Source: Geobacter sp. SVR (GTDB lineage Bacteria; Desulfobacterota; Desulfuromonadia; Geobacterales; Pseudopelobacteraceae). From it: a stretch of DNA of 64,000 nucleotides. Both the position numbers and the translations under genes were made by a program. Each line of letters begins with the position of its first letter. Position 1 is the first letter of the stretch. The stretch covers positions 4,122,501 to 4,186,500 of the forward strand of contig NZ_AP024469.1 of assembly GCF_016865365.1 (NCBI RefSeq), read 5' to 3'. This document shows positions 1-64,000 of the stretch, piece after piece. The notes under the pieces are model-generated. The model was not told where the DNA came from. It searched no databases and saw only the letters and a program-made list of their open reading frames with translations.

Positions 1-1
1 T

Positions 2-307
2 GGCTACCTGGCTTCGGGCATCACCCTGCCATTCCCCGCCGTTCTGCTGGCGGTATTCACTGCCGGCAGCGCCTCCACTGCCGTTGCGGCAGTCGGGCTG
101 CTGTATGCCGTACGCATGGCCATCAGCCTCCACTTCAGCCGTTGCCTGGTCCGGGACTGCCTGCTCCCCCACTGGCTCTGGCTGATCCCGCTGCGTGACA
201 TGCTCTCCTTCTGCTCGTGGTTGCTTTCGTTCCTGGGCAACCGCGTCGAATGGCGCGGCAACCGCTTTCGCCTCAGGCCGGGGGGCAAGCTGGAGGAGCT
301 GGTTTGA
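2..307 (+). CDS. hpnI: C-terminal part of HpnI-like ceramide-glucosyltransferase-type glycosyltransferase (partial)
   Basis: The frame is open from the window edge to TGA at 305-307, so only the last 101 residues are present. It shows two hydrophobic stretches (about residues 8-36 and 53-80). Its end contains PLRDMLSFCSWL and NRVEWRGNRFRLR, typical of the C-terminus of GT21-type glycosyltransferases, including the hopanoid-associated HpnI group. Family knowledge suggests a membrane enzyme acting in glycosylated hopanoid or lipid synthesis. The catalytic half lies outside the window, so the exact HpnI assignment is inferred from the tail alone; a related membrane glycosyltransferase is the alternative. 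mlaE starts 98 bases downstream. Confidence 0.7.
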   Translation, partial: GYLASGITLPFPAVLLAVFTAGSASTAVAAVGLLYAVRMAISLHFSRCLVRDCLLPHWLWLIPLRDMLSFCSWLLSFLGNRVEWRGNRFRLRPGGKLEELV

Positions 308-404
308 GCGCCAGTCAGCATTCGCACCGTGCTGTATACCGAATGTTCCTCCTTTACTTTTTCGATTAAAATATTGTATAAGTGACTTTTTTTCGAGGTG
401 CTTG

Positions 405-1175
405 GTGTCAGCTCTGGTTCAGACCATAGGACAATGGACCATCGGTTCGGTACGCGAACTCGGCAGGATGGGATGGTTCATGATCTACTCCCTCTATGCC
501 ATCTTCCGCCGGCCGGGCCGGCCGGTGCAGATCCTCAAGCAGATCAGCTTCATCGGCGCAAAGTCCCTGTTCGTCATCTGCCTGACTGCGGCTTTTACCG
601 GCATGGTACTGGGACTGCAGGGCTATTACACGCTGGCCAAGTTCGGATCGGAAGGCATGCTCGGTACCGCGGTGGCACTTTCGCTGATCCGGGAGTTGGG
701 ACCCGTCCTGACGGCCCTGATGGTCACCGGCCGGGCCGGCAGCGCCATTACCGCCGAAATCGGCATCATGCGCATCAGCGAACAGATCGACGCCCTTGAA
801 ACCATGGCGCTCGATCCCTTCAAGTACCTGATCACTCCCAAGTTCATCGCCGCCTTGATCGCCCTGCCCCTGTTGTGCGCCATCTTCGATGTCGTCGGCA
901 TTTACGGCGGTTGGCTGGTGGGGGTCAAGCTGCTGGGCGTCAACCCCGGAGCCTATTTTTACGAAATGGAAAAGTCGATTGTCTGGCGGGATATCTATTC
1001 CGGCATAGTCAAGTCGATATCATTCGGTCTTCTGATCGCCTGGGTGGGCTGTTACAAAGGCTATTATGCCGGGCACGGGGCCGAAGGAGTTTCCCGTGCC
1101 ACCACCGAATCGGTCGTATTGACCTCGGTGCTGGTGCTGGTCTGGGACTACTTCCTGACATCGGTGCTGTTATGA
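405..1175 (+). CDS. mlaE: MlaE-type ABC transporter permease
   Basis: A 256-residue inner-membrane permease of the MlaE family (retrograde or anterograde phospholipid transport to the outer membrane). Most of the protein is hydrophobic, with the conserved core GTAVALSLIRELGPVLTALMVTGRAGSAITAEIG at about residues 85-118 and EQIDALETMALDP after it. The frame is open further upstream, into the previous gene, but GTG at 405 follows GAGGTG by four bases and gives the normal family length. It is the first gene of an mlaE-mlaF-mlaD-tolC-mlaC series. The ATPase follows after a 214-base spacer that carries a repeat element. Confidence 0.93.
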   Translation: MSALVQTIGQWTIGSVRELGRMGWFMIYSLYAIFRRPGRPVQILKQISFIGAKSLFVICLTAAFTGMVLGLQGYYTLAKFGSEGMLGTAVALSLIRELGPVLTALMVTGRAGSAITAEIGIMRISEQIDALETMALDPFKYLITPKFIAALIALPLLCAIFDVVGIYGGWLVGVKLLGVNPGAYFYEMEKSIVWRDIYSGIVKSISFGLLIAWVGCYKGYYAGHGAEGVSRATTESVVLTSVLVLVWDYFLTSVLL

Positions 1176-1235
1176 CGGCACAGCAAAAGGTCCATCTACG
1201 GCGTTGCAAAGCGCCTTCGTCACTGCGGCGTACGA

Positions 1236-1320
1236 CCCTCATCCTATCCTTCTCCCAGCGGGAGAAGGCATACCATTACCCTCTCCCGCTGGGAGAGGGT
1301 GGCCAACGGCCGGGTGAGGG
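1236..1320. repeat. Composite REP-like palindromic element between mlaE and mlaF
   Basis: Two perfect hairpins sit in tandem: CCTTCTCCC/GGGAGAAGG at 1248-1268 and ACCCTCTCCC/GGGAGAGGGT at 1278-1300. A short GGCC-AAC-GGCC hairpin follows, then GGGTGAGGG, which can pair back to CCCTCATCC at about 1236. The CCCTCTCCC...GGGAGAGGG...GGGTGAGGG pattern is a dispersed extragenic repeat seen in many proteobacterial genomes. It lies inside the mla operon and could affect mRNA stability or attenuate downstream expression. Confidence 0.8.
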
Positions 1321-1389
1321 GCCTCATTCCTCAGTCGCTTCGCGCCTTGTATCTGGGGCCTTTTGCTGTGCCGTGGAGATAAATGCCAC

Positions 1390-2136
1390 ATGATCCGGCT
1401 GTACGACGTACATAAATCGTTCGGCGACCAGAAGGTGCTCAGGGGGCTGAACCTGGAGATTCCTGCCGGGCAGATCACCGCCATCATCGGCCCCAGCGGC
1501 GAAGGCAAGAGCGTGCTGATCAAGCATATGATCGGACTGCTGGAGCCTGACCGCGGGCGGATCGAAGTGGAAGGCGAAAGCATCCTGGGTGTCCGCCGCT
1601 CGACGCTGAACCGGATCCGCGAAAAATTCGGGATGCTTTTCCAGAATGCCGCGCTGTTCGACTCGATGACCGTCTTCGAGAACGTGGCTTTTCCCCTGCA
1701 GGAGAAGACCTCCCTGTCCAGGGACGAGATCAGCGCACGGGTATATTCCGCCCTGGAAGACGTGGGGCTGAAGAACGTCGGGCAGAAATACGCCGACGAA
1801 TTGTCAGGGGGCATGAAGAAGCGGGTCGGGCTGGCCCGGGCGCTGCTGCTGAATCCGAAGATTATTCTGTTCGACGAGCCGACCACCGGCCTCGACCCGA
1901 TCATCAAGCGCGCCATTCATCAGCTGATCAAGGAGACCCACGAGAAGTTCGGCTTTACGGCCGTAATCGTCTCCCACGAAATACCCGATATCTTCGATAT
2001 CGCCCAGAACGTGGCCATGCTGTACCAGGGCACCATACTTCAGAACGGCAGTGCCGCCGAGATCATGAAGTCCGACCACCCGGTGGTGAAACAATTCATC
2101 AGCGGCAGCCTGGACGGACCGATCCGGTTGATATAG
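1390..2136 (+). CDS. mlaF: MlaF-type ABC transporter ATP-binding protein
   Basis: A 248-residue ATPase that powers the MlaE permease. Visible motifs are Walker A GPSGEGKS at about 36-43, signature LSGGMKKRVGLARAL, Walker B IILFDEPTTGLDP and the H-loop VSHE. The C-terminal VVKQFISGSLDGPI is typical of MlaF. ATG at 1390 was chosen because it gives the usual MIRLYDV start; an in-frame ATG at 1363 would add nine residues without family support. It lies between mlaE and mlaD in the same direction. Confidence 0.93.
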   Translation: MIRLYDVHKSFGDQKVLRGLNLEIPAGQITAIIGPSGEGKSVLIKHMIGLLEPDRGRIEVEGESILGVRRSTLNRIREKFGMLFQNAALFDSMTVFENVAFPLQEKTSLSRDEISARVYSALEDVGLKNVGQKYADELSGGMKKRVGLARALLLNPKIILFDEPTTGLDPIIKRAIHQLIKETHEKFGFTAVIVSHEIPDIFDIAQNVAMLYQGTILQNGSAAEIMKSDHPVVKQFISGSLDGPIRLI

Positions 2137-2205
2137 TCCCCGCACCGGCAGGCCATCCTGCCGTTGCCCGCTGATGCAGTACAACTTTGAAACAGGTGTG
2201 ACGCT

Positions 2206-2658
2206 ATGAACACGGCAAAACTTGAAACAACCGTCGGCATCTTCATGTTGGCCGGCATTCTCTGCCTCGGGTATATCTCCATCAAGCTCGGCAAGATGGA
2301 GCTGCTCGGCGGTGATTATTACAAACTGACCGCCGGTTTCGATTCGGTTTCGGGTTTGAAGGCGGGAGCGCGGGTCGAGCTGGCAGGGGTGGAAGTAGGG
2401 ACCGTCGACCGGATCGCACTCGACCCGAAAGGCAATGACCGCGCGCTTGCCCAGCTGAAGATCAGAAGCGGCGTAAAGATTACCGACGACGTGATTGCCT
2501 CCATCAAAACCAGCGGCATCATCGGCGATAAGTTCATCATGCTCAAACCGGGGGGATCGGACCGTTTCCTGAAGGATAATGGCAAAATACAGGAGACGGA
2601 ATCCGCGATCGATATCGAAGACCTGGTCAGCAAATTCATACACGGCAAGGTGGAATAG
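2206..2658 (+). CDS. mlaD: MlaD-type MCE-domain lipid-binding protein
   Basis: A 150-residue protein with one N-terminal membrane anchor (about 10-28) and a single MCE domain (about 38-116: YYKLTAGFDSVSGLKAGARVELAGVEVGTV). This is the normal size for MlaD, which forms a hexameric ring in the periplasm and passes phospholipids to and from the MlaE/F complex. It starts 69 bases after mlaF and is followed within 10 bases by the TolC-like gene, so the two are probably co-transcribed. Confidence 0.93.
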   Translation: MNTAKLETTVGIFMLAGILCLGYISIKLGKMELLGGDYYKLTAGFDSVSGLKAGARVELAGVEVGTVDRIALDPKGNDRALAQLKIRSGVKITDDVIASIKTSGIIGDKFIMLKPGGSDRFLKDNGKIQETESAIDIEDLVSKFIHGKVE

Positions 2659-2667
2659 CAGGAAACT

Positions 2668-4041
2668 ATGAAAGCGCTCGTTTTAACCGTTGTCAGCATC
2701 GGGATATGTTTGGCCCTTCCCTACGCCGGCCGAGCTGCCGATGCCCCCCCCGCGAACAAGCTGGTCCTCAGTGTCGAGGATTGCGTTCGCCTGGCTCTGA
2801 AGACCGCACCTGAGCTGGCAGAAGCCCAGGCCGACATCGAGCAGACCTCCAGCAAACTGGATGAGGCCAAATCCTACCGGTTTCCCCGCATAGAGGCGCT
2901 GGCGCTGCTCGGTCCCGCACCGCAGGCCAATAAATCGGACCTGTTCGGGCCGGACAGGCGCTTCAAGTTCGATGAGCTGACTTGGTTCACCAGTGCCGAT
3001 GCCACCATCATCCAGCCGCTCTATACTTTCGGGAAGATCTCCGAAAACATGAAGGCAGCCACCCACGGCATCGAAGTGGACCGCGCCCGCAAACAGCAGC
3101 GCGCCAACGAGGTTGTGCTCAAAGTCAAAGAGTACTTCTACGGACTGCTGTTGGCCCGGGAAATGAAGGAGCTGGTGCAGGAGGTCAAGGAGAGCCTGGA
3201 CAAGGCCCGCGACAAGGCCACCATGCTGATCGAGCAAGGTTCCGACAGCGCTGACCAAAGCGACATCTACAAGCTGGACGCGTTTTCCGGAGAGGTGGAC
3301 AAGTACAAGGAAGAGGCGCTCAAGGGGGAGGCGCTGGCATTGGCGGCGATCAGGACGCGATTGGGTCTGTCACCTGACGCGGCTATCGATATCGATGTCG
3401 AGCGGCTGCTGCCTCCTGAAGAGGAAATCCCCCCTCTGGAGACTTTCATTGAACAGGCCCGCAACCGGCGCCCGGAATACCGTCAGATCTCGGAGGGGCT
3501 CCAGGCCCGTGCTGCCCTGGTCGAGGCCGCCAAGGCAGAGTATTATCCCGACATTTTCCTGGGAGGACTGCTTTCGTGGGCCTATGCCGATGAACGGGAC
3601 CGCATCTACAACCCCTACATCACCGACCCCTTCCAGCATTTCAACGGCGGTATCGCACTGGGGGCGCGCTGGAAGCTTGATTTCGGCATAACCGGCGCAA
3701 AGGTAGCGGGAGAGCGAGCCCAATACAACCGCCTGCTCGGCACCAAGGAATACGCTGACGCCAATATTCCGCTCCAGATAAAGAAATACTATCTGGAGTT
3801 GAAAGAGGCCGAGAAGAGTACCACCGCCACCAGGCAGGCCTACTCCAATGCCAAGAAATGGGCGGTAACCGCCCTGGCCAATTTCGATTTCGGCGTCGGC
3901 CCTGCCAAGGACATCTTCGAAGCGTTGCAGGCCTATGCCCGCATGCGGGCCTCCTACTTCCAGTCAATCTACAACTACCGCATTGCCCAGGCGAACCTGG
4001 ACTATGCCACCGGTCAGCAGCCGGCCATTCCCGCACGATAA
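2668..4041 (+). CDS. TolC/OEP-family outer-membrane channel protein
   Basis: A 457-residue protein with a signal peptide (LTVVSIGICLALPYAGRAADA) and the repeated alpha-helical architecture of the outer membrane efflux protein family. It has long coiled-coil helices around 60-80, 130-230 and 280-420 and a typical ATGQQP end. The family forms trimeric channels across the outer membrane. Its place inside the mla operon, nine bases after mlaD, implies a role with that lipid transporter; this is inference, because classical Mla systems use MlaA/OmpC instead. It has no efflux-pump partner in the window. Confidence 0.88.
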   Translation: MKALVLTVVSIGICLALPYAGRAADAPPANKLVLSVEDCVRLALKTAPELAEAQADIEQTSSKLDEAKSYRFPRIEALALLGPAPQANKSDLFGPDRRFKFDELTWFTSADATIIQPLYTFGKISENMKAATHGIEVDRARKQQRANEVVLKVKEYFYGLLLAREMKELVQEVKESLDKARDKATMLIEQGSDSADQSDIYKLDAFSGEVDKYKEEALKGEALALAAIRTRLGLSPDAAIDIDVERLLPPEEEIPPLETFIEQARNRRPEYRQISEGLQARAALVEAAKAEYYPDIFLGGLLSWAYADERDRIYNPYITDPFQHFNGGIALGARWKLDFGITGAKVAGERAQYNRLLGTKEYADANIPLQIKKYYLELKEAEKSTTATRQAYSNAKKWAVTALANFDFGVGPAKDIFEALQAYARMRASYFQSIYNYRIAQANLDYATGQQPAIPAR

Positions 4042-4094
4042 CAGACAACGGCTGCCGCTGAACATGCGGCATGCCATTCCGGAGGAACCGACTC

Positions 4095-4685
4095 ATGTTG
4101 AAGAGAATCATCACCCTTGCAATGACCGGCGTTTTCCTTGCGTCCTACGCCTTTGCGACCCCCACCGATGATGTGAAGAAGACTGTGGACGAGGTAGTCC
4201 GCATCGTCGCCGACAAGGATATGAAGAAACAGGAGCAGAAGCGCCGCCAGGCGCTGAAGAAGTCCATCAGCCAGATCTTCGACTACGGCGAAATGGCCAA
4301 GCGTTCCCTGGGCAAGCATTGGAACCAGCGTACGCCGGCCGAGCGGAAACAATTTGTGGAGCTGTTCGCCTCGCTGCTGGAGAACTCCTATGCCGGCAAG
4401 ATCGAATCCTACAACAACGAGAAGATCGCCTATATCAAGGAAACCACCGAAGACGACCACGCCGAAGTCAAATCAAAGGTCATCACCGCCAAACGTGACG
4501 AGTTCACTCTCGACTACCGCCTGCTCAAGGAAAACGGCAAGTGGATGGTCTATGACGTGGTGATCGAGGGGGTCAGCCTGGTATCAAACTACCGCAGCCA
4601 GTTCAACAGGATCATCACCTCCAACGGCTACAGCGAGCTTATTAAAAAACTGCAGACAAAAACCGAGGAATTGAAGGCTCCATAG
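4095..4685 (+). CDS. mlaC: MlaC-type periplasmic phospholipid-binding protein
   Basis: A 196-residue protein with a signal peptide (LKRIITLAMTGVFLASYAFA) and the Tol-Tol-Ttg2/MlaC domain. It contains IFDYGEMAKRSLGKHW and FVELFASLLENSYAGKIESY, then the domain end VVIEGVSLVSNYRSQFNRII and a charged tail. MlaC ferries phospholipids between the outer membrane and MlaD. ATG at 4095 is preceded by GGAGGA (4081-4086). It closes the operon. Confidence 0.92.
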   Translation: MLKRIITLAMTGVFLASYAFATPTDDVKKTVDEVVRIVADKDMKKQEQKRRQALKKSISQIFDYGEMAKRSLGKHWNQRTPAERKQFVELFASLLENSYAGKIESYNNEKIAYIKETTEDDHAEVKSKVITAKRDEFTLDYRLLKENGKWMVYDVVIEGVSLVSNYRSQFNRIITSNGYSELIKKLQTKTEELKAP

Positions 4686-4698
4686 CTCCATTAAATTC

Positions 4699-4726
4699 TT
4701 GACACACGCTTCAGGCCTGTGATAAA
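4699..4726 (+). promoter_or_regulatory. Candidate sigma-70 promoter of the cold-shock gene with a long 5' leader
   Basis: TTGACA at 4699-4704 is followed after 16 bases by GATAAA (4721-4726). A start just downstream would give an untranslated leader of about 145 bases before the csp ATG at 4878. Long structured leaders are characteristic of cspA-type genes and act in cold-induced mRNA stabilisation. The promoter is read from the sequence; cold regulation is inferred. Confidence 0.5.
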
Positions 4727-4877
4727 CGACTTTTTCAGCAAGTTTCGGAAGTTCCTGCAGAACGTGGAAGAACCATGAGTTACCAGGCTTTGCGGTTTTC
4801 CTGCATCAGACTCCGGAAACTTAAGGCGGTATCCCACATGTCCGGCACAGGACCGGAGAAAAAAAGGAGGTAGGAAA

Positions 4878-5081
4878 ATGGCACAGGGCAAGGTTAAATG
4901 GTTCAACGACACCAAAGGTTTCGGCTTCATCGAGCAGGAAGGCGGCGAAGATGTTTTCGTTCACTTCTCGGCGATTCAGTCTGAGGGCTTCAAATCCCTC
5001 GCTGAAGGCGACTCCGTGACCTTCGATATTACCCAGGGTCCTAAAGGCCTCCAGGCTTCCAACGTCATCAAGACGAAGTAA
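4878..5081 (+). CDS. Cold-shock protein (CSD/CspA family)
   Basis: A 67-residue single cold-shock domain with both RNA-binding motifs intact: KGFGFI (RNP1) and DVFVHFSAI (RNP2). It is an OB-fold nucleic-acid chaperone that melts RNA secondary structure. The start is supported by GGAGGT at 4867-4872. A strong terminator follows the stop codon. Confidence 0.96.
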
Positions 5082-5106
5082 TCCGGGTCCTATCCGTTAC
5101 ACCTGA

Positions 5107-5135
5107 AACCCGCTGAGCGATCAGCGGGTTTTTTT
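5107..5135 (+). terminator. Rho-independent terminator of csp, overlapping the end of ygiQ
   Basis: Ten-base-pair stem AACCCGCTGA/TCAGCGGGTT with loop GCGA, then five T residues. The right arm contains the TGA stop (5121-5123, minus strand) of the convergent ygiQ gene, so terminator and coding end share bases. Confidence 0.85.
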
Positions 5136-7019
5136 ATGGCCGTTCCTGCCCCGGACGGGGGGCGCCTTCCGCGGTCCCCGCTCCGTCACCTTCCCTGCAG
5201 CAGGGGTCCGGGCGTGCGGAGAGTGTTGGGGGCGCCCCCCCGGCGACAGCACCTCACCCAGATCCTCACGTCCCAGCTCCCGCAGCGCTTCCTGCACCCG
5301 TCGGCGCTCATCCGATACATGCCACAGCAGCAACGACTTCTGCAGTCCCTTTTCCCGATCACTGCGCGCAACATATACAGCCTGTCCGCTGTCAGGGTCG
5401 ATGCCGGTGTGATACATGCACGTGGCCAGCGTCCCGGGGGTGGGGGTGAAATCCTGCACCTGTTCCACCCGCAGCCCGAGCTCCCTGAGGGTTAAGGCGA
5501 GCTCCAGCATGTCCTCCAGCCGGCATCCTGGATGGCCTGATATCAGGTATGGCACGATCGCCTGGCGCCTGCCGAGGCGGCTGTTCTCTTCACGAAAGCG
5601 TTTCAGGAATCGTTCGAAAGACTTTTTGCCCGGCTTGCGCATGAGCTGCGTGACATGTTCGACCAGATGCTCAGGCGCCACCTTCAGAAGCCCGCTGACG
5701 TGCTGCCCGATCAATTCCCCGAAATACTCTGACTGGCGCTCCATCAGGTCGTAACGCACTCCGGAAGAGACCGCCACGTGCCGGATGCCGCGCCGGGCAC
5801 GGGCTGCACGGAGCAGGCTGACGGCGCGTCTGTCGCTGGTGGTCAGGTGGGCACAAGGCTGCGGGAATAGACAGCTCGGACGCCGACAGGAGCGCCCTGC
5901 CTGTTCGTTGCCGCAAGCCAGTCCGTACATATTGGCGGTCGGACCGCCGATATCACTGATGCTGCCGCGAAACCAGGGTTTGGCAGCCAGGGCGTCTACC
6001 TCGGCCAGTACCGATCCCTGGCTGCGCGACTGGATCAGTTTGCCCTGGTGCATGGCGATCGAGCAGAAGGCACAGCCCCCGAAACAGCCGCGGTGGCTGG
6101 TGACCGAGGTTTTGATCTGCTCCCAGGCCGGAATCGGTTCCCGATAGCCGGGATGGGGCGACTTCACGAACGGCAGGGCGTAGATCGCGTCCATCTCGCG
6201 CTCGGAGAGCGGCAGGGCCGGCGGGTTGCAGACCAGCACACGCTGACCGTGGTACTGGATCAGAGGCCGTGCGCAGAAAGGATTCTGCTCCCGTGCCGCC
6301 AGCCGGAATGCCTCGGCAAACTTACTTTTGTCGCTGGAAACCTCCTCGAAAGAAGGGATTTCCAGGGGAGGATTCTTCTCATCCTCAAGGAGAGGGCCGG
6401 AATGAGGGAGATTGCCCATGATCCGACAGGTGCCCCGCAGGTCGCGGATATCGGCCATCCGTTCGCCATCCTGCATCCGCTGGGCCAGTTCCAGCAGCGG
6501 CCGCTCGGCCATCCCGTAGATCAAGAGATCAGCCTTGGCATCGAACAGCAGCGACCGGCGGACCTTGTTCTCCCAATAGTCGTAATGGACAAAGCGGCGG
6601 AGGCTGGCCTCGATGCCCCCAATCACCACCGGTACGTCTCGGTACGCCTCTTTCAGCCGGGATGTGTAAATGATGGTGGCGCGATTGGGACGGGCTCCAT
6701 GGCGGTTGCCGGGTGTGTAGGCGTCATCGTGGCGCAGTTTGCGCGCCGGAGTGTAATGGGCCACCATGGAGTCCATGGCCCCGGCCGAGACGGCAAAGAA
6801 CAGCCGCGGGCGCCCCAGGGACATGAAGGCCTCCTTGGAACGCCAGTCCGGCTGGGCCAGAATGCCGACCCGAAAGCCGTGCGCCTCCAGCCAGCGCGCC
6901 AGCAGCGGTACGCCGAAGGCGGGGTGGTCGATGTAGGCATCGCCGGATACGAATACCACGTCCAGCTCGGACCAGCCACGCTGAACAACTTCTGCTCGGG
7001 TTGTCGGTATGAATGTCAT
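5121..7019 (-). CDS. ygiQ: YgiQ-family radical SAM protein (UPF0313)
   Basis: About 632 residues. The family's N-terminal block is present ([14 protein letters not shown]), followed by a B12-binding-like fold. The radical SAM cluster motif is CFGGCAFC ([14 protein letters not shown]), and the conserved [11 protein letters not shown] and LKVAPEH blocks follow. The substrate of this family is unknown. The tail after about residue 590 is basic and low complexity ([19 protein letters not shown]). ATG at 7019 matches the usual start of the homologous region; a TTG at 7055 has a better-spaced AGGGGG and would add 12 residues. It is convergent with csp. Confidence 0.9.
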
Positions 7020-7323
7020 GGTGTCATAGTAGTCGGACGAAGGGGAATATGTCAACGCACAGCCCCCTGCCCCGCCCTCGAAGAAACCCGCTGCAGCCTT
7101 GGTCTGCGATCTCTCCTGCCTGACGATTCAGAGCGCCGTCTCTTCCACCCGTCGGCAGCCATCCTTTACCCCATGCACCATGAAAGCAGAGCACGCGGTT
7201 TTGAGGGGCAGAACCTTCCTTATTGAAAAAATGAGCTATACTTAATTCACTGTTGATCGGGGAAGAGGCCCCGGTCTCTTCGGCACCACACACCCTACTA
7301 CAGAAACCAGGAGGTACCGGAAC

Positions 7324-8625
7324 ATGAAGCTCCTCATCATCCAACCCACTACGAGCTTTCAGGACGGAACCCCCTACCGGACCAAACGGCGCTGGATCAT
7401 GGGACTGACCCTGCCCTACCTGGCGGGACTGACGCCGCCGTGGGTACAGGTGAGACTGCAGGACGACCGCTACATGGATATCGACTACGGCGGCGGCTAC
7501 GACTTGGTGGCGCTCACCACCACCATTGCCACCGCGGCCAGAGCCTACGATATTGCAGCCGAGTTCCGCAAACGGGGAACGCCGGTTGTGATGGGGGGCT
7601 TCCACGCCTCCCTGCTTCCGGAGGAGTGCCTGGAGCACTGCGACGCGGTGGTGGAGGGGGAGGCCGAATACTCCTGGCCGGAGCTTCTGGAGGACTTCCG
7701 TGCCGGAAAAATGAAGCGGCGCTACAAGGCTGCCGAGTTGCACGACCTGAAGGGGCTTCCGGCACCGCGCTGGGACCTGCTCGACCGGCGAAAATACCTA
7801 GCCCCCTTTCTCCCGGTAATGACCACCCGCGGCTGCCCTTTCCGCTGCAGCTTCTGTGAAGTGCCGGTGGTGTACGGCACACGGTACCGGCATCGGCCAG
7901 TCGACGAGGTGATCGGAGACATGCGCCGGATTCCGACCCGCAAGATCCAGATCGTGGACGACAACATCGCCGCCAGCCGCGACTACGCCAAGGAACTCTT
8001 CAGCGCAATGATCCCGCTCGGCGTCCGCTGGAGCTGCCTGTGGACCATCAACACCTCCCGCGATACCGAATTGCTCGACCTGGCGGTAAAGGCTGGGGTA
8101 TCCCATGTCAACATCGGGATCGAGTCGGTCTCGCAGTCAAGCCTCTCCAGCATCAACAAACGGCAGAACAAGGTCGGCGAGTACGTACAGATGCTGAAGG
8201 AGCTGGAAAGGCGGGGGATCTTCTACTCCCTCAACTTCATGTTCGGGCTGGATGAAGACATGCCCGGAATCTTCGCCGAGACAATGGATTTTTTAAAGCG
8301 GGTGAACGCCCCCATGGCATTCTTCAACACCGTGACCCCCCGTGAGGGTACGGTGATGCGTTCGCAGCTCATCGAGGAGGGAAGGATCGTCAACCCGCTG
8401 GGCGACCGTTACCTGGGCATGCAGTGTCTCTTTACGCCGAAAAACATGACTCCCCAGGCGGTGGAGGAAGGGGTCTGGCGCTGTTTCCGCGAGTTCTACT
8501 CCCTGCCGAAGATCGTGAAGCGTTTTCTGTTCCCCCCCAACTCGTACATCGGCCAGGGGCTCCCCTCCAATCTCATCTTCGCCTGGGCGGTACGTCGACG
8601 CCGCGACCCAGTCGATTTCTACTGA
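7324..8625 (+). CDS. B12-binding-domain radical SAM protein
   Basis: A 433-residue protein with an N-terminal cobalamin-binding-like domain (about 1-140; VVMGGFHASLLPEE, CDAVVEGEAEYSW). The radical SAM domain follows, with cluster motif CPFRCSFC at about 173-180 and later NIGIESVSQSSL. This architecture is shared by methyltransferases and other B12-dependent radical SAM enzymes with varied substrates; the substrate cannot be read here. A GGAGGT-type site at 7311-7315 supports the start. It is transcribed divergently from ygiQ. Confidence 0.88.
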   Translation: MKLLIIQPTTSFQDGTPYRTKRRWIMGLTLPYLAGLTPPWVQVRLQDDRYMDIDYGGGYDLVALTTTIATAARAYDIAAEFRKRGTPVVMGGFHASLLPEECLEHCDAVVEGEAEYSWPELLEDFRAGKMKRRYKAAELHDLKGLPAPRWDLLDRRKYLAPFLPVMTTRGCPFRCSFCEVPVVYGTRYRHRPVDEVIGDMRRIPTRKIQIVDDNIAASRDYAKELFSAMIPLGVRWSCLWTINTSRDTELLDLAVKAGVSHVNIGIESVSQSSLSSINKRQNKVGEYVQMLKELERRGIFYSLNFMFGLDEDMPGIFAETMDFLKRVNAPMAFFNTVTPREGTVMRSQLIEEGRIVNPLGDRYLGMQCLFTPKNMTPQAVEEGVWRCFREFYSLPKIVKRFLFPPNSYIGQGLPSNLIFAWAVRRRRDPVDFY

Positions 8626-8632
8626 TGCACGA

Positions 8633-8661
8633 AAAAAAGCCTGCCGAAGCAGGCTTTTTAC
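8633..8661. terminator. Bidirectional rho-independent terminator
   Basis: Stem AAAAGCCTGC/GCAGGCTTTT with loop CGAA. A runs precede it and T runs follow it, so it can serve the B12-radical SAM gene on the plus strand and argC on the minus strand. Confidence 0.8.
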
Positions 8662-8679
8662 CATAATCCCGAACGACTA

Positions 8680-9720
8680 TTACGGAAATAGCGCCAGCCC
8701 TTCCAGCGCCATGGTTTCGGGCAGTCCGCAGGCGATGTTCATGTTTTGCACCGCCTGCCCCGAGGCCCCCTTGACCAGATTGTCGATGGCGGAGATGACG
8801 ATGATGCGGCCGGTCCTGGCATCCACCAGCGGTGCAATGTCACAGAAGTTCGAGCCGCGCACGAAGGCTGTCGAGGGGAGGCTGCCCTGGGGCAACACCC
8901 GCACGAATGGCTCGCCCGAATAAAAGCGCTCGTACAGCTCGACCAGGTCGGCGGTTTTCATCTCATTTTTGGGCGCAGCATACACGGTGGAGAGGATGCC
9001 ACGGTCCATCGGCACCAGGTGCGGCGTAAACGTGACGGTCACCTTCTCATCCGCCAGCAGCGACAGCTCCTGCTCGATCTCCGGGGTATGACGGTGAACG
9101 CCCCCCACGCCATAGGCCTTGAATCCTTCGTTGACTTCGCAGTACAGCGATTCAACCTTGGCCGAGCGGCCTGCTCCGGTGACCCCGGAGGCTGAGTCGG
9201 CAATAATGCTCTGCGGATGAATCAATGCCTCTTTCAGCAGCGGGGCCATGGCCAGAATGATGCTGGTGGGATAGCAGCCGGGGTTGGCCACCAGCTTGGC
9301 ACCTTCGATCTTGCTCCGTCTGATTTCCGGCAGACCGTAGACCGCCTTTTTCAGATTGCCCGGGTTGAGATGCGGTTCGTACCAGGCCCCGTACACCTCC
9401 GGGTCGCTCAGACGGTAGTCGGCCGACAGATCGATCACCAGCTTGCCGAGTTCGAGGAATGTCGGCACCACCTCCATGGCAGCCTTGTGTGGCAGCGCCG
9501 TAAAGATGACGTCAGCCTTTTCTGCCACCCGCACCGGTTCCAGGTTTTCCAGCACCAGATCGCAGCGCCCTCTCAAGGTGGAGAAGACATCGGAAATACG
9601 CCTGCCAGCGCTCTGTTCGGAGGTCAGGCAGGTAACCGCCGCCTCGGGGTGACTATAGAGAATCCGGATCAATTCCAGCCCTGTATATCCGCTGGCTCCG
9701 ACAATGGCAACCTTTAGCAT
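8680..9720 (-). CDS. argC: N-acetyl-gamma-glutamyl-phosphate reductase
   Basis: A 346-residue enzyme of arginine synthesis that reduces N-acetylglutamyl phosphate with NADPH. The nucleotide-binding start [18 protein letters not shown] and the active-site block [11 protein letters not shown] (catalytic Cys) are present, with [11 protein letters not shown] and a family-typical end. ATG at 9720 is preceded by AGGAGG; the frame is open upstream but lacks family similarity there. It follows rpsI on the same strand, with a terminator-like hairpin between them. Confidence 0.97.
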
Positions 9721-9870
9721 ACTTACCTCCTGATAGCGGCATTCTTCAACATGGAGAAACCAAAACCCATGGGGGTTACACCCGCAACGACCGTCTGAAC
9801 CCGTACCGGTCATTGCCCAGTTTTAAACCTTCTGCGTCTCCTGTCTTGCAACGGATGGGCAGTGTAATAT

Positions 9871-9904
9871 TAAAAAAGGGGAAACCCGTACGGATTTCCC
9901 CTTG
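9871..9904 (-). terminator. Terminator after rpsI
   Basis: Read on the minus strand, AAGGGGAAA and TTTCCCCTT form a stem around TCCGTACGGG, followed by a run of T residues. It separates the rplM-rpsI unit from argC. Confidence 0.75.
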
Positions 9905-9933
9905 AAGCAAGCTGCGGTGCGACAGTCCAGCGA

Positions 9934-10326
9934 TTAACGCTTGGAGAACTGGAACCGGGCGCGTGCAGACTTGCGGCCGTACTTCTTACGCTCTTTCACG
10001 CGCGAATCGCGGGTGATGAAACCGGCCTTCTTGAGGGAACCGCGCAGTTCCGGATCCGTTTCGAGCAGCGCCTTGGTGATGCCGTGGCGGATGGCGCCGG
10101 CCTGTCCGGAGTCGCCGCCTCCCTGGACCGTAACATAGATGTCGAACTTGCCAACCGTTTCAGTCAGTTCGAGCGACTGACGAACGACCATTTTGGAGGT
10201 CTCGCGGCCGAAGTAGTCATCCAGTGATTTATTGTTGATCGTGATTGCGCCTGCACCCGGCTTGAGCCATACCCTGGCGACCGAACTCTTGCGCTTGCCT
10301 GTTCCGTAAAAGCTAACTGCTGCCAT
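9934..10326 (-). CDS. rpsI: 30S ribosomal protein S9 (uS9)
   Basis: 130 residues, the full length for uS9: [19 protein letters not shown] at the start, then [15 protein letters not shown] and the highly basic end [17 protein letters not shown], which reaches the tRNA P site. It lies 20 bases after rplM, the conserved pair. The start has a GGAG-containing site just upstream. Confidence 0.99.
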
Positions 10327-10346
10327 ATCGTGCTCTCCTCAGAGTA

Positions 10347-10775
10347 TTAAAGTGCCAGGTTCTTGGGCTGCTGTGCATCGTGGGGATGGCTTGCACCAGC
10401 ATAGACCTTGAGCTTCTTGATCATGTGACGGGAAAGCTTGTTCTTGGGCAGCATGCCTTTGACAGCCTTCTTGATGACGTCAACTGGATTGATTTCCAGA
10501 AGCTTGCCAGCGGAAACTTCCTTGAGCCCACCGGGAAAACCGGAATGGCTGTAGTACACTTTGTCCGCCAGCTTGCGGCCGGTCAGCGCGATCTTGTCGG
10601 CATTAACCACGACAACGAAATCGCCGGTATCGACACTGGGCGTAAAGATCGCCTTGTTTTTGCCACGCAGCACCTTGGCCACCTCGGAGGCGAGCCTGCC
10701 GAGCACCATATCCTGTGCATCGACCAGGTACCAATCCCTCTTCACGTTTTCAGCTTTTGCGACTTCCGTTTTCAT
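10347..10775 (-). CDS. rplM: 50S ribosomal protein L13 (uL13)
   Basis: 142 residues with the uL13 signature: [42 protein letters not shown] and [19 protein letters not shown]. It is an early-assembling large-subunit protein, first of the rplM-rpsI pair. Confidence 0.99.
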
Positions 10776-10973
10776 AGCATCCTCGCAGTATACTCAACCC
10801 GACGTATCAGGCCCTTTGTCTTTTCAAAGAGGTGTAAATTACTTCACTCAATAGATTCATGTCAAGAAAAAAATCTTGCTCCAATTTTGACAGGGGGAAC
10901 ACGGTTGTCAAGCACATCCGTTTCATGCTACAAATCCCCCTCGCACCCGCACCGCTTTCAAGGAGTTTACGCC

Positions 10974-11261
10974 ATGAAGATCACCGTCGCCGAGGTAGAA
11001 TATGTCGCCCGGCTGGCCCGCCTGGACCTGAGCGAAGAAGAGAAAGGCCTTTTTGCTGGACAGATGGATGCCATTCTAGGCTACGTGGAAAAACTCGGGG
11101 AACTCGACACCGACGGCATCCAGCCCACCTCGCACGCCGTGCCCATGGAAAATGCCTTCCGTCAGGATCGGGCCGAGCCGTCGATCGGGGTCGAAAAGGC
11201 TCTGGCCAACGCACCCAACCGGCTGGAGAGCTTCTACCGGGTACCCAAAGTCATAGAATAG
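10974..11261 (+). CDS. gatC: Asp/Glu-tRNA(Asn/Gln) amidotransferase subunit C
   Basis: 95 residues, normal for GatC, with the typical start ITVAEVEYVARLARLDLSEEE and the end HAVPMENAFRQD...LESFYRVPKVIE. GatC stabilises GatA-GatB, which amidates mischarged Glu-tRNA(Gln) and Asp-tRNA(Asn). ATG at 10974 follows AGGAG by nine bases. An inverted-repeat element separates it from gatA. Confidence 0.96.
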   Translation: MKITVAEVEYVARLARLDLSEEEKGLFAGQMDAILGYVEKLGELDTDGIQPTSHAVPMENAFRQDRAEPSIGVEKALANAPNRLESFYRVPKVIE

Positions 11262-11272
11262 AAAAAGAGGTC

Positions 11273-11328
11273 GAGGTTGAGGTTACGGTTGAGCATGCAG
11301 GCCTATTCTCAACCTTAGCCTCAACCTT
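11273..11328. repeat. Long inverted repeat between gatC and gatA
   Basis: A 21-base left arm at 11273-11293 (GAGGTTGAGG...GGTTGAG) pairs with CTCAACCTTAGCCTCAACCTT at 11308-11328 with three mismatches around a 14-base loop. Each arm is itself built from tandem GAGGTT/AAGGTT units. A related element lies at 15319-15394. Confidence 0.8.
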
Positions 11329-11348
11329 AAGCCTTGGTCGGAGACCAT

Positions 11349-12806
11349 ATGGAACTTTTTGAATTAACCATACATGAATTGCATGAGAAACTGAAAGCGA
11401 AAGAGGTCTCCTCCGTCGAGGTGACCCGGGCCATGCTGACCCGGATCGAGGCGGTGGAACCGAAGATCGGATCGTTCATCACCGTTACGGCAGACCGGGC
11501 GCTCTCCGACGCAGCCGAGGCGGACCGCCGCATCGCCGCTGGAGAGATGGAACTGCTGACCGGTATTCCTCTGGCGCTCAAGGACATTTTCCTGACGGAA
11601 GGGATCAAAACCACCTGCGGATCGCGCATCCTGCACAACTTCGTGCCCCCTTACAGCGCCACCGCCTATGAGAAGCTGAAGCAGCAGGGGGTGGTGCTGC
11701 TCGGCAAGCTGAACCAGGACGAGTTTGCCATGGGGTCGTCCAATGAGTCCAGCGCCTACGGCAGCGTCCGCAATCCGTGGGATACCAGCCGTATTCCGGG
11801 GGGATCCTCCGGCGGCTCTGCCACGGCCATTGCCGCACGCCAGGCCGTCGCCACCCTTGGCACGGATACCGGCGGTTCCATCCGTCAGCCCGCCTCGCAC
11901 TGCGGCTGTGTTGGACTGAAGCCTACTTACGGCCGCGTGTCGCGCTACGGAGTGATCGCCTATGCATCCTCCCTCGATCAGGTCGGACCAATGACCCGCG
12001 ATGCCACGGACTGCGCGGTCATGCTGTCTGCGGTGGCAGGACACGATCCCAAGGACTCCACCAGCGTCGACACGCCGGTGCCCGACTACCGCGCAGGCCT
12101 GACCGGCGACATCAGGGGCATCCGCATCGGCTTGCCGCGTGAGTACTTCATTGCGGGGCTCGACCCGGACGTCAAGGCGAGCATGGATGCCGCCATCCAG
12201 ACCTACCGCGCCCTGGGTGCCGAATTTGTCGATATCTCGCTGCCCCACACCGACTATGCCGTGGCAACCTACTATCTGATCGCCACTGCCGAGGCCAGCT
12301 CCAACCTGGCCCGTTACGACGGGGTCCGCTTCGGCCATCGCGCCGGTGGCGCCGAAAACCTGCTCGAAATGTATGTCAAAAGCCGCAGCGAGGGCTTCGG
12401 AGCCGAGGTCAAGCGTCGTATCATGCTCGGTACCTATGCGCTTTCGTCCGGTTATTACGATGCCTATTATGTAAAGGCTCAAAAAGTGCGTACCCTGATC
12501 ATGAACGACTTCATCCAGGCGTTCCGGAATGTCGACGTGATGCTGACCCCGGTTGCCCCCACCCCTGCCTTCCGCCTGGGGGAGAAGCTCAACGATCCGC
12601 TTCAGATGTACCTGTCGGACATTTTCACCATTCCGGTCAACTTGGCCGGTACCTGTGCCATCTCGATACCGGCCGGCCTGAGCAGCGAGCGGCTGCCGAT
12701 CGGCCTGCAGCTGATCGGCCGGCCATTCGGAGAAGAAACCATCCTGCGGGTGGCCCATGCCTTTGAGCAGGCTACCGAATGGCATACACAGAAGGCAGAC
12801 ATATAA
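11349..12806 (+). CDS. gatA: Asp/Glu-tRNA(Asn/Gln) amidotransferase subunit A
   Basis: 485 residues, full length. It belongs to the amidase-signature family: LALKDIF carries the catalytic Lys, and [13 protein letters not shown] and [12 protein letters not shown] supply the two Ser of the Ser-cis-Ser-Lys triad. It releases ammonia from glutamine for GatB. ATG at 11349 ([15 protein letters not shown]) fits the family; the frame opens 15 bases earlier. Confidence 0.98.
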
Positions 12807-12915
12807 AATCTGTCACAGAGACACCGAGAACTTCGAAATCTGATTTGATGATCTTTTGGTGAACCCGAACAGTTTTTATTCTCCTGCCTTTCCTCTGTGT
12901 CTCTGTGGCAGATTT
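12806..12915. repeat. Inverted repeat between gatA and gatB
   Basis: A 23-base arm at 12806-12828 (AAATCTGTCACAGAGACACC, then GAG) pairs with 12893-12915 (CTCTGTGTCTCTGTGGCAGA, then TTT) with two mismatches around a 64-base loop. The CTGTGTCTCTGTGGC block resembles a dispersed intergenic repeat found in several deltaproteobacteria. The left arm begins at the last base of the gatA stop codon. Confidence 0.8.
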
Positions 12916-12949
12916 ATTGCTTTCAGCCTATTTCCCGGAGTCCACAACC

Positions 12950-14392
12950 ATGAAATTTCAACCTGTCATCGGCCTCGAAGTCCATGTCCAGCTCAAGACC
13001 GATTCTAAAATATTCTGCGGATGCTCCACCGCTTTCGGTTCTGCCCCCAACTCCCAGACCTGCCCGGTCTGCCTTGGATTGCCGGGCGCGCTGCCGGTAC
13101 TGAACGAAAAGGTGGTGGAATTCGCCATCAAGGCCGGCCTCTCCACCAACTGCACGATAGCTCCCCGCAACATCTTTGCCCGCAAGAACTATTTCTATCC
13201 CGATCTGCCCAAGGGATATCAGATCAGTCAGTTCGAGGAGCCTATCTGTCAGCGCGGCTGGCTCGATATTCAGGTCGAGGGACAGGAGCCCAAGCGGATC
13301 GGCATCACCCGCATCCACATGGAGGAGGACGCTGGCAAGCTGGTGCACGGCGAAATCCCGGGCCTAGAGGAAGGCTCCGGCGTGGATCTCAACCGGGCCT
13401 GCACACCGCTCCTGGAGGTGGTGTCCGAACCCGACCTGCGTTCGGCCGACGAGGCAGTCTCCTACCTGAAGCAGCTCCACCAGATCGTCACCTGGCTCGG
13501 CATCTGCGACGGCAACATGGAGGAGGGGAGCTTCCGCTGCGATGCCAATGTCTCGGTCATGCCGGTCGGGTCGTCCACCTTTGGCACGCGTGCTGAAATA
13601 AAGAACGTCAACTCCTTCCGTTTCGTGAAACAGGCCATCGAGTACGAAATCCAGCGCCAGATCGATCTGATCGAGGACGGTGGCAGGGTGGTCCAGGAAA
13701 CGCGGCTGTTCGATCCGACCAGCGGCAAGACCCGCTCCATGCGCGGCAAGGAAGAGGCACACGACTACCGCTACTTCCCCGATCCCGACCTGGTGCCGCT
13801 GGTGATCGATGATGCCTGGGTGGACCGGGTTCGCTCCGAACTGCCGGAACTGCCGGACCGGATGCGGCAGCGCTTCCTCAGCGACTACGCTCTCCCGCCT
13901 TACGATGTCGAGGTGCTGACCGCCAATCGTGCCTTGGCCAGCTTCTTTGAGTCGTCCGTCGAACTGCACGGCAATCCCAAAGCGGTTTCAAACTGGGTCA
14001 TGGGTGAGATCACCCGCGGCTTGAACGATTCCGGTATTCCGATCGAGCAGTGCCCGATTACGCCCCGCCTGCTGGCGGAACTGCTCAAACTGATCGACAA
14101 CGGCACCATCTCCGGCAAGATCGCCAAGACGGTTTTCGACGAAATGTGGCAAAGCGGCAAAGAGCCACAGGTAATCGTCGAGGAAAAGGGGCTGGTTCAG
14201 GTTTCCGACAGCGGTGCCATCGAAGCGATCATCGACGAGATTCTCAACCGTGAAGCGGGGCAGGTAGCAGAGTACCGCAGCGGCAAGGACAAGCTGTTCG
14301 GCTTTTTCGTGGGACAGATAATGAAAGCCAGCAAAGGCAAGGCAAATCCCGCGGTGGTCAATGAACTGCTGCTGAAAAAGCTGAAGGGTTAG
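12950..14392 (+). CDS. gatB: Asp/Glu-tRNA(Asn/Gln) amidotransferase subunit B
   Basis: 480 residues, full length. It has the catalytic cradle domain ([13 protein letters not shown], the zinc-binding Cys set CGCS...[22 protein letters not shown]), the helical middle and the C-terminal YqeY-like tail ([24 protein letters not shown]). It phosphorylates and amidates the mischarged tRNA with ammonia from GatA. ATG at 12950 has GGAG ten bases upstream. Confidence 0.98.
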
Positions 14393-14519
14393 GCAAACTC
14401 TCCCGATCCATCGCAAACGATGCAGTGGCGGGGCTTGGCAAAAGCGGTTGCGGCCATGCCACTCTTGTGGCAAAATTTCAACTCGTTCGCGAAAACCTCT
14501 TCTGAACAAAAGGAGACTC

Positions 14520-15314
14520 ATGAAGGTGCATACCACCCCTCTCAGGATGGTGATAAATCGATGCGTCCCTGGAGGACGCAGTTCCCTTCGGCCGATAATC
14601 CTGTTTTCCGCCCGTTTGCTGCTATGCATGATGCTGCTGTTGCCGGGATTCGCCGCCCGGGCGGCCGACAAACCGGCCGGACTGCAGGATGTCGTATCCG
14701 CCCTGGAAAGCAGTTATACCACCCTGCAGGATGTCCAGGCCGCGTTCAGCCAGAAGACCGTCATTGCCGCCGTCAAGAAGGAGCAACGCGGAAACGGCGA
14801 AGTGCTGCTGAAGCGCCCCGCCTCCTCCACGGCCATGTTCAGGTTCAATTACACCAAGCCGAACCAGCAGATCATTTCCAACGGCAAACAGGTCTGGTTC
14901 TACCTTCCCGAGAACAAGCAGGTCATGGTCTCCTCGGTATCGTCCATGTTCAAGGGGGGCAACGCCATCGCCCTCTCCTACCTGACCGGCCTGGGACACG
15001 TCTCGCGCGATTTCACGGTCAGTTTCGCCAGAGAGGCGCGCGACAGGGATGGCAACTACCAGCTCGAACTGGTGCCCAAAGCAGCGTCGCCCATGCTCTC
15101 CAAACTGCAACTGACCGTTGCGGCCGAGGCCGTTGACATCTACCTCCGGAAGGGCAGCGTCAAGGACATCTTTCCGATCGTTGCGTCGGTCGTCTTTGAC
15201 GCGGGGGGCAACCAGACCCGCATCGACTATAGCCGCCCCAGGGTGAACAAAGGCATAGACAGCGCCCGATTCAACTTCAAAGTGCCGGAAGGTATCCAAG
15301 TCATCAAGCAATAG
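14520..15314 (+). CDS. lolA: LolA-like outer-membrane lipoprotein carrier protein
   Basis: 264 residues. A long N-terminal region with a hydrophobic signal (about 32-48, LLLCMMLLLPGFAARA) is followed by the LolA fold: SSYTTLQDVQAAFSQKT, GEVLLKRP...MFRFNY, ISNGKQVWFYLPENKQV and FNFKVPEGIQVIKQ. LolA carries lipoproteins through the periplasm from LolCDE to the outer membrane. ATG at 14520 has AGGAG at 14511-14515. The pre-signal extension of about 30 residues is longer than usual. Confidence 0.88.
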   Translation: MKVHTTPLRMVINRCVPGGRSSLRPIILFSARLLLCMMLLLPGFAARAADKPAGLQDVVSALESSYTTLQDVQAAFSQKTVIAAVKKEQRGNGEVLLKRPASSTAMFRFNYTKPNQQIISNGKQVWFYLPENKQVMVSSVSSMFKGGNAIALSYLTGLGHVSRDFTVSFAREARDRDGNYQLELVPKAASPMLSKLQLTVAAEAVDIYLRKGSVKDIFPIVASVVFDAGGNQTRIDYSRPRVNKGIDSARFNFKVPEGIQVIKQ

Positions 15315-15318
15315 AATT

Positions 15319-15394
15319 AAGGTTAAGGCCGAGGTTAAGGATGGGGAACGCCATTGCACATGTTTTTCCTTAACCTTGACCTCGGCCTTAACCT
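15319..15394. repeat. Long inverted repeat between lolA and yajQ
   Basis: The left arm at 15319-15340 (AAGGTTAAGGCCGAGG, then TTAAGG) pairs with 15368-15394, which has the same sequence inverted with a six-base insertion. The perfect central stem is 16 bp. The unit sequence (AAGGTTAAGG/GAGGTTAAGG) resembles the gatC-gatA element. Confidence 0.8.
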
Positions 15395-15418
15395 GATTTT
15401 TTATCCGGAGGTTCCATC

Positions 15419-15904
15419 ATGCCGTCGTTCGACATCGTATCAAAGGTAGATCTGCAGGAAGTCGACAATGCCGTCAACCAGGCCATCAAGGAGATCGGCC
15501 AGCGTTACGACTTCAAAGGGTCCAAAAGCGAGATCACCCAGGAGAAGGACGCCGTCAAGGTGCTGGCTGATGACGATTACAAGCTGAAGGCTGTGATCGA
15601 CGTGCTGCAGTCGAAATTCCTCAAGCGCAACATCTCCATCAAAGCGCTGCAGTACGGCAAGGCCGAACCGGCCTCCGGCGGCATGGTGCGCCAGATCATC
15701 ACTATCCAGCAGGGCATCTCCAAGGAGAAGGGCAAGGAAATCATTGCCGTTGTCAAGGAGTCCAAACTCAAGGTCCAGGCCCAGATTCAGGACGACCAAG
15801 TGCGGGTGACCGGCAAAAACCGCGACGATCTGCAGGATACCATCCAACTGCTGAAGGGGAAGGACCTGGACATCGAGATGCAGTTCACCAATTTCAGGGA
15901 TTAA
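15419..15904 (+). CDS. yajQ: YajQ-family nucleotide-binding protein
   Basis: 161 residues, normal for the UPF0234/YajQ family: [11 protein letters not shown] at the start, [21 protein letters not shown] and the end [13 protein letters not shown]. The family has two ferredoxin-like folds and binds nucleotides; some members bind cyclic di-GMP and influence transcription. The start is supported by GGAGGT at 15406-15411. It lies between lolA and rimO. Confidence 0.95.
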
Positions 15905-15974
15905 AAACTTGTACGGTGCGTTTTTCCGGTAACCGCACCGCTGCTGTACATCGAAAACCGGCGGGAGATCAATT

Positions 15975-17321
15975 TTGAACGAGCAGGTAAAACAGAAAGT
16001 CAGCATGGTCAGCCTGGGCTGTCCCAAAAATCTGGTCGATGCCGAGGTGATGCTCGGTGTAATGGCCCGGCAGAACTACGAGATCACCACCGATGAAAAA
16101 GAGGCCGACGTGATCATCGTCAACACCTGCTCCTTCATCAAGGAGGCCAAGCAGGAGAGTATCGACGCCATCCTCGACCTGGCCGAACGCAAACACGACG
16201 GCCGCTGTCACACCCTGATCGTGTCGGGCTGCCTGCCTCAGCGTTACCAAGAGGAACTGGCCCGGGAACTGCCGGAGGTCGACATATTCATCGGCACCGG
16301 CGACTATCCGCGCATAGCGGAGATTCTGGCGGAAAAGGGTGCAACCGACGAACAGTTGCGCTATGTGGGGGATCCCGACTACATCTACGACGAGTCCCTG
16401 CCGCGTCTGAACTCTTCTCCGGCCTGGTACTCCTACCTCAAGATCGGGGAAGGCTGCTCCAACTGCTGCTCCTACTGCATCATCCCGCAATTGCGGGGCG
16501 CCTACCGTTCCCGCCCTCTGGAAGCGCTGGTGGCCGAAGCGGAGGCCCTGGCCGCCCGTGGCGTCAAGGAACTGAACATCATCTCCCAGGATATCACCCG
16601 CTACGGCAGCGATCTTGAGGAGGAGATCACCCTGGAGACCCTGCTGCGCCGTCTGGTTGCCATTGACGGCATCCGGTGGGTACGGCTCCTCTACGCCTAC
16701 CCCGACGGCATCGACGAGGGCCTTATCGCTCTTATCCGCGATGAGCCCAAAATCTGCAAATATCTGGACATCCCGATCCAGCACATCAGCGATCCGGTCC
16801 TGCAGCGCATGAAGCGCCGCAGCAGCGAGCAGCAGATCAGAGACCTGATTACCACGCTACGCAGGGAGATTCCGGGAATAGCCCTGCGTACCTCGCTGAT
16901 CGTGGGCTTTCCCGGGGAGGCGATCGAAGATTTCAACAGCCTGATGGAATTCGTCGAGCAGACCCAGTTCGATCGCCTGGGGGTTTTCTGTTACTCCCGG
17001 GAAGAGGGCACCCCTGCTGCCCTGATGCCCAACCAGGTTTCGGAACGGATCAAGCGCGAACGCTACCGCAAGCTGATGCGGACGCAGGCCCGCCTCTCCT
17101 TCCGCCGCAACCGCGCCCTCATCGGCCGGACAGAACAGGTCATCGTGGAAGGCTACAGCGAGGAAACCGAACTGCTCCTCAAGGGACGCTCATCCCGGCA
17201 GGCCCCCGACATCGACGGGCAGGTCTACATCACTGCCGGCAATGCCGAGGTGGGGGACATCGTCACCCTGAAAATCACCGATTCCTCCGACTACGACCTG
17301 ATCGGAGAGATCGTGGACTAA
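15975..17321 (+). CDS. rimO: Ribosomal protein S12 methylthiotransferase RimO
   Basis: 448 residues with all RimO domains. The UPF0004 domain is [17 protein letters not shown] (first of its three cluster cysteines) with NTCSFI. The radical SAM domain has motif CSNCCSYC ([18 protein letters not shown]), and a C-terminal TRAM domain covers about 380-448. RimO methylthiolates Asp of ribosomal protein S12 using two iron-sulfur clusters. The start is TTG at 15975, supported by GGGAG at 15963-15967 and by the family start. Confidence 0.97.
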
Positions 17322-17367
17322 CGAAAAATGGGGCGGTTCCGCCGCACATGGACACCCCCCTTTACGC

Positions 17368-17395
17368 TTGACAAGCGATATTTTTTACGTATTAT
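17368..17395 (+). promoter_or_regulatory. Candidate sigma-70 promoter of the DksA-type gene
   Basis: TTGACA at 17368-17373, 16 bases, TATTAT at 17390-17395, about 43 bases before the ATG. Confidence 0.6.
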
Positions 17396-17438
17396 CTTGC
17401 CGCCTGAGAAGGGCCACTGAACCTATACTGGAGTCGAC

Positions 17439-17876
17439 ATGGCAAACAAGCCGAAAAAAAAATGGAAAGAAATCAGGGACATCCTGCAGCAAATGAAGGA
17501 AGACACCCTGCGTGAAATACAGAAAACGCTGAAAAGCGGCACCGAAACCCCGGCCATCGGCGAACCGAGCGGCGATATCTATGACCAGGCCTCATCGGAG
17601 CGGGACCGCGAACTGGGACTCTTGCTGGGTGACCGTGATCGCGAGAAACTGCACGCCATTGACGAGGCGCTGCTGCGCATCGACGAGGACGAGTACGGGA
17701 TCTGCGAAGAATGCGAGGAAGAGATTCCGCTCGGCCGCCTGAAGGCGATGCCCTTTGCCCGCCACTGCGTCAAGTGCAAATCGGACCTGGAAAAACTGCA
17801 GGCGCAGACCCGTCGCTTCGAAGAAGACCGCACGTATCGGGAAATCCCTCTCGGCTCCGAAGAGGAAGATGCCTAG
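17439..17876 (+). CDS. DksA/TraR-family zinc-finger regulator
   Basis: 145 residues. A coiled-coil N-terminal half (about 5-85) leads to a four-cysteine zinc finger, CEEC...CVKC, at about 91-115, with GRLKAMPFARHC between. DksA-type proteins enter the RNA polymerase secondary channel and work with ppGpp. The acidic coiled-coil tip (DQASSERDRE) is present. It has its own promoter and is convergent with the DUF362 gene; the stop codons overlap by four bases. Confidence 0.93.
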   Translation: MANKPKKKWKEIRDILQQMKEDTLREIQKTLKSGTETPAIGEPSGDIYDQASSERDRELGLLLGDRDREKLHAIDEALLRIDEDEYGICEECEEEIPLGRLKAMPFARHCVKCKSDLEKLQAQTRRFEEDRTYREIPLGSEEEDA

Positions 17877-19006
17877 CGTTTCACCTTGGAAATCAGCTTC
17901 AGCAGCAGTCCCCGCCTGACCTGCATTGCGTCGTAGGGGCACAGCTCGCGGCAGCACCAACAGCGAATACAGCGCCCCGTATCAATCGACAGGGCGCTGT
18001 TTTTCATGGTGATAACCCCTGGCGGACAGACATCCCGGCAGATGCCGCACAACCTGCAACGCTCACGATCGGCCTGCGGCCGGGCGGTCAGGTATCGGCG
18101 CAACCCCTTCTTCAGGAAAGAGGGCAGACCGAACTGCACGTCCATGCCGGCAGGCAGGCGAAAAGGCCGGATAGTCCAGGTTTCGAGGGGCTCCCCCGCA
18201 AACTCCAGCTCCTCCGGACAGACACCGGGCAGCCCCATCCGCTCCGCCTCGCGTTCCACGTGCAGCAGCTCCGGCGCTATACCGGCCAAACGCCCCGCCA
18301 CCACGTCCACCGCCACGGGGTTCACGCCGGCGATCAGCGCATTCAGGGCGATCGGATCGCCATTGCCCGGCCCGTCCCCCTCCATGGCCATGATTCCATC
18401 CACTATGTTCAGCGCAGGCTTTTTCAACAGGTAGATCTCCAACAGCAACCGGGCGAACTGCTGCCGCGATACCCCCGCCTTGAGATGCCAGCCCGCCTTC
18501 TCCATGCCGACCACAGCGCCGAACAGATTCTTGACGGCGCAGGTCATGGTCATCATCTCATGGGTCTTGAGCTTGGGAAGATTGATGATCAGGTCCGCTT
18601 CCCAGTAAGCCCGCGCCAGACTGATCCGCCTGAAGGTGCCATCCCCCTTCACGTCTACGGTCTGATCGAAATGCACCAAGCCGGCGCCGCTCTCCCTGGC
18701 GGCCCGGGCAATACCGGTGCGCTCGGCGACCCGATCAAGCCCGCCGATACCGGGACTGTCGCCGATCAACACCTCTGCGCCAGATTCCCTTACCAAGTCC
18801 GCCACGACCTTCACCAGGGCCGGGTGCGTCGTTACCGCCGCTTCCGGCGCCTTGGCCGCCAGCATGTTCGGCTTGAGCAGCACCCGCTTGCCCGGCCCCG
18901 CAAAAGACTTCATCCCACCCAGCGGCTCCAGCAGAGCCGTCACCACGCCCCGCAAACGTCCGCTGTCGTAGGTATCACAATACGCCAGGCTGATCCTGTC
19001 CTTCAT
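17873..19006 (-). CDS. DUF362 protein with C-terminal 4Fe-4S ferredoxin domain
   Basis: 377 residues. A DUF362 domain (about 5-290; LLKPNMLAAKAPEAAVTTHP, LINLPKLKTHEMMTMTCAVKNLFG) is followed by two 4Fe-4S motifs, CRLCGICRDVCPPG and CIRCWCCRELCPYDA. The family is common in anaerobes and its reaction is unknown; the clusters imply electron transfer. ATG at 19006 has AAGGA upstream and gives the family start. Confidence 0.9.
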   Translation of the reverse strand: MKDRISLAYCDTYDSGRLRGVVTALLEPLGGMKSFAGPGKRVLLKPNMLAAKAPEAAVTTHPALVKVVADLVRESGAEVLIGDSPGIGGLDRVAERTGIARAARESGAGLVHFDQTVDVKGDGTFRRISLARAYWEADLIINLPKLKTHEMMTMTCAVKNLFGAVVGMEKAGWHLKAGVSRQQFARLLLEIYLLKKPALNIVDGIMAMEGDGPGNGDPIALNALIAGVNPVAVDVVAGRLAGIAPELLHVEREAERMGLPGVCPEELEFAGEPLETWTIRPFRLPAGMDVQFGLPSFLKKGLRRYLTARPQADRERCRLCGICRDVCPPGVITMKNSALSIDTGRCIRCWCCRELCPYDAMQVRRGLLLKLISKVKR

Positions 19007-19226
19007 GCCGTCCTTCCTGCCTGCACACACCGGGCCCCAACGGGTTGTGACTCGACAATGCTGAGATAGAATAGTATAAAACGATACATACTCCATTCAT
19101 GCCCGGAGTTCAACATCGCTCCCTGCCGAAGGGCCGGACGGTGGTGCACGAGGAGGCCGGTCAGTGTCTTTTTGCATGACGTTGCTCGATGGGATTCAAA
19201 AAAAACAGAGGCCTCCCAAAAAAATG

Positions 19227-19255
19227 TTGACTCTTCGTTCACTCGGTTGTATAAA
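19227..19255 (+). promoter_or_regulatory. Promoter of tRNA-Lys
   Basis: TTGACT (19227-19232), 17 bases, TATAAA (19250-19255), 13 bases before the tRNA. The block just upstream (CCTCCCAAAAAAATGTTGACT) closely resembles that of tRNA-Glu at 31.19 kb. Confidence 0.7.
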
Positions 19256-19268
19256 GTATTTCTTCTTC

Positions 19269-19344
19269 GAGCCGCTAGCTCAGTCGGTAGAGCACCTGAC
19301 TTTTAATCAGGTGGTCGTTGGTTCGACCCCAACGCGGCTCACCA
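19269..19344 (+). tRNA. tRNA-Lys (anticodon UUU)
   Basis: 76 bases including encoded CCA. Acceptor stem GAGCCGC/GCGGCTC, anticodon stem CCTGA/TCAGG with loop CTTTTAA, T loop GTTCGACCC. It is intact and serves as the left attachment site of the integrated element. Confidence 0.98.
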
Positions 19345-19345
19345 A
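19299..19345. repeat. attL: 47-bp direct repeat at the tRNA-Lys 3' end
   Basis: The segment from the anticodon loop to one base past CCA is repeated without mismatch at 30531-30577. The copies diverge one base later. Such 3'-end duplications are produced by tyrosine-integrase insertion into tRNA genes. Confidence 0.95.
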
Positions 19346-19352
19346 ACATTAC

Positions 19353-19385
19353 AGGGCGTTACGAGCAGATCGTAACGCCCTTTTT
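19353..19385 (+). terminator. Terminator after tRNA-Lys
   Basis: GGGCGTTACGA/TCGTAACGCCC stem around GCAGA, followed by five T residues. It lies just inside the element, so it was presumably brought in by it. Confidence 0.8.
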
Positions 19386-19478
19386 GTTGTCTTCTTTACC
19401 ACGGCGGGCCAACGGCGGTCCACTGAATTATTCGGTCCGCCTTGACCCGTTTGCTGGCCGATTGCCACGGTTCCCAGT

Positions 19479-20684
19479 TCAAGCAGCCTTTTTCCAGGCA
19501 TCTTCCACTGTTTTACCAACCACTTCACTTGCAGTCCTCAATGTATCTTGCTGTAGGTGGGCGTAAGCGCGTTGCGTCACTGCCACACTCGAATGTCCCA
19601 ACAGGTCTTTGACTTGGTAGATATCAACTCCAGCGTTAACAGCAAGTGACGCAAACGACCGGCGGAGGTCATGCGGTCTGAGGTCGTTGAGTTCTGCCCT
19701 TGCCATCGCCCGCGCCAGAGGCTTGCGCACATCAACGAGATGACCGTTTCCTACACGAGCAGGAAAAACCCACGGACAACCGGGCACAGCTTCTGCGTGG
19801 ATCTTTTTCAGCAATTCGTGTGCAACGCTATTGAGCGATACCATGCGTGAGCGCCCGTTCTTTGTGTACAGCAATCGGATACTCCCCTGATCGAGATCCA
19901 CTTCCGACCAGGGAAGGCTGAACAACTCCATCTTGCGTACCCCTGTAAGCAGAAGGAGCTTCAGGGCATTCGCTGTAGTCTTGCCTGCCTCAACATCAAG
20001 AGCTTCCAAGAAGCGGGTTAACTCTTCTCCGGTGAGGTATCGGTGGCGAGGGTCGGCTTCTTTGTACTTTTTGACACCCTTGACAGGGTTTCGCTCCAAA
20101 TACCCCCACTGAATCGCCAGAGAGAAAAGCCGGGACAGGAGAGCCAAGTACCGATTGGCCGTTGACGCCGAAAGCTTTTTGTTGATCGCCGCGTGCAGCT
20201 GCATCACGTCACGGGTTGTAATCTCGGGAAGAGGAATCTTTCCCATCGCCGCACCGATCTCGCGCCTCAGCTTTGACTCGTCGTCCTGCCAAGAGCGCTT
20301 GTGCTGCTGGGCATAGGGTAAGTAGTGCTCCTTGGCGAATTCGCCCAATGTGGGGACGCTACGCACTCGCTTGCGCTCGTCAGCCGGATTCTGGTCATGG
20401 GCAAGTTGGCGCTTGTTTTCGTGAACCATCTGCCGAGCATCTGCCACACTGAGACTTGGATATTCACCAAGCTTCATCATCCGCTTGACGCCGCGAAAGC
20501 GATAACGATGGTAAAAGTACTTGCGGCCCGACTTGCCGACCGCCAACTTGAGCCCAACAACCTCTGTATCGCTGTATTCCATAGTAGTAGAAGCCGCTCC
20601 CTGATCAAGTGGCGGGAGCGCATCAATCTGTCTATGCGAAAATCTGAACTGCCTGACTATGAGGTCTTTCTCCTCGTGCTGCAT
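19479..20684 (-). CDS. Tyrosine-type integrase of the tRNA-Lys element
   Basis: 401 residues. The N-terminal DUF4102-like arm-binding domain (about 15-95; TEVVGLKLAVGKSGRKYFYHRYRF, KLGEYPSLSVADAR) precedes a core-binding SAM-like domain and a catalytic domain. The domain carries Arg in LLLTGVRKMEL, HDLRR, LGHSS and the Tyr in QRAYAHL. It is the P4-type integrase family that uses tRNA genes. ATG at 20684 follows AGGAGG. Its stop lies about 130 bases from attL, pointing toward the tRNA. Confidence 0.96.
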   Translation of the reverse strand: MQHEEKDLIVRQFRFSHRQIDALPPLDQGAASTTMEYSDTEVVGLKLAVGKSGRKYFYHRYRFRGVKRMMKLGEYPSLSVADARQMVHENKRQLAHDQNPADERKRVRSVPTLGEFAKEHYLPYAQQHKRSWQDDESKLRREIGAAMGKIPLPEITTRDVMQLHAAINKKLSASTANRYLALLSRLFSLAIQWGYLERNPVKGVKKYKEADPRHRYLTGEELTRFLEALDVEAGKTTANALKLLLLTGVRKMELFSLPWSEVDLDQGSIRLLYTKNGRSRMVSLNSVAHELLKKIHAEAVPGCPWVFPARVGNGHLVDVRKPLARAMARAELNDLRPHDLRRSFASLAVNAGVDIYQVKDLLGHSSVAVTQRAYAHLQQDTLRTASEVVGKTVEDAWKKAA

Positions 20685-20780
20685 CCTATGTTTCCTCCTT
20701 CGTTGGGACAAAAATGGGCGGAGGTTCCCCTCCGCCCGGACGTGCACATTTAACGGTGGGGTTCCCCACACCGCTGGTTC

Positions 20781-21155
20781 TCAGTATATCGTGCCAATAA
20801 ATTCTACATACCAGCCACGGTCCTCCAGACGGACTAACTGTGCACGGTAGAACACTGGCATACCTGTTGAGCACAGATCGTACTCAAACACTCCGTCCTC
20901 TAACAGATCAAGAATGCCGTCTTCGGGCATGCCATGGCGTTCAAACTGGCTCCGATCAAGGATAAAACTGCAGTTTCCTTTGAGAGCCTCAAAACATGAT
21001 ACAGATTGAATCAGCTCGAATACCGAATCACCGCACTCGGGGCATATACCAACAACTTTAGCCATACGGTATCGGGGATGCTCTACCTCTGATTCGCTAC
21101 TTGCTAGGTTGCCAACCAGATTCTCGTTTGTTACTACTTCCTCGTTATTCTGCAT
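20781..21155 (-). CDS. Small protein with topoisomerase-like C-terminal zinc-finger fold (predicted)
   Basis: 124 residues. After a polar N-terminus, CPECGDSVFELIQSVSC is followed by CSFILDRSQFERHGMPEDGILDLLEDG and a final YRAQLVRLEDRGWYVEF. The order of a C-x2-C finger, a hydrophobic turn, an LL-x2-G helix and a terminal beta hairpin resembles the C-terminal accessory repeats of type IA topoisomerases. The resemblance is by eye and unproven. The start at 21155 is preceded by AAAAGGAG. It lies just upstream of the integrase on the same strand. Confidence 0.6.
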   Translation of the reverse strand: MQNNEEVVTNENLVGNLASSESEVEHPRYRMAKVVGICPECGDSVFELIQSVSCFEALKGNCSFILDRSQFERHGMPEDGILDLLEDGVFEYDLCSTGMPVFYRAQLVRLEDRGWYVEFIGTIY

Positions 21156-21628
21156 TTTGTGTCTCCTTTTTTGTACGCCGCGATGGCGGAATGTGGATGG
21201 CTGCCTACACCCGTAAGCCCAATTTTCCGGACACCGGTCGTGTAGAAATGTGGTCAAACTGATTTGTGCCAGGTCCCATAAGGACTTGATCGTAGAATGC
21301 AGAAACTACGGTCCGTTGGCGGTCCTCTTGCGAGTTTTGAACTCAAAAACGAGCCCAAAACCACTTTATTGCCGACGAGTAAAAATTGTCTTGCCGGTCC
21401 ATTTTTCAACGACCACTCCCCCTGTGCTGTGATATGTGACTCCAGCTACAAGCGGCCTGCACAGCAATGACGGGCAGGACTTACTCACAGCGTAGGGGTA
21501 CTATTTCACAGATATTCAGAGGTCGATTGTCGTCAGCTTGTCGTCGTAAGCAGTGTCAGAATTGTGGATGGTGCCTTGCTGACAAACCGGAATGCTGGAG
21601 TGGGCAAATCGCGGAGTTGGTGCAGGTG
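21156..21628. other. Non-coding stretch of the element with a diverged repeat
   Basis: No convincing gene is seen. The only structure noted is the segment 21503-21565, which resembles 27105-27167 elsewhere in the element (TTTCACAG, GATTGTCGYCAGCTTG and GTCAGAA blocks at the same spacing). Confidence 0.5.
21503..21565 (+). repeat. Element-internal diverged repeat, copy 1
   Basis: Shares with 27105-27167 the blocks TTTCACAG, AGAG, GATTGTCG-CAGCTTG, TAAG-AG and GTCAGAA in the same order and spacing, roughly two thirds identical. Function unknown; a binding or transfer site is possible. Confidence 0.5.
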
Positions 21629-21880
21629 CTAGAGGCTTCGGATTAGATCCCATTGGTCGAGAGCGAGATCGAACAACTCACGCTCGTCTAGGTAGTGGCC
21701 GAAGGTGGCGCGCAATTCATCGCGAGCCAGGAGCAGGTCGTCAGTGGTCAGTTGCAGGGACTCCTCCCGTAGCCTGCGGGCGATTGCTGCCAGGAGGTCA
21801 CGCATGGTAACGGCGTAGACGACTTCGGTAGGATCGAGGAGCTTGCGGGATAACGTAGTAACAATTTCGTCAGGTGCCAT
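21629..21880 (-). CDS. Hypothetical protein, 83 residues
   Basis: A small acidic protein (APDEIVTTLSRKLLDPTEVV...ELRATFGHYLDERELFDLALDQWDLIRSL) with predicted helices and no recognised domain. ATG at 21880 follows GGAGG by seven bases, strong translational evidence. It lies 41 bases after the next minus-strand gene (21922-22293) and is probably co-transcribed with it. Confidence 0.65.
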   Translation of the reverse strand: MAPDEIVTTLSRKLLDPTEVVYAVTMRDLLAAIARRLREESLQLTTDDLLLARDELRATFGHYLDERELFDLALDQWDLIRSL

Positions 21881-21921
21881 GAAAGTCCTCCGAATAATGG
21901 TTATGAAACTTGGCATACCGG

Positions 21922-22293
21922 TCACGAGGCATCGCGCCTCCCTAACTCGTCAAGGAGCAAAGCGCGAAAGGCAGGGTCAAGCCATACCTCATTCGGCACG
22001 AGGAAAGTCAGGCCATATTGGTTGTTGGCCAGCCAGACTGTGAAAAAGCAGTTGGTTTCCCTGTCGAATGACACACCCTCCAAGCGGGCTTCCGCCCATG
22101 GCCGCCCCATCAGCTTCAGGGCGTCGGCATCGGTAGTGTGCTGGTTCAGAAGGACTACAAAACCACAGTCGTCGGGGTTGTAGTTGTTGCCGTACGCATC
22201 GAGAAGACTGCGCATGGCACGGGTGACGGCACGGCGGTGTTTCGGGGTGAGCTGAGCCTGCTCAACTTCGGTGAGAGAGCGGAAAGTAAGCAT
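21922..22293 (-). CDS. Hypothetical protein, 123 residues
   Basis: No recognised family. It contains LTPKHRRAVTRAMRSLLDAYG, then a beta-rich half with CGFVVLLNQHTTDADALKLMGRPW and CFFTVWLANNQYGLTFLVPNEVWLDPAFRALLLDEL. ATG at 22293 follows AAAGGAGGAACC. It heads a two-gene unit with the 83-residue protein. Confidence 0.65.
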   Translation of the reverse strand: MLTFRSLTEVEQAQLTPKHRRAVTRAMRSLLDAYGNNYNPDDCGFVVLLNQHTTDADALKLMGRPWAEARLEGVSFDRETNCFFTVWLANNQYGLTFLVPNEVWLDPAFRALLLDELGRRDAS

Positions 22294-22531
22294 GGTTCCT
22301 CCTTTGGCGAGTGGTAGTAGCTACTGAGGAAGAATGTCTGCTTGAGATGGTGAGCAGATTCGGTTTTTTGGTACTCGTGAGCCCCAGTTGCCTTTTTGGT
22401 GGGGCGGGGTGGGATGTGGGGTCAGGCGGACATGGTTTTTTTTCACCTGTACCAAACCGGAATAGGGGTGGGCGGGAACCAGTTGTATCATTGAGGACAA
22501 ATCACATGTAAGGCGACAAACTATTTTTTAG

Positions 22532-22560
22532 TTGACAAACATCGATTAAAATTGTTACTT
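22532..22560 (+). promoter_or_regulatory. Candidate promoter for the plus-strand pair
   Basis: TTGACA at 22532-22537, 17 bases, then TTACTT (22555-22560) with a TG just before. It lies in the 305-base gap between divergent genes, 39 bases before the next ATG. Confidence 0.4.
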
Positions 22561-22598
22561 TCCCTCTCAAGAACACCCTGATCTCCAAGGAGGGGAAT

Positions 22599-23204
22599 AT
22601 GCACGACTGTAAGCCCTGGGAAACTCACAATGAACTGCAAGAGGACCGCCTGGTCATCCTTGCCAACATGATTGCGCAAGTTCGTCACGAAGCAGTTCTT
22701 ATGCATGAACCTTCAAAGGGCGACACAAATTGGGGGTTAGGCTGCCGCGCGCACGAAAGAACGTGCCACGCAATCAAAGAGGCCTCTGATTATCATCCGT
22801 GGCTTGATGTAATAGATCCCAGTCTGCATTTCGTTTTTTCCATAGGCGGAGTTCCCATAAGGTTCTACAAGGGCGAAGCAGAATCCCCTAATCCTCGTCA
22901 TCTTAGCCGCAGGTATCCAGAGATAGAAGCACAGCAAACCGCTTTCGCGTTTTTTCATGAGGGCAAAGAATGGTTATGGCGGATGGCCATTGAAACAGAC
23001 ATTGACGGTGAGGTCATGCGCATAGTCATGGTTCAGGTATCCGAAAGTGGTGATATCAAGAGCACGTGGACGATCCCAATGTCTGGAAACGTGTCCATTA
23101 TTACTCCAATCCATCAGAGGCAACGCGAAGGCGTCGATCTTGAGCCGCCTGTCATTGTTCCTCGCCGTGTAGACACAACAGAAACAAATGCAGGGAATGA
23201 ATAA
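22599..23204 (+). CDS. Hypothetical protein coupled to the XRE-ImmA gene
   Basis: 201 residues, unrecognised. It is mostly soluble, with FAFFHEGKEWLWRMAIETDIDGEVMRIVMVQVSESGDIKSTW suggesting a beta-rich domain in the second half. ATG at 22599 is preceded by AAGGAGGGG. The TAA stop overlaps the next start by one base (TAATG), so translation of the two genes is coupled. The tight pairing with a regulator-protease suggests joint function, possibly toxin/antitoxin-like or stress-sensing, which is inference only. Confidence 0.75.
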   Translation: MHDCKPWETHNELQEDRLVILANMIAQVRHEAVLMHEPSKGDTNWGLGCRAHERTCHAIKEASDYHPWLDVIDPSLHFVFSIGGVPIRFYKGEAESPNPRHLSRRYPEIEAQQTAFAFFHEGKEWLWRMAIETDIDGEVMRIVMVQVSESGDIKSTWTIPMSGNVSIITPIHQRQREGVDLEPPVIVPRRVDTTETNAGNE

Positions 23205-24331
23205 TGAAACCAGACATGCCCTTTCAGGGCGCACGCTTACGCCTGGCAAGATTGTTCAGCGGATTTACTCTTGCCGATCTAGGAGATAAAGTCTCCGCAA
23301 CACGTCAGTACATACAACGTCTTGAGGTCACGGCGGATCAGGCACCGAGTTCCGACCTTCTGGCCGCTTTGGCAGAGGTTTTACATGTAGATAGGGAGTT
23401 CTTCTTTCTGCCCCTTGTCGATGAGGTCAAAGAAGATCAGGGGCACTTCCGTAAGCTGCAAACGACGCCACAGAATGTTCGACATCGTGTGCTTTCCTAT
23501 GGGACGATGTTCAATATGATTGTCAGCTATCTGGATACGGTCCTAACTCTTCCTGAAGTAAATATTCCGTCAATATCAGTAGATACTGCCGATGATATCG
23601 AGAAGGCTGCTGAAGCATGCCGCGAAAAATGGGGATTATACCTTGATGCACCTATAACTAATCTAACTCGCACGCTCGAACGAGCAGGAGTCGTGGTGAC
23701 AACTTTCGAAGGAGTGTCAGAGAAAGTAGATGCATTCTCTCTTGTGCGCGGTCGGCCCGTAATTGTAAGAAACATGGACAAAGACAGTACCTCACGAGCC
23801 AGATTCGATCTGGCTCACGAGTGCGGCCACTTTGTTATGCATGAAGGCATCGAAACTGGCGATCCTGAGACCGAAACGCAAGCACATCGATTTGCCAGTG
23901 CATTCTTGCTCCCACGAGGCGCATTCTACCGGGAATTTCCAAGAACAAGCCAGATCGACTGGCGGGCAATGTTCAAGCTCAAGGAACGATGGGGCGTCAG
24001 CGTTCAAGCGATCGTGCGTCGTGCCTACGACTTGGGTATGATAACTGCCGTTCAATACAGGAATGCAAATGTCTACATAAGTAGAAAAGGCTGGAAACGA
24101 GGAGAGCCCTGCGAACCCAAGCCGGAATTTCCCGAGATCATTCCGTTAGCGATTCAAGCTCTCAAGGATACTCAAGGAATATCATGTGCCAACATGGCAA
24201 AACAGCTGTACATCAGTAAAGAAGTGCTATCGGTGTTTGGCATTGAGTGCTGCGATGAGCCAACTCAGCAACAGAACGTAATATCTCTTGCTGCTCGACG
24301 TGCAGCACGTAACGCGTCAACTGCTCACTAA
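23204..24331 (+). CDS. XRE-family HTH fused to ImmA/IrrE-type metallopeptidase
   Basis: 375 residues. The N-terminal HTH (about 8-65; GARLRLARLFSGFTLADLGDKVSATRQYIQRLE) leads to an ImmA/IrrE peptidase domain with the zinc motif HECGHF at about 205-210 and a downstream AHRFASAFLLPRGAF helix. The C-terminal third has a possible second DNA-binding helix pair (ISCANMAKQLYISKEVL). ImmA-type proteases cleave repressors to induce mobile elements, while COG2856 fusions act as self-contained regulators. It is the only other plus-strand gene in the middle of the element. Confidence 0.9.
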   Translation: MKPDMPFQGARLRLARLFSGFTLADLGDKVSATRQYIQRLEVTADQAPSSDLLAALAEVLHVDREFFFLPLVDEVKEDQGHFRKLQTTPQNVRHRVLSYGTMFNMIVSYLDTVLTLPEVNIPSISVDTADDIEKAAEACREKWGLYLDAPITNLTRTLERAGVVVTTFEGVSEKVDAFSLVRGRPVIVRNMDKDSTSRARFDLAHECGHFVMHEGIETGDPETETQAHRFASAFLLPRGAFYREFPRTSQIDWRAMFKLKERWGVSVQAIVRRAYDLGMITAVQYRNANVYISRKGWKRGEPCEPKPEFPEIIPLAIQALKDTQGISCANMAKQLYISKEVLSVFGIECCDEPTQQQNVISLAARRAARNASTAH

Positions 24332-24366
24332 GAGATTTCCCAAAACGATTGTCCAACAACATGATA

Positions 24367-24408
24367 AAAAACAACGGGCAAGAGCCGTTCAGCTCCTGCC
24401 CGTTGTTT
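24367..24408. terminator. Strong bidirectional terminator
   Basis: An 18-bp stem (AAAACAACGGGCAAGAGC against GCTCCTGCCCGTTGTTTT, one G-T pair) with a six-base loop. It separates the plus-strand pair from the minus-strand genes to the right. Confidence 0.85.
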
Positions 24409-24609
24409 TGCATCTGGTGTACAGTGGGGTACACCGGTCTAATCTTTTTCGTATGCTTCAGACATTATCTTCTCCAATTCGAGGTCGTCGGGGCATTCCG
24501 CCCCGACTTCTGATTGATTGAGCCCCTAGAGCTGGCATCCGCCAGCCCCAGGGAACCCGACACCGGATCAGGATAGCTCGGCCCGGATACATCTTTCCTA
24601 CTTACTCTG

Positions 24610-25047
24610 TCAGATTTCAATTTTATCAAGAATGAGTTCGACGCAGTTGTTGTATTGATGCAGCGCAACACCAAAGCCAAACGCATAAACTTCGTATTCG
24701 TAATCTGACATTCCTTCTTTCTTCATTGGAACTATCACACGCCTATTCCCTTCAGCGCTGAGATATTCATTTTGGTAAGCCTCATCGATAATCTGAAGCC
24801 ACATTTCAGTTTGAACTGATAAGTATGATTGCTTCAAGGCATCCCTTATCCCTTGGCAATAATGCTTATTGTAATTTTTCAGGAAGCCTGCCAGTATAGC
24901 CCTCCGCTTTTGCAAACCTTTAGCGGAGCTGTCGAAAACTTCCCCGTTTTTCCTTGCGGTATACTCCTCTTGTATATGCCGCATCATGATGCGCGAAGTG
25001 AATACCTTCGTGTCTTTGACGCTTATCATGCCCTTTTTGTTTTTCAT
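24610..25047 (-). CDS. Hypothetical protein, 145 residues
   Basis: A basic N-terminal half (RIMMRHIQEEYTARKNGEVF, GLQKRRAILAGFLKNYNKHYCQGIRDALKQSY) and a C-terminus YEVYAFGFGVALHQYNNCVELILDKIEI. Predicted mixed alpha/beta, no recognised family. ATG at 25047 follows AAGGAGTCATCA. AT-richer than the flanking chromosome. Confidence 0.7.
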   Translation of the reverse strand: MKNKKGMISVKDTKVFTSRIMMRHIQEEYTARKNGEVFDSSAKGLQKRRAILAGFLKNYNKHYCQGIRDALKQSYLSVQTEMWLQIIDEAYQNEYLSAEGNRRVIVPMKKEGMSDYEYEVYAFGFGVALHQYNNCVELILDKIEI

Positions 25048-25151
25048 TGATGACTCCTTGTTTTCTTTTGATGTTGGTTTAAGTTAGCCCAGTTCAATAA
25101 AAACGGAATTGGGACTGCGAGTTTGTCCAAGGGAGCCCCCGACGCAGAAGC

Positions 25152-26984
25152 TTACTCATTGAAAAAATCGTCTTCGGTAGAGTCAGCTTCAGTTTCCTCA
25201 GAAGAAGGTGGAATTGAGCTCGCATCCCCAGTTTCCTGAGACGATCTGGTTGCTTCTGTTTCCTCACCGTCAAGGTCAGCGTTAAGGATGTTGCCATTGA
25301 CGCCATAAAATCTGACCCATTGATCGCCAGCCGATGCCAGCTTCTGCTTGATCTTCAAACGGCCAGCCTCATGAACGATGAGCAGCCTTTTGCTCCGCAG
25401 CTCTTTGACAACATCCTTGATGTTGCTGCCGCCGGTTGCAGCCATCAGTTGATCGTCAGTGAATAGAAACCAGTTGTTTTGCGGGTTTCTGAAGGCCCGT
25501 GCGTTGCTGATTCTGGCGTCAGTGTCTCGGATAGAAGGGAAAGACGAGTGATTACGGATCAGGAAGCTTTGCAGTTTAAGAAGTGCCCGGTCGGCGTCAC
25601 CGATACTTTGGTTTTCGCGCAGCCAGAGGTCGCGGAAGTGGATAACGGCATCTTTAATGTCATCCACTTCAAATGACAGGACGCCAAACTCAATGGCCAG
25701 TTCACCTGCAATACGTAGTGCGGCGAAGCGCCTGAACGCCCTGGCTTGCTCTGGCCTGGCGTTTTCCGGAGTAAGTTCCTTTGCGTACTTCTCCAGATCG
25801 GCACGGAGTGATTCGATGTTTTCCTCAGGGTAGTCTGCTAAGGCTGCAACAAGGCCCTCCATAAATGCTGGGCCAGCAGTGCCGTAGTACGTCGAGCACA
25901 TATGTTTCAGATGATTGGCAAACTCTGCTGTCGTCATGCCTTCGGGTGGGGAAGGGAAGATGTCATCTATACGGATGTCGATGATTCTTAGCATCTGTCC
26001 GGCTTTGACAGTGCGACCACCCTCCTCGATGGCCTGCCGCATCGACTTTTCGCCATTCGACAAAATGTTACCCCGCCAAGTTCGAACTTGACGGATCTTC
26101 CTGTTGGACGTCAGCGTTGACTTTCCTTGACCACCGGCAACGGTGTAGACATCAACACCCAAATCTGTGCCATTGTATGTCCCCAACTCATCGAGTGCGG
26201 TCAGCAGATCGGAATGCACGGCAGCGATTGCCTCCAGAGCGTTTGCTGTAGAGTTCCAACGTTGAGCGAAGGAGTTGACAGAATCAATCGCCGGGTCACT
26301 TCCGCAACCCCACACTGAAGCTGCAACCTGAAGAGCCGTAGTCTTTCCGCGTGAAGAATGACCATAGATGTGGAAACCACCGCCATCAAGGCCAAGGATC
26401 TTGAGCAGAGGCCCGGTCAATGCCAGCAGAATGCAGTTGAGAAGAATACTGTTGCCCTTGGTGTGTGCAGCGATATTCTCCTGCCATTCTTCAAGTGCCC
26501 CCTGGCGGGTGATGCTCCGCACGGTTTTGCTGTTCTGCTCGGGTTCATAAGCGATAGTTTCGCCGAGTGTCTTCCCGAAAACCTGACTGGGCAGAACAAA
26601 CACGTGCATGCTGTCAACCCAGCCACTGTTTACAACGCGCAACAGCCTTGTTACCGGATGGCAACATTGCAGATACTTGACTAGCGATTTCTCCATTCCT
26701 GGGCACAGGCCCAGGCCGTTGTCAACCAGTTGCCTGACTGCGGTCAAGCCGCCGCCCAGCAACTCAGAGCTCGGGATGTTGATCTTGTGCGTCCGCCCGT
26801 CGCGGTCTTCGAACTTCACTACAAGGTTCCAGCTTGAGTTGTCAGCTGTGCGGGAAAAGGCTGTGACAATGATTGGTGTTGTTGTCACCTTGGCAGTCCC
26901 TCCCTCCTTGTCTGGGCCGATAAGGCATTCGCCATCAAAGCCGAAATCCTCCGGCATCGTGTAATCATCTTCTAAGATCGTCAT
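25152..26984 (-). CDS. DUF927-type ATPase (putative element replication helicase)
   Basis: 610 residues. The DUF927 domain (about 90-400) has LLRVVNSGWVDSMHVFVLPSQVFG, Walker A GHSSRGKTT at about 215-223, and a Walker-B-like LLTALDELG. The C-terminal part is helical with an acidic tail (ETEADSTEDDFFNE). DUF927 proteins occur in phages, satellites and integrative elements, often at the primase/helicase position. ATG at 26984 has GGAG upstream. It is the largest gene of the element. Confidence 0.88.
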   Translation of the reverse strand: MTILEDDYTMPEDFGFDGECLIGPDKEGGTAKVTTTPIIVTAFSRTADNSSWNLVVKFEDRDGRTHKINIPSSELLGGGLTAVRQLVDNGLGLCPGMEKSLVKYLQCCHPVTRLLRVVNSGWVDSMHVFVLPSQVFGKTLGETIAYEPEQNSKTVRSITRQGALEEWQENIAAHTKGNSILLNCILLALTGPLLKILGLDGGGFHIYGHSSRGKTTALQVAASVWGCGSDPAIDSVNSFAQRWNSTANALEAIAAVHSDLLTALDELGTYNGTDLGVDVYTVAGGQGKSTLTSNRKIRQVRTWRGNILSNGEKSMRQAIEEGGRTVKAGQMLRIIDIRIDDIFPSPPEGMTTAEFANHLKHMCSTYYGTAGPAFMEGLVAALADYPEENIESLRADLEKYAKELTPENARPEQARAFRRFAALRIAGELAIEFGVLSFEVDDIKDAVIHFRDLWLRENQSIGDADRALLKLQSFLIRNHSSFPSIRDTDARISNARAFRNPQNNWFLFTDDQLMAATGGSNIKDVVKELRSKRLLIVHEAGRLKIKQKLASAGDQWVRFYGVNGNILNADLDGEETEATRSSQETGDASSIPPSSEETEADSTEDDFFNE

Positions 26985-27104
26985 TTCATCGCTCCTTTAG
27001 TGATTCTGATTGAGACTTGCTGCCGGTGGCTGATGACTCCATCTATGCGTCACCTCCTTTCTTATCATTCAGTCACATAGGCGGGCTTGTCGTGTACGGT
27101 CACT

Positions 27105-27167
27105 CTTTCACAGCGGGAGAGAGAGGGATTGTCGCCAGCTTGATTTTTTAAGAAGCGTCAGAAACAG
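27105..27167 (+). repeat. Element-internal diverged repeat, copy 2
   Basis: Second copy of the 21503-21565 sequence (see there). It lies between the DUF927 gene and a hairpin. Confidence 0.5.
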
Positions 27168-27169
27168 AA

Positions 27170-27197
27170 GAGGGGTACCAATTTCTCGGTACCCCTC
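27170..27197 (-). terminator. Probable terminator after the 289-residue protein gene
   Basis: Perfect ten-base arms GAGGGGTACC/GGTACCCCTC with an eight-base loop. On the minus strand it is followed by a T-rich stretch. Confidence 0.6.
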
Positions 27198-27240
27198 TCA
27201 TCCCACCTTTACGGTGTAGTCTGCTACCTGTACTCTGATT

Positions 27241-28110
27241 TTAGAGCAACTCAGCCTCTGGTCCATTTACTCGACCCAAAAAGTTCTGCAAGTCCCGTTT
27301 CCTCAGCCAGCGATAGATAGTTTCTTGCGTCAGTGTGTCCGATTTCATGCGGTCTTCTTCAGTCTTTTCTGCTTTCTTGATTAGGCCAATCTCAACGCCA
27401 AAGTTGAAGAGCTCAGAATGAATCAATCCTGCGGCAGTAAAGTATCCTACCTGCACTTCACTCCTGCTTACAAGCCTGTCGTAAAGTTGAAAAGCTTTCT
27501 CGCGTAGCGGTTGGTATTTTGAGCTGTTACCAGCCCCACCCTTTGTCGCTCGAACCTGGAGATTTTCCCTTCTCCGTTCTTCGTGCTCTTCAGCAGTGAA
27601 GAATTCATGTGTACGCTTGAACTCAGCATAGCCGACAACCAGCGATTCAGCTGCCTCGATTGTCGCGTCGGAAGCCAGTGCGGTCGCAGCGACCTCCACT
27701 GAGCCGAATTTTTCCAGGTGTGCTGTTGTAATATTCCGTCCGGCCAGGAATTCAAAGGCATAGGAGGCCTTCGACGCAGCAAATGCAGCGAAGACCTGCA
27801 AGACGTCAAGGTCTTCTGGAACGATGTAACTCTCGAAGCTCGATTCGTCGGAGAACAATCTCATCGAATTGTAGATTCCTTTGAAAATATCCAGAGATGA
27901 ATCCTTGCCGTATTCAGGCTTGATATTGACCAACGAGGAAAAAAAATCGATCCTTTCTTCGATCATGATGATCAAGTCAAAGACCTGGTCTTCATTCAGT
28001 CGTGCCAGCAGATCCCAGGCATGCTTGTTGATGGAGATTATTTTTTTAGCCAGAGCGCTTGCAGTAGGCTCAGGGGCCATCCAGTGGAATTTCAGTGAGG
28101 ACGGTATCAT
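27241..28110 (-). CDS. Hypothetical protein, 289 residues
   Basis: A mainly helical soluble protein: ALAKKIISINKHAWDLLARLNEDQVFDLIIMIEERIDFF, LDVLQVFAAFAASKASYAFEFLAGRNITTAHLEKFG, and a charged end with KKAEKTEEDRMKSDTLTQETIYRWLRKRDLQNFL that looks like a winged or HTH segment. No family recognised. ATG at 28110 follows AAGGAGCTGCA; the frame is open further upstream but that part is Cys-rich and implausible. It precedes the DUF927 gene on the same strand. Confidence 0.7.
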   Translation of the reverse strand: MIPSSLKFHWMAPEPTASALAKKIISINKHAWDLLARLNEDQVFDLIIMIEERIDFFSSLVNIKPEYGKDSSLDIFKGIYNSMRLFSDESSFESYIVPEDLDVLQVFAAFAASKASYAFEFLAGRNITTAHLEKFGSVEVAATALASDATIEAAESLVVGYAEFKRTHEFFTAEEHEERRRENLQVRATKGGAGNSSKYQPLREKAFQLYDRLVSRSEVQVGYFTAAGLIHSELFNFGVEIGLIKKAEKTEEDRMKSDTLTQETIYRWLRKRDLQNFLGRVNGPEAELL

Positions 28111-28909
28111 TGCAGCTCCTTTCAGTTCTGTTTCATTGCTGTAGCCTTGGCCAAGGTCATCAGTGTCAGAACAGTAACAGTAGCAACACCGCCCGTCAAT
28201 ACAAAAAGTGCAATAAAAACAATAGCATAAGCATAAATCTCGGGGCGTTCCCCGATTTGTGCCCGCGCAGTGCCCAGTGCTCGGGGCTAAAAAAATCACC
28301 CCCATGAGTACGCAGCAATCTTGTTCATGACCTGATTGCAGACTGGTGTTGGTGGTGTTCGTGGCCGGACCAGCTGTAGCAAGCAAACACGCGTTCCCGG
28401 TCACGTTCCCGAAAGTTTGTAGTGGGATACGGTGTCGGGTGCGGGTGTCCTCGCCATCTCTTTCATCCTGGATGCCCCGGTTCCCAGTGGGAGAGAGCGT
28501 CTATTCCCGTTTCTGCGAGACGAACGCCTCCGTGACGCATAGCCCTTGGTCGCGAGAAAGCCGTTCCCGGCGCATTCCCGCTGCCATGTCCCTCTGTCAC
28601 TGGGGTCGAAAACGGGGTTGGCAGGGGTGAGCTTACCCCGTTTTCCCGACAGCCCCGCTTACAATCGGAATCTCTCTGCGGGGATATTCCGGGGAGACAG
28701 TAAGACAATTCATTCGCCTAATATTGACAATGTCGTTTCTGGTGTCCCGAGGAACAGTGTGGTAGGCACACGCCGTAAAGGTGAGATCGGAGATGGAAAG
28801 GAAACACAGAGAGGAGATGCTGACGTTTGTGCTGGTGGTCTCGCTTCTTTGACAACATGAAGTCCTAATAATAAGAAACGAGGGAGTCTCGGAAGACCCC
28901 CTCTGTCGG
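28111..28909. other. 800-base gene-free stretch of the element with hairpins
   Basis: No gene with a ribosome binding site is seen. Hairpins: 28235-28258 (CGGGG-CGTT-CCCCG core) and 28609-28644 (AAAACGGGG/CCCCGTTTT around an 18-base loop). GTTCCCG-type words recur between 28390 and 28580. An origin of replication or transfer is possible but not shown. Confidence 0.4.
28878..28904 (-). terminator. Terminator after the secreted small-protein gene
   Basis: GAGGGAGTCT/AGACCCCCTC hairpin with one mismatch, T-rich afterwards on the minus strand, placed just after the stop of the 28910-29338 gene. Confidence 0.55.
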
Positions 28910-29338
28910 TTACTCGAAGTCAGGACTGCAAGCGACTTCTGCAAGTGAACTCTCAATGCTGCCGGGTTTGTAACTGACGTAGTTCTCTTTGAGTTTGCCT
29001 TCGCTGATGTCTTTCTTGGCTGCAACGTGCTTTGCCCAGACAGTTTTCATTTTGCTGGAATTGCACTTGACGTGGGCGGTCGTGTGTGACAGCACGGGAC
29101 GGTCTGCCTTCTTCATGTGACCGAACGCGGCCTTGCTCCCCGCCTCGCTGTACTGGATGAGAGCGTCAAATCCGATGCTGCCGTCTGCGTTGGTTGTCTT
29201 CGACTCCTTGACGACGTACAGTGTTACCTTGTCGTTACCACCTGCCGGGATGAGTTGGCTCTTGTTGAAAGATATCCCACCTGCATTTGCTGCTGTTGCG
29301 ATCGTCAATAGTGCAATGGTGATGATTGTATGTCTCAT
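28910..29338 (-). CDS. Secreted small protein resembling surface-adhesin E-like proteins
   Basis: 142 residues. A clear signal peptide (RHTIITIALLTIATAANA) precedes a beta-rich domain (VTLYVVKESKTTNADGSIGFDALIQYSEAG, HVKCNSSKMKTVWAKHVAAK) ending in YKPGSIESSLAEVAC. Two Cys could form a disulfide. The PGS...L...VC ending resembles the surface-adhesin protein E family, by eye only. ATG at 29338 follows GAAGGAGGA. Confidence 0.7.
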   Translation of the reverse strand: MRHTIITIALLTIATAANAGGISFNKSQLIPAGGNDKVTLYVVKESKTTNADGSIGFDALIQYSEAGSKAAFGHMKKADRPVLSHTTAHVKCNSSKMKTVWAKHVAAKKDISEGKLKENYVSYKPGSIESSLAEVACSPDFE

Positions 29339-29383
29339 TTTCTTCCTCCTTCGGGTATTGTGAGCAACTAATGAGTAATAAGA

Positions 29384-29716
29384 TTAGAACCACTCAGAAA
29401 TCTTGTTCTGAGCTTTACGTTTATGCTCGGAAGTAATGCAAGCTCCTACTGTAGCTATGGCCCCAGCCAATACAGTAAGATCATCAGTGAATCCGACAAT
29501 CGGTACAACATCAGGAATTGCATCGACAGGAGATACAAAGTACCCGAGAGCCCCGACGATGACTGTTTTAGCCCATAATGGTGTCTCAGGGTCTTGCAAC
29601 GTGTAGAACAGAATCAAGGCCTTCTCGATGAGTTCCTTGCCCGCCTTCTTGGCAAAGTTCCCAATCTTCTCCCAGAAACTACCCTCGTCATAACTTACAG
29701 AATAATCAGCTCCCAT
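29384..29716 (-). CDS. YkvA/DUF1232-family membrane protein
   Basis: 110 residues with the DUF1232 core (TPLWAKTVIVGALGYFVSPVDAIPDVVPIVGFTDDLTVL) at about 50-84, two membrane-associated helices and an amphipathic N-terminal helix. Function of the family is unknown. ATG at 29716 has GAGGAGG upstream. It is divergent from the XRE gene at 29937. Confidence 0.85.
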   Translation of the reverse strand: MGADYSVSYDEGSFWEKIGNFAKKAGKELIEKALILFYTLQDPETPLWAKTVIVGALGYFVSPVDAIPDVVPIVGFTDDLTVLAGAIATVGACITSEHKRKAQNKISEWF

Positions 29717-29794
29717 CGGCCAAACCTCCTCGATTAATTTGAATGTCAGCAATTACAACTGACAAACATCAAAAACTTGATCCCAAAAACAATC

Positions 29795-29872
29795 TCACAA
29801 TGTGACTTTAAGCTATAAATCAATCTTATTGTCGGGCCAATCTATCTAATTGTGTGATTTTGTCAATATAAT
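29795..29872. promoter_or_regulatory. Divergent control region upstream of the XRE gene
   Basis: TCACAATGTGA, an 11-base palindrome, lies at 29795-29805. A similar TGTGTGA half-site lies at 29851-29857, and a TATAAT box at 29867-29872. The palindrome may be an operator for the XRE repressor; no strong -35 was found. Confidence 0.35.
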
Positions 29873-29936
29873 AGAAACCGCGTTTCGTTCTAATCCCTCT
29901 CAAAGAAGCTGATTATGAAGCCTTTAGGGAGGCGTC

Positions 29937-30257
29937 ATGAAAACGACTCGGGAACTCCTTGGCGCACGAATCAAGGAACTGCGCAAGCGAAGAGGGCTTA
30001 CGCAGGAACAGCTTGCGGAGAAAGTTGACTTAGCGACAAGGTATATCAGCTTGATAGAAGTGGGCCGCAGCTCTCCATCATTGGAAACCATCGAAAACAT
30101 CGCCAATACGTTGGAAGTGGAGTTGAAGGATTTGTTCGACTACATGCACCTTGATCCGGAAAGGGTTGCACCGGTAGAACTGGGGAAGAGCTTGGATGAA
30201 ATTGACGAGCCTAGCCGCAAGCTGCTCTACAGAATTGCACGACTGATGGCAAGGTAA
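29937..30257 (+). CDS. XRE-family helix-turn-helix regulator
   Basis: 106 residues. A Cro/C1-type HTH occupies about 9-66 (IKELRKRRGLTQEQLAEKVDLATRYISLIEVGRSSPSLETIENIANTLEV), with a short helical C-terminus for dimerisation. ATG at 29937 has GGGAGG upstream. At the attR end and facing outward, it probably controls element genes. Confidence 0.92.
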   Translation: MKTTRELLGARIKELRKRRGLTQEQLAEKVDLATRYISLIEVGRSSPSLETIENIANTLEVELKDLFDYMHLDPERVAPVELGKSLDEIDEPSRKLLYRIARLMAR

Positions 30258-30530
30258 CGCACTGGTCAAAAACGAGGTCAAGCCCGAACGTCGGTCCATC
30301 GGCGGGCCAAGTGCGGTGGCTGGAAAGCGGAGACAAAAGGTAATTTGATGATTTTACAGAGGATTTCCACTCGTGCAAGCTGCAACGGCGGGAGGGCGTG
30401 AAACTCCTTGCTATTTAACGTTTTTGACGTTATTGTATCGAAAAACTGACTCAAGCAGAAACTGGCAACTACCAAAGATTACTAGTGTTTTGTACAGCAG
30501 GCAGGAATAGCGATGGCTTTTGTTCCTGGA

Positions 30531-30577
30531 ACTTTTAATCAGGTGGTCGTTGGTTCGACCCCAACGCGGCTCACCAA
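30531..30577. repeat. attR: 47-bp direct repeat of the tRNA-Lys 3' end
   Basis: Identical to 19299-19345. Only the 3' part of a tRNA is present, so this is an attachment-site copy, not a tRNA gene. Confidence 0.95.
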
Positions 30578-30583
30578 GCATTC

Positions 30584-30616
30584 AAGGATCTGACAGTCAC
30601 TGTCAGATCCTTTTTT
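30584..30616 (+). terminator. Terminator next to attR
   Basis: AAGGATCTGACAG/CTGTCAGATCCTT stem with three-base loop and a T run. It is probably the original chromosomal terminator of tRNA-Lys, displaced by the insertion. Confidence 0.8.
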
Positions 30617-30672
30617 GTTATCAGCTTTGCCCGCACCCAGCCCGGGCGGACGAAGCTGGACAGGAGGTGCAG

Positions 30673-31125
30673 ATGGACCCACATACGGGCGTGATGGCCG
30701 AAAGGGATTTTGTCCGAGCCCTGAAGGAGCTCGATGACAGAAACGTCCTGACGGCATTGGCCTGCCTGGAACGCGCACTGGCGGTTCGCGACGATCCCCA
30801 TTGGTATTCCCGCCTCGGCTTCTGCATCGCCAAGGAACGCGGCCATGTGACCCGGGGGATTGAACTGTGCAATGCAGCACTGGAACATGAACCGGAAGAT
30901 GCGGTACACCACCTTTATCTTGGCAAGATCCACCTGCTGGCAGGACAAAAAAACGAGGCCCTTCAAGTTTTCAGGCAGGGAATGGCCGTGGGAGGCAACC
31001 CCGAGATAGAGGCGGCACTCAAGGCCATCGGCACCAGGAAGCGGCCGGTGATTTCCTTCCTGCCGCGCGACAACCCGCTAAACAAGCACCTGGGAATACT
31101 GCTGGCACGCCTTGGAATACGATAG
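30673..31125 (+). CDS. TPR-repeat protein
   Basis: 150 residues with about two to three TPR units (ALTALACLERALAVRDDPHWYSRLGFCIAKERG, GIELCNAALEHEPEDAVHHLYLGKIHLLAGQKNEALQVFRQGM) and a basic tail. A scaffold for protein contacts; the partner is unknown. ATG at 30673 has AGGAGG at 30662-30667. First chromosomal gene after the element. Confidence 0.85.
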   Translation: MDPHTGVMAERDFVRALKELDDRNVLTALACLERALAVRDDPHWYSRLGFCIAKERGHVTRGIELCNAALEHEPEDAVHHLYLGKIHLLAGQKNEALQVFRQGMAVGGNPEIEAALKAIGTRKRPVISFLPRDNPLNKHLGILLARLGIR

Positions 31126-31192
31126 TGCACAGGGGCGGCAGAAGCCTCCCTCTCTGCCCTCTCGAAAAAAACAACACCTCCAAAAAAAAGTG

Positions 31193-31221
31193 TTGACTCC
31201 GCCGCCAGCTTCCGGTATAAG
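31193..31221 (+). promoter_or_regulatory. Promoter of tRNA-Glu
   Basis: TTGACT (31193-31198), 17 bases, TATAAG (31216-31221), with the same CCTCCAAAAAAAA block upstream as tRNA-Lys. Confidence 0.65.
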
Positions 31222-31288
31222 TTGAGGTCTGTCGTGCCTGATTGGGCCCGGACCGCTTTAGCGGAACAGGTGCGATAATCAAAGAAAC

Positions 31289-31366
<78 letters not shown>

Positions 31367-31374
31367 ACTTCAAG

Positions 31375-31411
31375 AAGGCCGCTTTTCATACGAGAAGCGG
31401 CCTTTTTTTTG
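31375..31411 (+). terminator. Terminator after tRNA-Glu
   Basis: AAGGCCGCTT/AAGCGGCCTT stem with ten-base loop and a long T run. A degenerate copy of this hairpin together with the tRNA tail occurs at 40038-40085. Confidence 0.85.
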
Positions 31412-31550
31412 ATATCCGACATTTGATTCTGCAATGACATCAAGAGGCCAGCCCCCCCAGAATGGGTTCGAGTACAGCTTTTTGCGGTGTCGAGATATCC
31501 CTCTGCTTTACCCTCTCAGATGTTCCATCCTGACCTCCAGGTCCGTCAGC

Positions 31551-31806
31551 TCAGAACGGAGCGTATTGCTCATCCTCACTGATGGCCCCATCGAGCTTGT
31601 CATCCGCTCCTACCAGACCTCCAGGCGCTGCTTCTGTTGGACCAAGGCATTGACGCTGCTTCCTCTCTTCTGCTGTTGCCTGGCTCAAAACCTCCACGAT
31701 CCATTCAACGACCTCGTTGTTGATCGTCAATTGTTTCAATGACTGCATGAGCTGATCATGGATCTTTTCTCTCTCGCACTTGTCCGGGAATATTTGCTGT
31801 TGTGTG
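31551..31806 (-). pseudogene. Remnant of a large serine recombinase
   Basis: The minus-strand frame reads FPDKCEREKIHDQLMQSLKQ, then LTINNEVVEWIVEVLSQATAEER, and near its end DDKLDGAISED. These match the region after the zinc ribbon of large serine recombinases (K-C-x-R-E-x(4)-Q, then D-E-V-x-E-W-I, then DKLDG-I). Only this fragment remains; no catalytic domain is present and stops follow. Judged by eye. It suggests an old mobile element next to tRNA-Glu. The rest of 31412-31974 shows no gene. Confidence 0.5.
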
Positions 31807-31974
31807 GGCCTTTACGCTGATTCGCAAATGGCTTTCGCGTGGACTATCTAAAAAAGCGATGCAACGAATAACAACAGTGCGTGACGGGCGTGATTGATTT
31901 TGTGAAATGGGTTTCGTCGTGGTAAAATTTGCCGCAATCTTCATTAAGCTGATAAGACGTACCCGGAGACCCGA

Positions 31975-34719
31975 TTGACTGAGAAACGGCGAAAACTGAT
32001 CTACACCCTATCTCCCACGATTTTTCTGACACGCCTTGCGGGCACCGTAATCCTGGTGAATTCATTTGTAGTCCTGATCGTTGCCCTGTCTGCGCATCAG
32101 TCCAAAATTCACTATCAGGAGCAGGCTCGCATAGCGACCCGGAACATCTCGAGTGCGCTTGAACAAACCATTATCAGCAATTTCGAAAAAACCGACCTGG
32201 CGCTTACCTCATTGGTGGACGACATCGTTGGAATGAAATCCGCTTCGAGAATCGATGAACGAAGAATCAACAACCATTTGAAGAAGATGCATGTGCGCAT
32301 GCCGTTTATCGATACCCTCAGATATGTGAACAGTAAGGGTGACGCCCTGTTGGACAGCCCCGATTCTACGGTGAATATCGGCGATCGCGATTATTTCGTC
32401 GAGTTGCGGGACAATCCCACTGCGCAGATGGTTATATCCAAACCGGTCAAAGGGCTGATCACCGGAAAATGGACCATCCATCTGGCCAGGCGCATCAATT
32501 TTCCGGACGGTACCTTCGGCGGCATCATAAGCGCCGGAATTTTTCTGGATTCCTACTACGCATTGTTCTCGACGATAACTCTGGGCGATCGTGGCGTCAT
32601 ATCCCTGCGGGACAAGGATAGAGGCATCGTTGCACACTATCCCACCCTGCCGGGCGGAGTCAGTGAGGTAGGCAGAACATCCATATCGAGCGAATTGAGG
32701 CGTCTCATGGATGCGGGGCAGACGGCGGCCGCCTATACCGCGATCGCAGGCACCGACCATCTGGAGCGAACCTACTATTACAGGAAGTTGTCGAAATATC
32801 CGTTCCATCTCCTCGTAGGATTGTCTACCGATGATTATCTGCTCGGCTGGAGGCACGCCCAGGTCAAGCATGGCTTGATCGTCGCGGTGTTCTTTCTTTT
32901 TACCCTGTATGCCTCGCGATTGATCTATCGCGACTGGAAAACCGGTAAAATGAACATGGCTGCGCTGGAGAATTCGAACACGATGCTCCTCAAGCAGCAG
33001 AACGAACTGGAGCTGGCCGCCCAGGTATTTGAGCAGAGCAGGCAGTGCATGGTGATAACTGATCCGGAAGGTGTCATTCTGAGGGTCAACAGATATTTCA
33101 CCGAAGTAACCGGGTACACCCCTGAAGAGGCTATTGGCAAGACTCCGCGCGTGCTCAAATCCAACAGGCATGATGCTGCCTTCTACGAGTCTCTCTGGAA
33201 GAGGCTGATAGAAGAAGGCGAATGGATGGGAGAAATCTGGAACCGGAAGAAGAACGGCGACGGTTTCGCCTGTCTTCTGAACATATCCTCGGTTCGCAAC
33301 ACTGCAGGCACGATTGTGAATTACATCGGCATAAACGAGGATATAACCGAACAGAAGCTGTCATCGGAACGGATCTACAATCTCGCGCATTACGACATCC
33401 TGACCGGCCTGCCCAATCGCCGTCTGTTCAACGATCGTTTTTCCCATGCCATCCAGCAGGCCGACAGGCATAAACGGCAGCTCGCAATCCTGCTGCTCGA
33501 TATCGACAATTTCAAAAACATCAACGACACGCTCGGGCATCAGGCGGGAGATCTCCTGTTGCAGATCGTGGCGGACCGGATAAAGGATTGTCTGCGCAAT
33601 CTCGATACCGTTGCGCGGCTTGGGGGGGACGAGTTCGTCATACTGCTTGAGGAGATCAGCGGAGCACTCGGAGTGAAGCGGGTCGCCTGGAAGATTATCA
33701 ATGCCGTATCGGAGCCGATCATGCTCCAGGGCTCGCGGGTCCACGTAGGGGTGAGCATCGGGGCGTGTACCTATCCCGATGACGGCCAAGATGCCGCCAT
33801 CCTGTTCAAGAATGCCGATACGGCCATGTACCGCGCCAAGGCCGCCGGCAAGAATAATTGCCAGTTCTTTGACGCCGAGATGGCCCAGCAGGCGCTGAAG
33901 CGTCTCTCCGTGGAATCGGATCTCCGCATGGCCATTCCGAACGAGTTGTTCCTGCTGTACCAGCCGCAAGCGGAGATCGGCAGCGACAGGATCGTCGGGG
34001 TCGAAGCGCTTGTCCGATGGCGCCATCCGCAGAGGGGAATCATCGGACCGAACGAATTCATCCCGATTGCCGAAGAGATCAGCATGATCAATCAACTGGG
34101 AGAATGGGTGCTGCTCACGGCCTGCCGTCAGGCGGCTCGATGGTATCACGAAGAGTGCCTGTCGTTGCGCGTCGCGGTCAATATTTCAGCCCATCAGTTG
34201 ATGCGGGACAATTTTGTGAGCATGCTCGAGAGCATTCTCTACGAATGCTGCCTGCCTCCATCGCTGCTGGAACTGGAACTTACCGAATCAGTGCTGATGT
34301 CGAATGTCGAGGGAATCATCGTCCTGCTGCAACGCCTGAAAAAATTGGGGCTCAGTATTGCGCTGGATGACTTTGGCACCGGCTATTCGTCACTTGCGTA
34401 CCTGAAAAGGCTGCCGATCGATCGCCTCAAGATCGATCGTTCCTTTATTCAGGATCTCCCCGGGGACAAGGATGACGTTGCGATTACCCGTACGATCATT
34501 GCAATGGCGCGCAGCCTCAATCTCGGAGTAATCGCCGAAGGTGTCGAGCATGTATCCCAATTCGATTTCCTGAAAAAGGAGGGCTGCGAGGAGTTTCAGG
34601 GATATGCCCTGGCCAAACCGCTGCCTCCGGAAGACGTAGCACACCTGATCAAACAGACCCGGGCGGCCGGAGTGATGCGCGCATTGGAATACAATGCTCA
34701 TGGAGCTGTCTTGTTGTGA
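31975..34719 (+). CDS. Membrane c-di-GMP enzyme: Cache-PAS-GGDEF-EAL
   Basis: 914 residues. TM helix about 17-40, periplasmic Cache/PDC sensor about 45-290 (DRDYFVELRDNPTAQMVISKPVKG), TM about 298-317, PAS about 346-456, GGDEF about 475-640 with the site ARLGGDEF intact, and EAL about 655-905 with EALVRW, ELTESVLM and DDFGTGYSSLAYLKRL. Both the cyclase and the phosphodiesterase motifs are intact, so it could make or break c-di-GMP. The start is TTG at 31975 with GGAG six bases upstream. It is followed by two more signalling genes. Confidence 0.93.
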   Translation: MTEKRRKLIYTLSPTIFLTRLAGTVILVNSFVVLIVALSAHQSKIHYQEQARIATRNISSALEQTIISNFEKTDLALTSLVDDIVGMKSASRIDERRINNHLKKMHVRMPFIDTLRYVNSKGDALLDSPDSTVNIGDRDYFVELRDNPTAQMVISKPVKGLITGKWTIHLARRINFPDGTFGGIISAGIFLDSYYALFSTITLGDRGVISLRDKDRGIVAHYPTLPGGVSEVGRTSISSELRRLMDAGQTAAAYTAIAGTDHLERTYYYRKLSKYPFHLLVGLSTDDYLLGWRHAQVKHGLIVAVFFLFTLYASRLIYRDWKTGKMNMAALENSNTMLLKQQNELELAAQVFEQSRQCMVITDPEGVILRVNRYFTEVTGYTPEEAIGKTPRVLKSNRHDAAFYESLWKRLIEEGEWMGEIWNRKKNGDGFACLLNISSVRNTAGTIVNYIGINEDITEQKLSSERIYNLAHYDILTGLPNRRLFNDRFSHAIQQADRHKRQLAILLLDIDNFKNINDTLGHQAGDLLLQIVADRIKDCLRNLDTVARLGGDEFVILLEEISGALGVKRVAWKIINAVSEPIMLQGSRVHVGVSIGACTYPDDGQDAAILFKNADTAMYRAKAAGKNNCQFFDAEMAQQALKRLSVESDLRMAIPNELFLLYQPQAEIGSDRIVGVEALVRWRHPQRGIIGPNEFIPIAEEISMINQLGEWVLLTACRQAARWYHEECLSLRVAVNISAHQLMRDNFVSMLESILYECCLPPSLLELELTESVLMSNVEGIIVLLQRLKKLGLSIALDDFGTGYSSLAYLKRLPIDRLKIDRSFIQDLPGDKDDVAITRTIIAMARSLNLGVIAEGVEHVSQFDFLKKEGCEEFQGYALAKPLPPEDVAHLIKQTRAAGVMRALEYNAHGAVLL

Positions 34720-34854
34720 TTGTGAACCGGCTTGAAAATCCGTTTTCCGGGTTTCACCACGTTGCACGTGATCCGTATGAATTGGTGCATGAATGAAGTT
34801 CCACGTTGCTTTATGTGACAATTATCCCCTCCCTGCGAGCCCGCCACGAGCGAC

Positions 34855-36162
34855 ATGATGCATACTCAATTAACCGATAAACCCCTGATCCTGTTGGTCG
34901 ATGATATCCCCTCCAACCTGCATGTCCTGATTGCCGGGCTGAAAGATGAATACCGCATCAAGACGGCGGTCAACGGACCAGCCGCTCTGGAGCTTGCCTC
35001 CCGGGCGGACAGGCCCGACCTGATCCTGCTCGACATGATGATGCCGGGCATGAGTGGCATCGAGGTGCTACAGCGGTTGCGCCGTCAGCCGGAAACATCA
35101 TCGATTCCAGTAGTGTTCGTCACCGCCGACAGTTCCGAACAGAGCCAACTGGATGTGCTTGAATTGGGAGCCGACGACTACCTTACCAAGCCGGTGGTGA
35201 CCAAGGTGCTGCTGGCCAAGGTTCGCAACATACTGCAACGCAAACGGGTTGAGCGCGAATTGCGGCTTGCCAGCCACGTCTTCAACTACAGCGGCGAGGC
35301 GATCATCATTACCGATCACGACAACCGGATCATCGAGGTGAATCCCTCCTTCATCCGCCTTACCGGCTATACGTTGGAAGAGGTACGGGGCAAAGATCCG
35401 GGCATGCTCTCCTCCGGCCGCACCAAGGCCGAGGAATATCGGACGATGTGGAAGAGCATCAATGAGCAGGACTTCTGGCAGGGAGAATTGTGGGACCGCC
35501 GCAAGGATGGCCATGTGTATCCCAAACTGCTGACAATCTCGGTGGTCCGCAATGCCCGGGGCGAGATCGACTTCTATATCGGGAGCTTTACCGACATCTC
35601 CAAGCAGAAGGCGGTGGAGGCGGAGGTGCGCTACATCGCCAATCACGATCACCTGACCGGCCTCCCCAACCGTCTGTACGTGCAGGCTGCCCTGGAGCGT
35701 GCCCTGGCGCTCGCACAACGCGAGCGGAGTGAAATCGCGGTGATGTTTATCGATCTCGACCGCTTCAAAAGTGTCAACGACACCCTGGGACACGCCGGTG
35801 GAGACGCCCTGTTGATGCAGGTGGCGGAACGCCTGCGAGGCAGCGTGCGGGCAAGCGACCTGGTGGCGCGGCTGGGGGGGGACGAGTTCATAGTGATCAT
35901 GACCGACGTCAGGCTGCGCGCTGGCGCGGCCACCGTTGCCGAAAAGATCCTGGCCAGCCTCTCGGAGCCCTATCTGATCAACGAGCATACCCTTGAAAAC
36001 AGGGCCAGTATAGGCATCAGCCTGTACCCGCATGATGGCGACAGCGTCGAGGACCTGATGAAATACGCCGACCGCGCCATGTACCGCGCCAAGGAGGCCG
36101 GCCGGGGGCGGTTCCGCTTCCATGACACCCCGGCTGCAATCGCGGAGGAGGACTCCGGATGA
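34855..36162 (+). CDS. Response regulator REC-PAS-GGDEF (diguanylate cyclase)
   Basis: 435 residues. REC domain about 8-128 with DD pair (LLVDDIPSN), phospho-acceptor in LILLDMMMPGM (about D60) and Lys in YLTKPV. PAS about 140-258. GGDEF about 275-425 with ARLGGDEF. Probably phosphorylated by the kinase encoded next, whose start overlaps its stop by four bases (ATGA). The output would be c-di-GMP synthesis. Confidence 0.94.
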   Translation: MMHTQLTDKPLILLVDDIPSNLHVLIAGLKDEYRIKTAVNGPAALELASRADRPDLILLDMMMPGMSGIEVLQRLRRQPETSSIPVVFVTADSSEQSQLDVLELGADDYLTKPVVTKVLLAKVRNILQRKRVERELRLASHVFNYSGEAIIITDHDNRIIEVNPSFIRLTGYTLEEVRGKDPGMLSSGRTKAEEYRTMWKSINEQDFWQGELWDRRKDGHVYPKLLTISVVRNARGEIDFYIGSFTDISKQKAVEAEVRYIANHDHLTGLPNRLYVQAALERALALAQRERSEIAVMFIDLDRFKSVNDTLGHAGGDALLMQVAERLRGSVRASDLVARLGGDEFIVIMTDVRLRAGAATVAEKILASLSEPYLINEHTLENRASIGISLYPHDGDSVEDLMKYADRAMYRAKEAGRGRFRFHDTPAAIAEEDSG

Positions 36163-39100
36163 AAATCAACAGAAGACATCCGCTGTTTCATCAGTGGGTC
36201 ATCCTCGGCATTGGCATGCTGCTTCTGGGATGCGGCATTGCGTTCAGCATCTATCTGGGTCATGTGAGGACAACCCGGATGGAGCAGGAACGTCTGCTCT
36301 CCCAGGCCAGGATCGTTCAGGAAAACCTGGCCTGGAACCTCGATGCCCTGAACAAGTCCCTGGTCAGCCTGCAACAGGATCGTTCCCTGCTGACCTTCAG
36401 CCCTGCCTATAACCAGCGCCTCAGGGACCTGACCGATGCCATGCCGGGAGTTCGCACCATGCTGGTCATGGATGCCGAGGGCACCATCCGCCTTGCCAAC
36501 CACCCCGAACTGATCGGAAGAAACCTGAAGGAGCGCGACTATTTCAGGGCAGCTCAGCAGCATGCCGACACTGCCGTTCTCCATGTTTCGTCCCCCTACA
36601 AGTCGGTGCTGGGCACCTACGTCATCAGTGTGAGCCGCGCGCTGAAGAGAACAGACGGCACATTTGCCGGTATCGTGGCCGCTTCGCTGGACCCGGAGTA
36701 CTTTTCGACACTGCTCTCATCGGTGCAGTATGAAAAGGATATGTGGACCTATCTCAGCCATGACAATGGAAAGCTGTTCCTGATCGTCCCGCATCGCGAG
36801 GGAGTGGTGGGCAAAAAGCTTTCCCACCCCGACAGCATGCTGCAGCGGCATCTTGCCAGTGGTGCGGGTGCCAACGTATTCACCGGGGAGGTCCAGGCCA
36901 CCGGCGAGCAGCAGCGCATGATAGCGCTGCGCACCATCAAACCGTCAAATCTGAATATGGACAGGGCATTGGTTGTGGCTGCCAGCCGGGACCTTTCCGC
37001 CATTTACGCCATCTGGAGAGAAGATGCGTTCGTGTATAGCACTCTGTTCGCGGTCCTTGCTACCATCGCGTCGCTGGTGCTGTATCTGTACCAGGGGCGG
37101 CTTCTGGAGGCCGAGCGCCAGAAAGCCCTGGCAGCCGACAACATCAAGGCCTTGAACGAAGAGCTTGACCGTTTTTTCAGCATGTCTCTCGATTTGCTCT
37201 GCATTACCGACATGGAGGGCCATTTCAGGCGTTTGAACGCCTCCTGGGAAGGGGCGCTCGGTTATCTGCGAAGCGAACTGATCGGCAAGGCATTCATCGA
37301 TTTCGTTCATGACGACGACCGCGCGGCAACTCTGGCAGTCATGGCCGACCTGAGTGCCGACAGGCCGATCATGAATTTCGTCAACCGTTACCGTTGCAAG
37401 GATGGTTCCCATCGCTGGCTGGAATGGTGCTCCACTCCGTACCAGAACCGGCTGATCTATGCCGTGGCCCGGGACATCACCGAACTGAAGCAAAACCAGC
37501 ACGAACTGGCGCAGCGGACCGCCGAAGCCGAGGCGGCCAACCGCGCCAAATCTGAGTTCCTGGCCAACATGAGCCATGAAATCCGCACGCCGATGAACGC
37601 CATTCTGGGGCTTACCCGCCTGGTACTGGAGAGCGAGCTTGCTCCGCGCCAGAAGGAACTGCTGGGCAAGGTCCACAGCTCGTCCGGCGCATTGATGGGA
37701 ATCCTGAACGATATTCTGGACTATTCCAAGATCGAGGCAGGCAGGCTCGATATCGAGCACCTGCCGATGGACATCGGGGAGATCGTGAAGGACTCTGCCG
37801 AACTTTTCAGAGTGCGGATCGATGAAAAGGGGCTCGGGGTCCTGATCGAGATAGACCCGGAACTGCCGGAGATGGTGCTGGGCGATCCGCTGCGCCTGGC
37901 CCAGGTATTCAACAACCTGATCGGTAATGCCGTTAAATTCACCGAACAGGGAGAGATCCATATCAAAGTCGAGCAGGCGCGGGTCGAGGGGGGGGCGGTC
38001 ACCGTACGGTGTGCTGTTCGCGATACCGGCATCGGACTATGCAAGGAGCAGTCGGATCGTCTGTTCCAGGCTTTCACCCAGGCCGACGGGACCATCACCC
38101 GCAAATACGGCGGCACCGGGTTGGGGCTGGCCATCTGCCGTGACCTGGTACGGTTGATGGGGGGTGAGATCCAGGTTTCGAGCATCGAGGGGCAGGGGGC
38201 GACCTTTACCTTTGAAATTCAGGTGGAAAAGGTGCCGCCTGGTCCCCGGACATCAGGACGTCACCTGCCGGCGGCACGCGGGCAGATTTCCGCAGGCTCC
38301 GTGGCGGCTCCCGACGGCGCCGGCGCAGCGGAGTTACGCGGTATCAGAATCCTGCTGGTGGAGAACAATCGCATAAACCAGGAAGTGGCGGCGGAATTCC
38401 TGAAACGGCGCGGAGCGGCGGTGACGCTGGCGGAGCACGGCGCCGAGGCGTTGGAGCTGATCCGGACCCACGATTTCGACGGTGTGCTCATGGACCTCCA
38501 TATGCCGATCATGGACGGCCTGGAGGCCACCCGCAGAATCCGGGCGCTACGCGGGGACGCCGCTCCACCCATCATTGCCATGACTGCCGCTGTGATGCAG
38601 GATGATCGCGAGCGTTGCGCCATGGCCGGCCTGGTGGATTTTGTCGCCAAACCGATCAATCCGGACGAGCTGATGGCAGTTTTGAAGAAATGGCTGAAAC
38701 AGGCCGGCACTGCTGCCGCTGTTCACACCCCGGAACCGTTGCAGGACCAGGAACACGAAGAAGCGCCGCACAGCCTGCCCGATTTCGATCTGGCCGCCGC
38801 CCTCCGCCGCCTGGATGGCAACTCGCAATTGCTGTACAGCCTGCTTTCCCGATTTGCCGGGGATGATCTGCAGGTGGCTCACCTGAAGTCATTCCTGTGC
38901 GAGGGGAAGGTGAATGAGGCGCTGAACCTGGTGCATACCGTCAAGGGAATGGCCGCCACTCTGGGAGCTGTCGCGCTGGCCGAAAGCGCCGCAGCACTGG
39001 AGCGTGAGCTCCGTGCCGGTGCGGGGCTTCCGGGTATGGAGCGTTTCGAACGGGAATGGGCGGCGGCGGTATCCGCCATTATGACCATCCCTGCTCGGCC

Positions 39101-39362
39101 AACGAAACCGACGATCAGTGCCGGTCAGCCGGTCGTGGAAGCCGGGTCCATCGGAGAACTGCTGGCGGAATTGACGATCTACCTTCAGGAGCAGGAACTC
39201 GTTCCTGACGACCTGATGCAAAAGCTGCGGCGCCGGGCCGACAGCCCCCATTGTGAACGGGACGCCGCGCTGTTGAAGACCTTGTTGAAGCAGATGGATC
39301 TCTTTGACCACGCAGGGGCGCTGGATACCGTACGGCGCCTGAACGACGGCCACGCAGACTGA
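36159..39362 (+). CDS. Hybrid sensor kinase: Cache-PAS-HisKA-HATPase-REC-Hpt
   Basis: 1067 residues. TM about 13-33, Cache sensor about 40-285 (RDYFRAAQQHADTAVLHVSSPYKS), TM about 292-311, PAS about 330-440 and HisKA with FLANMSHEIRTPMNAILGL (His about 472). HATPase motifs are NLIGNAVKFT and TGLGLAICRDL. REC about 730-850 (VLMDLHMPIMDG), and a final Hpt domain has HTVKGMAATLG (His about 925). It is a complete phosphorelay protein, translationally coupled to the preceding REC-GGDEF regulator, its likely target. Confidence 0.94.
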   Translation: MKINRRHPLFHQWVILGIGMLLLGCGIAFSIYLGHVRTTRMEQERLLSQARIVQENLAWNLDALNKSLVSLQQDRSLLTFSPAYNQRLRDLTDAMPGVRTMLVMDAEGTIRLANHPELIGRNLKERDYFRAAQQHADTAVLHVSSPYKSVLGTYVISVSRALKRTDGTFAGIVAASLDPEYFSTLLSSVQYEKDMWTYLSHDNGKLFLIVPHREGVVGKKLSHPDSMLQRHLASGAGANVFTGEVQATGEQQRMIALRTIKPSNLNMDRALVVAASRDLSAIYAIWREDAFVYSTLFAVLATIASLVLYLYQGRLLEAERQKALAADNIKALNEELDRFFSMSLDLLCITDMEGHFRRLNASWEGALGYLRSELIGKAFIDFVHDDDRAATLAVMADLSADRPIMNFVNRYRCKDGSHRWLEWCSTPYQNRLIYAVARDITELKQNQHELAQRTAEAEAANRAKSEFLANMSHEIRTPMNAILGLTRLVLESELAPRQKELLGKVHSSSGALMGILNDILDYSKIEAGRLDIEHLPMDIGEIVKDSAELFRVRIDEKGLGVLIEIDPELPEMVLGDPLRLAQVFNNLIGNAVKFTEQGEIHIKVEQARVEGGAVTVRCAVRDTGIGLCKEQSDRLFQAFTQADGTITRKYGGTGLGLAICRDLVRLMGGEIQVSSIEGQGATFTFEIQVEKVPPGPRTSGRHLPAARGQISAGSVAAPDGAGAAELRGIRILLVENNRINQEVAAEFLKRRGAAVTLAEHGAEALELIRTHDFDGVLMDLHMPIMDGLEATRRIRALRGDAAPPIIAMTAAVMQDDRERCAMAGLVDFVAKPINPDELMAVLKKWLKQAGTAAAVHTPEPLQDQEHEEAPHSLPDFDLAAALRRLDGNSQLLYSLLSRFAGDDLQVAHLKSFLCEGKVNEALNLVHTVKGMAATLGAVALAESAAALERELRAGAGLPGMERFEREWAAAVSAIMTIPARPTKPTISAGQPVVEAGSIGELLAELTIYLQEQELVPDDLMQKLRRRADSPHCERDAALLKTLLKQMDLFDHAGALDTVRRLNDGHAD

Positions 39363-39632
39363 TTTCGGGGCCACAGAGTGAGTGACATGCGGCCGTTCCG
39401 GAAAGACAGCCCCAATCTCCTGCCCCCCGTAATCCATTGACTGATCAGACAAACTCCTCTGACAAAGGCGCTGCATCCGTATCGCCGATCCACACTCCAT
39501 CTGTACGTGCTGAGGCACCGTTTGCATGGAACCCGCCCCGGAGGTACACTAAAGATATGATGTACAAAGGCCACGACGACCGGCTGCCCCCGGCCCACGA
39601 ACAGTGGAAATAATCGTGCATGGAGGTTGGTC

Positions 39633-39890
39633 ATGGGAATTCTGTCATGGATAATAATGGGACTGATTGTCGGCGTGATTGCAAAATTGTTGATGCCCGG
39701 CAGGGACCCGGGCGGATTCATCATAACTATTCTGCTGGGGATAGCGGGCGCCATCGTAGGCGGATTTATCGCGTCCCTGGTCGGGTTGGGAAGCGTTACA
39801 GGGTTTAATTTTTCCAGCTTCCTGATAGCTATCGGAGGTGCCGCTCTTTTATTGATACTGTACCGGATGGTAAAACGAGAGAGAGCGTAA
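39633..39890 (+). CDS. GlsB/YeaQ/YmgE-family (transglycosylase-associated) membrane protein
   Basis: 85 residues with three hydrophobic helices and the family pattern IIMGLIVGVIAKLLMPGRDPGGFIITILLGIAGAIVGGFIA. Function is not established; several members respond to stress. ATG at 39633 follows GGAGG at 39622-39626. The frame opens six bases earlier with a TTG. Confidence 0.92.
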   Translation: MGILSWIIMGLIVGVIAKLLMPGRDPGGFIITILLGIAGAIVGGFIASLVGLGSVTGFNFSSFLIAIGGAALLLILYRMVKRERA

Positions 39891-40037
39891 CGGCACGGCA
39901 TTAAAAGAAACCGGGGGCGTCAGCGGTTAGCACGAAAGGAATGGGCGGAAAACGGACAGAGGAAACAGCACTCCACCCGGACCGGTTGATTGAAAGGCAC
40001 GGCATTACCTGAAAAAACTCGCAGGGTGTCCGCTTAC

Positions 40038-40085
40038 GGACGCCACATTCAAGAAGGCTGCTTTTCGTGAGAAAAGCGGCCTTCT
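40038..40085 (+). repeat. Degenerate copy of the tRNA-Glu 3' tail and terminator
   Basis: GGACGCCA, then a spacer and an AAGGCTGCTTTT/AAAAGCGGCCTT hairpin. Aligned without gaps to 31359-31404, about 39 of 46 bases agree, including the tRNA CCA end. The hairpin may also work as a terminator here. Confidence 0.6.
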
Positions 40086-40186
40086 TCGCAGGTGCACACC
40101 CTGGAACGATCGGCCCCTCCGCCAGCCCATCACCTCCCCGGGACTTCGGGGGCCGTTCCTGAAGCAAAACACGCTGCACTGTCGTT

Positions 40187-41599
40187 TCAGAACTTGTAGG
40201 TCAGCCAACTGGTCACGTAGTCCACATCCTGCCCCGGTCCGGATTCACGGAGAAAAGGCCCGGCAAAGAAATGGGCGTAGATGAGGACATAGGTGACATG
40301 ACGATCGATATTCCACTCCAGCTGTGCCTGGGGCTGACTGCCGATAAAGCGGGCAGTGCTGTTCCTGCCCGATCTGACCAGGGCCACCGCATTGTTGTAG
40401 ATTCCGTCGTGCAGGCTCTCACGCCAGAAGAAGTCCCAATTGGCCGTGATGGTCAGCGCCCTGTGGAAATGCAGCTCGACGGACGGATTGACATTGATGA
40501 AGTTGGCAGGGCCGATCAGACCGTTTTCGCTGAAATATGCCCCCTTGGGAAAGAGGGGGTTAAAGGTCTGCAGATCGGGATTGGCCGGATCTTCGTCGCC
40601 ACTGGCGATATCGGCCCTGAAGCCGATGCGCGGACGAAGCGGCATGCTTCCCACGGTGTATCCCGTGTCCGAGGCGACCGTCCAGGCACGGATGGCACCG
40701 TTTCCGAACCGTCCCCACTGGTACAGAAACTCGAAATTGTAATCGAGCGGCTTTTCCGTGCGCCATAACCGCGCTCCGATGGAATGGCGCGTTTCACGCT
40801 CTTTGCCCTGGTCAAACTGGGCCTGGCGGCGCAGCAGGCCCAGGTAGTAAAGGTCTGCGTGCGCTTCAGGCATCAGCGGCAGCGGCACCACGGAATACAC
40901 GCCCCACAGTTTCGTATTGTGGTCGGAGCCGTCATCGAAGACGTACCGCTTGGTTTCGCTCGGCTGCGTGGCAAATCCGTCGATACTGACATCGCCCGTA
41001 CGGTACATCGCCCGGACGCCGTCGAAACTCTGCCGCACGTTCGGTCCCTCCCGGACGGAGATGAGGCGCTGCGAGCCGTAAGCCAGCTCCTGGCGCCCGG
41101 TCCGCAGAGTAAAGGAGGAGTCCCCGCTCGGAGCGAACTTCAGATCCAGGAAAGCCTGATGCAGATCCAGTTCGTCCTTGTCGGTGGGGCGGGGGCCGCC
41201 GGTGCGGCCGTTTTCCAGGCTGCTCTGGAACTGGGAAAAGAGGCGGACAGCATCTCCGAAATGCAGGTCACCATGCAGAAAGTAGCGCTGGAGAAAATAG
41301 CCGTCCGGGTCCTGCGGACCGGCTCCCCAGTTGAAATGATTGAAATACTCGTACCGCTCCCGCGCCTCCCCCCCCAGCGAAAAAAAACGGTCGCCGGTCT
41401 CGTTCAGAGGCACATATTTGATCCCGTCCCACAGATCCGTCCGATTCGCCTCATCCCGTAGATAGCGATAGTCTTCGTCCGCCCGGTTGAGCTGGTACGC
41501 CGGAGAGGCCGGCTCCGTTTCAAGGCAGTATGCCGCCCGACCGGACAGCAAAACGAGGATCAAAACGAGCACGACACCAGCAGCATGAAATCTTTTCAC
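40187..41599 (-). CDS. Alginate-export-family outer-membrane protein
   Basis: 470 residues. A signal peptide (VVLVLILVLLSGRAAYC) is followed by a beta-barrel-type sequence of alternating amphipathic strands ending in Phe (YVTSWLTYKF). The alginate_exp pattern is visible in RFFSLGGEARERYEYFNHFNWGAG, LRTGRQELAYGSQRLISVREGPNVRQSFDGVR and DYNFEFLYQWG. Such porins pass anionic polysaccharides or other solutes; the substrate here is unknown because no polysaccharide genes are nearby. ATG at 41599 has GGAG upstream. Confidence 0.87.
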   Translation of the reverse strand: MKRFHAAGVVLVLILVLLSGRAAYCLETEPASPAYQLNRADEDYRYLRDEANRTDLWDGIKYVPLNETGDRFFSLGGEARERYEYFNHFNWGAGPQDPDGYFLQRYFLHGDLHFGDAVRLFSQFQSSLENGRTGGPRPTDKDELDLHQAFLDLKFAPSGDSSFTLRTGRQELAYGSQRLISVREGPNVRQSFDGVRAMYRTGDVSIDGFATQPSETKRYVFDDGSDHNTKLWGVYSVVPLPLMPEAHADLYYLGLLRRQAQFDQGKERETRHSIGARLWRTEKPLDYNFEFLYQWGRFGNGAIRAWTVASDTGYTVGSMPLRPRIGFRADIASGDEDPANPDLQTFNPLFPKGAYFSENGLIGPANFINVNPSVELHFHRALTITANWDFFWRESLHDGIYNNAVALVRSGRNSTARFIGSQPQAQLEWNIDRHVTYVLIYAHFFAGPFLRESGPGQDVDYVTSWLTYKF

Positions 41600-41688
41600 C
41601 GTTCCCTCCGCTACCGACGAGGTAATCGAATTGAGCCACGGCCCTGCCTCTCACACAAAGCATAGCACCATTTACGAAACGGGCGCTG

Positions 41689-43239
41689 TCACCGGATCAG
41701 GAGCCAGGCGCAGACTGCACTGAGCATCGCAAGGATGGCCGATACGATCATGATTGTTCTGAATCCGGAGACATAGGCTTCCGCAACGGCGTGCCTGAAC
41801 GGCTCGACCGCCTGCGCCGGCATGAGCGCAGGGATCTCGATGGCAGCCAGCTTCGTCCTCTGCGCCTCGATGGCATGGAGGACCGGAGGCTGAAGCCCGA
41901 GAGCCGGCAGGCTGCGGTCAAGACGCGCGCTGAAGACATGCACCAGTATGATGCCGAATGCCGCTACGGCCAGGAGCCCTGCCAGACGTGACACGGCATT
42001 GTTGACACCCGAGGCGGTGCCGGCCTGCCCTTGCGGCACAGCATTCATGACCGTCGTTGTCAGGGGCGCCACGCTGACCGCCATGCCGAAGCCGAGCACC
42101 ACGACCCCCGGGAAAAAGGTAGTCCAATAACTGCCGCCAATACCAGCCCTGCCCAAAAGGACGTACCCGAGAGCGGCCAACAGCGGTCCGATCATCAGCG
42201 GCGTTTTTGCCCCGTGGCGCACGACCAGTCCGCCTGCCCAGCGTGACAGCAAAAACATGATCAGAATGAAGGGGAGCAGCGACGCGCCCGCTGCTGTCGG
42301 CGTATATCCCTGGACCTGGATCATATTGAAGGGGAGAAAGAACAGCGCGCCGCTCAACGCCGCATAGAGGAACAGCGTCAGCAGGTTGGCACCGCTGAAG
42401 GTGCGGGAACGGAAGAGCCGCAGCGGCAGCATCGGGTGCCTGGCGCACATCTCGACCAGCAGGAAGGCTGCCAGCAGGAGCAGGCCGGAAACTACCGCCC
42501 CGGTCACCCTGAGCCCCCAACCGCTGACGGACGATTCGATCAGGCCGTAGACAACACCGCCAAAGCCAAAGGCAGCCAACACCGCGCCCCCCCAGTCCAG
42601 AGCTGCTCCGCCCCCTTCACCGCGGTCCACCGGCACCCATCGCGTCACCAGCCCCACCACAATGAACACGATGGGTATGTTGATCCAGAAGATCGCGCGC
42701 CAGGAGACATGTTCGACCAGCCAGCCCCCCAGCACCGGACCGATGGCGGTCGTTATGGCGGTAAAGCCCGACCAAGTCCCGATGGCCCGGCCGCGCTCAT
42801 GCTCGTTGAACGACGCACTGATGATGGCCAGACTGCCCGGTACGAGCAGTGCCGCCCCCACCCCCTGGATGGCCCGCGCCAGGACCAGCATCCGGATATC
42901 CGTTGCCAGGCCACAGCAGACCGAAGCCAGGGCAAAGATCGCGATGCCGGTCAGATACACGCGCCGGCGGCCGAAATGATCGCCGGCAGCGCCCCCCACC
43001 AGGAGCAACGACGAAAGCAACAGTGCGTATGACTCGACGATCCATTGGGCGTCGGCCACGGTGCCATGAAAGGCGTCCTGTAATACCGGGAGAGCGACCG
43101 TAACTACGGTTCCGTCGATAAAGGCCAGGCTCGATCCGAGGATTGTCGCCGTCAGTATCCACGGCCGGGCCCTCTTCGGGCACTCGCCCGCTGGAGGGGC
43201 CGCCAGCACCATGGTTTCGTCGCATGGCTGCCTGAACAT
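41689..43239 (-). CDS. MFS drug-efflux transporter, DHA2 (EmrB/QacA) type
   Basis: 516 residues with about 14 membrane helices, the DHA2 count. Motifs: FIDGTVVTVALPVLQ in helix 1, GDHFGRRRVYL after helix 2 (motif A) and GPVLGGWLVEHVSWRAIFWINIPI (motif C and after). It exports hydrophobic or cationic compounds by proton antiport; the substrate cannot be read. ATG at 43239 was preferred over an adjacent GTG. No membrane-fusion partner is present. Confidence 0.92.
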   Translation of the reverse strand: MFRQPCDETMVLAAPPAGECPKRARPWILTATILGSSLAFIDGTVVTVALPVLQDAFHGTVADAQWIVESYALLLSSLLLVGGAAGDHFGRRRVYLTGIAIFALASVCCGLATDIRMLVLARAIQGVGAALLVPGSLAIISASFNEHERGRAIGTWSGFTAITTAIGPVLGGWLVEHVSWRAIFWINIPIVFIVVGLVTRWVPVDRGEGGGAALDWGGAVLAAFGFGGVVYGLIESSVSGWGLRVTGAVVSGLLLLAAFLLVEMCARHPMLPLRLFRSRTFSGANLLTLFLYAALSGALFFLPFNMIQVQGYTPTAAGASLLPFILIMFLLSRWAGGLVVRHGAKTPLMIGPLLAALGYVLLGRAGIGGSYWTTFFPGVVVLGFGMAVSVAPLTTTVMNAVPQGQAGTASGVNNAVSRLAGLLAVAAFGIILVHVFSARLDRSLPALGLQPPVLHAIEAQRTKLAAIEIPALMPAQAVEPFRHAVAEAYVSGFRTIMIVSAILAMLSAVCAWLLIR

Positions 43240-43435
43240 CACTCACCTGCCTATTAATCGGTATTATGTTTCCCGAATTTTCTCATAGTCTTTCCTGAAA
43301 AACGGAAATGTGCTTATTCAAAGCTTACCAGATGCTGGCAGTCAGTCGATTCTGGCTTCAGCCTCTTTGTGTTGAGTGCTGCTACGCCAGGTCTTTGTGG
43401 GCCGGGGCTATCTGCAGTAGACTAAAGGAAAGGAG

Positions 43436-43612
43436 ATGAGCAGCACAAGGAAGAGAGACCATGGCAACGTCACGTGGCAGTCTGTTGGCTCAAGAGAGAT
43501 CCGGCAGAAAGTAGCAGCCCTGAAACAGGTATGCCCAGGAGTGGACGAGGACCTGGCTTCGCGCACTCCGACGGACAGGTGGTCACTCAAGCAGAAAACT
43601 TGTATTTCATGA
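43436..43612 (+). CDS. Possible small protein, 58 residues
   Basis: A short frame with GGAG directly before ATG at 43436, reading MSSTRKRDHGNVTWQSVGSR and ending QKTCIS. It is polar and unrecognised. It is the only coding candidate in the 400-base gap between the MFS gene and the hemolysin-III-like gene; it may be a remnant or chance. Confidence 0.25.
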   Translation: MSSTRKRDHGNVTWQSVGSREIRQKVAALKQVCPGVDEDLASRTPTDRWSLKQKTCIS

Positions 43613-43637
43613 CCTGACGCCAAAGACTTTTAGGACC

Positions 43638-44294
43638 ATGCCCATATCGCCTCCAGTACCAGAACGTGAACAGTCGCGAGGGGAAGAAATCGCCAACAGC
43701 ATCAGCCATGGTGTCGGACTGGTGGCGGCACTCGTGGCCACCCCTATCCTTATCATGCAGGCCGCACGACAGGGATCTCCTGGATTCATCTTCGGCGCGA
43801 CGCTTTTTGCTGGCACCATGGTGCTGCTTTACCTGGCGTCCACCATCTATCACGCCCTCCCGGCAGGCAAAGCCAAGCGGATGTTCAAGGTAATCGAGCA
43901 TTCGGCGATTTTTCTCCTCATAGCCGGTACCTACACCCCTTTCACGCTCGGTGTACTTCGTGGCGTGTGGGGTTGGACGCTACTTGCACTGGTATGGACT
44001 ATTGCCATAGCCGGGGTGGCGCTTAAGGTGTCCAACAGGATGTGCCATCCCTTTCTTTCCACCAGCCTCTATCTGGCCATGGGATGGCTCGTTCTGATCG
44101 CCATCAACCCATTAAGAGCCCACGTGGCGGCAACCGGCGTGATCTGGATTTTCGCGGGGGGCGGGGCTTACACGGCAGGCGTGTTTTTTTTCGCGGCCGG
44201 CTGCCGCTTCAGATATGCCCACTTCATCTGGCATCTGTTCGTTATGGCGGGGACGGCGTGCCATTACTACGCAGTGCTCCGGTATGCGGCCTGA
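43638..44294 (+). CDS. Hemolysin III / TrhA-family membrane protein
   Basis: 218 residues with seven predicted helices. The PAQR/HlyIII hallmarks are present: EEIANSISHGVGLVAAL near the start, STIYHALP (zinc-site Ser/His), VIEHSAIFLLIAGTYTPF and the C-terminal HFIWHLFVMAGTACHYYAV with the last two His. Bacterial members influence membrane fluidity; haemolytic activity is not general. No clear Shine-Dalgarno precedes ATG at 43638. Confidence 0.92.
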   Translation: MPISPPVPEREQSRGEEIANSISHGVGLVAALVATPILIMQAARQGSPGFIFGATLFAGTMVLLYLASTIYHALPAGKAKRMFKVIEHSAIFLLIAGTYTPFTLGVLRGVWGWTLLALVWTIAIAGVALKVSNRMCHPFLSTSLYLAMGWLVLIAINPLRAHVAATGVIWIFAGGGAYTAGVFFFAAGCRFRYAHFIWHLFVMAGTACHYYAVLRYAA

Positions 44295-44319
44295 AAGGCA
44301 ATAAGAAGACAGGCCGCGA

Positions 44320-44541
44320 GATTCGCCGATCGGATCAGGCATGCCCATCTCCACGACAACAATGGGGAAGCGCCGACCTCCATCTCCCGCTCGGTGCCGG
44401 AACCATCGATGTGGCGAGCCACCTGCGGGGGCAAGCATGCCGACTACGACGGCACCATAACCCTGGAAGTCTTCACCCCCCATCCTTCCCTACCTCACCT
44501 TAAGCGTCGAGAAGCTGCGGGCCATGTGGGATTCAATCTGA
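44320..44541 (+). pseudogene. Frameshifted C-terminal remnant of a sugar-phosphate isomerase/epimerase
   Basis: Pieces in different forward frames appear in the right order for the xylose-isomerase-like TIM-barrel family: RIRHAHLHDNNG, then HLPLGAGTIDV, then YDGTITLEVFTP, then LTLSVEKLRAMWDSI and TGA. At least two frameshifts are needed and the N-terminal two thirds is missing. Confidence 0.7.
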
Positions 44542-44559
44542 CTGCTGCACCGCAACCCT

Positions 44560-45114
44560 CTATTTCAGCCGCCGCGCCCAGACGATCAGCGCCTGGAGCA
44601 ATTCCGCGATCTTATCCCTGGTCTTCGGGTCGGTCAGTCGGCCGTTGCCATCCACTTTCTCCTGTGCAACGGCCACCATCACCTCCGGAGAGTTCAAGGG
44701 GTACATATTCAAAAAGACGCAGCTCTGACGCAGATGATACTGGGCCCGCGCCGTACCGAGCATGCCCATGGAAGCACCCATGATCGCCACCGGTTTCCCG
44801 TCCAAGGCGTTGTCGCCGTAAGGCCGGGAAGCGCTATCCAGGGCATTCTTCAACACCCCGGGCATCGAGTAGTTGTATTCGGGGGTGGCGATCAACAGGG
44901 CATCGGCGGCGCGAATAGCCGCTTTGAACTCCTTAACCTTCTCTGCCGGCTCATTTTCCAGGTCCTGGTTGAACGGGGGAATCCCCGCCAGATCGAAGAT
45001 CTTCAGTTCCGCCCCGGAGGGAACCATTTCCTGCGCAGCCCTCAAGATGATCCGGTTGTAAGAACCCTGGCGAAGGCTGCCGGCAAAGCCGAGGATAGAC
45101 AGCTTCGTATCCAT
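44560..45114 (-). CDS. NADPH-dependent FMN reductase family protein
   Basis: 184 residues. A flavodoxin-like fold with ILGFAGSLRQGSYNRIILRAA (FMN phosphate loop), ATPEYNYSMPGVLKNALDSASRP and GKPVAIMGASMGMLGTARAQYHLRQ, matching the ChrR/azoreductase-like group. It reduces FMN, quinones or metals with NAD(P)H. ATG at 45114 follows AAAGGAG. It starts 65 bases after the GH15 gene and may share its transcript. Confidence 0.93.
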   Translation of the reverse strand: MDTKLSILGFAGSLRQGSYNRIILRAAQEMVPSGAELKIFDLAGIPPFNQDLENEPAEKVKEFKAAIRAADALLIATPEYNYSMPGVLKNALDSASRPYGDNALDGKPVAIMGASMGMLGTARAQYHLRQSCVFLNMYPLNSPEVMVAVAQEKVDGNGRLTDPKTRDKIAELLQALIVWARRLK

Positions 45115-45179
45115 GATTTCTCCTTTATGCCTTGGTATGAGATCGTGAACCTTTGCGGCGTGTCTCGATCGCACTCGCC

Positions 45180-47066
45180 TCATCTGCCTCGCAGCGAGCC
45201 GAGTGCCCGGTCCAGATTGAAAGCGGCGCTAATCAGGGCCAGGTGCGTAAACGCCTGGGGGAAGTTGCCCAGGGCCTCACCGCTATTGCCGGTTTGCTCG
45301 GAGTAGAGGCCTAAGTGGTTTGCGTAGCCGAGCATTTGCTCGAAGAGCAGACGTGCGTCGTCAAGGCGCGCGCGATCGGTGTGACCGGCGCGGGTCAGCG
45401 CCTCGACAAGCCAGAAAGAGCACATGTTGAACGTCCCCTCGCGACCCGGCAGGCCGTCCGGGGTCACGGCGGGATTGTAACGGCGGACCAGGCCGTCGGC
45501 GGCCAGGCCGCCCGCGGTCATGGGTCGGCGGATCGCATCCACCGTGCTCACCATGCGCGGGTCAGCCGGCGCCATGAAGAACACCAGCGGCATCAGCAGG
45601 TTGGCTGCATCGAGAGCCTCGGAACCGTAGGCCTGGATAAAGGCGCCGCGGCGCTCATGCCAGCCCTTGGCCATGACCTCTTCGTAAATTTGATCGCGAA
45701 CCTTGAACCAGTGTGCCCGGTCCGCAGGCAAGGAACGCTTGTCGGCCAACCGCAGACTGCGGTCCAGGGCGACCCAGCACATGAGTTTCGAGTAGACAAA
45801 GTGCTGCCGGCCGCCGCGCACCTCCCAGACCCCCTCATCCGGCTGTTTCCAGTTGTCGCACAGCCAGTCAACCAGCCCCCGCAGGTGCACCCAGTCATGA
45901 TAGGAGACCGGCTCGACGTATTTATTGTGCAGGTAGACCGCATCCATCAACTCGCCGTAGATGTCGAGTTGCAGTTGCCGATGGGCGGCATTGCCGATCC
46001 GCACCGGACGCGAGCCCCGGTACCCCTCCAGATGGTCGAGTGTTTCCTCGGGAAGTTCGGTGCGGCCGTCAATGCCGTACATCAGCTGCAACGGGCCGTT
46101 ATCTTTTCGGGACGGGGACCATCCCGTCTCGCCATGGACCTTCCAACGATGCTCCAGCCAGTCTCGGAAGCGGGCTGCCTCCTCGGTGAACCCGATGCGG
46201 AGCAGGCCGTACACCGTAAAAGCTGCGTCGCGGATCCAGGTATAGCGGTAGTCCCAATTGCGCTCTCCGCCGATCGCTTCGGGCAGGCTACAGGTCGGAG
46301 CCGCGACGATCGCCCCCGATGGTTCGAACGACAGCAGCTTGAGCGTGATGGCGGAACGAAGCACGACCTCGCGCCAGCGGCCGGCGTAGGTGCATTTGGC
46401 GGTCCAGCGCTGCCAGTAGGACACGGTTTCGCGGAACAAGTCTTCCGCTTCGCCCGTGCCGGGGCAGGGCCGCTGCCGATCATCAGGACGGAGGCGCCGC
46501 AACATGAAGGTGACCTTCTCCCCCTCGCCGAGCGTGAAGTCGGCGACCACCCCGGCTCCATCCCGGTGCGAGGCGGATGAAAGCTGGAGCGGCACGGGAG
46601 AGGCCAGAGCGAGGCTCAGCCCCGGCCCGTCGAAGCGGGCGCCATGCTCGCCTATGTGGGTTTGATGTCCGGCGCGGGCGTAGTCGAAGGCTGGTCGGCA
46701 CTCCACATGAAAAGGGACGCGGCCGCGGACCACGCGGACACGCCGGATCACTTCCTCCCGCACGGCGCCAGCGCCGCCGACCGGCATGTAATCCTCGATT
46801 TCTCCCACCCCCTCATCGTGCAGAAAACGCGTGACAAGGATGGCGGTGTCCGGCCAGTAGAACTGCTTGTGCCGGAAATTATCCCCGGCCGGGGCAATCC
46901 AAAAGCGCCCCCCCTTGCGATGGTCGAGGATGGCGGCGAATACGCTCGGAGAATCGAAGTGCGGCAAACACAGCCAGTCAATGGAGCCATTCATTCCGAC
47001 CAGCGCCGCGGTGCGCATGTTGCCGATCACTCCGTAATTCTCGATGGGTTGGTAGTGTGATGGCAT
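45180..47066 (-). CDS. Glycoside hydrolase family 15 protein (glucoamylase/trehalase type)
   Basis: 628 residues. The N-terminal trehalase-like domain ([44 protein letters not shown]) precedes an (alpha/alpha)6 barrel with [40 protein letters not shown] and [17 protein letters not shown]. Members hydrolyse trehalose or alpha-glucans by inversion. No signal peptide is seen, so it is probably cytoplasmic. ATG at 47066 follows CCGGAGGACC. Confidence 0.94.
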
Positions 47067-47169
47067 GGGACGGTCCTCCGGCCTTCGTTCAAGGTGCGGA
47101 AAAGGCACGCAGTTCGTTAAGATTGGCTTCTTCGTGGGCCACAGAGGCGACCACGCCGGACAAGGGGCC

Positions 47170-47556
47170 TCACAGCCAGCGCAGTACCGCCTCGGCCGTA
47201 TCGCCCGGTTTTGTGTTGAAGCACAGCTTGGCCTGGGGAGCATGCTCGTGCACCACGTTGATCAACGTCTCAAACAGCCTGAAGTTGCCGGGAATGGTTC
47301 TGATGCCTGCGGCAATGAGGACGCAGTCGAAGCGTTTCTGCTCGAGCCGGCTTTGCACAACTGTCGCCGCAGTTGCCCCGAAATCGGTCAAACACGTGTG
47401 CACACTGTAGCCGAGCCGGGTCAGTTCATCTTCGGATGCCCTGAGACCGGCCAGCACCTTTGCTGCATCCATACCGGTGGCCGCATATTCCGGGAGTGTG
47501 AAATCGATCAGTGTCGGGTCCAGGCCGATCACCAGCACGCTTTTCCCGTCTGTCAT
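47170..47556 (-). CDS. Conserved hypothetical protein, 128 residues
   Basis: A Rossmann-like alpha/beta pattern: [15 protein letters not shown], a helix, [63 protein letters not shown]. No catalytic motif is recognised. ATG at 47556 follows AAGGAGG. It lies 103 bases upstream of the GH15 gene on the same strand, suggesting a shared operon. Confidence 0.75.
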
Positions 47557-47592
47557 AGGGCCTCCTTGGATCTAACAGACTGTAGAAATTCC

Positions 47593-47702
47593 AAGGTTGT
47601 TCAAAAATGGGCAGATCATCGCACCCACAGGAAGCCCCGCGCGCTACGCCGCACAAAGGGCTTTCGAGGACGGCGGTGAGATACCCGTTTTTCAACAACC
47701 TT
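47593..47702. repeat. 110-base dispersed-type inverted repeat
   Basis: AAGGTTGTTCAAAAATGGG at the left end pairs with CCCGTTTTTCAACAACCTT at the right end with two mismatches around about 72 bases. GGTTGTTCAAAAA...TTTTTCAACAACC elements of this length are repeated in many deltaproteobacterial genomes. It separates the 47170-47556 gene from the UBP-finger gene. Confidence 0.7.
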
Positions 47703-47981
47703 TTAACTTTCATCGGACTCCGGTTCCACCACCTGTTCGTCGATATAACAATACCGCCAGGTCTCGCCCGGCTGAAAAGATCTGATCACCGGGTGCTGCG
47801 TGGCGTGAAAGTGCCGGGTGGCATGTTTGTTCTTCGAACTGTCGCAGCACCCCACATGTCCGCAGGTTTCGCAGAGGCGCAGATGCACCCAGGTCTCGCC
47901 TGTCTTGAGACACTCTTCGCAGCCGCTGGTTCTCGGTTGAGGTCTTTTTACCTCTTCAAGATGTGAGCATTGTCCGGCCAT
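47703..47981 (-). CDS. UBP-type zinc-finger protein
   Basis: 92 residues. The zf-UBP pattern is complete: CEECLKTGETWVHLRLCETCGHVGCCDSSKNKHATRHFHATQHPVIRSF, followed by WRYCYIDEQVV. Bacterial members are common; a role in zinc or protein-tail binding is inferred from the fold. ATG at 47981 follows AGGAGG. Confidence 0.93.
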   Translation of the reverse strand: MAGQCSHLEEVKRPQPRTSGCEECLKTGETWVHLRLCETCGHVGCCDSSKNKHATRHFHATQHPVIRSFQPGETWRYCYIDEQVVEPESDES

Positions 47982-48103
47982 ACTTTTCCTCCTTTCCCAA
48001 CCCACATAACCGTGCCAGCCTTGGGCCTTCACCCTCTCTCTTTCCTCTAGGTCCGTTCCAGGGGTTATGCTCCTGTCCGGCACAGCCTGTGAGACTTGAG
48101 CGC

Positions 48104-48925
48104 CTACGCCCTGCAGAACTCGAGCAGATCAGCGGTAACCCGTTCCTTGTGAGTCGAACAGAGACCGTGGGGGGCACCCGGGTAAATCTTCAGCACGGCC
48201 CCCTCAATGAGTTTGGACGAAAGTAGTGCAGACGCTTTGATCGGCACGATCTGGTCATCATCACCGTGAATGATCAGGGTCCGCAGGTGGAACCTCCTGA
48301 GATCCTGAGTGAAGTCGGTCTCGGAAAAGGCCTTGATACAGTCGTAGACCCCCTTGAAACCGGCCTGCATCCCCTGGAGCCAGAACGAGTCCCGCAGACC
48401 CTGCGAAACTGTGGCTCCCGCTCTGTTGGCTCCATAGAAAGGCGCGGAGAGATCTTTGAAAAACTGGGACCGGTCAGCCAGGACACCGGCACGGATCTGA
48501 TCGAAGGCTTCCATCGGCAGCCCGCCGGGATTGGCCGGGGTCTGAAGCATCAGCGGCGGCACCGCGCTGATCAGAACGGCCCCTGCCATGCGTCTCGTGC
48601 CATGGCGACCGATATACCGGGCAACTTCGCCGCCCCCCGTGGAGTGGCCGACATGCACCGCGTTCGTGAGGTCAAGGGCCTCCACCAGTTGTGCGAGGTC
48701 GTCGGCGTAGGTGTCCATGTCATTGCCGTCCCATGGCTGGCTCGACCGGCCATGGCCGCGGCGGTCATGGGCAATGCAGCGATAGCCGCTGGCGGCGAGA
48801 AGCAGCATCTGGTCTTCCCAGGCATCCGCCGAGAGGGGCCAGCCATGGCTGAAGACCACCGGTTGCCCGCTCCCCCAATCCTTGTAATAAATCTGAGTGC
48901 CGTCTTTGGTCGTTAGAATCGGCAT
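48104..48925 (-). CDS. Alpha/beta hydrolase, non-haem chloroperoxidase/esterase type
   Basis: 273 residues. The catalytic triad is visible: nucleophile GHSTGGGE (Ser about 95), acid in [11 protein letters not shown] and His in GAPHGL. The oxyanion region is [12 protein letters not shown]. This group shows esterase or perhydrolase activity; 'chloroperoxidase' is a historical name. ATG at 48925 has AGGAG upstream. Confidence 0.93.
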
Positions 48926-48959
48926 TGGATGCTCCTTTTACTGGTTGGGTTAAAACGTC

Positions 48960-50765
48960 TCAGAAGGCGAAGCAGTCGCAGCCGATTCCCCACAGCCGCG
49001 GCTCCTTCGGCGAACGAATCGTACGATGTCTGTGGCAGTTGCATGCACTGTGCGCCAGCGAGGCCGCGCCGGCTCGGTGGTAGCCGCCATAGCGCCCCAC
49101 CGGCGACCAAGCCGGGCTGACCGGCACGGGAGGGGGGGCCAGACTGCCGAAAGTACCCGCTCCATGAACGACCTTACCGCCCACAACGGTAAGCAGTGCT
49201 TCGATACCCCTGATTTCCTCTTCCGGAACGGTCAGGTAATCGGCCGACAGTACTGCCAGATCGGCCAGCTGCCCTGGGACGAGCATGCCTTTCTTCCCCT
49301 CCTCGCCCGAGAACCAGGCGCTTCCGGCGGTGTACAGGCGCAGTGCCTCCAACCGGTCCAGCCGGTTGCTCTCGGGATAGAGCTGTAAGCCGCCGACGGT
49401 CCGGCCGGTTACGAGCCAGTACAGCGATATCCACGGATTGTAGCTGGCGACCCTGGTTGCATCGGTGCCGGCACCGACCGGTATCCCCATCCCGAGCATG
49501 CGCCTGAAGGGGGGAGACTGCTCGGTGGCCTGCCTGCCGTACCGTTCGCGGAAGTATTCCCCCTGGAAGGCCATTCGGTCCTGGATGGCGATGCCGCCCC
49601 CCAGCGCCTTCACCCGCTCCAGGTTTGCCGGGGTGATCGTCTCGGCATGGTCGAAAAACCAGCGCAGGCCATTGAAGGGAATCTCGCGGTTCACCGCTTC
49701 GAAGACATCCAAGAAACGGGAGATGGATTCGTTGTAAGTGGCATGGAGACGGAAAGGCCAACGGTGCTCTACCAGCAGGCCTATCACCCGGGACAACTCC
49801 TCCTCCATCACCGGCAGCAGGTCGGGCCGCGGTTCCAGGAAATCCTCGAAATCCGCCGCAGAGAACACCAGCATCTCGCCCGCGCCGTTCAGGCGATAGT
49901 AGTCGTCCCCCTTGCCCGGCGAGGTCATCTGCACCCACCTGGTGAAATCCTCATGCTCCCCTTTGGGATGCTGCGTGAACAGGTTGTAGGCCAGACGCAG
50001 GGACAACTCCCCCTTGGCTGCCAGCTCCTCGATCACCCGGTAATCCTCGGGGTAGTTCTGGAAGCCCCCTCCCGCATCGATGGCGCTGGTAAGCCCCAGC
50101 CGGTTCAGCTCGCGCATGAACAGGCGGCTGGAATTGAGCTGGTCCTCGTAGGAAAGCTTGGGCCCTTTGGCCAGGCTGGCATAGAGGAGCATGGCGTTCG
50201 GCTTGGCTATCAGCAGGCCGGTGGGATTCCCGCTCTTGTCCCGTTGAATCTCGCCCACCGGTGGATCGGGTGTCTGGCGGTCGTAGCCCAGGACCCGCAA
50301 AGCTGCGCGGTTCACGATGGCCCGGTCATAGAGATGCAGCACGAACACCGGCGTTTCCGGCGCAGCCTGGTTGATCTCCTCCAGGGTCGGCATCCGGCGC
50401 TCGGCGAACTGGAATTCGGTCCAGCCGCCGATTACCCGTACCCATTGGGGGGGCGGCGTGTGCCGTGCCTGCTCGCGCAGCATGGTCAGCGCGTCGGACA
50501 GCGAGGGTACACCGTCCCAGCGCAGCTCCATGTTAAAGTTGAGTCCTCCGCGAATGACATGGATATGCGAATCGTTGAGCCCAGGAATGACCCGGTGCCC
50601 TTTGAGATCGATCGTGCGGGTCTTTTCATTGCCGCCGGTTATAAGCTCTTCCCCCCCGATCGCCGCGATGCGCCCATCGGTGATGGTCAGGGCGGTGACT
50701 TCGGGATTGGCAGAGTCGAGCGTCGTGATCTTTCCGTTATGTATGATCAGGTCAGGTATGTTCAT
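48960..50765 (-). CDS. Amidohydrolase family 3 (YtcJ-like)
   Basis: 601 residues. N-terminal composite sheet (DLIIHNGKITTLDSANPEVTALTITDGRIAAIGG), metal motif HIH in GLNDSHIHVIRGG, and the barrel with WFFDHAETITPANLERV and GAGTDATRVASYNPWISLYWLVTGRT. The C-terminal tail (HSACNCHRHRTIRSPKEPRL) is Cys/His rich and unusual. Hydrolyses C-N bonds of an unknown substrate, probably in the cytoplasm. ATG at 50765 has GAGGA upstream. Confidence 0.92.
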   Translation of the reverse strand: MNIPDLIIHNGKITTLDSANPEVTALTITDGRIAAIGGEELITGGNEKTRTIDLKGHRVIPGLNDSHIHVIRGGLNFNMELRWDGVPSLSDALTMLREQARHTPPPQWVRVIGGWTEFQFAERRMPTLEEINQAAPETPVFVLHLYDRAIVNRAALRVLGYDRQTPDPPVGEIQRDKSGNPTGLLIAKPNAMLLYASLAKGPKLSYEDQLNSSRLFMRELNRLGLTSAIDAGGGFQNYPEDYRVIEELAAKGELSLRLAYNLFTQHPKGEHEDFTRWVQMTSPGKGDDYYRLNGAGEMLVFSAADFEDFLEPRPDLLPVMEEELSRVIGLLVEHRWPFRLHATYNESISRFLDVFEAVNREIPFNGLRWFFDHAETITPANLERVKALGGGIAIQDRMAFQGEYFRERYGRQATEQSPPFRRMLGMGIPVGAGTDATRVASYNPWISLYWLVTGRTVGGLQLYPESNRLDRLEALRLYTAGSAWFSGEEGKKGMLVPGQLADLAVLSADYLTVPEEEIRGIEALLTVVGGKVVHGAGTFGSLAPPPVPVSPAWSPVGRYGGYHRAGAASLAHSACNCHRHRTIRSPKEPRLWGIGCDCFAF

Positions 50766-50856
50766 TTTTTCCTCCCCGAGCTCACCGGCAGCGTACTGAT
50801 TTTTCCTTGTGACAGTCTTCTGGTGAGCCCGTGACGGTCCAAAGTCGTCTCTGCAT

Positions 50857-51996
50857 CTAAAAATGCATCCCCTTGTTTGCTTCGGACGATACCGCACCGG
50901 GGGCGCCCATTGTCCAGGTGCTCGCCCGCCAGTTGTCCACCTTGCCTTCCTCGCCGATCCAGGGGGGAACGGGTATGCGGAAGTAGCCGGCCAGGGCCTC
51001 CACATACGGTTCATACAGCCAGCGTAGTTCGGTCAGTTTCAGATCGGAAGCCTCCTCCCCTTCAAGCCTGATTCCGGCAGTTGACAGGATGTCCCGCAAA
51101 ACCACCAGCCTCTCGGGGGACAGGCGGTTCTCTTTCGGCTCGCGTGGCTTCGTCTTGAAGACCAGCGAGAGGTCCACCAAGGCGTGGCGGGCAATGGCGA
51201 AGGTGAGCTGCGCTTGCCGTTCGCAGGCCCCCTGCACGCCGGCCATGAGCAGAGCACAGGTGTCGAGGATGGCGGTCAGAGCCGCCAGCCACGATTGGTT
51301 ATCGTGTTGGGAACGGAAATAGGCCAGGACCGGATATGACAGATGGCCCTCCAGAAATTCCGCCGACCATTGTTCCCACTCGTGGAGGAGCTGCCGCAGC
51401 GCATCCATCCCCTGCGCGTAGCTGTGACGCCGGAGCATTTCGGAGGCAGTGGGAGGGGAACCGGCGCGGGCATCCAGGAGCGAGACGCTTATCTCGCGGC
51501 TGGAGAAGGACTGGTTCAGGGCCGGCAGGTAACTTATGACGAGCGCGAGGAAAGCAAAGCCCATCCCCGATTCGATCACCACGAGCAAACGTGCCGTGGT
51601 ACTCCCGGGAACGACATCCCCCAGTCCGAGGGTGAAGAACGTTGTACCGCTCAGGTAGAAATCGGTCAGGAGCCCGGTGCTGCCGCTGCCGTGGATGGGG
51701 ACTGCCGAACCGGCTCCCCAGTGCAGGAGGGCAAAGCCGGTGATGAGCGCTGCCGCCCAGATACTGAGCAGCAGCAGGAGCGAGAGCGGTCCGAAGACGC
51801 TCAGCCAGGTTTCCTGCCGCCGGGCAGGGATGCACCTGCCGACCATGACGACCCAGGGGATCCAGGTGCTCCGGTAGAAAAGCCGCGTGAGACGGAACCG
51901 GCGGGTAATCCGCCGCGGAAGTATGATAGTTTCGAATACTTCCCACAGAACCACCATGATCAGAGCGATTCCGCTTAGGGTTGCAATAATCGCCAC
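50857..51996 (-). CDS. Two-TM potassium-channel-like protein
   Basis: 379 residues. N-terminal helix (IATLSGIALIMVVLWEVFETIILP), then helices at about 68-92 and 140-160 enclosing a pore segment SGTTFFTLGLGDVVPGS. TLGLGD departs from the canonical TVGYGD filter, so ion selectivity is uncertain. The C-terminal 200 residues are soluble and helical with no recognised RCK domain. GTG at 51996 follows GGAGG. Confidence 0.83.
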   Translation of the reverse strand: MAIIATLSGIALIMVVLWEVFETIILPRRITRRFRLTRLFYRSTWIPWVVMVGRCIPARRQETWLSVFGPLSLLLLLSIWAAALITGFALLHWGAGSAVPIHGSGSTGLLTDFYLSGTTFFTLGLGDVVPGSTTARLLVVIESGMGFAFLALVISYLPALNQSFSSREISVSLLDARAGSPPTASEMLRRHSYAQGMDALRQLLHEWEQWSAEFLEGHLSYPVLAYFRSQHDNQSWLAALTAILDTCALLMAGVQGACERQAQLTFAIARHALVDLSLVFKTKPREPKENRLSPERLVVLRDILSTAGIRLEGEEASDLKLTELRWLYEPYVEALAGYFRIPVPPWIGEEGKVDNWRASTWTMGAPGAVSSEANKGMHF

Positions 51997-52061
51997 AATC
52001 GCACCTCCGCAACCTCGAGGTTGCCGGCCAGGGACCTGCCCCCCACGGATTCAGGTCCTAT

Positions 52062-52637
52062 TCAAGGCGCACGCTGCAGCCACGGCCTCAGAAGCCTGGC
52101 CAGCAACGGCATGACGACCCACGTCAGCACAACCACTATGCCCACTGCTATCAAAAGGGCCTGAAGCCCGGGGTGGAGGCTTCCGACCACCGGCTGCAGC
52201 AGCCAGGACACAACCATGCTCACCGGCCAGACCCCCAGCACGGTCACCAAGGCCATTTTCCAGCGCGGTGGCGGTACTACTGACCGCTGACCGGGGAGCA
52301 TGAACCAGGTTTCGAGTCCTGACAGATTCTGTCGTACCGGTCCCCCTTCGGTCAGTGGCTCTACCACCTGCTCCCATTCACTGAACAGCTTTGAGCTGTA
52401 AAATGCATCCCGCACCGCAGGGTCCGTAAATCTGCGTACGATGCCGTATTCCCGCGATCCACTCCCGAGCGCCGGACGGATCACGTGCACCCCCAGCTGC
52501 CCCTCGGCCAAAAAAGAGGCCGAGATGAAATCATGCAGGGCCGCCTCGAAGCGTCCCTCGCTCCCCCGTTTTACGGTGCGCAGCGTCAGGACCGCCACTG
52601 GTTCCGACGGTTTGTTCAGCGAATCACGATTGTCCAT
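52062..52637 (-). CDS. Antibiotic-biosynthesis-monooxygenase-like domain with C-terminal membrane helices
   Basis: 191 residues. An ABM-type ferredoxin-like fold (about 14-100; VAVLTLRTVKRGSEGRFEAALHDFISASFLAEGQLGVHVIRP, YGIVRRFTDPAVRDAFYSS) followed by two TM helices (about 128-150 and 158-182). This fusion is widespread, reaction unknown. ATG at 52637 has AAGGGA upstream; a GTG 21 bases earlier is possible. Confidence 0.85.
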   Translation of the reverse strand: MDNRDSLNKPSEPVAVLTLRTVKRGSEGRFEAALHDFISASFLAEGQLGVHVIRPALGSGSREYGIVRRFTDPAVRDAFYSSKLFSEWEQVVEPLTEGGPVRQNLSGLETWFMLPGQRSVVPPPRWKMALVTVLGVWPVSMVVSWLLQPVVGSLHPGLQALLIAVGIVVVLTWVVMPLLARLLRPWLQRAP

Positions 52638-52659
52638 CGCTGCGTGTCCCTTACGCACA

Positions 52660-53604
52660 TCATCCGACGAAATCCACGATCGTCGGTATCACGGTCGCCG
52701 GCGCCTCTTCCATCAGCCAGTGGCCGGAATCCGGTATGATCTGGCCGCGGACCTCGGAGGCAACTAGCCTGGTTTGCTCGATGAGGAAGCTGCCGCTGGC
52801 CTTCCCGCCGGTCAGGACCAGCACCGGCATGGGCAGGCGGGTCGCGCTCATCTGGGCAAAGTCCTGTGCATCACGCTCGAAGCTCCGGAAGTATTCAAAA
52901 CCAGCGCGCATGCCTCCGGGCTGTGCGTAGGCCCTGGCATAGATTCGGCGATCTGGCTCGGGAACGGAATGATTTCGATCTGCGGCGAAATCGTTCCAGA
53001 AATGCTCCAGATAGATGCGCTCGCGTCCCTTAACCAGCGCCAGCGGCACCTCACCATAAAAATGGAAATGCCACAGGTCGCGCATCAGCCAGACCTCCTT
53101 CCAGTTACCGACGCCGGGCAGAAAGGCATCCATAAGCACCACGCGCTCGACAGCCTGCGGGAACTGCGCGGCATAGGCGTAGGCTACCATCAAACCGATG
53201 TCGTGGCCGACGATGCTCACCCGCTCAAAGCCCAGAAAAGTGGGCAGTTCGTGGATGTCCACAGCCATACTCTTCTTGTCGTAGCCTGATTCAGGCTTGC
53301 CCGATCCGCCGGCGCCCCGCAGGTCGGGAACTATGACCGTGTGACGCCGGGCGAGCGGCTGCATGAGGGGATGCCACATGTGACCGGTCTGGGCATAGCC
53401 GTGCAAGAGGATGACAGGGCTCCCCTTGCCACCGATAAGGTAGCGCAGCCGAACGCCGTTGACCTCGGCAAAACACTCTGCAAAACCGGCGGGGACCGTG
53501 TCCGTTGTCGCCTTGAGTCGGGAAATAGCCAGCAGCGACGTGGCGCCAAGGATTGCGGTGCCGGCAAGGAGGTTACGTCTGGATGGTTTTGATCTGTTGG
53601 TCAT
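52660..53604 (-). CDS. Tat-exported alpha/beta hydrolase, epoxide-hydrolase-like
   Basis: 314 residues. A twin-arginine signal (SRRNLLAGTAILGATSLLA) is followed by an alpha/beta fold with oxyanion loop LLHGYAQTGHMWHPL, nucleophile in VGHDIGLMVAYAYA (Asp, as in epoxide hydrolases and dehalogenases) and His in PDSGHWLMEE. Probably periplasmic. ATG at 53604 has GGAG upstream. It lies 22 bases upstream of the 52062-52637 gene. Confidence 0.9.
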   Translation of the reverse strand: MTNRSKPSRRNLLAGTAILGATSLLAISRLKATTDTVPAGFAECFAEVNGVRLRYLIGGKGSPVILLHGYAQTGHMWHPLMQPLARRHTVIVPDLRGAGGSGKPESGYDKKSMAVDIHELPTFLGFERVSIVGHDIGLMVAYAYAAQFPQAVERVVLMDAFLPGVGNWKEVWLMRDLWHFHFYGEVPLALVKGRERIYLEHFWNDFAADRNHSVPEPDRRIYARAYAQPGGMRAGFEYFRSFERDAQDFAQMSATRLPMPVLVLTGGKASGSFLIEQTRLVASEVRGQIIPDSGHWLMEEAPATVIPTIVDFVG

Positions 53605-53696
53605 GCGGTCTCCTCTCAGACGCCATGATTTTCCCCCGTAGCAAAAAAGGGGCGTTGTTGCCATCGCCCCCCTTGCATCGGCCCTTGATATACGAG

Positions 53697-54377
53697 TTAT
53701 TTCCCCAGTTCCCTCTGTGCCTCGCTGGCATGTTCCCCCAGCATCGACTTGGCATAGTTTATACCCAGGCCGTATCCGCCGGCATGCTCCTTAGCCACAT
53801 TCATGACGGCATTGTAAGTCTCCTGGCGGGCCCAGTCGCGCTGCCATTCGAGCAGCACCTGTAGCCAGGTCACCGGCACAGCCCCGGCCTGGATCATCCT
53901 CTGGATCGCCATCTCGTGGGCCTCGGCCGTAACACCGGCCGAAGCATCGGTCACAATGTACACCTCGAAGCCGGCATCCAAGGCAGAAAGTGAGGCGGTC
54001 GCCAGGCAGACCTCGGTCCAGAGAGCAGCCATTACCAGCTTTTTCCTGTCTGTTTGCTTCACCGCTTCGACCAGTTTCTGATCTTCCCAGGAATTCATGG
54101 TTGTGCGGTCGATGGGCTCCTTGTCCGGAAAGACTTCCTGCACAGTGGCAAAAAGCGGTCCGCTGAAGCTTTTGGCGGCAACGGTGGTGAAAACGACCGG
54201 CACATTGAATATCTTCGCCGATTTTGCCAGGCCGGTGACATTGTTGATCAGGAGCTGGACATCGATGGAATGCGATGCAAAGGCCATCTGAGGCTGGTGG
54301 TCGATCAGAAGCAGCATCGAGTTCTGCGGAGTCAACAGGCGAGGACTCGGCTCGCCTTTTCCCGTGAAAGCGGCCAT
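53697..54377 (-). CDS. Isochorismatase-family cysteine hydrolase
   Basis: 226 residues. The family core is present: LLLIDHQPQMAFA (catalytic Asp), a Lys in the DRKKLVMAALWTEVCLATASLSALDAGFEVYIVTDAS block, and nucleophile Cys in TEVCLA. The C-terminal extension (EWQRDWARQETYNAVMNVAKEHAGGYGLG) is typical of the YcaC-like group. Substrate unknown. ATG at 54377 has AAAGGAG upstream. Confidence 0.93.
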   Translation of the reverse strand: MAAFTGKGEPSPRLLTPQNSMLLLIDHQPQMAFASHSIDVQLLINNVTGLAKSAKIFNVPVVFTTVAAKSFSGPLFATVQEVFPDKEPIDRTTMNSWEDQKLVEAVKQTDRKKLVMAALWTEVCLATASLSALDAGFEVYIVTDASAGVTAEAHEMAIQRMIQAGAVPVTWLQVLLEWQRDWARQETYNAVMNVAKEHAGGYGLGINYAKSMLGEHASEAQRELGK

Positions 54378-54465
54378 TGGTTCGTCTCCTTTCGGTTCTG
54401 TCCGCTGCCGCCGGTTCCTTTCAGTCCCGTATTTTCCGGCAGCTTCCTTATAAGTATATCCCTAT

Positions 54466-54610
54466 CCATGAGCTTTTCCGTCCATGGGGACGAAATCACT
54501 ATAGCGCCTGTAAGCACATGCAGGTCATCATGCGAGAGTCGCGGCCGGAAACACAGGCATAATGTGTGGAGTGACGATACGTGTCTCAGGGCGGGTTCTT
54601 AAATGGAAGG
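54466..54610 (+). repeat. Duplicated intergenic segment, copy A
   Basis: A plus-strand segment resembling 55522-55662: CCATGAGCTTTTCCGT, GGGAC-AAATC, ACATGC, ATCA, TGTGGAGTG, GGGTTCTTA and GGAAGG in the same order. The likeness runs on toward TTTGAAG, where copy B has the pfpI start codon (CTATGAAG). Otherwise the 54378-54697 gap shows no gene. Confidence 0.7.
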
Positions 54611-54697
54611 TTTTGCTTTGAAGGTTTTCTTTTCCGGGAATTTCTTTGCGGCTTACAGGAGTGATCTTCATTTTATCCCGAAATTGTCAAACAGTCC

Positions 54698-55405
54698 CTA
54701 TTTTTGGGTCTTCAGCTCCCGGATGATTTCCAACTGGCGCTGGTAGATAAACATGGACAGGACCTTTTCGGTTTCAGCGGTATGCACAAACTGCAGGGCG
54801 CAGAAGAAAGGCGATCCACCCTCGACGCGCAGGGCATTGGCCGGGATATCCGCCTGCATGACCTGGTTGTTGTGAAGCAGCTTGAGGTGCAAGGTGATAT
54901 TCCTTGCCCGCTCGAACGGCAAGCCGAGCGGCGTTGCGACACGGCAGCCGCCCAGGGAGATGTCATGGATCACCCCTGAGATCTTGTTGCCGTCCACGTT
55001 GAGGTTCACGTTCACCGGGATCTTCAGGCGTACGCGTACCGCGTTGCGTTTGTCGAAGTGGACATCTGCGTAGGAGAAACCCCGCAACGACACTATGTGA
55101 TGCTGATAGTCGAGAGCGACCAGCTTTCCGATGATGCTCGCATTGAGGAGCGGTGCCTGGATGATTGTTTCAGCGCAGTGATTGATCGCTGAAAGCTGAG
55201 TTTGACAGGTCTTGAATTTCACATGGTTATGCTTGATGTCGATAAGTCTGCCTTCATTACTGACGGGAAGTTCCTTGTAGATGTTTATGAACATGAAATC
55301 CGTGTCGGGCACGTTCGTCATGATGTCGCTGAAGATACTCAGAATCGACGCCTCGTCGTCAGCCGGAGACGAAATGATCCGTTCGTGGTAGGCCTTGGCC
55401 CTCAC
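54698..55405 (-). CDS. PilZ-domain c-di-GMP-binding protein
   Basis: 235 residues. An N-terminal YcgR-like beta domain (about 1-110) is followed by PilZ with RNAVR at about 118-122 and DISLGG at about 148-153, the two halves of the c-di-GMP site. A plausible effector for the cyclases at 32-39 kb. GTG at 55405 follows GGAG by seven bases. Near-helical C-terminus YQRQLEIIRELKTQK. Confidence 0.92.
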   Translation of the reverse strand: MRAKAYHERIISSPADDEASILSIFSDIMTNVPDTDFMFINIYKELPVSNEGRLIDIKHNHVKFKTCQTQLSAINHCAETIIQAPLLNASIIGKLVALDYQHHIVSLRGFSYADVHFDKRNAVRVRLKIPVNVNLNVDGNKISGVIHDISLGGCRVATPLGLPFERARNITLHLKLLHNNQVMQADIPANALRVEGGSPFFCALQFVHTAETEKVLSMFIYQRQLEIIRELKTQK

Positions 55406-55521
55406 AGGTGCTCCTCCTTGAAAATATCAATGCCAGACCTTTGGTCTTTGTCTCTACCACATGTTTTTGTAATTTGAGTTAACCCCGTGCAATGATTGCG
55501 TTACGTTAGTGATGCGTGGTT

Positions 55522-55662
55522 CCATGGCTTTTCCGTTTATAGGGACAAAATCGTCATCGCACGTGCAAGCAAACATGCGGTACATCACTCGAGAATCACG
55601 CTCGGATGAATGAGATGTGGAGTGGCGGTATACTTGTTTCAAGTGGGTTCTTACACGGAAGG
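55522..55662 (+). repeat. Duplicated intergenic segment, copy B (upstream of the DJ-1/PfpI gene)
   Basis: Counterpart of 54466-54610. It ends at the GGAAGGAGG ribosome binding site of the next gene and contains a TATACT box at 55629-55634, so it probably includes that gene's promoter. Confidence 0.7.
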
Positions 55663-55671
55663 AGGTTGGCT

Positions 55672-56364
55672 ATGAAGATCCTGATGGTTCTTACGTCGCA
55701 TGACCGGCTCGGCGATACTGGAAGGAAGACCGGCTTCTGGCTGGAAGAGTTTGCTGCTCCCTATTACCTGCTGAAGGACGCCGGAGCGGAAGTCGCGCTG
55801 GCCTCGCCCAAAGGGGGCCAACCACCGCTCGATCCGAAGAGCGAAGACCCCGATTTCCAGACCGAGGCAACCAAACGCTTTCGCACGGACAGCGCGGCTC
55901 AGGCAGAGCTTGCCGCCACGAGAAAGCTAGCCGACGCCTCCGCCGAAGATTTCGACGCGATCTTCTACCCCGGCGGACATGGCCCGATGTGGGACATGCC
56001 GGACAATGCGGCATCCATCGCGCTGATCGAAGCCTTTGTGAAAGCCGGCAAGCCGGTGGGTGCGGTATGTCACGCGCCTGTGGCGTTGGTCAATGTGCGC
56101 GGAAAGGATGGCGCGTACCTGATCAAAGGCAAGCGGGTGACCGGGTTCACCAACACGGAAGAAGAAGCAGTGGGCTTGACGACAGTCGTGCCTTTCCTGC
56201 TGGAAAACCGGCTCAAGGAGCGGGGCGGCGTTTTCAGCAAGGCTGCCGACTGGGCCCCCTATGTCCAGGTGGACGGGAAGCTTGTGACCGGCCAGAACCC
56301 GGCTTCTTCGGGGCCTGCGGCGGTGGAGTTGCTGAAGTTGTTGCGGTCTGTTGAGCCGATGTGA
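55672..56364 (+). CDS. DJ-1/PfpI-family protein (HSP31-like)
   Basis: 230 residues. The family start is ILMVLTSHDRLGDTGRKTGFWLEEFAAPYYLLKDAGAEVALASPKGG, the nucleophile elbow is GAVCHAPVAL (Cys about 129) with PGGHGPMWDMP (Glu/His region), and the end is TGQNPASSGPAAVELL. Members act as glyoxalases, deglycases or chaperones. ATG at 55672 follows AAGGAGG. Confidence 0.94.
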   Translation: MKILMVLTSHDRLGDTGRKTGFWLEEFAAPYYLLKDAGAEVALASPKGGQPPLDPKSEDPDFQTEATKRFRTDSAAQAELAATRKLADASAEDFDAIFYPGGHGPMWDMPDNAASIALIEAFVKAGKPVGAVCHAPVALVNVRGKDGAYLIKGKRVTGFTNTEEEAVGLTTVVPFLLENRLKERGGVFSKAADWAPYVQVDGKLVTGQNPASSGPAAVELLKLLRSVEPM

Positions 56365-56586
56365 ATGAAGGCAGATGATGGTTTAGTTCGTGGGTAGAGT
56401 TGCCGCGACACCGGGCGGAATTCCTTCAAATCCCAGCTTCTGTTCCAGCAGATAGGTTCATCTGCACGTCCAACATGGCTGGTCAGCAGGTGCAGTTTAT
56501 TTTTGGCTATCCTGATTTCTTTCCACCGGCAGTTTCAGGGGAGTCAGTAGGGGGCAATTTGATAATTTGAAAATGGGAGGCACTGA

Positions 56587-56682
56587 GATGTTGCTTGTTA
56601 TCTGTTGCTCGCCGATGCCCTGATTGCTGCCACTGCCCTGGCCACACGCGCGGCGGACATGCGTATTAAGAAGAGTGTATGA
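56587..56682 (+). pseudogene. Remnant of a VapC-like PIN-domain toxin
   Basis: The frame from 56587 to TGA at 56680-56682 reads LLLADALIAATALATRAADM. D-x-LIAATAL is the conserved third acidic block of VapC toxins. Everything upstream of this C-terminal end is missing, and no antitoxin is seen. The rest of the 56365-56859 gap has no gene. Confidence 0.5.
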
Positions 56683-56689
56683 AAATGCT

Positions 56690-56719
56690 TTGAAATTGGT
56701 GTGTTCTCAAGTGTATAAG
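56690..56719 (+). promoter_or_regulatory. Candidate promoter upstream of the STAND ATPase
   Basis: TTGAAA (56690-56695), 18 bases, TATAAG (56714-56719), about 140 bases before the ATPase ATG. It lies outside the candidate invertible segment. Confidence 0.4.
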
Positions 56720-56844
56720 TGATGCATAGTTGGTTGTGATTGAATAGTCGAGGCAGGGAACTCTCATGCTACGGCTGGTTTCGTGCGACGAGGGCTTGGA
56801 ACGAGCCGCGTTGGTTTGGGAGAGTTGAACATCTTAGGAACGAA

Positions 56845-56862
56845 GGATAACTAAAGATTATG
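56845..56862 (+). repeat. Inverted 18-base site, copy 1, at the start of the STAND ATPase
   Basis: GGATAACTAAAGATTATG, the last three bases being the ATPase start codon. An exact inverted copy is at 60406-60423. It contains ATAA and TTAT arms around the seven bases CTAAAGA, the kind of layout used by tyrosine recombinase core sites. Confidence 0.85.
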
Positions 56863-59331
56863 TTGCAAGCTCTGCTGCCATGCCAGGCTCCCATTGCAGA
56901 TGATATGCTGGCGCATTTAAAGGCATCTGACAAAAAAGTTGCGGTACTGAAAGGTTCTTCGGGAACTGGCAAGTCCTTTATAGCCAAGATGATAAGCGAG
57001 TACTGGACCAGGAACGGTAACAATTGCTGCCTGTACTTTACCGGCAACGTGATGTGCTCGACACGACCATTCGGGCTACTGGAAGATGTACTAAACTTCG
57101 AAATCAAAAACATGCAGACGATTGCTGAGGAAGGCGTTGTAGAAGCGGCAAAGGATGCTCCTTTTATAGGAAACACACTCTCGTTCCTTCTCAAAAAACG
57201 TGCTGAACAAGCTGGCGCGCAGTTTCCCACTGCCACAGGCTGCCCTGAGGCAGATATTGCAAGAAAAATGGCGTTCTTCATAGGACGGAAGAATCCACTT
57301 ATAATCTTAGACAATTTTCATTGGACAGATCGCAGCACCATGGATTTCTTCGCGACTCTGGTTCGTATTGGTTTCACAGAAGGAGGACTTTCCCTCCAGC
57401 ATGCTAAAATCATGATCGTTGCTACGCCCGCGCAGTCCGATGAGTTTGCCACAGATGCACTGCATGCTATTTCGTCCTATCCATCAGCTCAAACGTTTAC
57501 CACCAATGATGTCGGTATCGCTGATTTTAACCTCGCACTACGACACTTTGGTATTGCCGCCATCCCTGATAACACAGCAAACGCGCTGTACGCCATTACA
57601 TCAGGCCATTTAGAGATACTTAAGATGTTAGGCGAATATCTAAAAAACGGAGGACGTATAGAGCCTGCGGGATCAAAAAAGAACAGCTTCCTGGAATTTA
57701 TGCTAAAGGAGCGTTTGAGGCGGGAAGGAGTCCCGGGGAGCTATGTCTACGAGGTGTTGAAGACCGCTTCGGTAATTGGACTCTCTTTCGACTATGCGGA
57801 GATAGATTGCCTCACGAGGAAAAAAGATTTCTCCCTGTCACCTATTATTAAAAAAGCAAATGACCTTTCACTGATAAAGGAGGAATCAGGGCGGTATTAT
57901 TTCGCCCATGAAATCATCAAAGAAGTCTTCCAATGTAAGGCAGAAGGGAAAAGACATGAACTGATGCTGAGCTTCGTTAATTGCTTGCGCCTGTTGAAAC
58001 CTGCAGACCTGCCACGACGTGCGGATTTTGCCTTTGAAGCCGGGGCCGATCGTGATGCGCTGCATTACTATATCCTCAGTTGTCTTCAACTGCTAAGGGA
58101 TGGCAAGTCGATGTCACCCTTGGCGTCGAACCGGCTTTTGAGCTTGATAGAGCTTTACCCTGACGAGGCACTTTATTACCACTCGATGCGAAAGGGATAC
58201 GAGCTGTTTATAAGGAAGGACTATCCTAGCGCAATGAGCGCAATAGCTGCAATTGAAGAGGTGTACAGTGGAGCATTGAACGCCGAGAAGGACTACCTCT
58301 TCGCCCTATGCTCCTCAAAGTCCGCTGAGCGATCCAAAAAGATTGAGTCCATTCAGTTGCTTGAGTATTGGAATCTCTCCTCGTTTCAGGAGAGCGAGGG
58401 AGAGTTATGGAGTAGGCTCGCTGCTACCTTGCTGTCACTCTACGTCCACGTCGGTGACAATACAAAAGCAAGGCTCATCGAGAAGCAGATCATGCATTTC
58501 CTATCGAAGAGGCTAAAGTTCGACACCAATGCCGAAGTACAGATAAATATCATCCGAAGGAAGGCTAATGCAATTCACTCCCCTGAGGTTGCAACGTCAA
58601 GGACGGAGAAGAGCGTCGCCTTCTTTAGCAAACGCAACACGGTGGGGATACCTTTGTATCCCGTTCAACTTTACATGTCTCTTTCGAATCATTCTGGCAA
58701 TCTCACGACTCTCGGGCAGTTTACGGCAGCTTTTGAGACCGCAGGTAGAGCTTTGTCTCTTCTCACTACCATCCCGGAGGCAAACTTCCCGAGGGATGAG
58801 ATTCCGGCGAATAATTACGCTGTTGCTGGTTTCTATAGCGGGTTACTGGGCGCTAAAGAAGGAACCCTCATTTTGAAGCAAACGCTTCATTCATGCAACT
58901 TTTGCGACAACTTCATTCTTCGCAACAATCTGGGGGTGCTTTTGGCACTTCAGGGGCAGTTGAAAGAGGCTAAGGACGAGCTTACGGCTGCTTATCAAGA
59001 TCTCTGTTCGACTGATGGCGATGATTTTTTCGCGTATTACCTACTCAGTAATCTTGTCGGAGTAGAGGCAATAGGCGGAGATAAGATTTCTGCAAGAAAA
59101 TATTTTCTCTCTCTGCAGAATTTGCAGCCGGGCATCCTGTCTTGGGAACTGCCCCATCTGGAACTCAGATGCAGGCTGCTGGACTGGGCCATCGATAACG
59201 TGGAACCAAAGACCGGGCAGGAATGGATGCATGCCCTTTTTGCCATTGATGAGGATGGTCTCGGTCCCTCGTGGAAGTATCTAGGCTTGGGATTTATTAT
59301 GTCAGATCTCCAATTTTGGTCAGAGTCCTAG
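56860..59331 (+). CDS. STAND-type AAA ATPase with TPR-like C-terminus
   Basis: 823 residues. NTPase domain about 10-300: Walker A GSSGTGKS at 32-39 and Walker B LIILDNFHWTDRST, the form seen in MalT, AfsR and adenylate-cyclase-associated ATPases. A winged-helix-like region follows (SGRYYFAHEIIKEVF), then a long helical TPR-like half (about 440-820). No output domain (cyclase, kinase or LuxR) is attached at either end. Codon use is AT-richer than its neighbours; one counted line (57841-57900) is about 37% GC. It is convergent with the ATP-grasp gene, overlapping its end by 12 bases. Confidence 0.85.
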   Translation: MLQALLPCQAPIADDMLAHLKASDKKVAVLKGSSGTGKSFIAKMISEYWTRNGNNCCLYFTGNVMCSTRPFGLLEDVLNFEIKNMQTIAEEGVVEAAKDAPFIGNTLSFLLKKRAEQAGAQFPTATGCPEADIARKMAFFIGRKNPLIILDNFHWTDRSTMDFFATLVRIGFTEGGLSLQHAKIMIVATPAQSDEFATDALHAISSYPSAQTFTTNDVGIADFNLALRHFGIAAIPDNTANALYAITSGHLEILKMLGEYLKNGGRIEPAGSKKNSFLEFMLKERLRREGVPGSYVYEVLKTASVIGLSFDYAEIDCLTRKKDFSLSPIIKKANDLSLIKEESGRYYFAHEIIKEVFQCKAEGKRHELMLSFVNCLRLLKPADLPRRADFAFEAGADRDALHYYILSCLQLLRDGKSMSPLASNRLLSLIELYPDEALYYHSMRKGYELFIRKDYPSAMSAIAAIEEVYSGALNAEKDYLFALCSSKSAERSKKIESIQLLEYWNLSSFQESEGELWSRLAATLLSLYVHVGDNTKARLIEKQIMHFLSKRLKFDTNAEVQINIIRRKANAIHSPEVATSRTEKSVAFFSKRNTVGIPLYPVQLYMSLSNHSGNLTTLGQFTAAFETAGRALSLLTTIPEANFPRDEIPANNYAVAGFYSGLLGAKEGTLILKQTLHSCNFCDNFILRNNLGVLLALQGQLKEAKDELTAAYQDLCSTDGDDFFAYYLLSNLVGVEAIGGDKISARKYFLSLQNLQPGILSWELPHLELRCRLLDWAIDNVEPKTGQEWMHALFAIDEDGLGPSWKYLGLGFIMSDLQFWSES

Positions 59332-60408
59332 GATTCCGGCAGATGAAGCGGATAGTGCCAGCCACGTTCCCAAAAGATCTGCGTGGCGCAACGACAACTG
59401 ACTAAAGAGGAAGGAACAGGAGCTAAAGGTTGTGAGATGGGGATTGGTGGACACATCAGTAATGTAACTATCTCCGCCTTCTGTAATTCTGAAATCGATG
59501 CGTCCTATTGCAGTAATGCCAAGTATTTTGGCAGCATCGACTGCTGTAGAAATGACAGTTTCAGCGGCTGGGCCCTCATATTTGTAGAACTCGTAACTGT
59601 CGTTATAGACCCTGTCGTAGGTGAGTATCTTCTCGCCCAGGAGAGGGTTGCCGTCCAGCTGTATTCCGACTGGGAAAAAGGACAAGTAGTTCCTGTGGCA
59701 AAAGACAGGCACCTCCACTTCAAACCCTTCAATAAACTGCTGGACGGTGACAGGCTGCTGAAAGAGACTGCTCAGTGACTTGATCTGGCTATCCAGGTCA
59801 CGGCTATACTCGACTATAGAGGTCTCAGTGATCCCTATGCTGGCTGATTCATACGTTGGTTTTACTATGACCTTCATTCCTTCCCGAGGGGGGCTGGCGC
59901 CAGCCCAACCAGAGGTTTCGGAATAAAGCCAGCTTCCTGCAACTGAAAGGCCTAAAGCAGCGAGAATCTTGTTGTAGTGATACTTATGGCGGCAGAGGCT
60001 GACTACATACGGATTGGAGCCGGTGACTGAGATTCTATGGAGATTGCAGAAGGCCGGGATTAGTGACTTTCTTCCTGGACCAACCCCATTCTGAGCTGTG
60101 GTGTAGACAAGGTTAAATTTTTTCGCCTTGGACTTGAATCTTCCTGTTATGACGTCCATGATGAACTTGTCTTCATCGAGATATAGATCGGCGTAGATGC
60201 CCAAACTTCGTATAGCGTACAGAATTTCCTCGATCTCTCCTTCGGAGAAAAACTCGGTGTCGATGGAATGGGCGGCGTAATCGACGCCTTTCTCTGTCCC
60301 ACTTTTGGTATTTGCTACAACAGCTACCCTGAGGTCGGAGCTTATATTCTGTAGTTCTCTTAGATACCGTCTTATCACCTCTGAACCTGCAGGCACGGAA
60401 TCATCCAT
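59320..60408 (-). CDS. ATP-grasp protein related to D-alanine-D-alanine ligases
   Basis: 362 residues. Rossmann-like N-domain (LRVAVVANTK, FNLVYTTAQNGVGPGRKSLIPAFCNLHRISVTGSNPYVVSLCRHKYHYNKILAALG), ATP-grasp domain with MKVIVKPTYESASIGI, VTVQQFIEGFEVEVPVF, and the metal/ATP end IGRIDFRITEGGDSYITDVSTNPHLT. It would join a carboxylate to an amine with ATP; substrates are unknown and it is not a standard Ddl. It begins six bases after the recombinase stop and is AT-richer than it. Confidence 0.87.
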   Translation of the reverse strand: MDDSVPAGSEVIRRYLRELQNISSDLRVAVVANTKSGTEKGVDYAAHSIDTEFFSEGEIEEILYAIRSLGIYADLYLDEDKFIMDVITGRFKSKAKKFNLVYTTAQNGVGPGRKSLIPAFCNLHRISVTGSNPYVVSLCRHKYHYNKILAALGLSVAGSWLYSETSGWAGASPPREGMKVIVKPTYESASIGITETSIVEYSRDLDSQIKSLSSLFQQPVTVQQFIEGFEVEVPVFCHRNYLSFFPVGIQLDGNPLLGEKILTYDRVYNDSYEFYKYEGPAAETVISTAVDAAKILGITAIGRIDFRITEGGDSYITDVSTNPHLTTFSSCSFLFSQLSLRHADLLGTWLALSASSAGILGL

Positions 60409-60423
60409 AATCTTTAGTTATCC
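60406..60423 (-). repeat. Inverted 18-base site, copy 2, between recombinase stop and ATP-grasp start
   Basis: On the minus strand reads GGATAACTAAAGATTATG. It contains the recombinase stop (GAT AAC TAA) and the ATP-grasp ATG. Identical to copy 1 in opposite orientation, 3.5 kb away. Confidence 0.85.
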
Positions 60424-61373
60424 ACCATTCGCTCCCTCCCGAACCCCCTCCTCGGATGCCTGCTCTGCAAAGCCTGGCGCTGAAACTCCTCCGTCACCTG
60501 GGCATAGATCTGCGTGGTCGTGATTGAGCTATGGCCGAGAAAGGTCTGGATATAACGGATATCCACCCCGTTCTCCAGAAGCTGTGTAGCCACGGAATGG
60601 CGAAACATGTGGGGCGTGATCCTCTCCGGTATCTCTGCGTCCAGCACGTATTTCCTGAGCATGAACCTGACCGACTGTTCCGAGAAGCGTCGGCCGTCAC
60701 GGTTGATGAAGAACCACCCCGCCGTTTCGATTTCCCGGCGGTACAGGCCCGCATAGCAGGTCAAGGCACTCACGGTTTCTTCGCTGCACAGGGGAATGAT
60801 CCGCTCACGCGTCCCTTTACCCATGATCCGGACACTACCCCTCTGGAGATCGACGTCTTCTCCGCGCAGGCAGCATAGCTCAGCCACCCGCACCCCTGCT
60901 GAGAATAGCAGTTCGAGCACGGCGATATCACGCGCCAGGGTCCGTCTGTTGGGAACTCCAATTTTCAGGGTCTCATCTTGCAACGCATACATGGAGTCGA
61001 AGAGGTGGGCAATGTCGTGACGGGGTATGGTCCGGGGGAGGTGCTTGCCTTCCTTGATCCGGATCCGGATCTTGCGGAAGGGGTTGACGAGGATGATATC
61101 CTCAAATTCAAGCTGGTTGAAAAATGCCTTGAGGGTGGCGAGTTTGCGCTTGATGGTCTTGGGTTTGTTGCCGGTGGAGACGTGCTTGATGTAATCCCGC
61201 AGAATATGCTTGTCAATCAAGTCGATGCGGATGCCGGGGTATTCGCGGCCGAGGAATTCGGCGAACTGCCTGAGGTCGATCCGGTACGCCTTGATGGTCT
61301 TGTGATTCAGGTTCTTCTCGTATTGGCAGTGAAAGATGAACCCGTCAATATGCTCCTTCATGATATGCGTCAC
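60414..61373 (-). CDS. XerD-like tyrosine recombinase
   Basis: 319 residues. N-terminal SAM-like core-binding domain (about 5-90; FIFHCQYEKNLNHKTIKAYRIDLRQFAEFL) and catalytic domain with LLFSAGVRVAEL (Arg), a beta-hairpin Lys in MGKGTRERIIPL, HMFRHS, LGHSS and Tyr in TTTQIYAQV. All active-site residues are visible. GTG at 61373 follows AGGAGG by five bases; ATG at 61361 is the alternative. The GC content (about 60% in one counted line) is chromosomal, unlike the two downstream genes. Confidence 0.93.
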   Translation of the reverse strand: MTHIMKEHIDGFIFHCQYEKNLNHKTIKAYRIDLRQFAEFLGREYPGIRIDLIDKHILRDYIKHVSTGNKPKTIKRKLATLKAFFNQLEFEDIILVNPFRKIRIRIKEGKHLPRTIPRHDIAHLFDSMYALQDETLKIGVPNRRTLARDIAVLELLFSAGVRVAELCCLRGEDVDLQRGSVRIMGKGTRERIIPLCSEETVSALTCYAGLYRREIETAGWFFINRDGRRFSEQSVRFMLRKYVLDAEIPERITPHMFRHSVATQLLENGVDIRYIQTFLGHSSITTTQIYAQVTEEFQRQALQSRHPRRGFGRERMVDN

Positions 61374-61524
61374 TCGCTCCTCCTGTCCAATGTGGTGAGA
61401 CAAAGGAGCGAGTATATGCAGAAACGGTTGTTCCCTGCACCGCAGAAAGGACAGCGGTCAGATAATGTTAGCCCTTACTGTATAGAGACGACATAAGAAC
61501 TCGAACACACGATACATGACAAAA

Positions 61525-61566
61525 AAACAAAGGCCGCTTCGCGTCAGAAGCAGCCTTGTTTTTCTG
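61525..61566. terminator. Hairpin between the recombinase and the ZraP-like gene
   Basis: AAGGCCGCTTC/GAAGCAGCCTT with one mismatch around CGCGTCA-type loop bases, with A and T runs on either side. It resembles the AAGGCNGCTT hairpins at 31.38 and 40.06 kb. Confidence 0.55.
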
Positions 61567-61656
61567 CAGCTCTTATTGTGAATCAAACAGAAATCATAGC
61601 CCTCCACAGAAAGATCAGAATCAGGCCTTAGAAGAGAATCCCCAGCTCTGGAGCCA

Positions 61657-61962
61657 TTAGCTCCGGCTGCACGCAGGAATGCCGAACTTATCTGCCGATG
61701 ATTCGATGGTATCTTTCAGTTCCTTGATTTCAGCCTCCAGCGCACTGATCTTCTGCATATCCGGCCTGTCGTAGCCATACAGATTCCTCACTTGAATGTC
61801 CTTCTCCCTGATGGCGGTAGCAAGTGGAGACACCTCCTGCCTGAACTGCTGCATCACCTGATTCTCGACACACTTGTCGCACGCCTCGGCGGCGGTTGCC
61901 GAAAATGCACCAAATGCCAACAACCCCATTGCCAGTGTTCCAACGATCATTTTCCTTTTCAT
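61657..61962 (-). CDS. Small periplasmic protein, ZraP/CpxP-like
   Basis: 101 residues. A signal peptide (MIVGTLAMGLLAFGAFSATAAEA) and CDKC are followed by a helical pair: VSPLATAIREKDIQVRNLYGYDRPDMQKISALEAEIKELKDTIESSADKFGIP. Order and spacing match ZraP-type periplasmic metal-binding chaperones. ATG at 61962 follows AGGAGG. A sigma-54-type promoter lies 55 bases upstream and an NtrC-type regulator is encoded divergently, as in zraP-zraSR. Confidence 0.8.
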   Translation of the reverse strand: MKRKMIVGTLAMGLLAFGAFSATAAEACDKCVENQVMQQFRQEVSPLATAIREKDIQVRNLYGYDRPDMQKISALEAEIKELKDTIESSADKFGIPACSRS

Positions 61963-62016
61963 TGTATTTCCTCCTGTCTGATCTTGAGCTTCTATGCATG
62001 CTCTTGCTGTTTGAAT

Positions 62017-62032
62017 ATCAACTCCTGTGCCA
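62017..62032 (-). promoter_or_regulatory. Candidate sigma-54 promoter of the ZraP-like gene
   Basis: On the minus strand TGGCAC, five bases, TTGAT (consensus TGGCAC-N5-TTGCW). The -24 part is perfect; the -12 has A for C. Confidence 0.55.
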
Positions 62033-62256
62033 ATCCGCATATCGCAGCACAAACACCCGAAATAATTGGCCTTTAAGAGCAACATCCATTTTCGCAGGCA
62101 TGGATCATTACAGAAAATCCCACAACAGATCCTGAAGCGTTGCCCAATATGCTTCAATGCTGAATATCCTTCACATCCGACGAATATTCTCCACCCGACC
62201 TCCCCTTCCCGCATTCCCCTATCCCTCTTTGCGTGTAGAAACAAGAGGATACCATT

Positions 62257-62272
62257 TGGCATGTTTGTTGAT
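62257..62272 (+). promoter_or_regulatory. Candidate sigma-54 promoter of the response regulator gene
   Basis: TGGCAT, five bases, TTGAT, 64 bases before the ATG at 62336. Weaker than the divergent site, with the same -12 deviation. May allow autoregulation. Confidence 0.35.
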
Positions 62273-62335
62273 GAAACAGGTCAACGTCTGGGTAACCGGA
62301 GACGAGTCATGGCGACGCCATAAAGCGGAGAAGAG

Positions 62336-63691
62336 ATGAAACATAAGATCCTGATAATCGACGACGATTCTTCATTGCGGCGGGTGCTGGAGTACAACCT
62401 CCAGGAGGAGGGGTATGAGGTGCAGTCGGCCTCATCGGGTGAGGAGGGTCTTTACTGGCTGGGCCAATGCCAACCCGACCTCGTCATTACCGACATGAAA
62501 ATGACCGGCATGGATGGGCTGATGGTGCTCAAGTCGATCAAGGAACGTTGGCCGGAGACATTGGTGATCATCATAACCGCCTTCGGGACGATCGATGTGG
62601 CGGTGGCAGCCATGAAAGCCGGTGCATTCGACTACATCACCAAACCCTTCAACAGAGACGAACTGAGGTTGACGGTCCAAAGAGCCCTTCAGTTCAACGG
62701 ACTGGCTGAGGAAAACCGGCGGCTGAAACACGAACTGTCGGATAAGGCAGATCTTCGCAGCATGATCGGCTCATCGCGGGCAATGGAGAAGGTGTTCGAA
62801 CTTATCCGCAAAGTGGCCGACACGGAGGCATCGATCCTGATTACCGGCGAATCCGGCACGGGGAAAGAACTGGTGGCGCGCTCCATTCATGCCAGCAGTT
62901 CCCGCAGGGATGCACCGTTCATCGCCGTCAATTGCGCTGCGATTCCCCACAATTTGCTGGAAAGCGAACTTTTCGGCCATACAAAGGGGGCATTCACCGG
63001 TGCGGTCAAGAACAAGCCCGGCAAGTTTCAGTTGGCAGAGGGGGGCACGCTTTTCCTGGATGAGGTGGGAGAACTACCGCTCGAACTGCAGCCAAAACTG
63101 CTCAGGGCGCTGCAGGAAAAGGAGGTAGAGCCGATCGGGGGTACACAGGTACAAAAAGTCGATGTCCGCGTGGTATCAGCCACAAACCTGGACACCGAGA
63201 AAGCCTTGATCGAAGGGACATTCCGCGAGGATCTCTATTATCGCTTATCCGTTATTCCCGTCAGCCTGCCGGCGCTCCGCGAACGGCGCAACGACATCCC
63301 GCTGCTGATCAGGCATTTCTGTCACAAGCTGGGGGGCCAAAAGGTCACCTTCGACAAAGAGGCCCTTGACGTATTATGCGCCTATGCATGGCCCGGTAAC
63401 GTGCGTGAGCTGGAAAATACGGTCGAGCGGCTACTGATCATGCGAAACGAGGACAGGATCGAGCGTGCGGATCTGCCGGAAAAGTTCCATCAGAACGTTG
63501 CTGCCGGCGGTGCAGTCTTGACCCTGCCCGATGAGGGATATTCGCTCGAACAACTGGAGCGGGAAATCGTTGTTTCGGCCCTAGAACGGAACTCTTGGAA
63601 CCAGTCGTCCGCAGCCCGTTTTTTACGGATCCCGCGGCATACCCTTATTTACCGGATCGAAAAGTACGGCATTGCCCTGCCGGGCAGATAG
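62336..63691 (+). CDS. Sigma-54-dependent response regulator (NtrC/ZraR type)
   Basis: 451 residues. REC about 4-118 (IIDDDSSLRR; phospho-Asp about 53 in VITDMKMTG; Lys in YITKPF). AAA+ domain about 140-370 with Walker A GESGTGKE, the sigma-54 contact loop GAFTGA and GGTLFLDEVGELPLELQPKLLRALQEKEVEPIGG. Fis-type HTH about 405-448 (NQSSAARFLRIPRHTLIYRIEKYG). It activates sigma-54 promoters, probably that of the divergent ZraP-like gene. No partner kinase lies in the window. Confidence 0.96.
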   Translation: MKHKILIIDDDSSLRRVLEYNLQEEGYEVQSASSGEEGLYWLGQCQPDLVITDMKMTGMDGLMVLKSIKERWPETLVIIITAFGTIDVAVAAMKAGAFDYITKPFNRDELRLTVQRALQFNGLAEENRRLKHELSDKADLRSMIGSSRAMEKVFELIRKVADTEASILITGESGTGKELVARSIHASSSRRDAPFIAVNCAAIPHNLLESELFGHTKGAFTGAVKNKPGKFQLAEGGTLFLDEVGELPLELQPKLLRALQEKEVEPIGGTQVQKVDVRVVSATNLDTEKALIEGTFREDLYYRLSVIPVSLPALRERRNDIPLLIRHFCHKLGGQKVTFDKEALDVLCAYAWPGNVRELENTVERLLIMRNEDRIERADLPEKFHQNVAAGGAVLTLPDEGYSLEQLEREIVVSALERNSWNQSSAARFLRIPRHTLIYRIEKYGIALPGR

Positions 63692-63731
63692 CGGAGGGTA
63701 TTTGATGCGCCGTGTCCTTTGCCGTACCCTC

Positions 63732-64000
63732 TCAGCGGTCGAATCGTCCCCCGCAATCCCGTTGGTCGCCGCGGATCTTCTCCACCCCATGCCCGATTAC
63801 CGGCCAGACCGCCTCCAGGTTTTCGACCGCCCCCTTGGGGCTGCCCGGCAGGTTGATGATCAAGGACTGGTTGCGGATGCCGGCCACGGCCCGCGACAGC
63901 GATGCCATCGGTGTTTTTTCCAGGCTCCGCAGACGCATCAACTCACCAAGACCAGGTACCAGCCTGCTGCAGACCTGCATGGTCGCCTCGGGAGTCACGT
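63732..64000 (-). CDS. C-terminal part of a MoaB/Mog-type molybdenum-cofactor protein (partial)
   Basis: The frame runs off the window edge; about 89 C-terminal residues are present. VTPEATMQV...PGLGELMRLRSLEKTPMASLSRAVAGIRNQSLIINLPGSPKGAVENLEAVWPVI is the conserved end of the MoCF-binding fold. These proteins adenylylate molybdopterin before molybdate insertion. Whether it is MoaB or Mog cannot be decided from the tail. Confidence 0.92.
   Translation of the reverse strand, partial: VTPEATMQVCSRLVPGLGELMRLRSLEKTPMASLSRAVAGIRNQSLIINLPGSPKGAVENLEAVWPVIGHGVEKIRGDQRDCGGRFDR

Follow-up and report, generated by a model that had tools for sequence, protein, structure and literature searches.

Within the 64,000-nucleotide stretch of Geobacter sp. 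SVR DNA analysed here (the window), two copies of an 18-mer, GGATAACTAAAGATTATG, bound a pair of genes beside a tyrosine recombinase gene. As claimed in the original prediction, the copies are exact and inverted, with a distal site at 56845-56862 (+ strand) and a proximal site at 60406-60423 (- strand). They are the sole matches at up to three mismatches in the window, while shuffled windows contain a mean of 0.03 matches and never two, and the next best match in the 4.7-Mb genome has three mismatches. Both sites carry the core ATAA-CTAAAGA-TTAT (56847-56861 and, inverted, 60407-60421), and the predicted geometry of ATAA and TTAT arms around a seven-base spacer proved to be a feature conserved in relatives. 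The inner half of the distal site ends in the ATG of a gene for a STAND-type P-loop NTPase of 823 aa with C-terminal TPR-like repeats (56860-59331, +), which forms the distal arm of the segment. The proximal site holds both the ATG of an ATP-grasp ligase of the D-Ala-D-Ala ligase type (362 aa; 59320-60408, -), the recombinase-proximal arm, and the stop codon (60414-60416) of an apparently dedicated XerC/D-like tyrosine recombinase of 315 aa (60414-61361, -). The two enclosed genes converge with a 12-base overlap and both start codons fall inside the sites, again as predicted. The STAND assignment corresponds to an AAA_16 match that falls short of Pfam's cut-off (E=1.8e-6), and that of the ligase to Dala_Dala_lig_C (E=4e-14).

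The segment had also been described as visibly richer in AT than the recombinase gene (about 37% against 60% GC in two counted lines); the direction of this contrast holds, but its size does not, the interior having 48.1% GC compared to 55.9% for the recombinase and 56.5% for the window. A 480-bp intergenic region precedes the distal site (56365-56844, +). The promoter predicted there near 56.70 kb does resemble the consensus (putative TTGAAA-18-TATAAG, 56690-56719, +) but is absent from the list of a stricter scan. No syntenic empty site was found in the genus, where the right flank matches at about 70% and relatives carry a response-regulator gene.

The recombinase is identified as a tyrosine recombinase by its Phage_integrase domain (PF00589, E=2.1e-39) and by its R-K-H-R-H-Y residues, all six of which (R158, K182, H251, R254, H277, Y286) are present, so that the catalytic set looks intact, as the original prediction had it. 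It scores below the XerC and XerD equivalog cut-offs (237 and 228 bits versus 335 and 330) and below that of the integron integrase model (integrase_gron, 100.5 bits versus 265), and two further Xer-like genes elsewhere in the genome are 37% and 34% identical to it. Scanning 84,980 species genomes revealed relatives with 46-81% identity, among them proteins of a Desulfuromonadales bacterium, Lentimicrobiaceae, Dysgonamonadaceae and Delongbacteria. Genomes positive for a family profile built from nine members are sparse: 2 of 297 in the window's phylum, 8 of 298 in Campylobacterota, 6 of 344 in one Bacteroidota order and 1 of 13 in the Delongbacteria phylum. In a phylogenetic tree, the family lies apart from host Xer proteins and clusters largely by phylum; deep placement is uncertain owing to long branches, especially that of the Paenibacillus and Methylobacterium proteins. 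Judged by its sequence, the family is distinct from host XerC/XerD. A phage origin was considered and rejected, as no relatives were present in the viral contigs scanned with recombinase or ATP-grasp queries; a weak ATP-grasp homologue does lie at the end of MT835527, an unverified phage scaffold, but the 9 kb examined there contain no core site.

Searching genomes for the recombinase followed by the site and different downstream genes, as had been proposed, revealed such loci in at least five other phyla, and most homologous recombinases, rather than lacking the site, carry some version of it. The phyla in which the architecture occurs are the window's own, Campylobacterota, Bacteroidota and Delongbacteria; it is also present in Bacillota and Alphaproteobacteria, where the recombinases are more distant. 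In the usual layout, the recombinase gene is followed by ATAA-N7-TTAT, with an inverted copy 1.5-7 kb away, and the site still follows the stop codon when recombinases from different phyla are compared at 46-52% identity. A motif variant, GATAACTA-NNN-ATTATG, lies directly after the recombinase stop codon in four relatives. Three of them have exactly one inverted copy of the motif, on the same contig, and no further match in the genome; in the fourth (L004/L022), the contig stops one base past the motif.

Alignment of the cores of 20 elements gives the consensus ATAA-N7-TTAT, in which the outer half follows the pattern AATAAnnG and the inner half reads TTATG, and only in L055 and L069 does one TTAT arm differ, at its last base. 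The 7-bp spacer is identical inside each pair and variable among elements (CTAAAGA, CTATTTA, CTAAATA, CTAATAA, CTAGGGA, TAGGATA, TAAAGAA, TAGGTAA, TTAAGAA, CTATAAA, CTATATA, CTATGAA, TCGGGGA and others). Inversion of dif modules was seen between inversely oriented sites whose spacers were the same or almost so (PMC13141974), and an active system should accordingly have matching spacers in each pair. Across all fetched loci, exact core pairs comprise 25 inverted entries and no direct one, compared to 0.05 of each expected by chance in Markov-simulated sequence; L011 and L025 are one locus, leaving 24 distinct pairs, and the count includes loci related by descent (L014, L015, L016) and the motif-found L021. 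The 17 loci fetched by the recombinase profile without using the site (L053-L069) are a fairer sample. In 13 of them, an inverted pair adjoins the recombinase gene, at its 3' end in 12 cases and at its 5' end in one; L060, L061 and L068 (in-frame stop) have no readable pair, and L058 runs out at a contig edge. The L022 and L058 contigs break off at the core, and the two of G172 (L019, L020) do so 12 bp beyond it, a circumstantial sign of what is expected if the population holds both orientations or alternative cassettes. Repeats alone can likewise break assemblies at sites.

Comparison of related elements shows that such segments do occur inverted. Between the Aliarcobacter cryaerophilus plasmids pACRY43158 (strain ATCC 43158) and pM830MA (another strain), the 9,967 bp on the left up to the recombinase-side site are colinear at 99.89% identity, as are the 5,518 bp beyond the far site (99.87%), whereas the 3,458-bp interior encoding a STAND-like and an ATP-grasp protein is 99.91% identical in the opposite orientation, with breakpoints at the sites AATAATAGGATATTATA. 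In an independent case, the GNAT/methyltransferase interior of the A. faecis plasmid pAFAEC is inverted relative to genome G897 at 94.7% identity, while the recombinase genes are colinear at 90%. Both orientations between the same flanks are therefore found in nature in relatives, and the inversion foreseen in the original prediction is seen in homologous systems.

The exchange of cassettes, proposed as its alternative, is likewise seen. The flanks of pAFAEC and pACRY43158 are common (97.6% and 90.8%) and homology stops at the sites, the interiors being unrelated. Among seven Aliarcobacter-group loci, the constant piece starts some 20 bp ahead of the recombinase ATG and reaches as far as the site, downstream of which the sequences differ. 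Moreover, a cassette encoding a DNA methylase and a specificity subunit is 97.5% identical over 3,991 bp, including both sites, in the two contexts of L062 and L054; the L054 copy forms a tandem with another cassette, of different spacer, beside a single recombinase gene. These comparisons show cassette replacement in relatives, although homologous recombination between shared flanks would be another way to replace an interior. The window ATP-grasp protein is nearest to those of Paenibacillus (36%) and Methylobacterium (34%), with 26-28% identity to Delongbacteria, whereas the recombinase is 35%, 33% and 51% identical to its counterparts in these three groups; by this measure, the histories of cargo and recombinase disagree. 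For the Geobacter genome itself, we infer from these relatives that inversion and exchange may be active.

The STAND/ATP-grasp pair recurs in other lineages. Among 72,556 plasmid records, the STAND query matched only Paenibacillus and Methylobacterium plasmids, and the ATP-grasp query these and pACRY43158. In both genera, a full-length STAND orthologue and the ATP-grasp gene are again convergent and adjoin a tyrosine recombinase gene, and their bounding sites are exact inverted repeats of 30 bp (Paenibacillus) and 17 bp (Methylobacterium) with ATAA-N7-TTAT cores. The sole full-length STAND orthologue in 200 Campylobacterota and 334 Bacteroidales genomes is inside such an element, while partial matches to the STAND profile A4 in the same genomes lack both site pairs and recombinase. 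The ATP-grasp gene is proximal to the recombinase in the window, Delongbacteria, pM830MA, Methylobacterium and L064, and the STAND gene in pACRY43158, Paenibacillus and L063, which encodes an additional protein with a tRNA-editing domain. Known defence models gave no more than weak P-loop matches for the window STAND protein and none for the ATP-grasp protein; phase-variable immunity would be one conceivable role of the pair.

Most cassettes consist of two convergent units, each beginning at a site, and their cargo is diverse. Pairs include GNAT with methyltransferase, methyltransferase with membrane protein, a CAP12-type TIR protein plus glycosyltransferases opposite a STAND protein, glycosyltransferases opposite an Mrr-like nuclease/NTPase fusion, and radical SAM opposite membrane protein; an EcoRI-type methylase with a GmrSD/HNH enzyme and a type IIG enzyme were also found. 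Some cassettes carry restriction-modification genes or a TIR effector, and others glycosyltransferase, radical SAM or methyltransferase genes. In the restriction-modification cassettes all genes run in one direction, so that inversion would probably be an ON/OFF change.

We consider it very probable that the Geobacter locus is a module for site-specific inversion and cassette exchange. The dedicated XerC/D-like recombinase would recognise the two inverted dif-like sites (ATAA, 7-bp spacer, TTAT), and crossover would take place inside the spacer that they share, just ahead of the start codon; the segment would then flip with both coding sequences unaltered. As the spacer lies immediately before the ATG, inversion would alter only the 5' context of each gene. 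One gene would then stand behind the recombinase gene, its ATG a few bases past the recombinase stop codon, and the other would follow the intergenic region next to the far site. Alternation of the STAND and ATP-grasp genes between two expression states would be the expected outcome and, over evolutionary time, whole cassettes bounded by inverted pairs would be replaced or added at the sites.

Orientation would thus be expected to change the expression of the two genes. In the window, the ATP-grasp ATG just past the recombinase stop codon suggests translational coupling. Promoter-like scores on both sides of the segment are no higher than in shuffled sequence. In the Aliarcobacter group and in L067, the transcript on the recombinase side could fold the site into a hairpin, and L059 has a strong hairpin between the stop codon and the site; such hairpins, which could silence one slot, are clear only in these three lineages and none is present on this side in the window. 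Folding across the elements is more stable on the recombinase side than on the far one (mean z -1.49 versus 0.03, Wilcoxon p=0.006, with Aliarcobacter loci that are not independent), suggesting that the recombinase-side slot is quieter in those hairpin lineages.

The sites could instead be mainly points of cassette exchange, as in dif modules or recombinase-mediated cassette exchange, with inversion a by-product of no regulatory role. The widely differing cargo behind conserved recombinases would fit such a reading, as would the mobility of a cassette together with both its sites, its tandem position next to one of different spacer, and the promoter scans without a clear ON side. However, both coding units begin at the sites in nearly all cassettes, as expected if the switching of 5' context matters, the hairpins on the recombinase side imply unequal slots in three lineages, and the orientation of the STAND/ATP-grasp pair is mixed among relatives. 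We therefore regard a role in exchange without regulation as unlikely, though it deserves consideration.

As to the enzyme, host XerC and XerD are both present and might act on the inverted sites, as in Acinetobacter dif modules, the neighbouring recombinase being otherwise employed; the core does resemble dif (ATAA-N6-TTAT). Yet the spacer is 7 bp rather than 6 in every pair, and recombinase and site are found together in different phyla but are both missing from most genomes, although these possess XerCD. This makes the involvement of the host enzymes very improbable, and it would be the window recombinase, rather than host XerCD, that does the inverting. It is harder still to credit that the 18-mer is a chance repeat or a translational signal without recombination: both copies do lie at translation starts, where purine-rich sequences with ATG recur, but a chance repeat is rejected by the shuffled windows and by the 24 inverted versus no direct core pairs, and for the family it is contradicted by the Aliarcobacter plasmids, where natural inversions break at homologous sites. 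The reading that we retain is that of an inverting and exchanging module served by its own recombinase.

Several known systems share parts of this arrangement. As a switch, the closest are segments of the Mu G type, which are invertible, hold two alternative genes that face inward and have a recombinase next to them. The phage Mu G and P1 C segments (Gin/Cin) and the Moraxella pilin inversion (Piv) use serine or DEDD-type recombinases and join related alternative genes to a constant part, whereas the cassettes described here have a tyrosine recombinase and two unrelated complete genes, with cargo exchanged among loci. They resemble integrons in having a tyrosine recombinase beside the insertion point of exchangeable cargo; integron cassettes, however, run in one direction between direct attC sites, while the pairs here are inverted, none being direct, and no attC-like folded site is present. 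Tyrosine recombinases and inverted repeats are also shared with the phase switches fim, RecV of C. difficile and PsrA/hsdS of S. pneumoniae, which invert promoters or recombine segments of specificity genes (PMC5903667, PMC7096588), whereas what is exchanged here are complete coding units whose start codons lie in the sites. In mobility and spacer rule, the closest system is that of the dif modules (pdif modules) of Acinetobacter plasmids, in which Xer-type sites with the core ATAA...TTAT lie in inverse orientation on either side of the genes, and modules are replaced and shuffled (PMC13141974). Cargo is likewise bounded here by inversely oriented sites of identical spacer, but these are not XerC/XerD half-sites with a 6-bp spacer, all pairs having 7 bp, and the cassettes differ further in the adjoining dedicated recombinase gene, the start codons in the inner half-site and the spread over at least six phyla.

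The arrangement is not described in the literature searched, although single loci may have been detected earlier, and the locus looks like a widespread switch-and-swap gene cassette. We lean towards regarding these loci as an unnamed, cross-phylum class of mobile flip cassettes, in which a dedicated recombinase acting at dif-like sites would swap unrelated coding units between two expression slots, with the core doubling as translation start; cargo (STAND/ATP-grasp, restriction-modification, glycosyltransferase, TIR and other) would be exchanged whole among loci and lineages, and spacer identity would prevent recombination between neighbouring cassettes. Standard annotation misses them because either orientation resembles ordinary genes. 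An inverted ATAA-N7-TTAT pair of identical spacer beside a recombinase gene provides a signature for the systematic search of phase-variable cargo, including restriction-modification, and the compact recombinase with its short site is a possible tool. Why a STAND NTPase and an ATP-grasp ligase stay opposite arms of one switch across distant phyla becomes a testable question. If true, the class would be a further, self-contained platform for switching and exchange among the known means of genome plasticity in bacteria.

More than one cassette or site pair can occur at a single locus. At L054:8111-13739 (coordinates here and below, where prefixed with an L-number, are those within the fetched locus), one recombinase is adjoined by two cassettes, which have different spacers and are separated by 70 bp, and L065:2491-4439 holds a second inverted pair that encloses a glycosyltransferase-like gene and a membrane gene.

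In genome G150, the interior bounded by exact inverted sites (L021:7131-8914) contains no ORF of at least 80 aa. One end of this interior is related to the other, and the segment is probably the decayed remnant of a cassette that held two homologous genes. Comparison with pACRY43158 shows that the STAND gene of the Aliarcobacter cryaerophilus plasmid pM830MA is split (L016:1940-4407) by a single-base deletion within an A-run, which may reflect sequencing error, decay or slippage. The Aliarcobacter plasmids also carry two copies of a ~570-bp segment in opposite orientation, 98.6-99.0% identical (L014:1723-2293; L016:6766-7337), with no relation to the core sites.

Other homologues were observed in the window and in a phage scaffold. 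A further tyrosine-recombinase-like reading frame at 19530-19967, with ~150 residues at 35% identity to P0001, apparently the window's own recombinase, borders a lower-GC stretch (about 20-34 kb). An ATP-grasp homologue lies at the extreme end of the unverified fecal phage scaffold MT835527.1 (L076:7923-8801), and the core site was not found in the 9 kb examined.

In some family members, the site or cassette is located upstream of the 5' end of the recombinase rather than after its stop codon (L008:4109-5857; L057:1508-5452; L023:6003-6019), a placement that suggests a second layout within the family.
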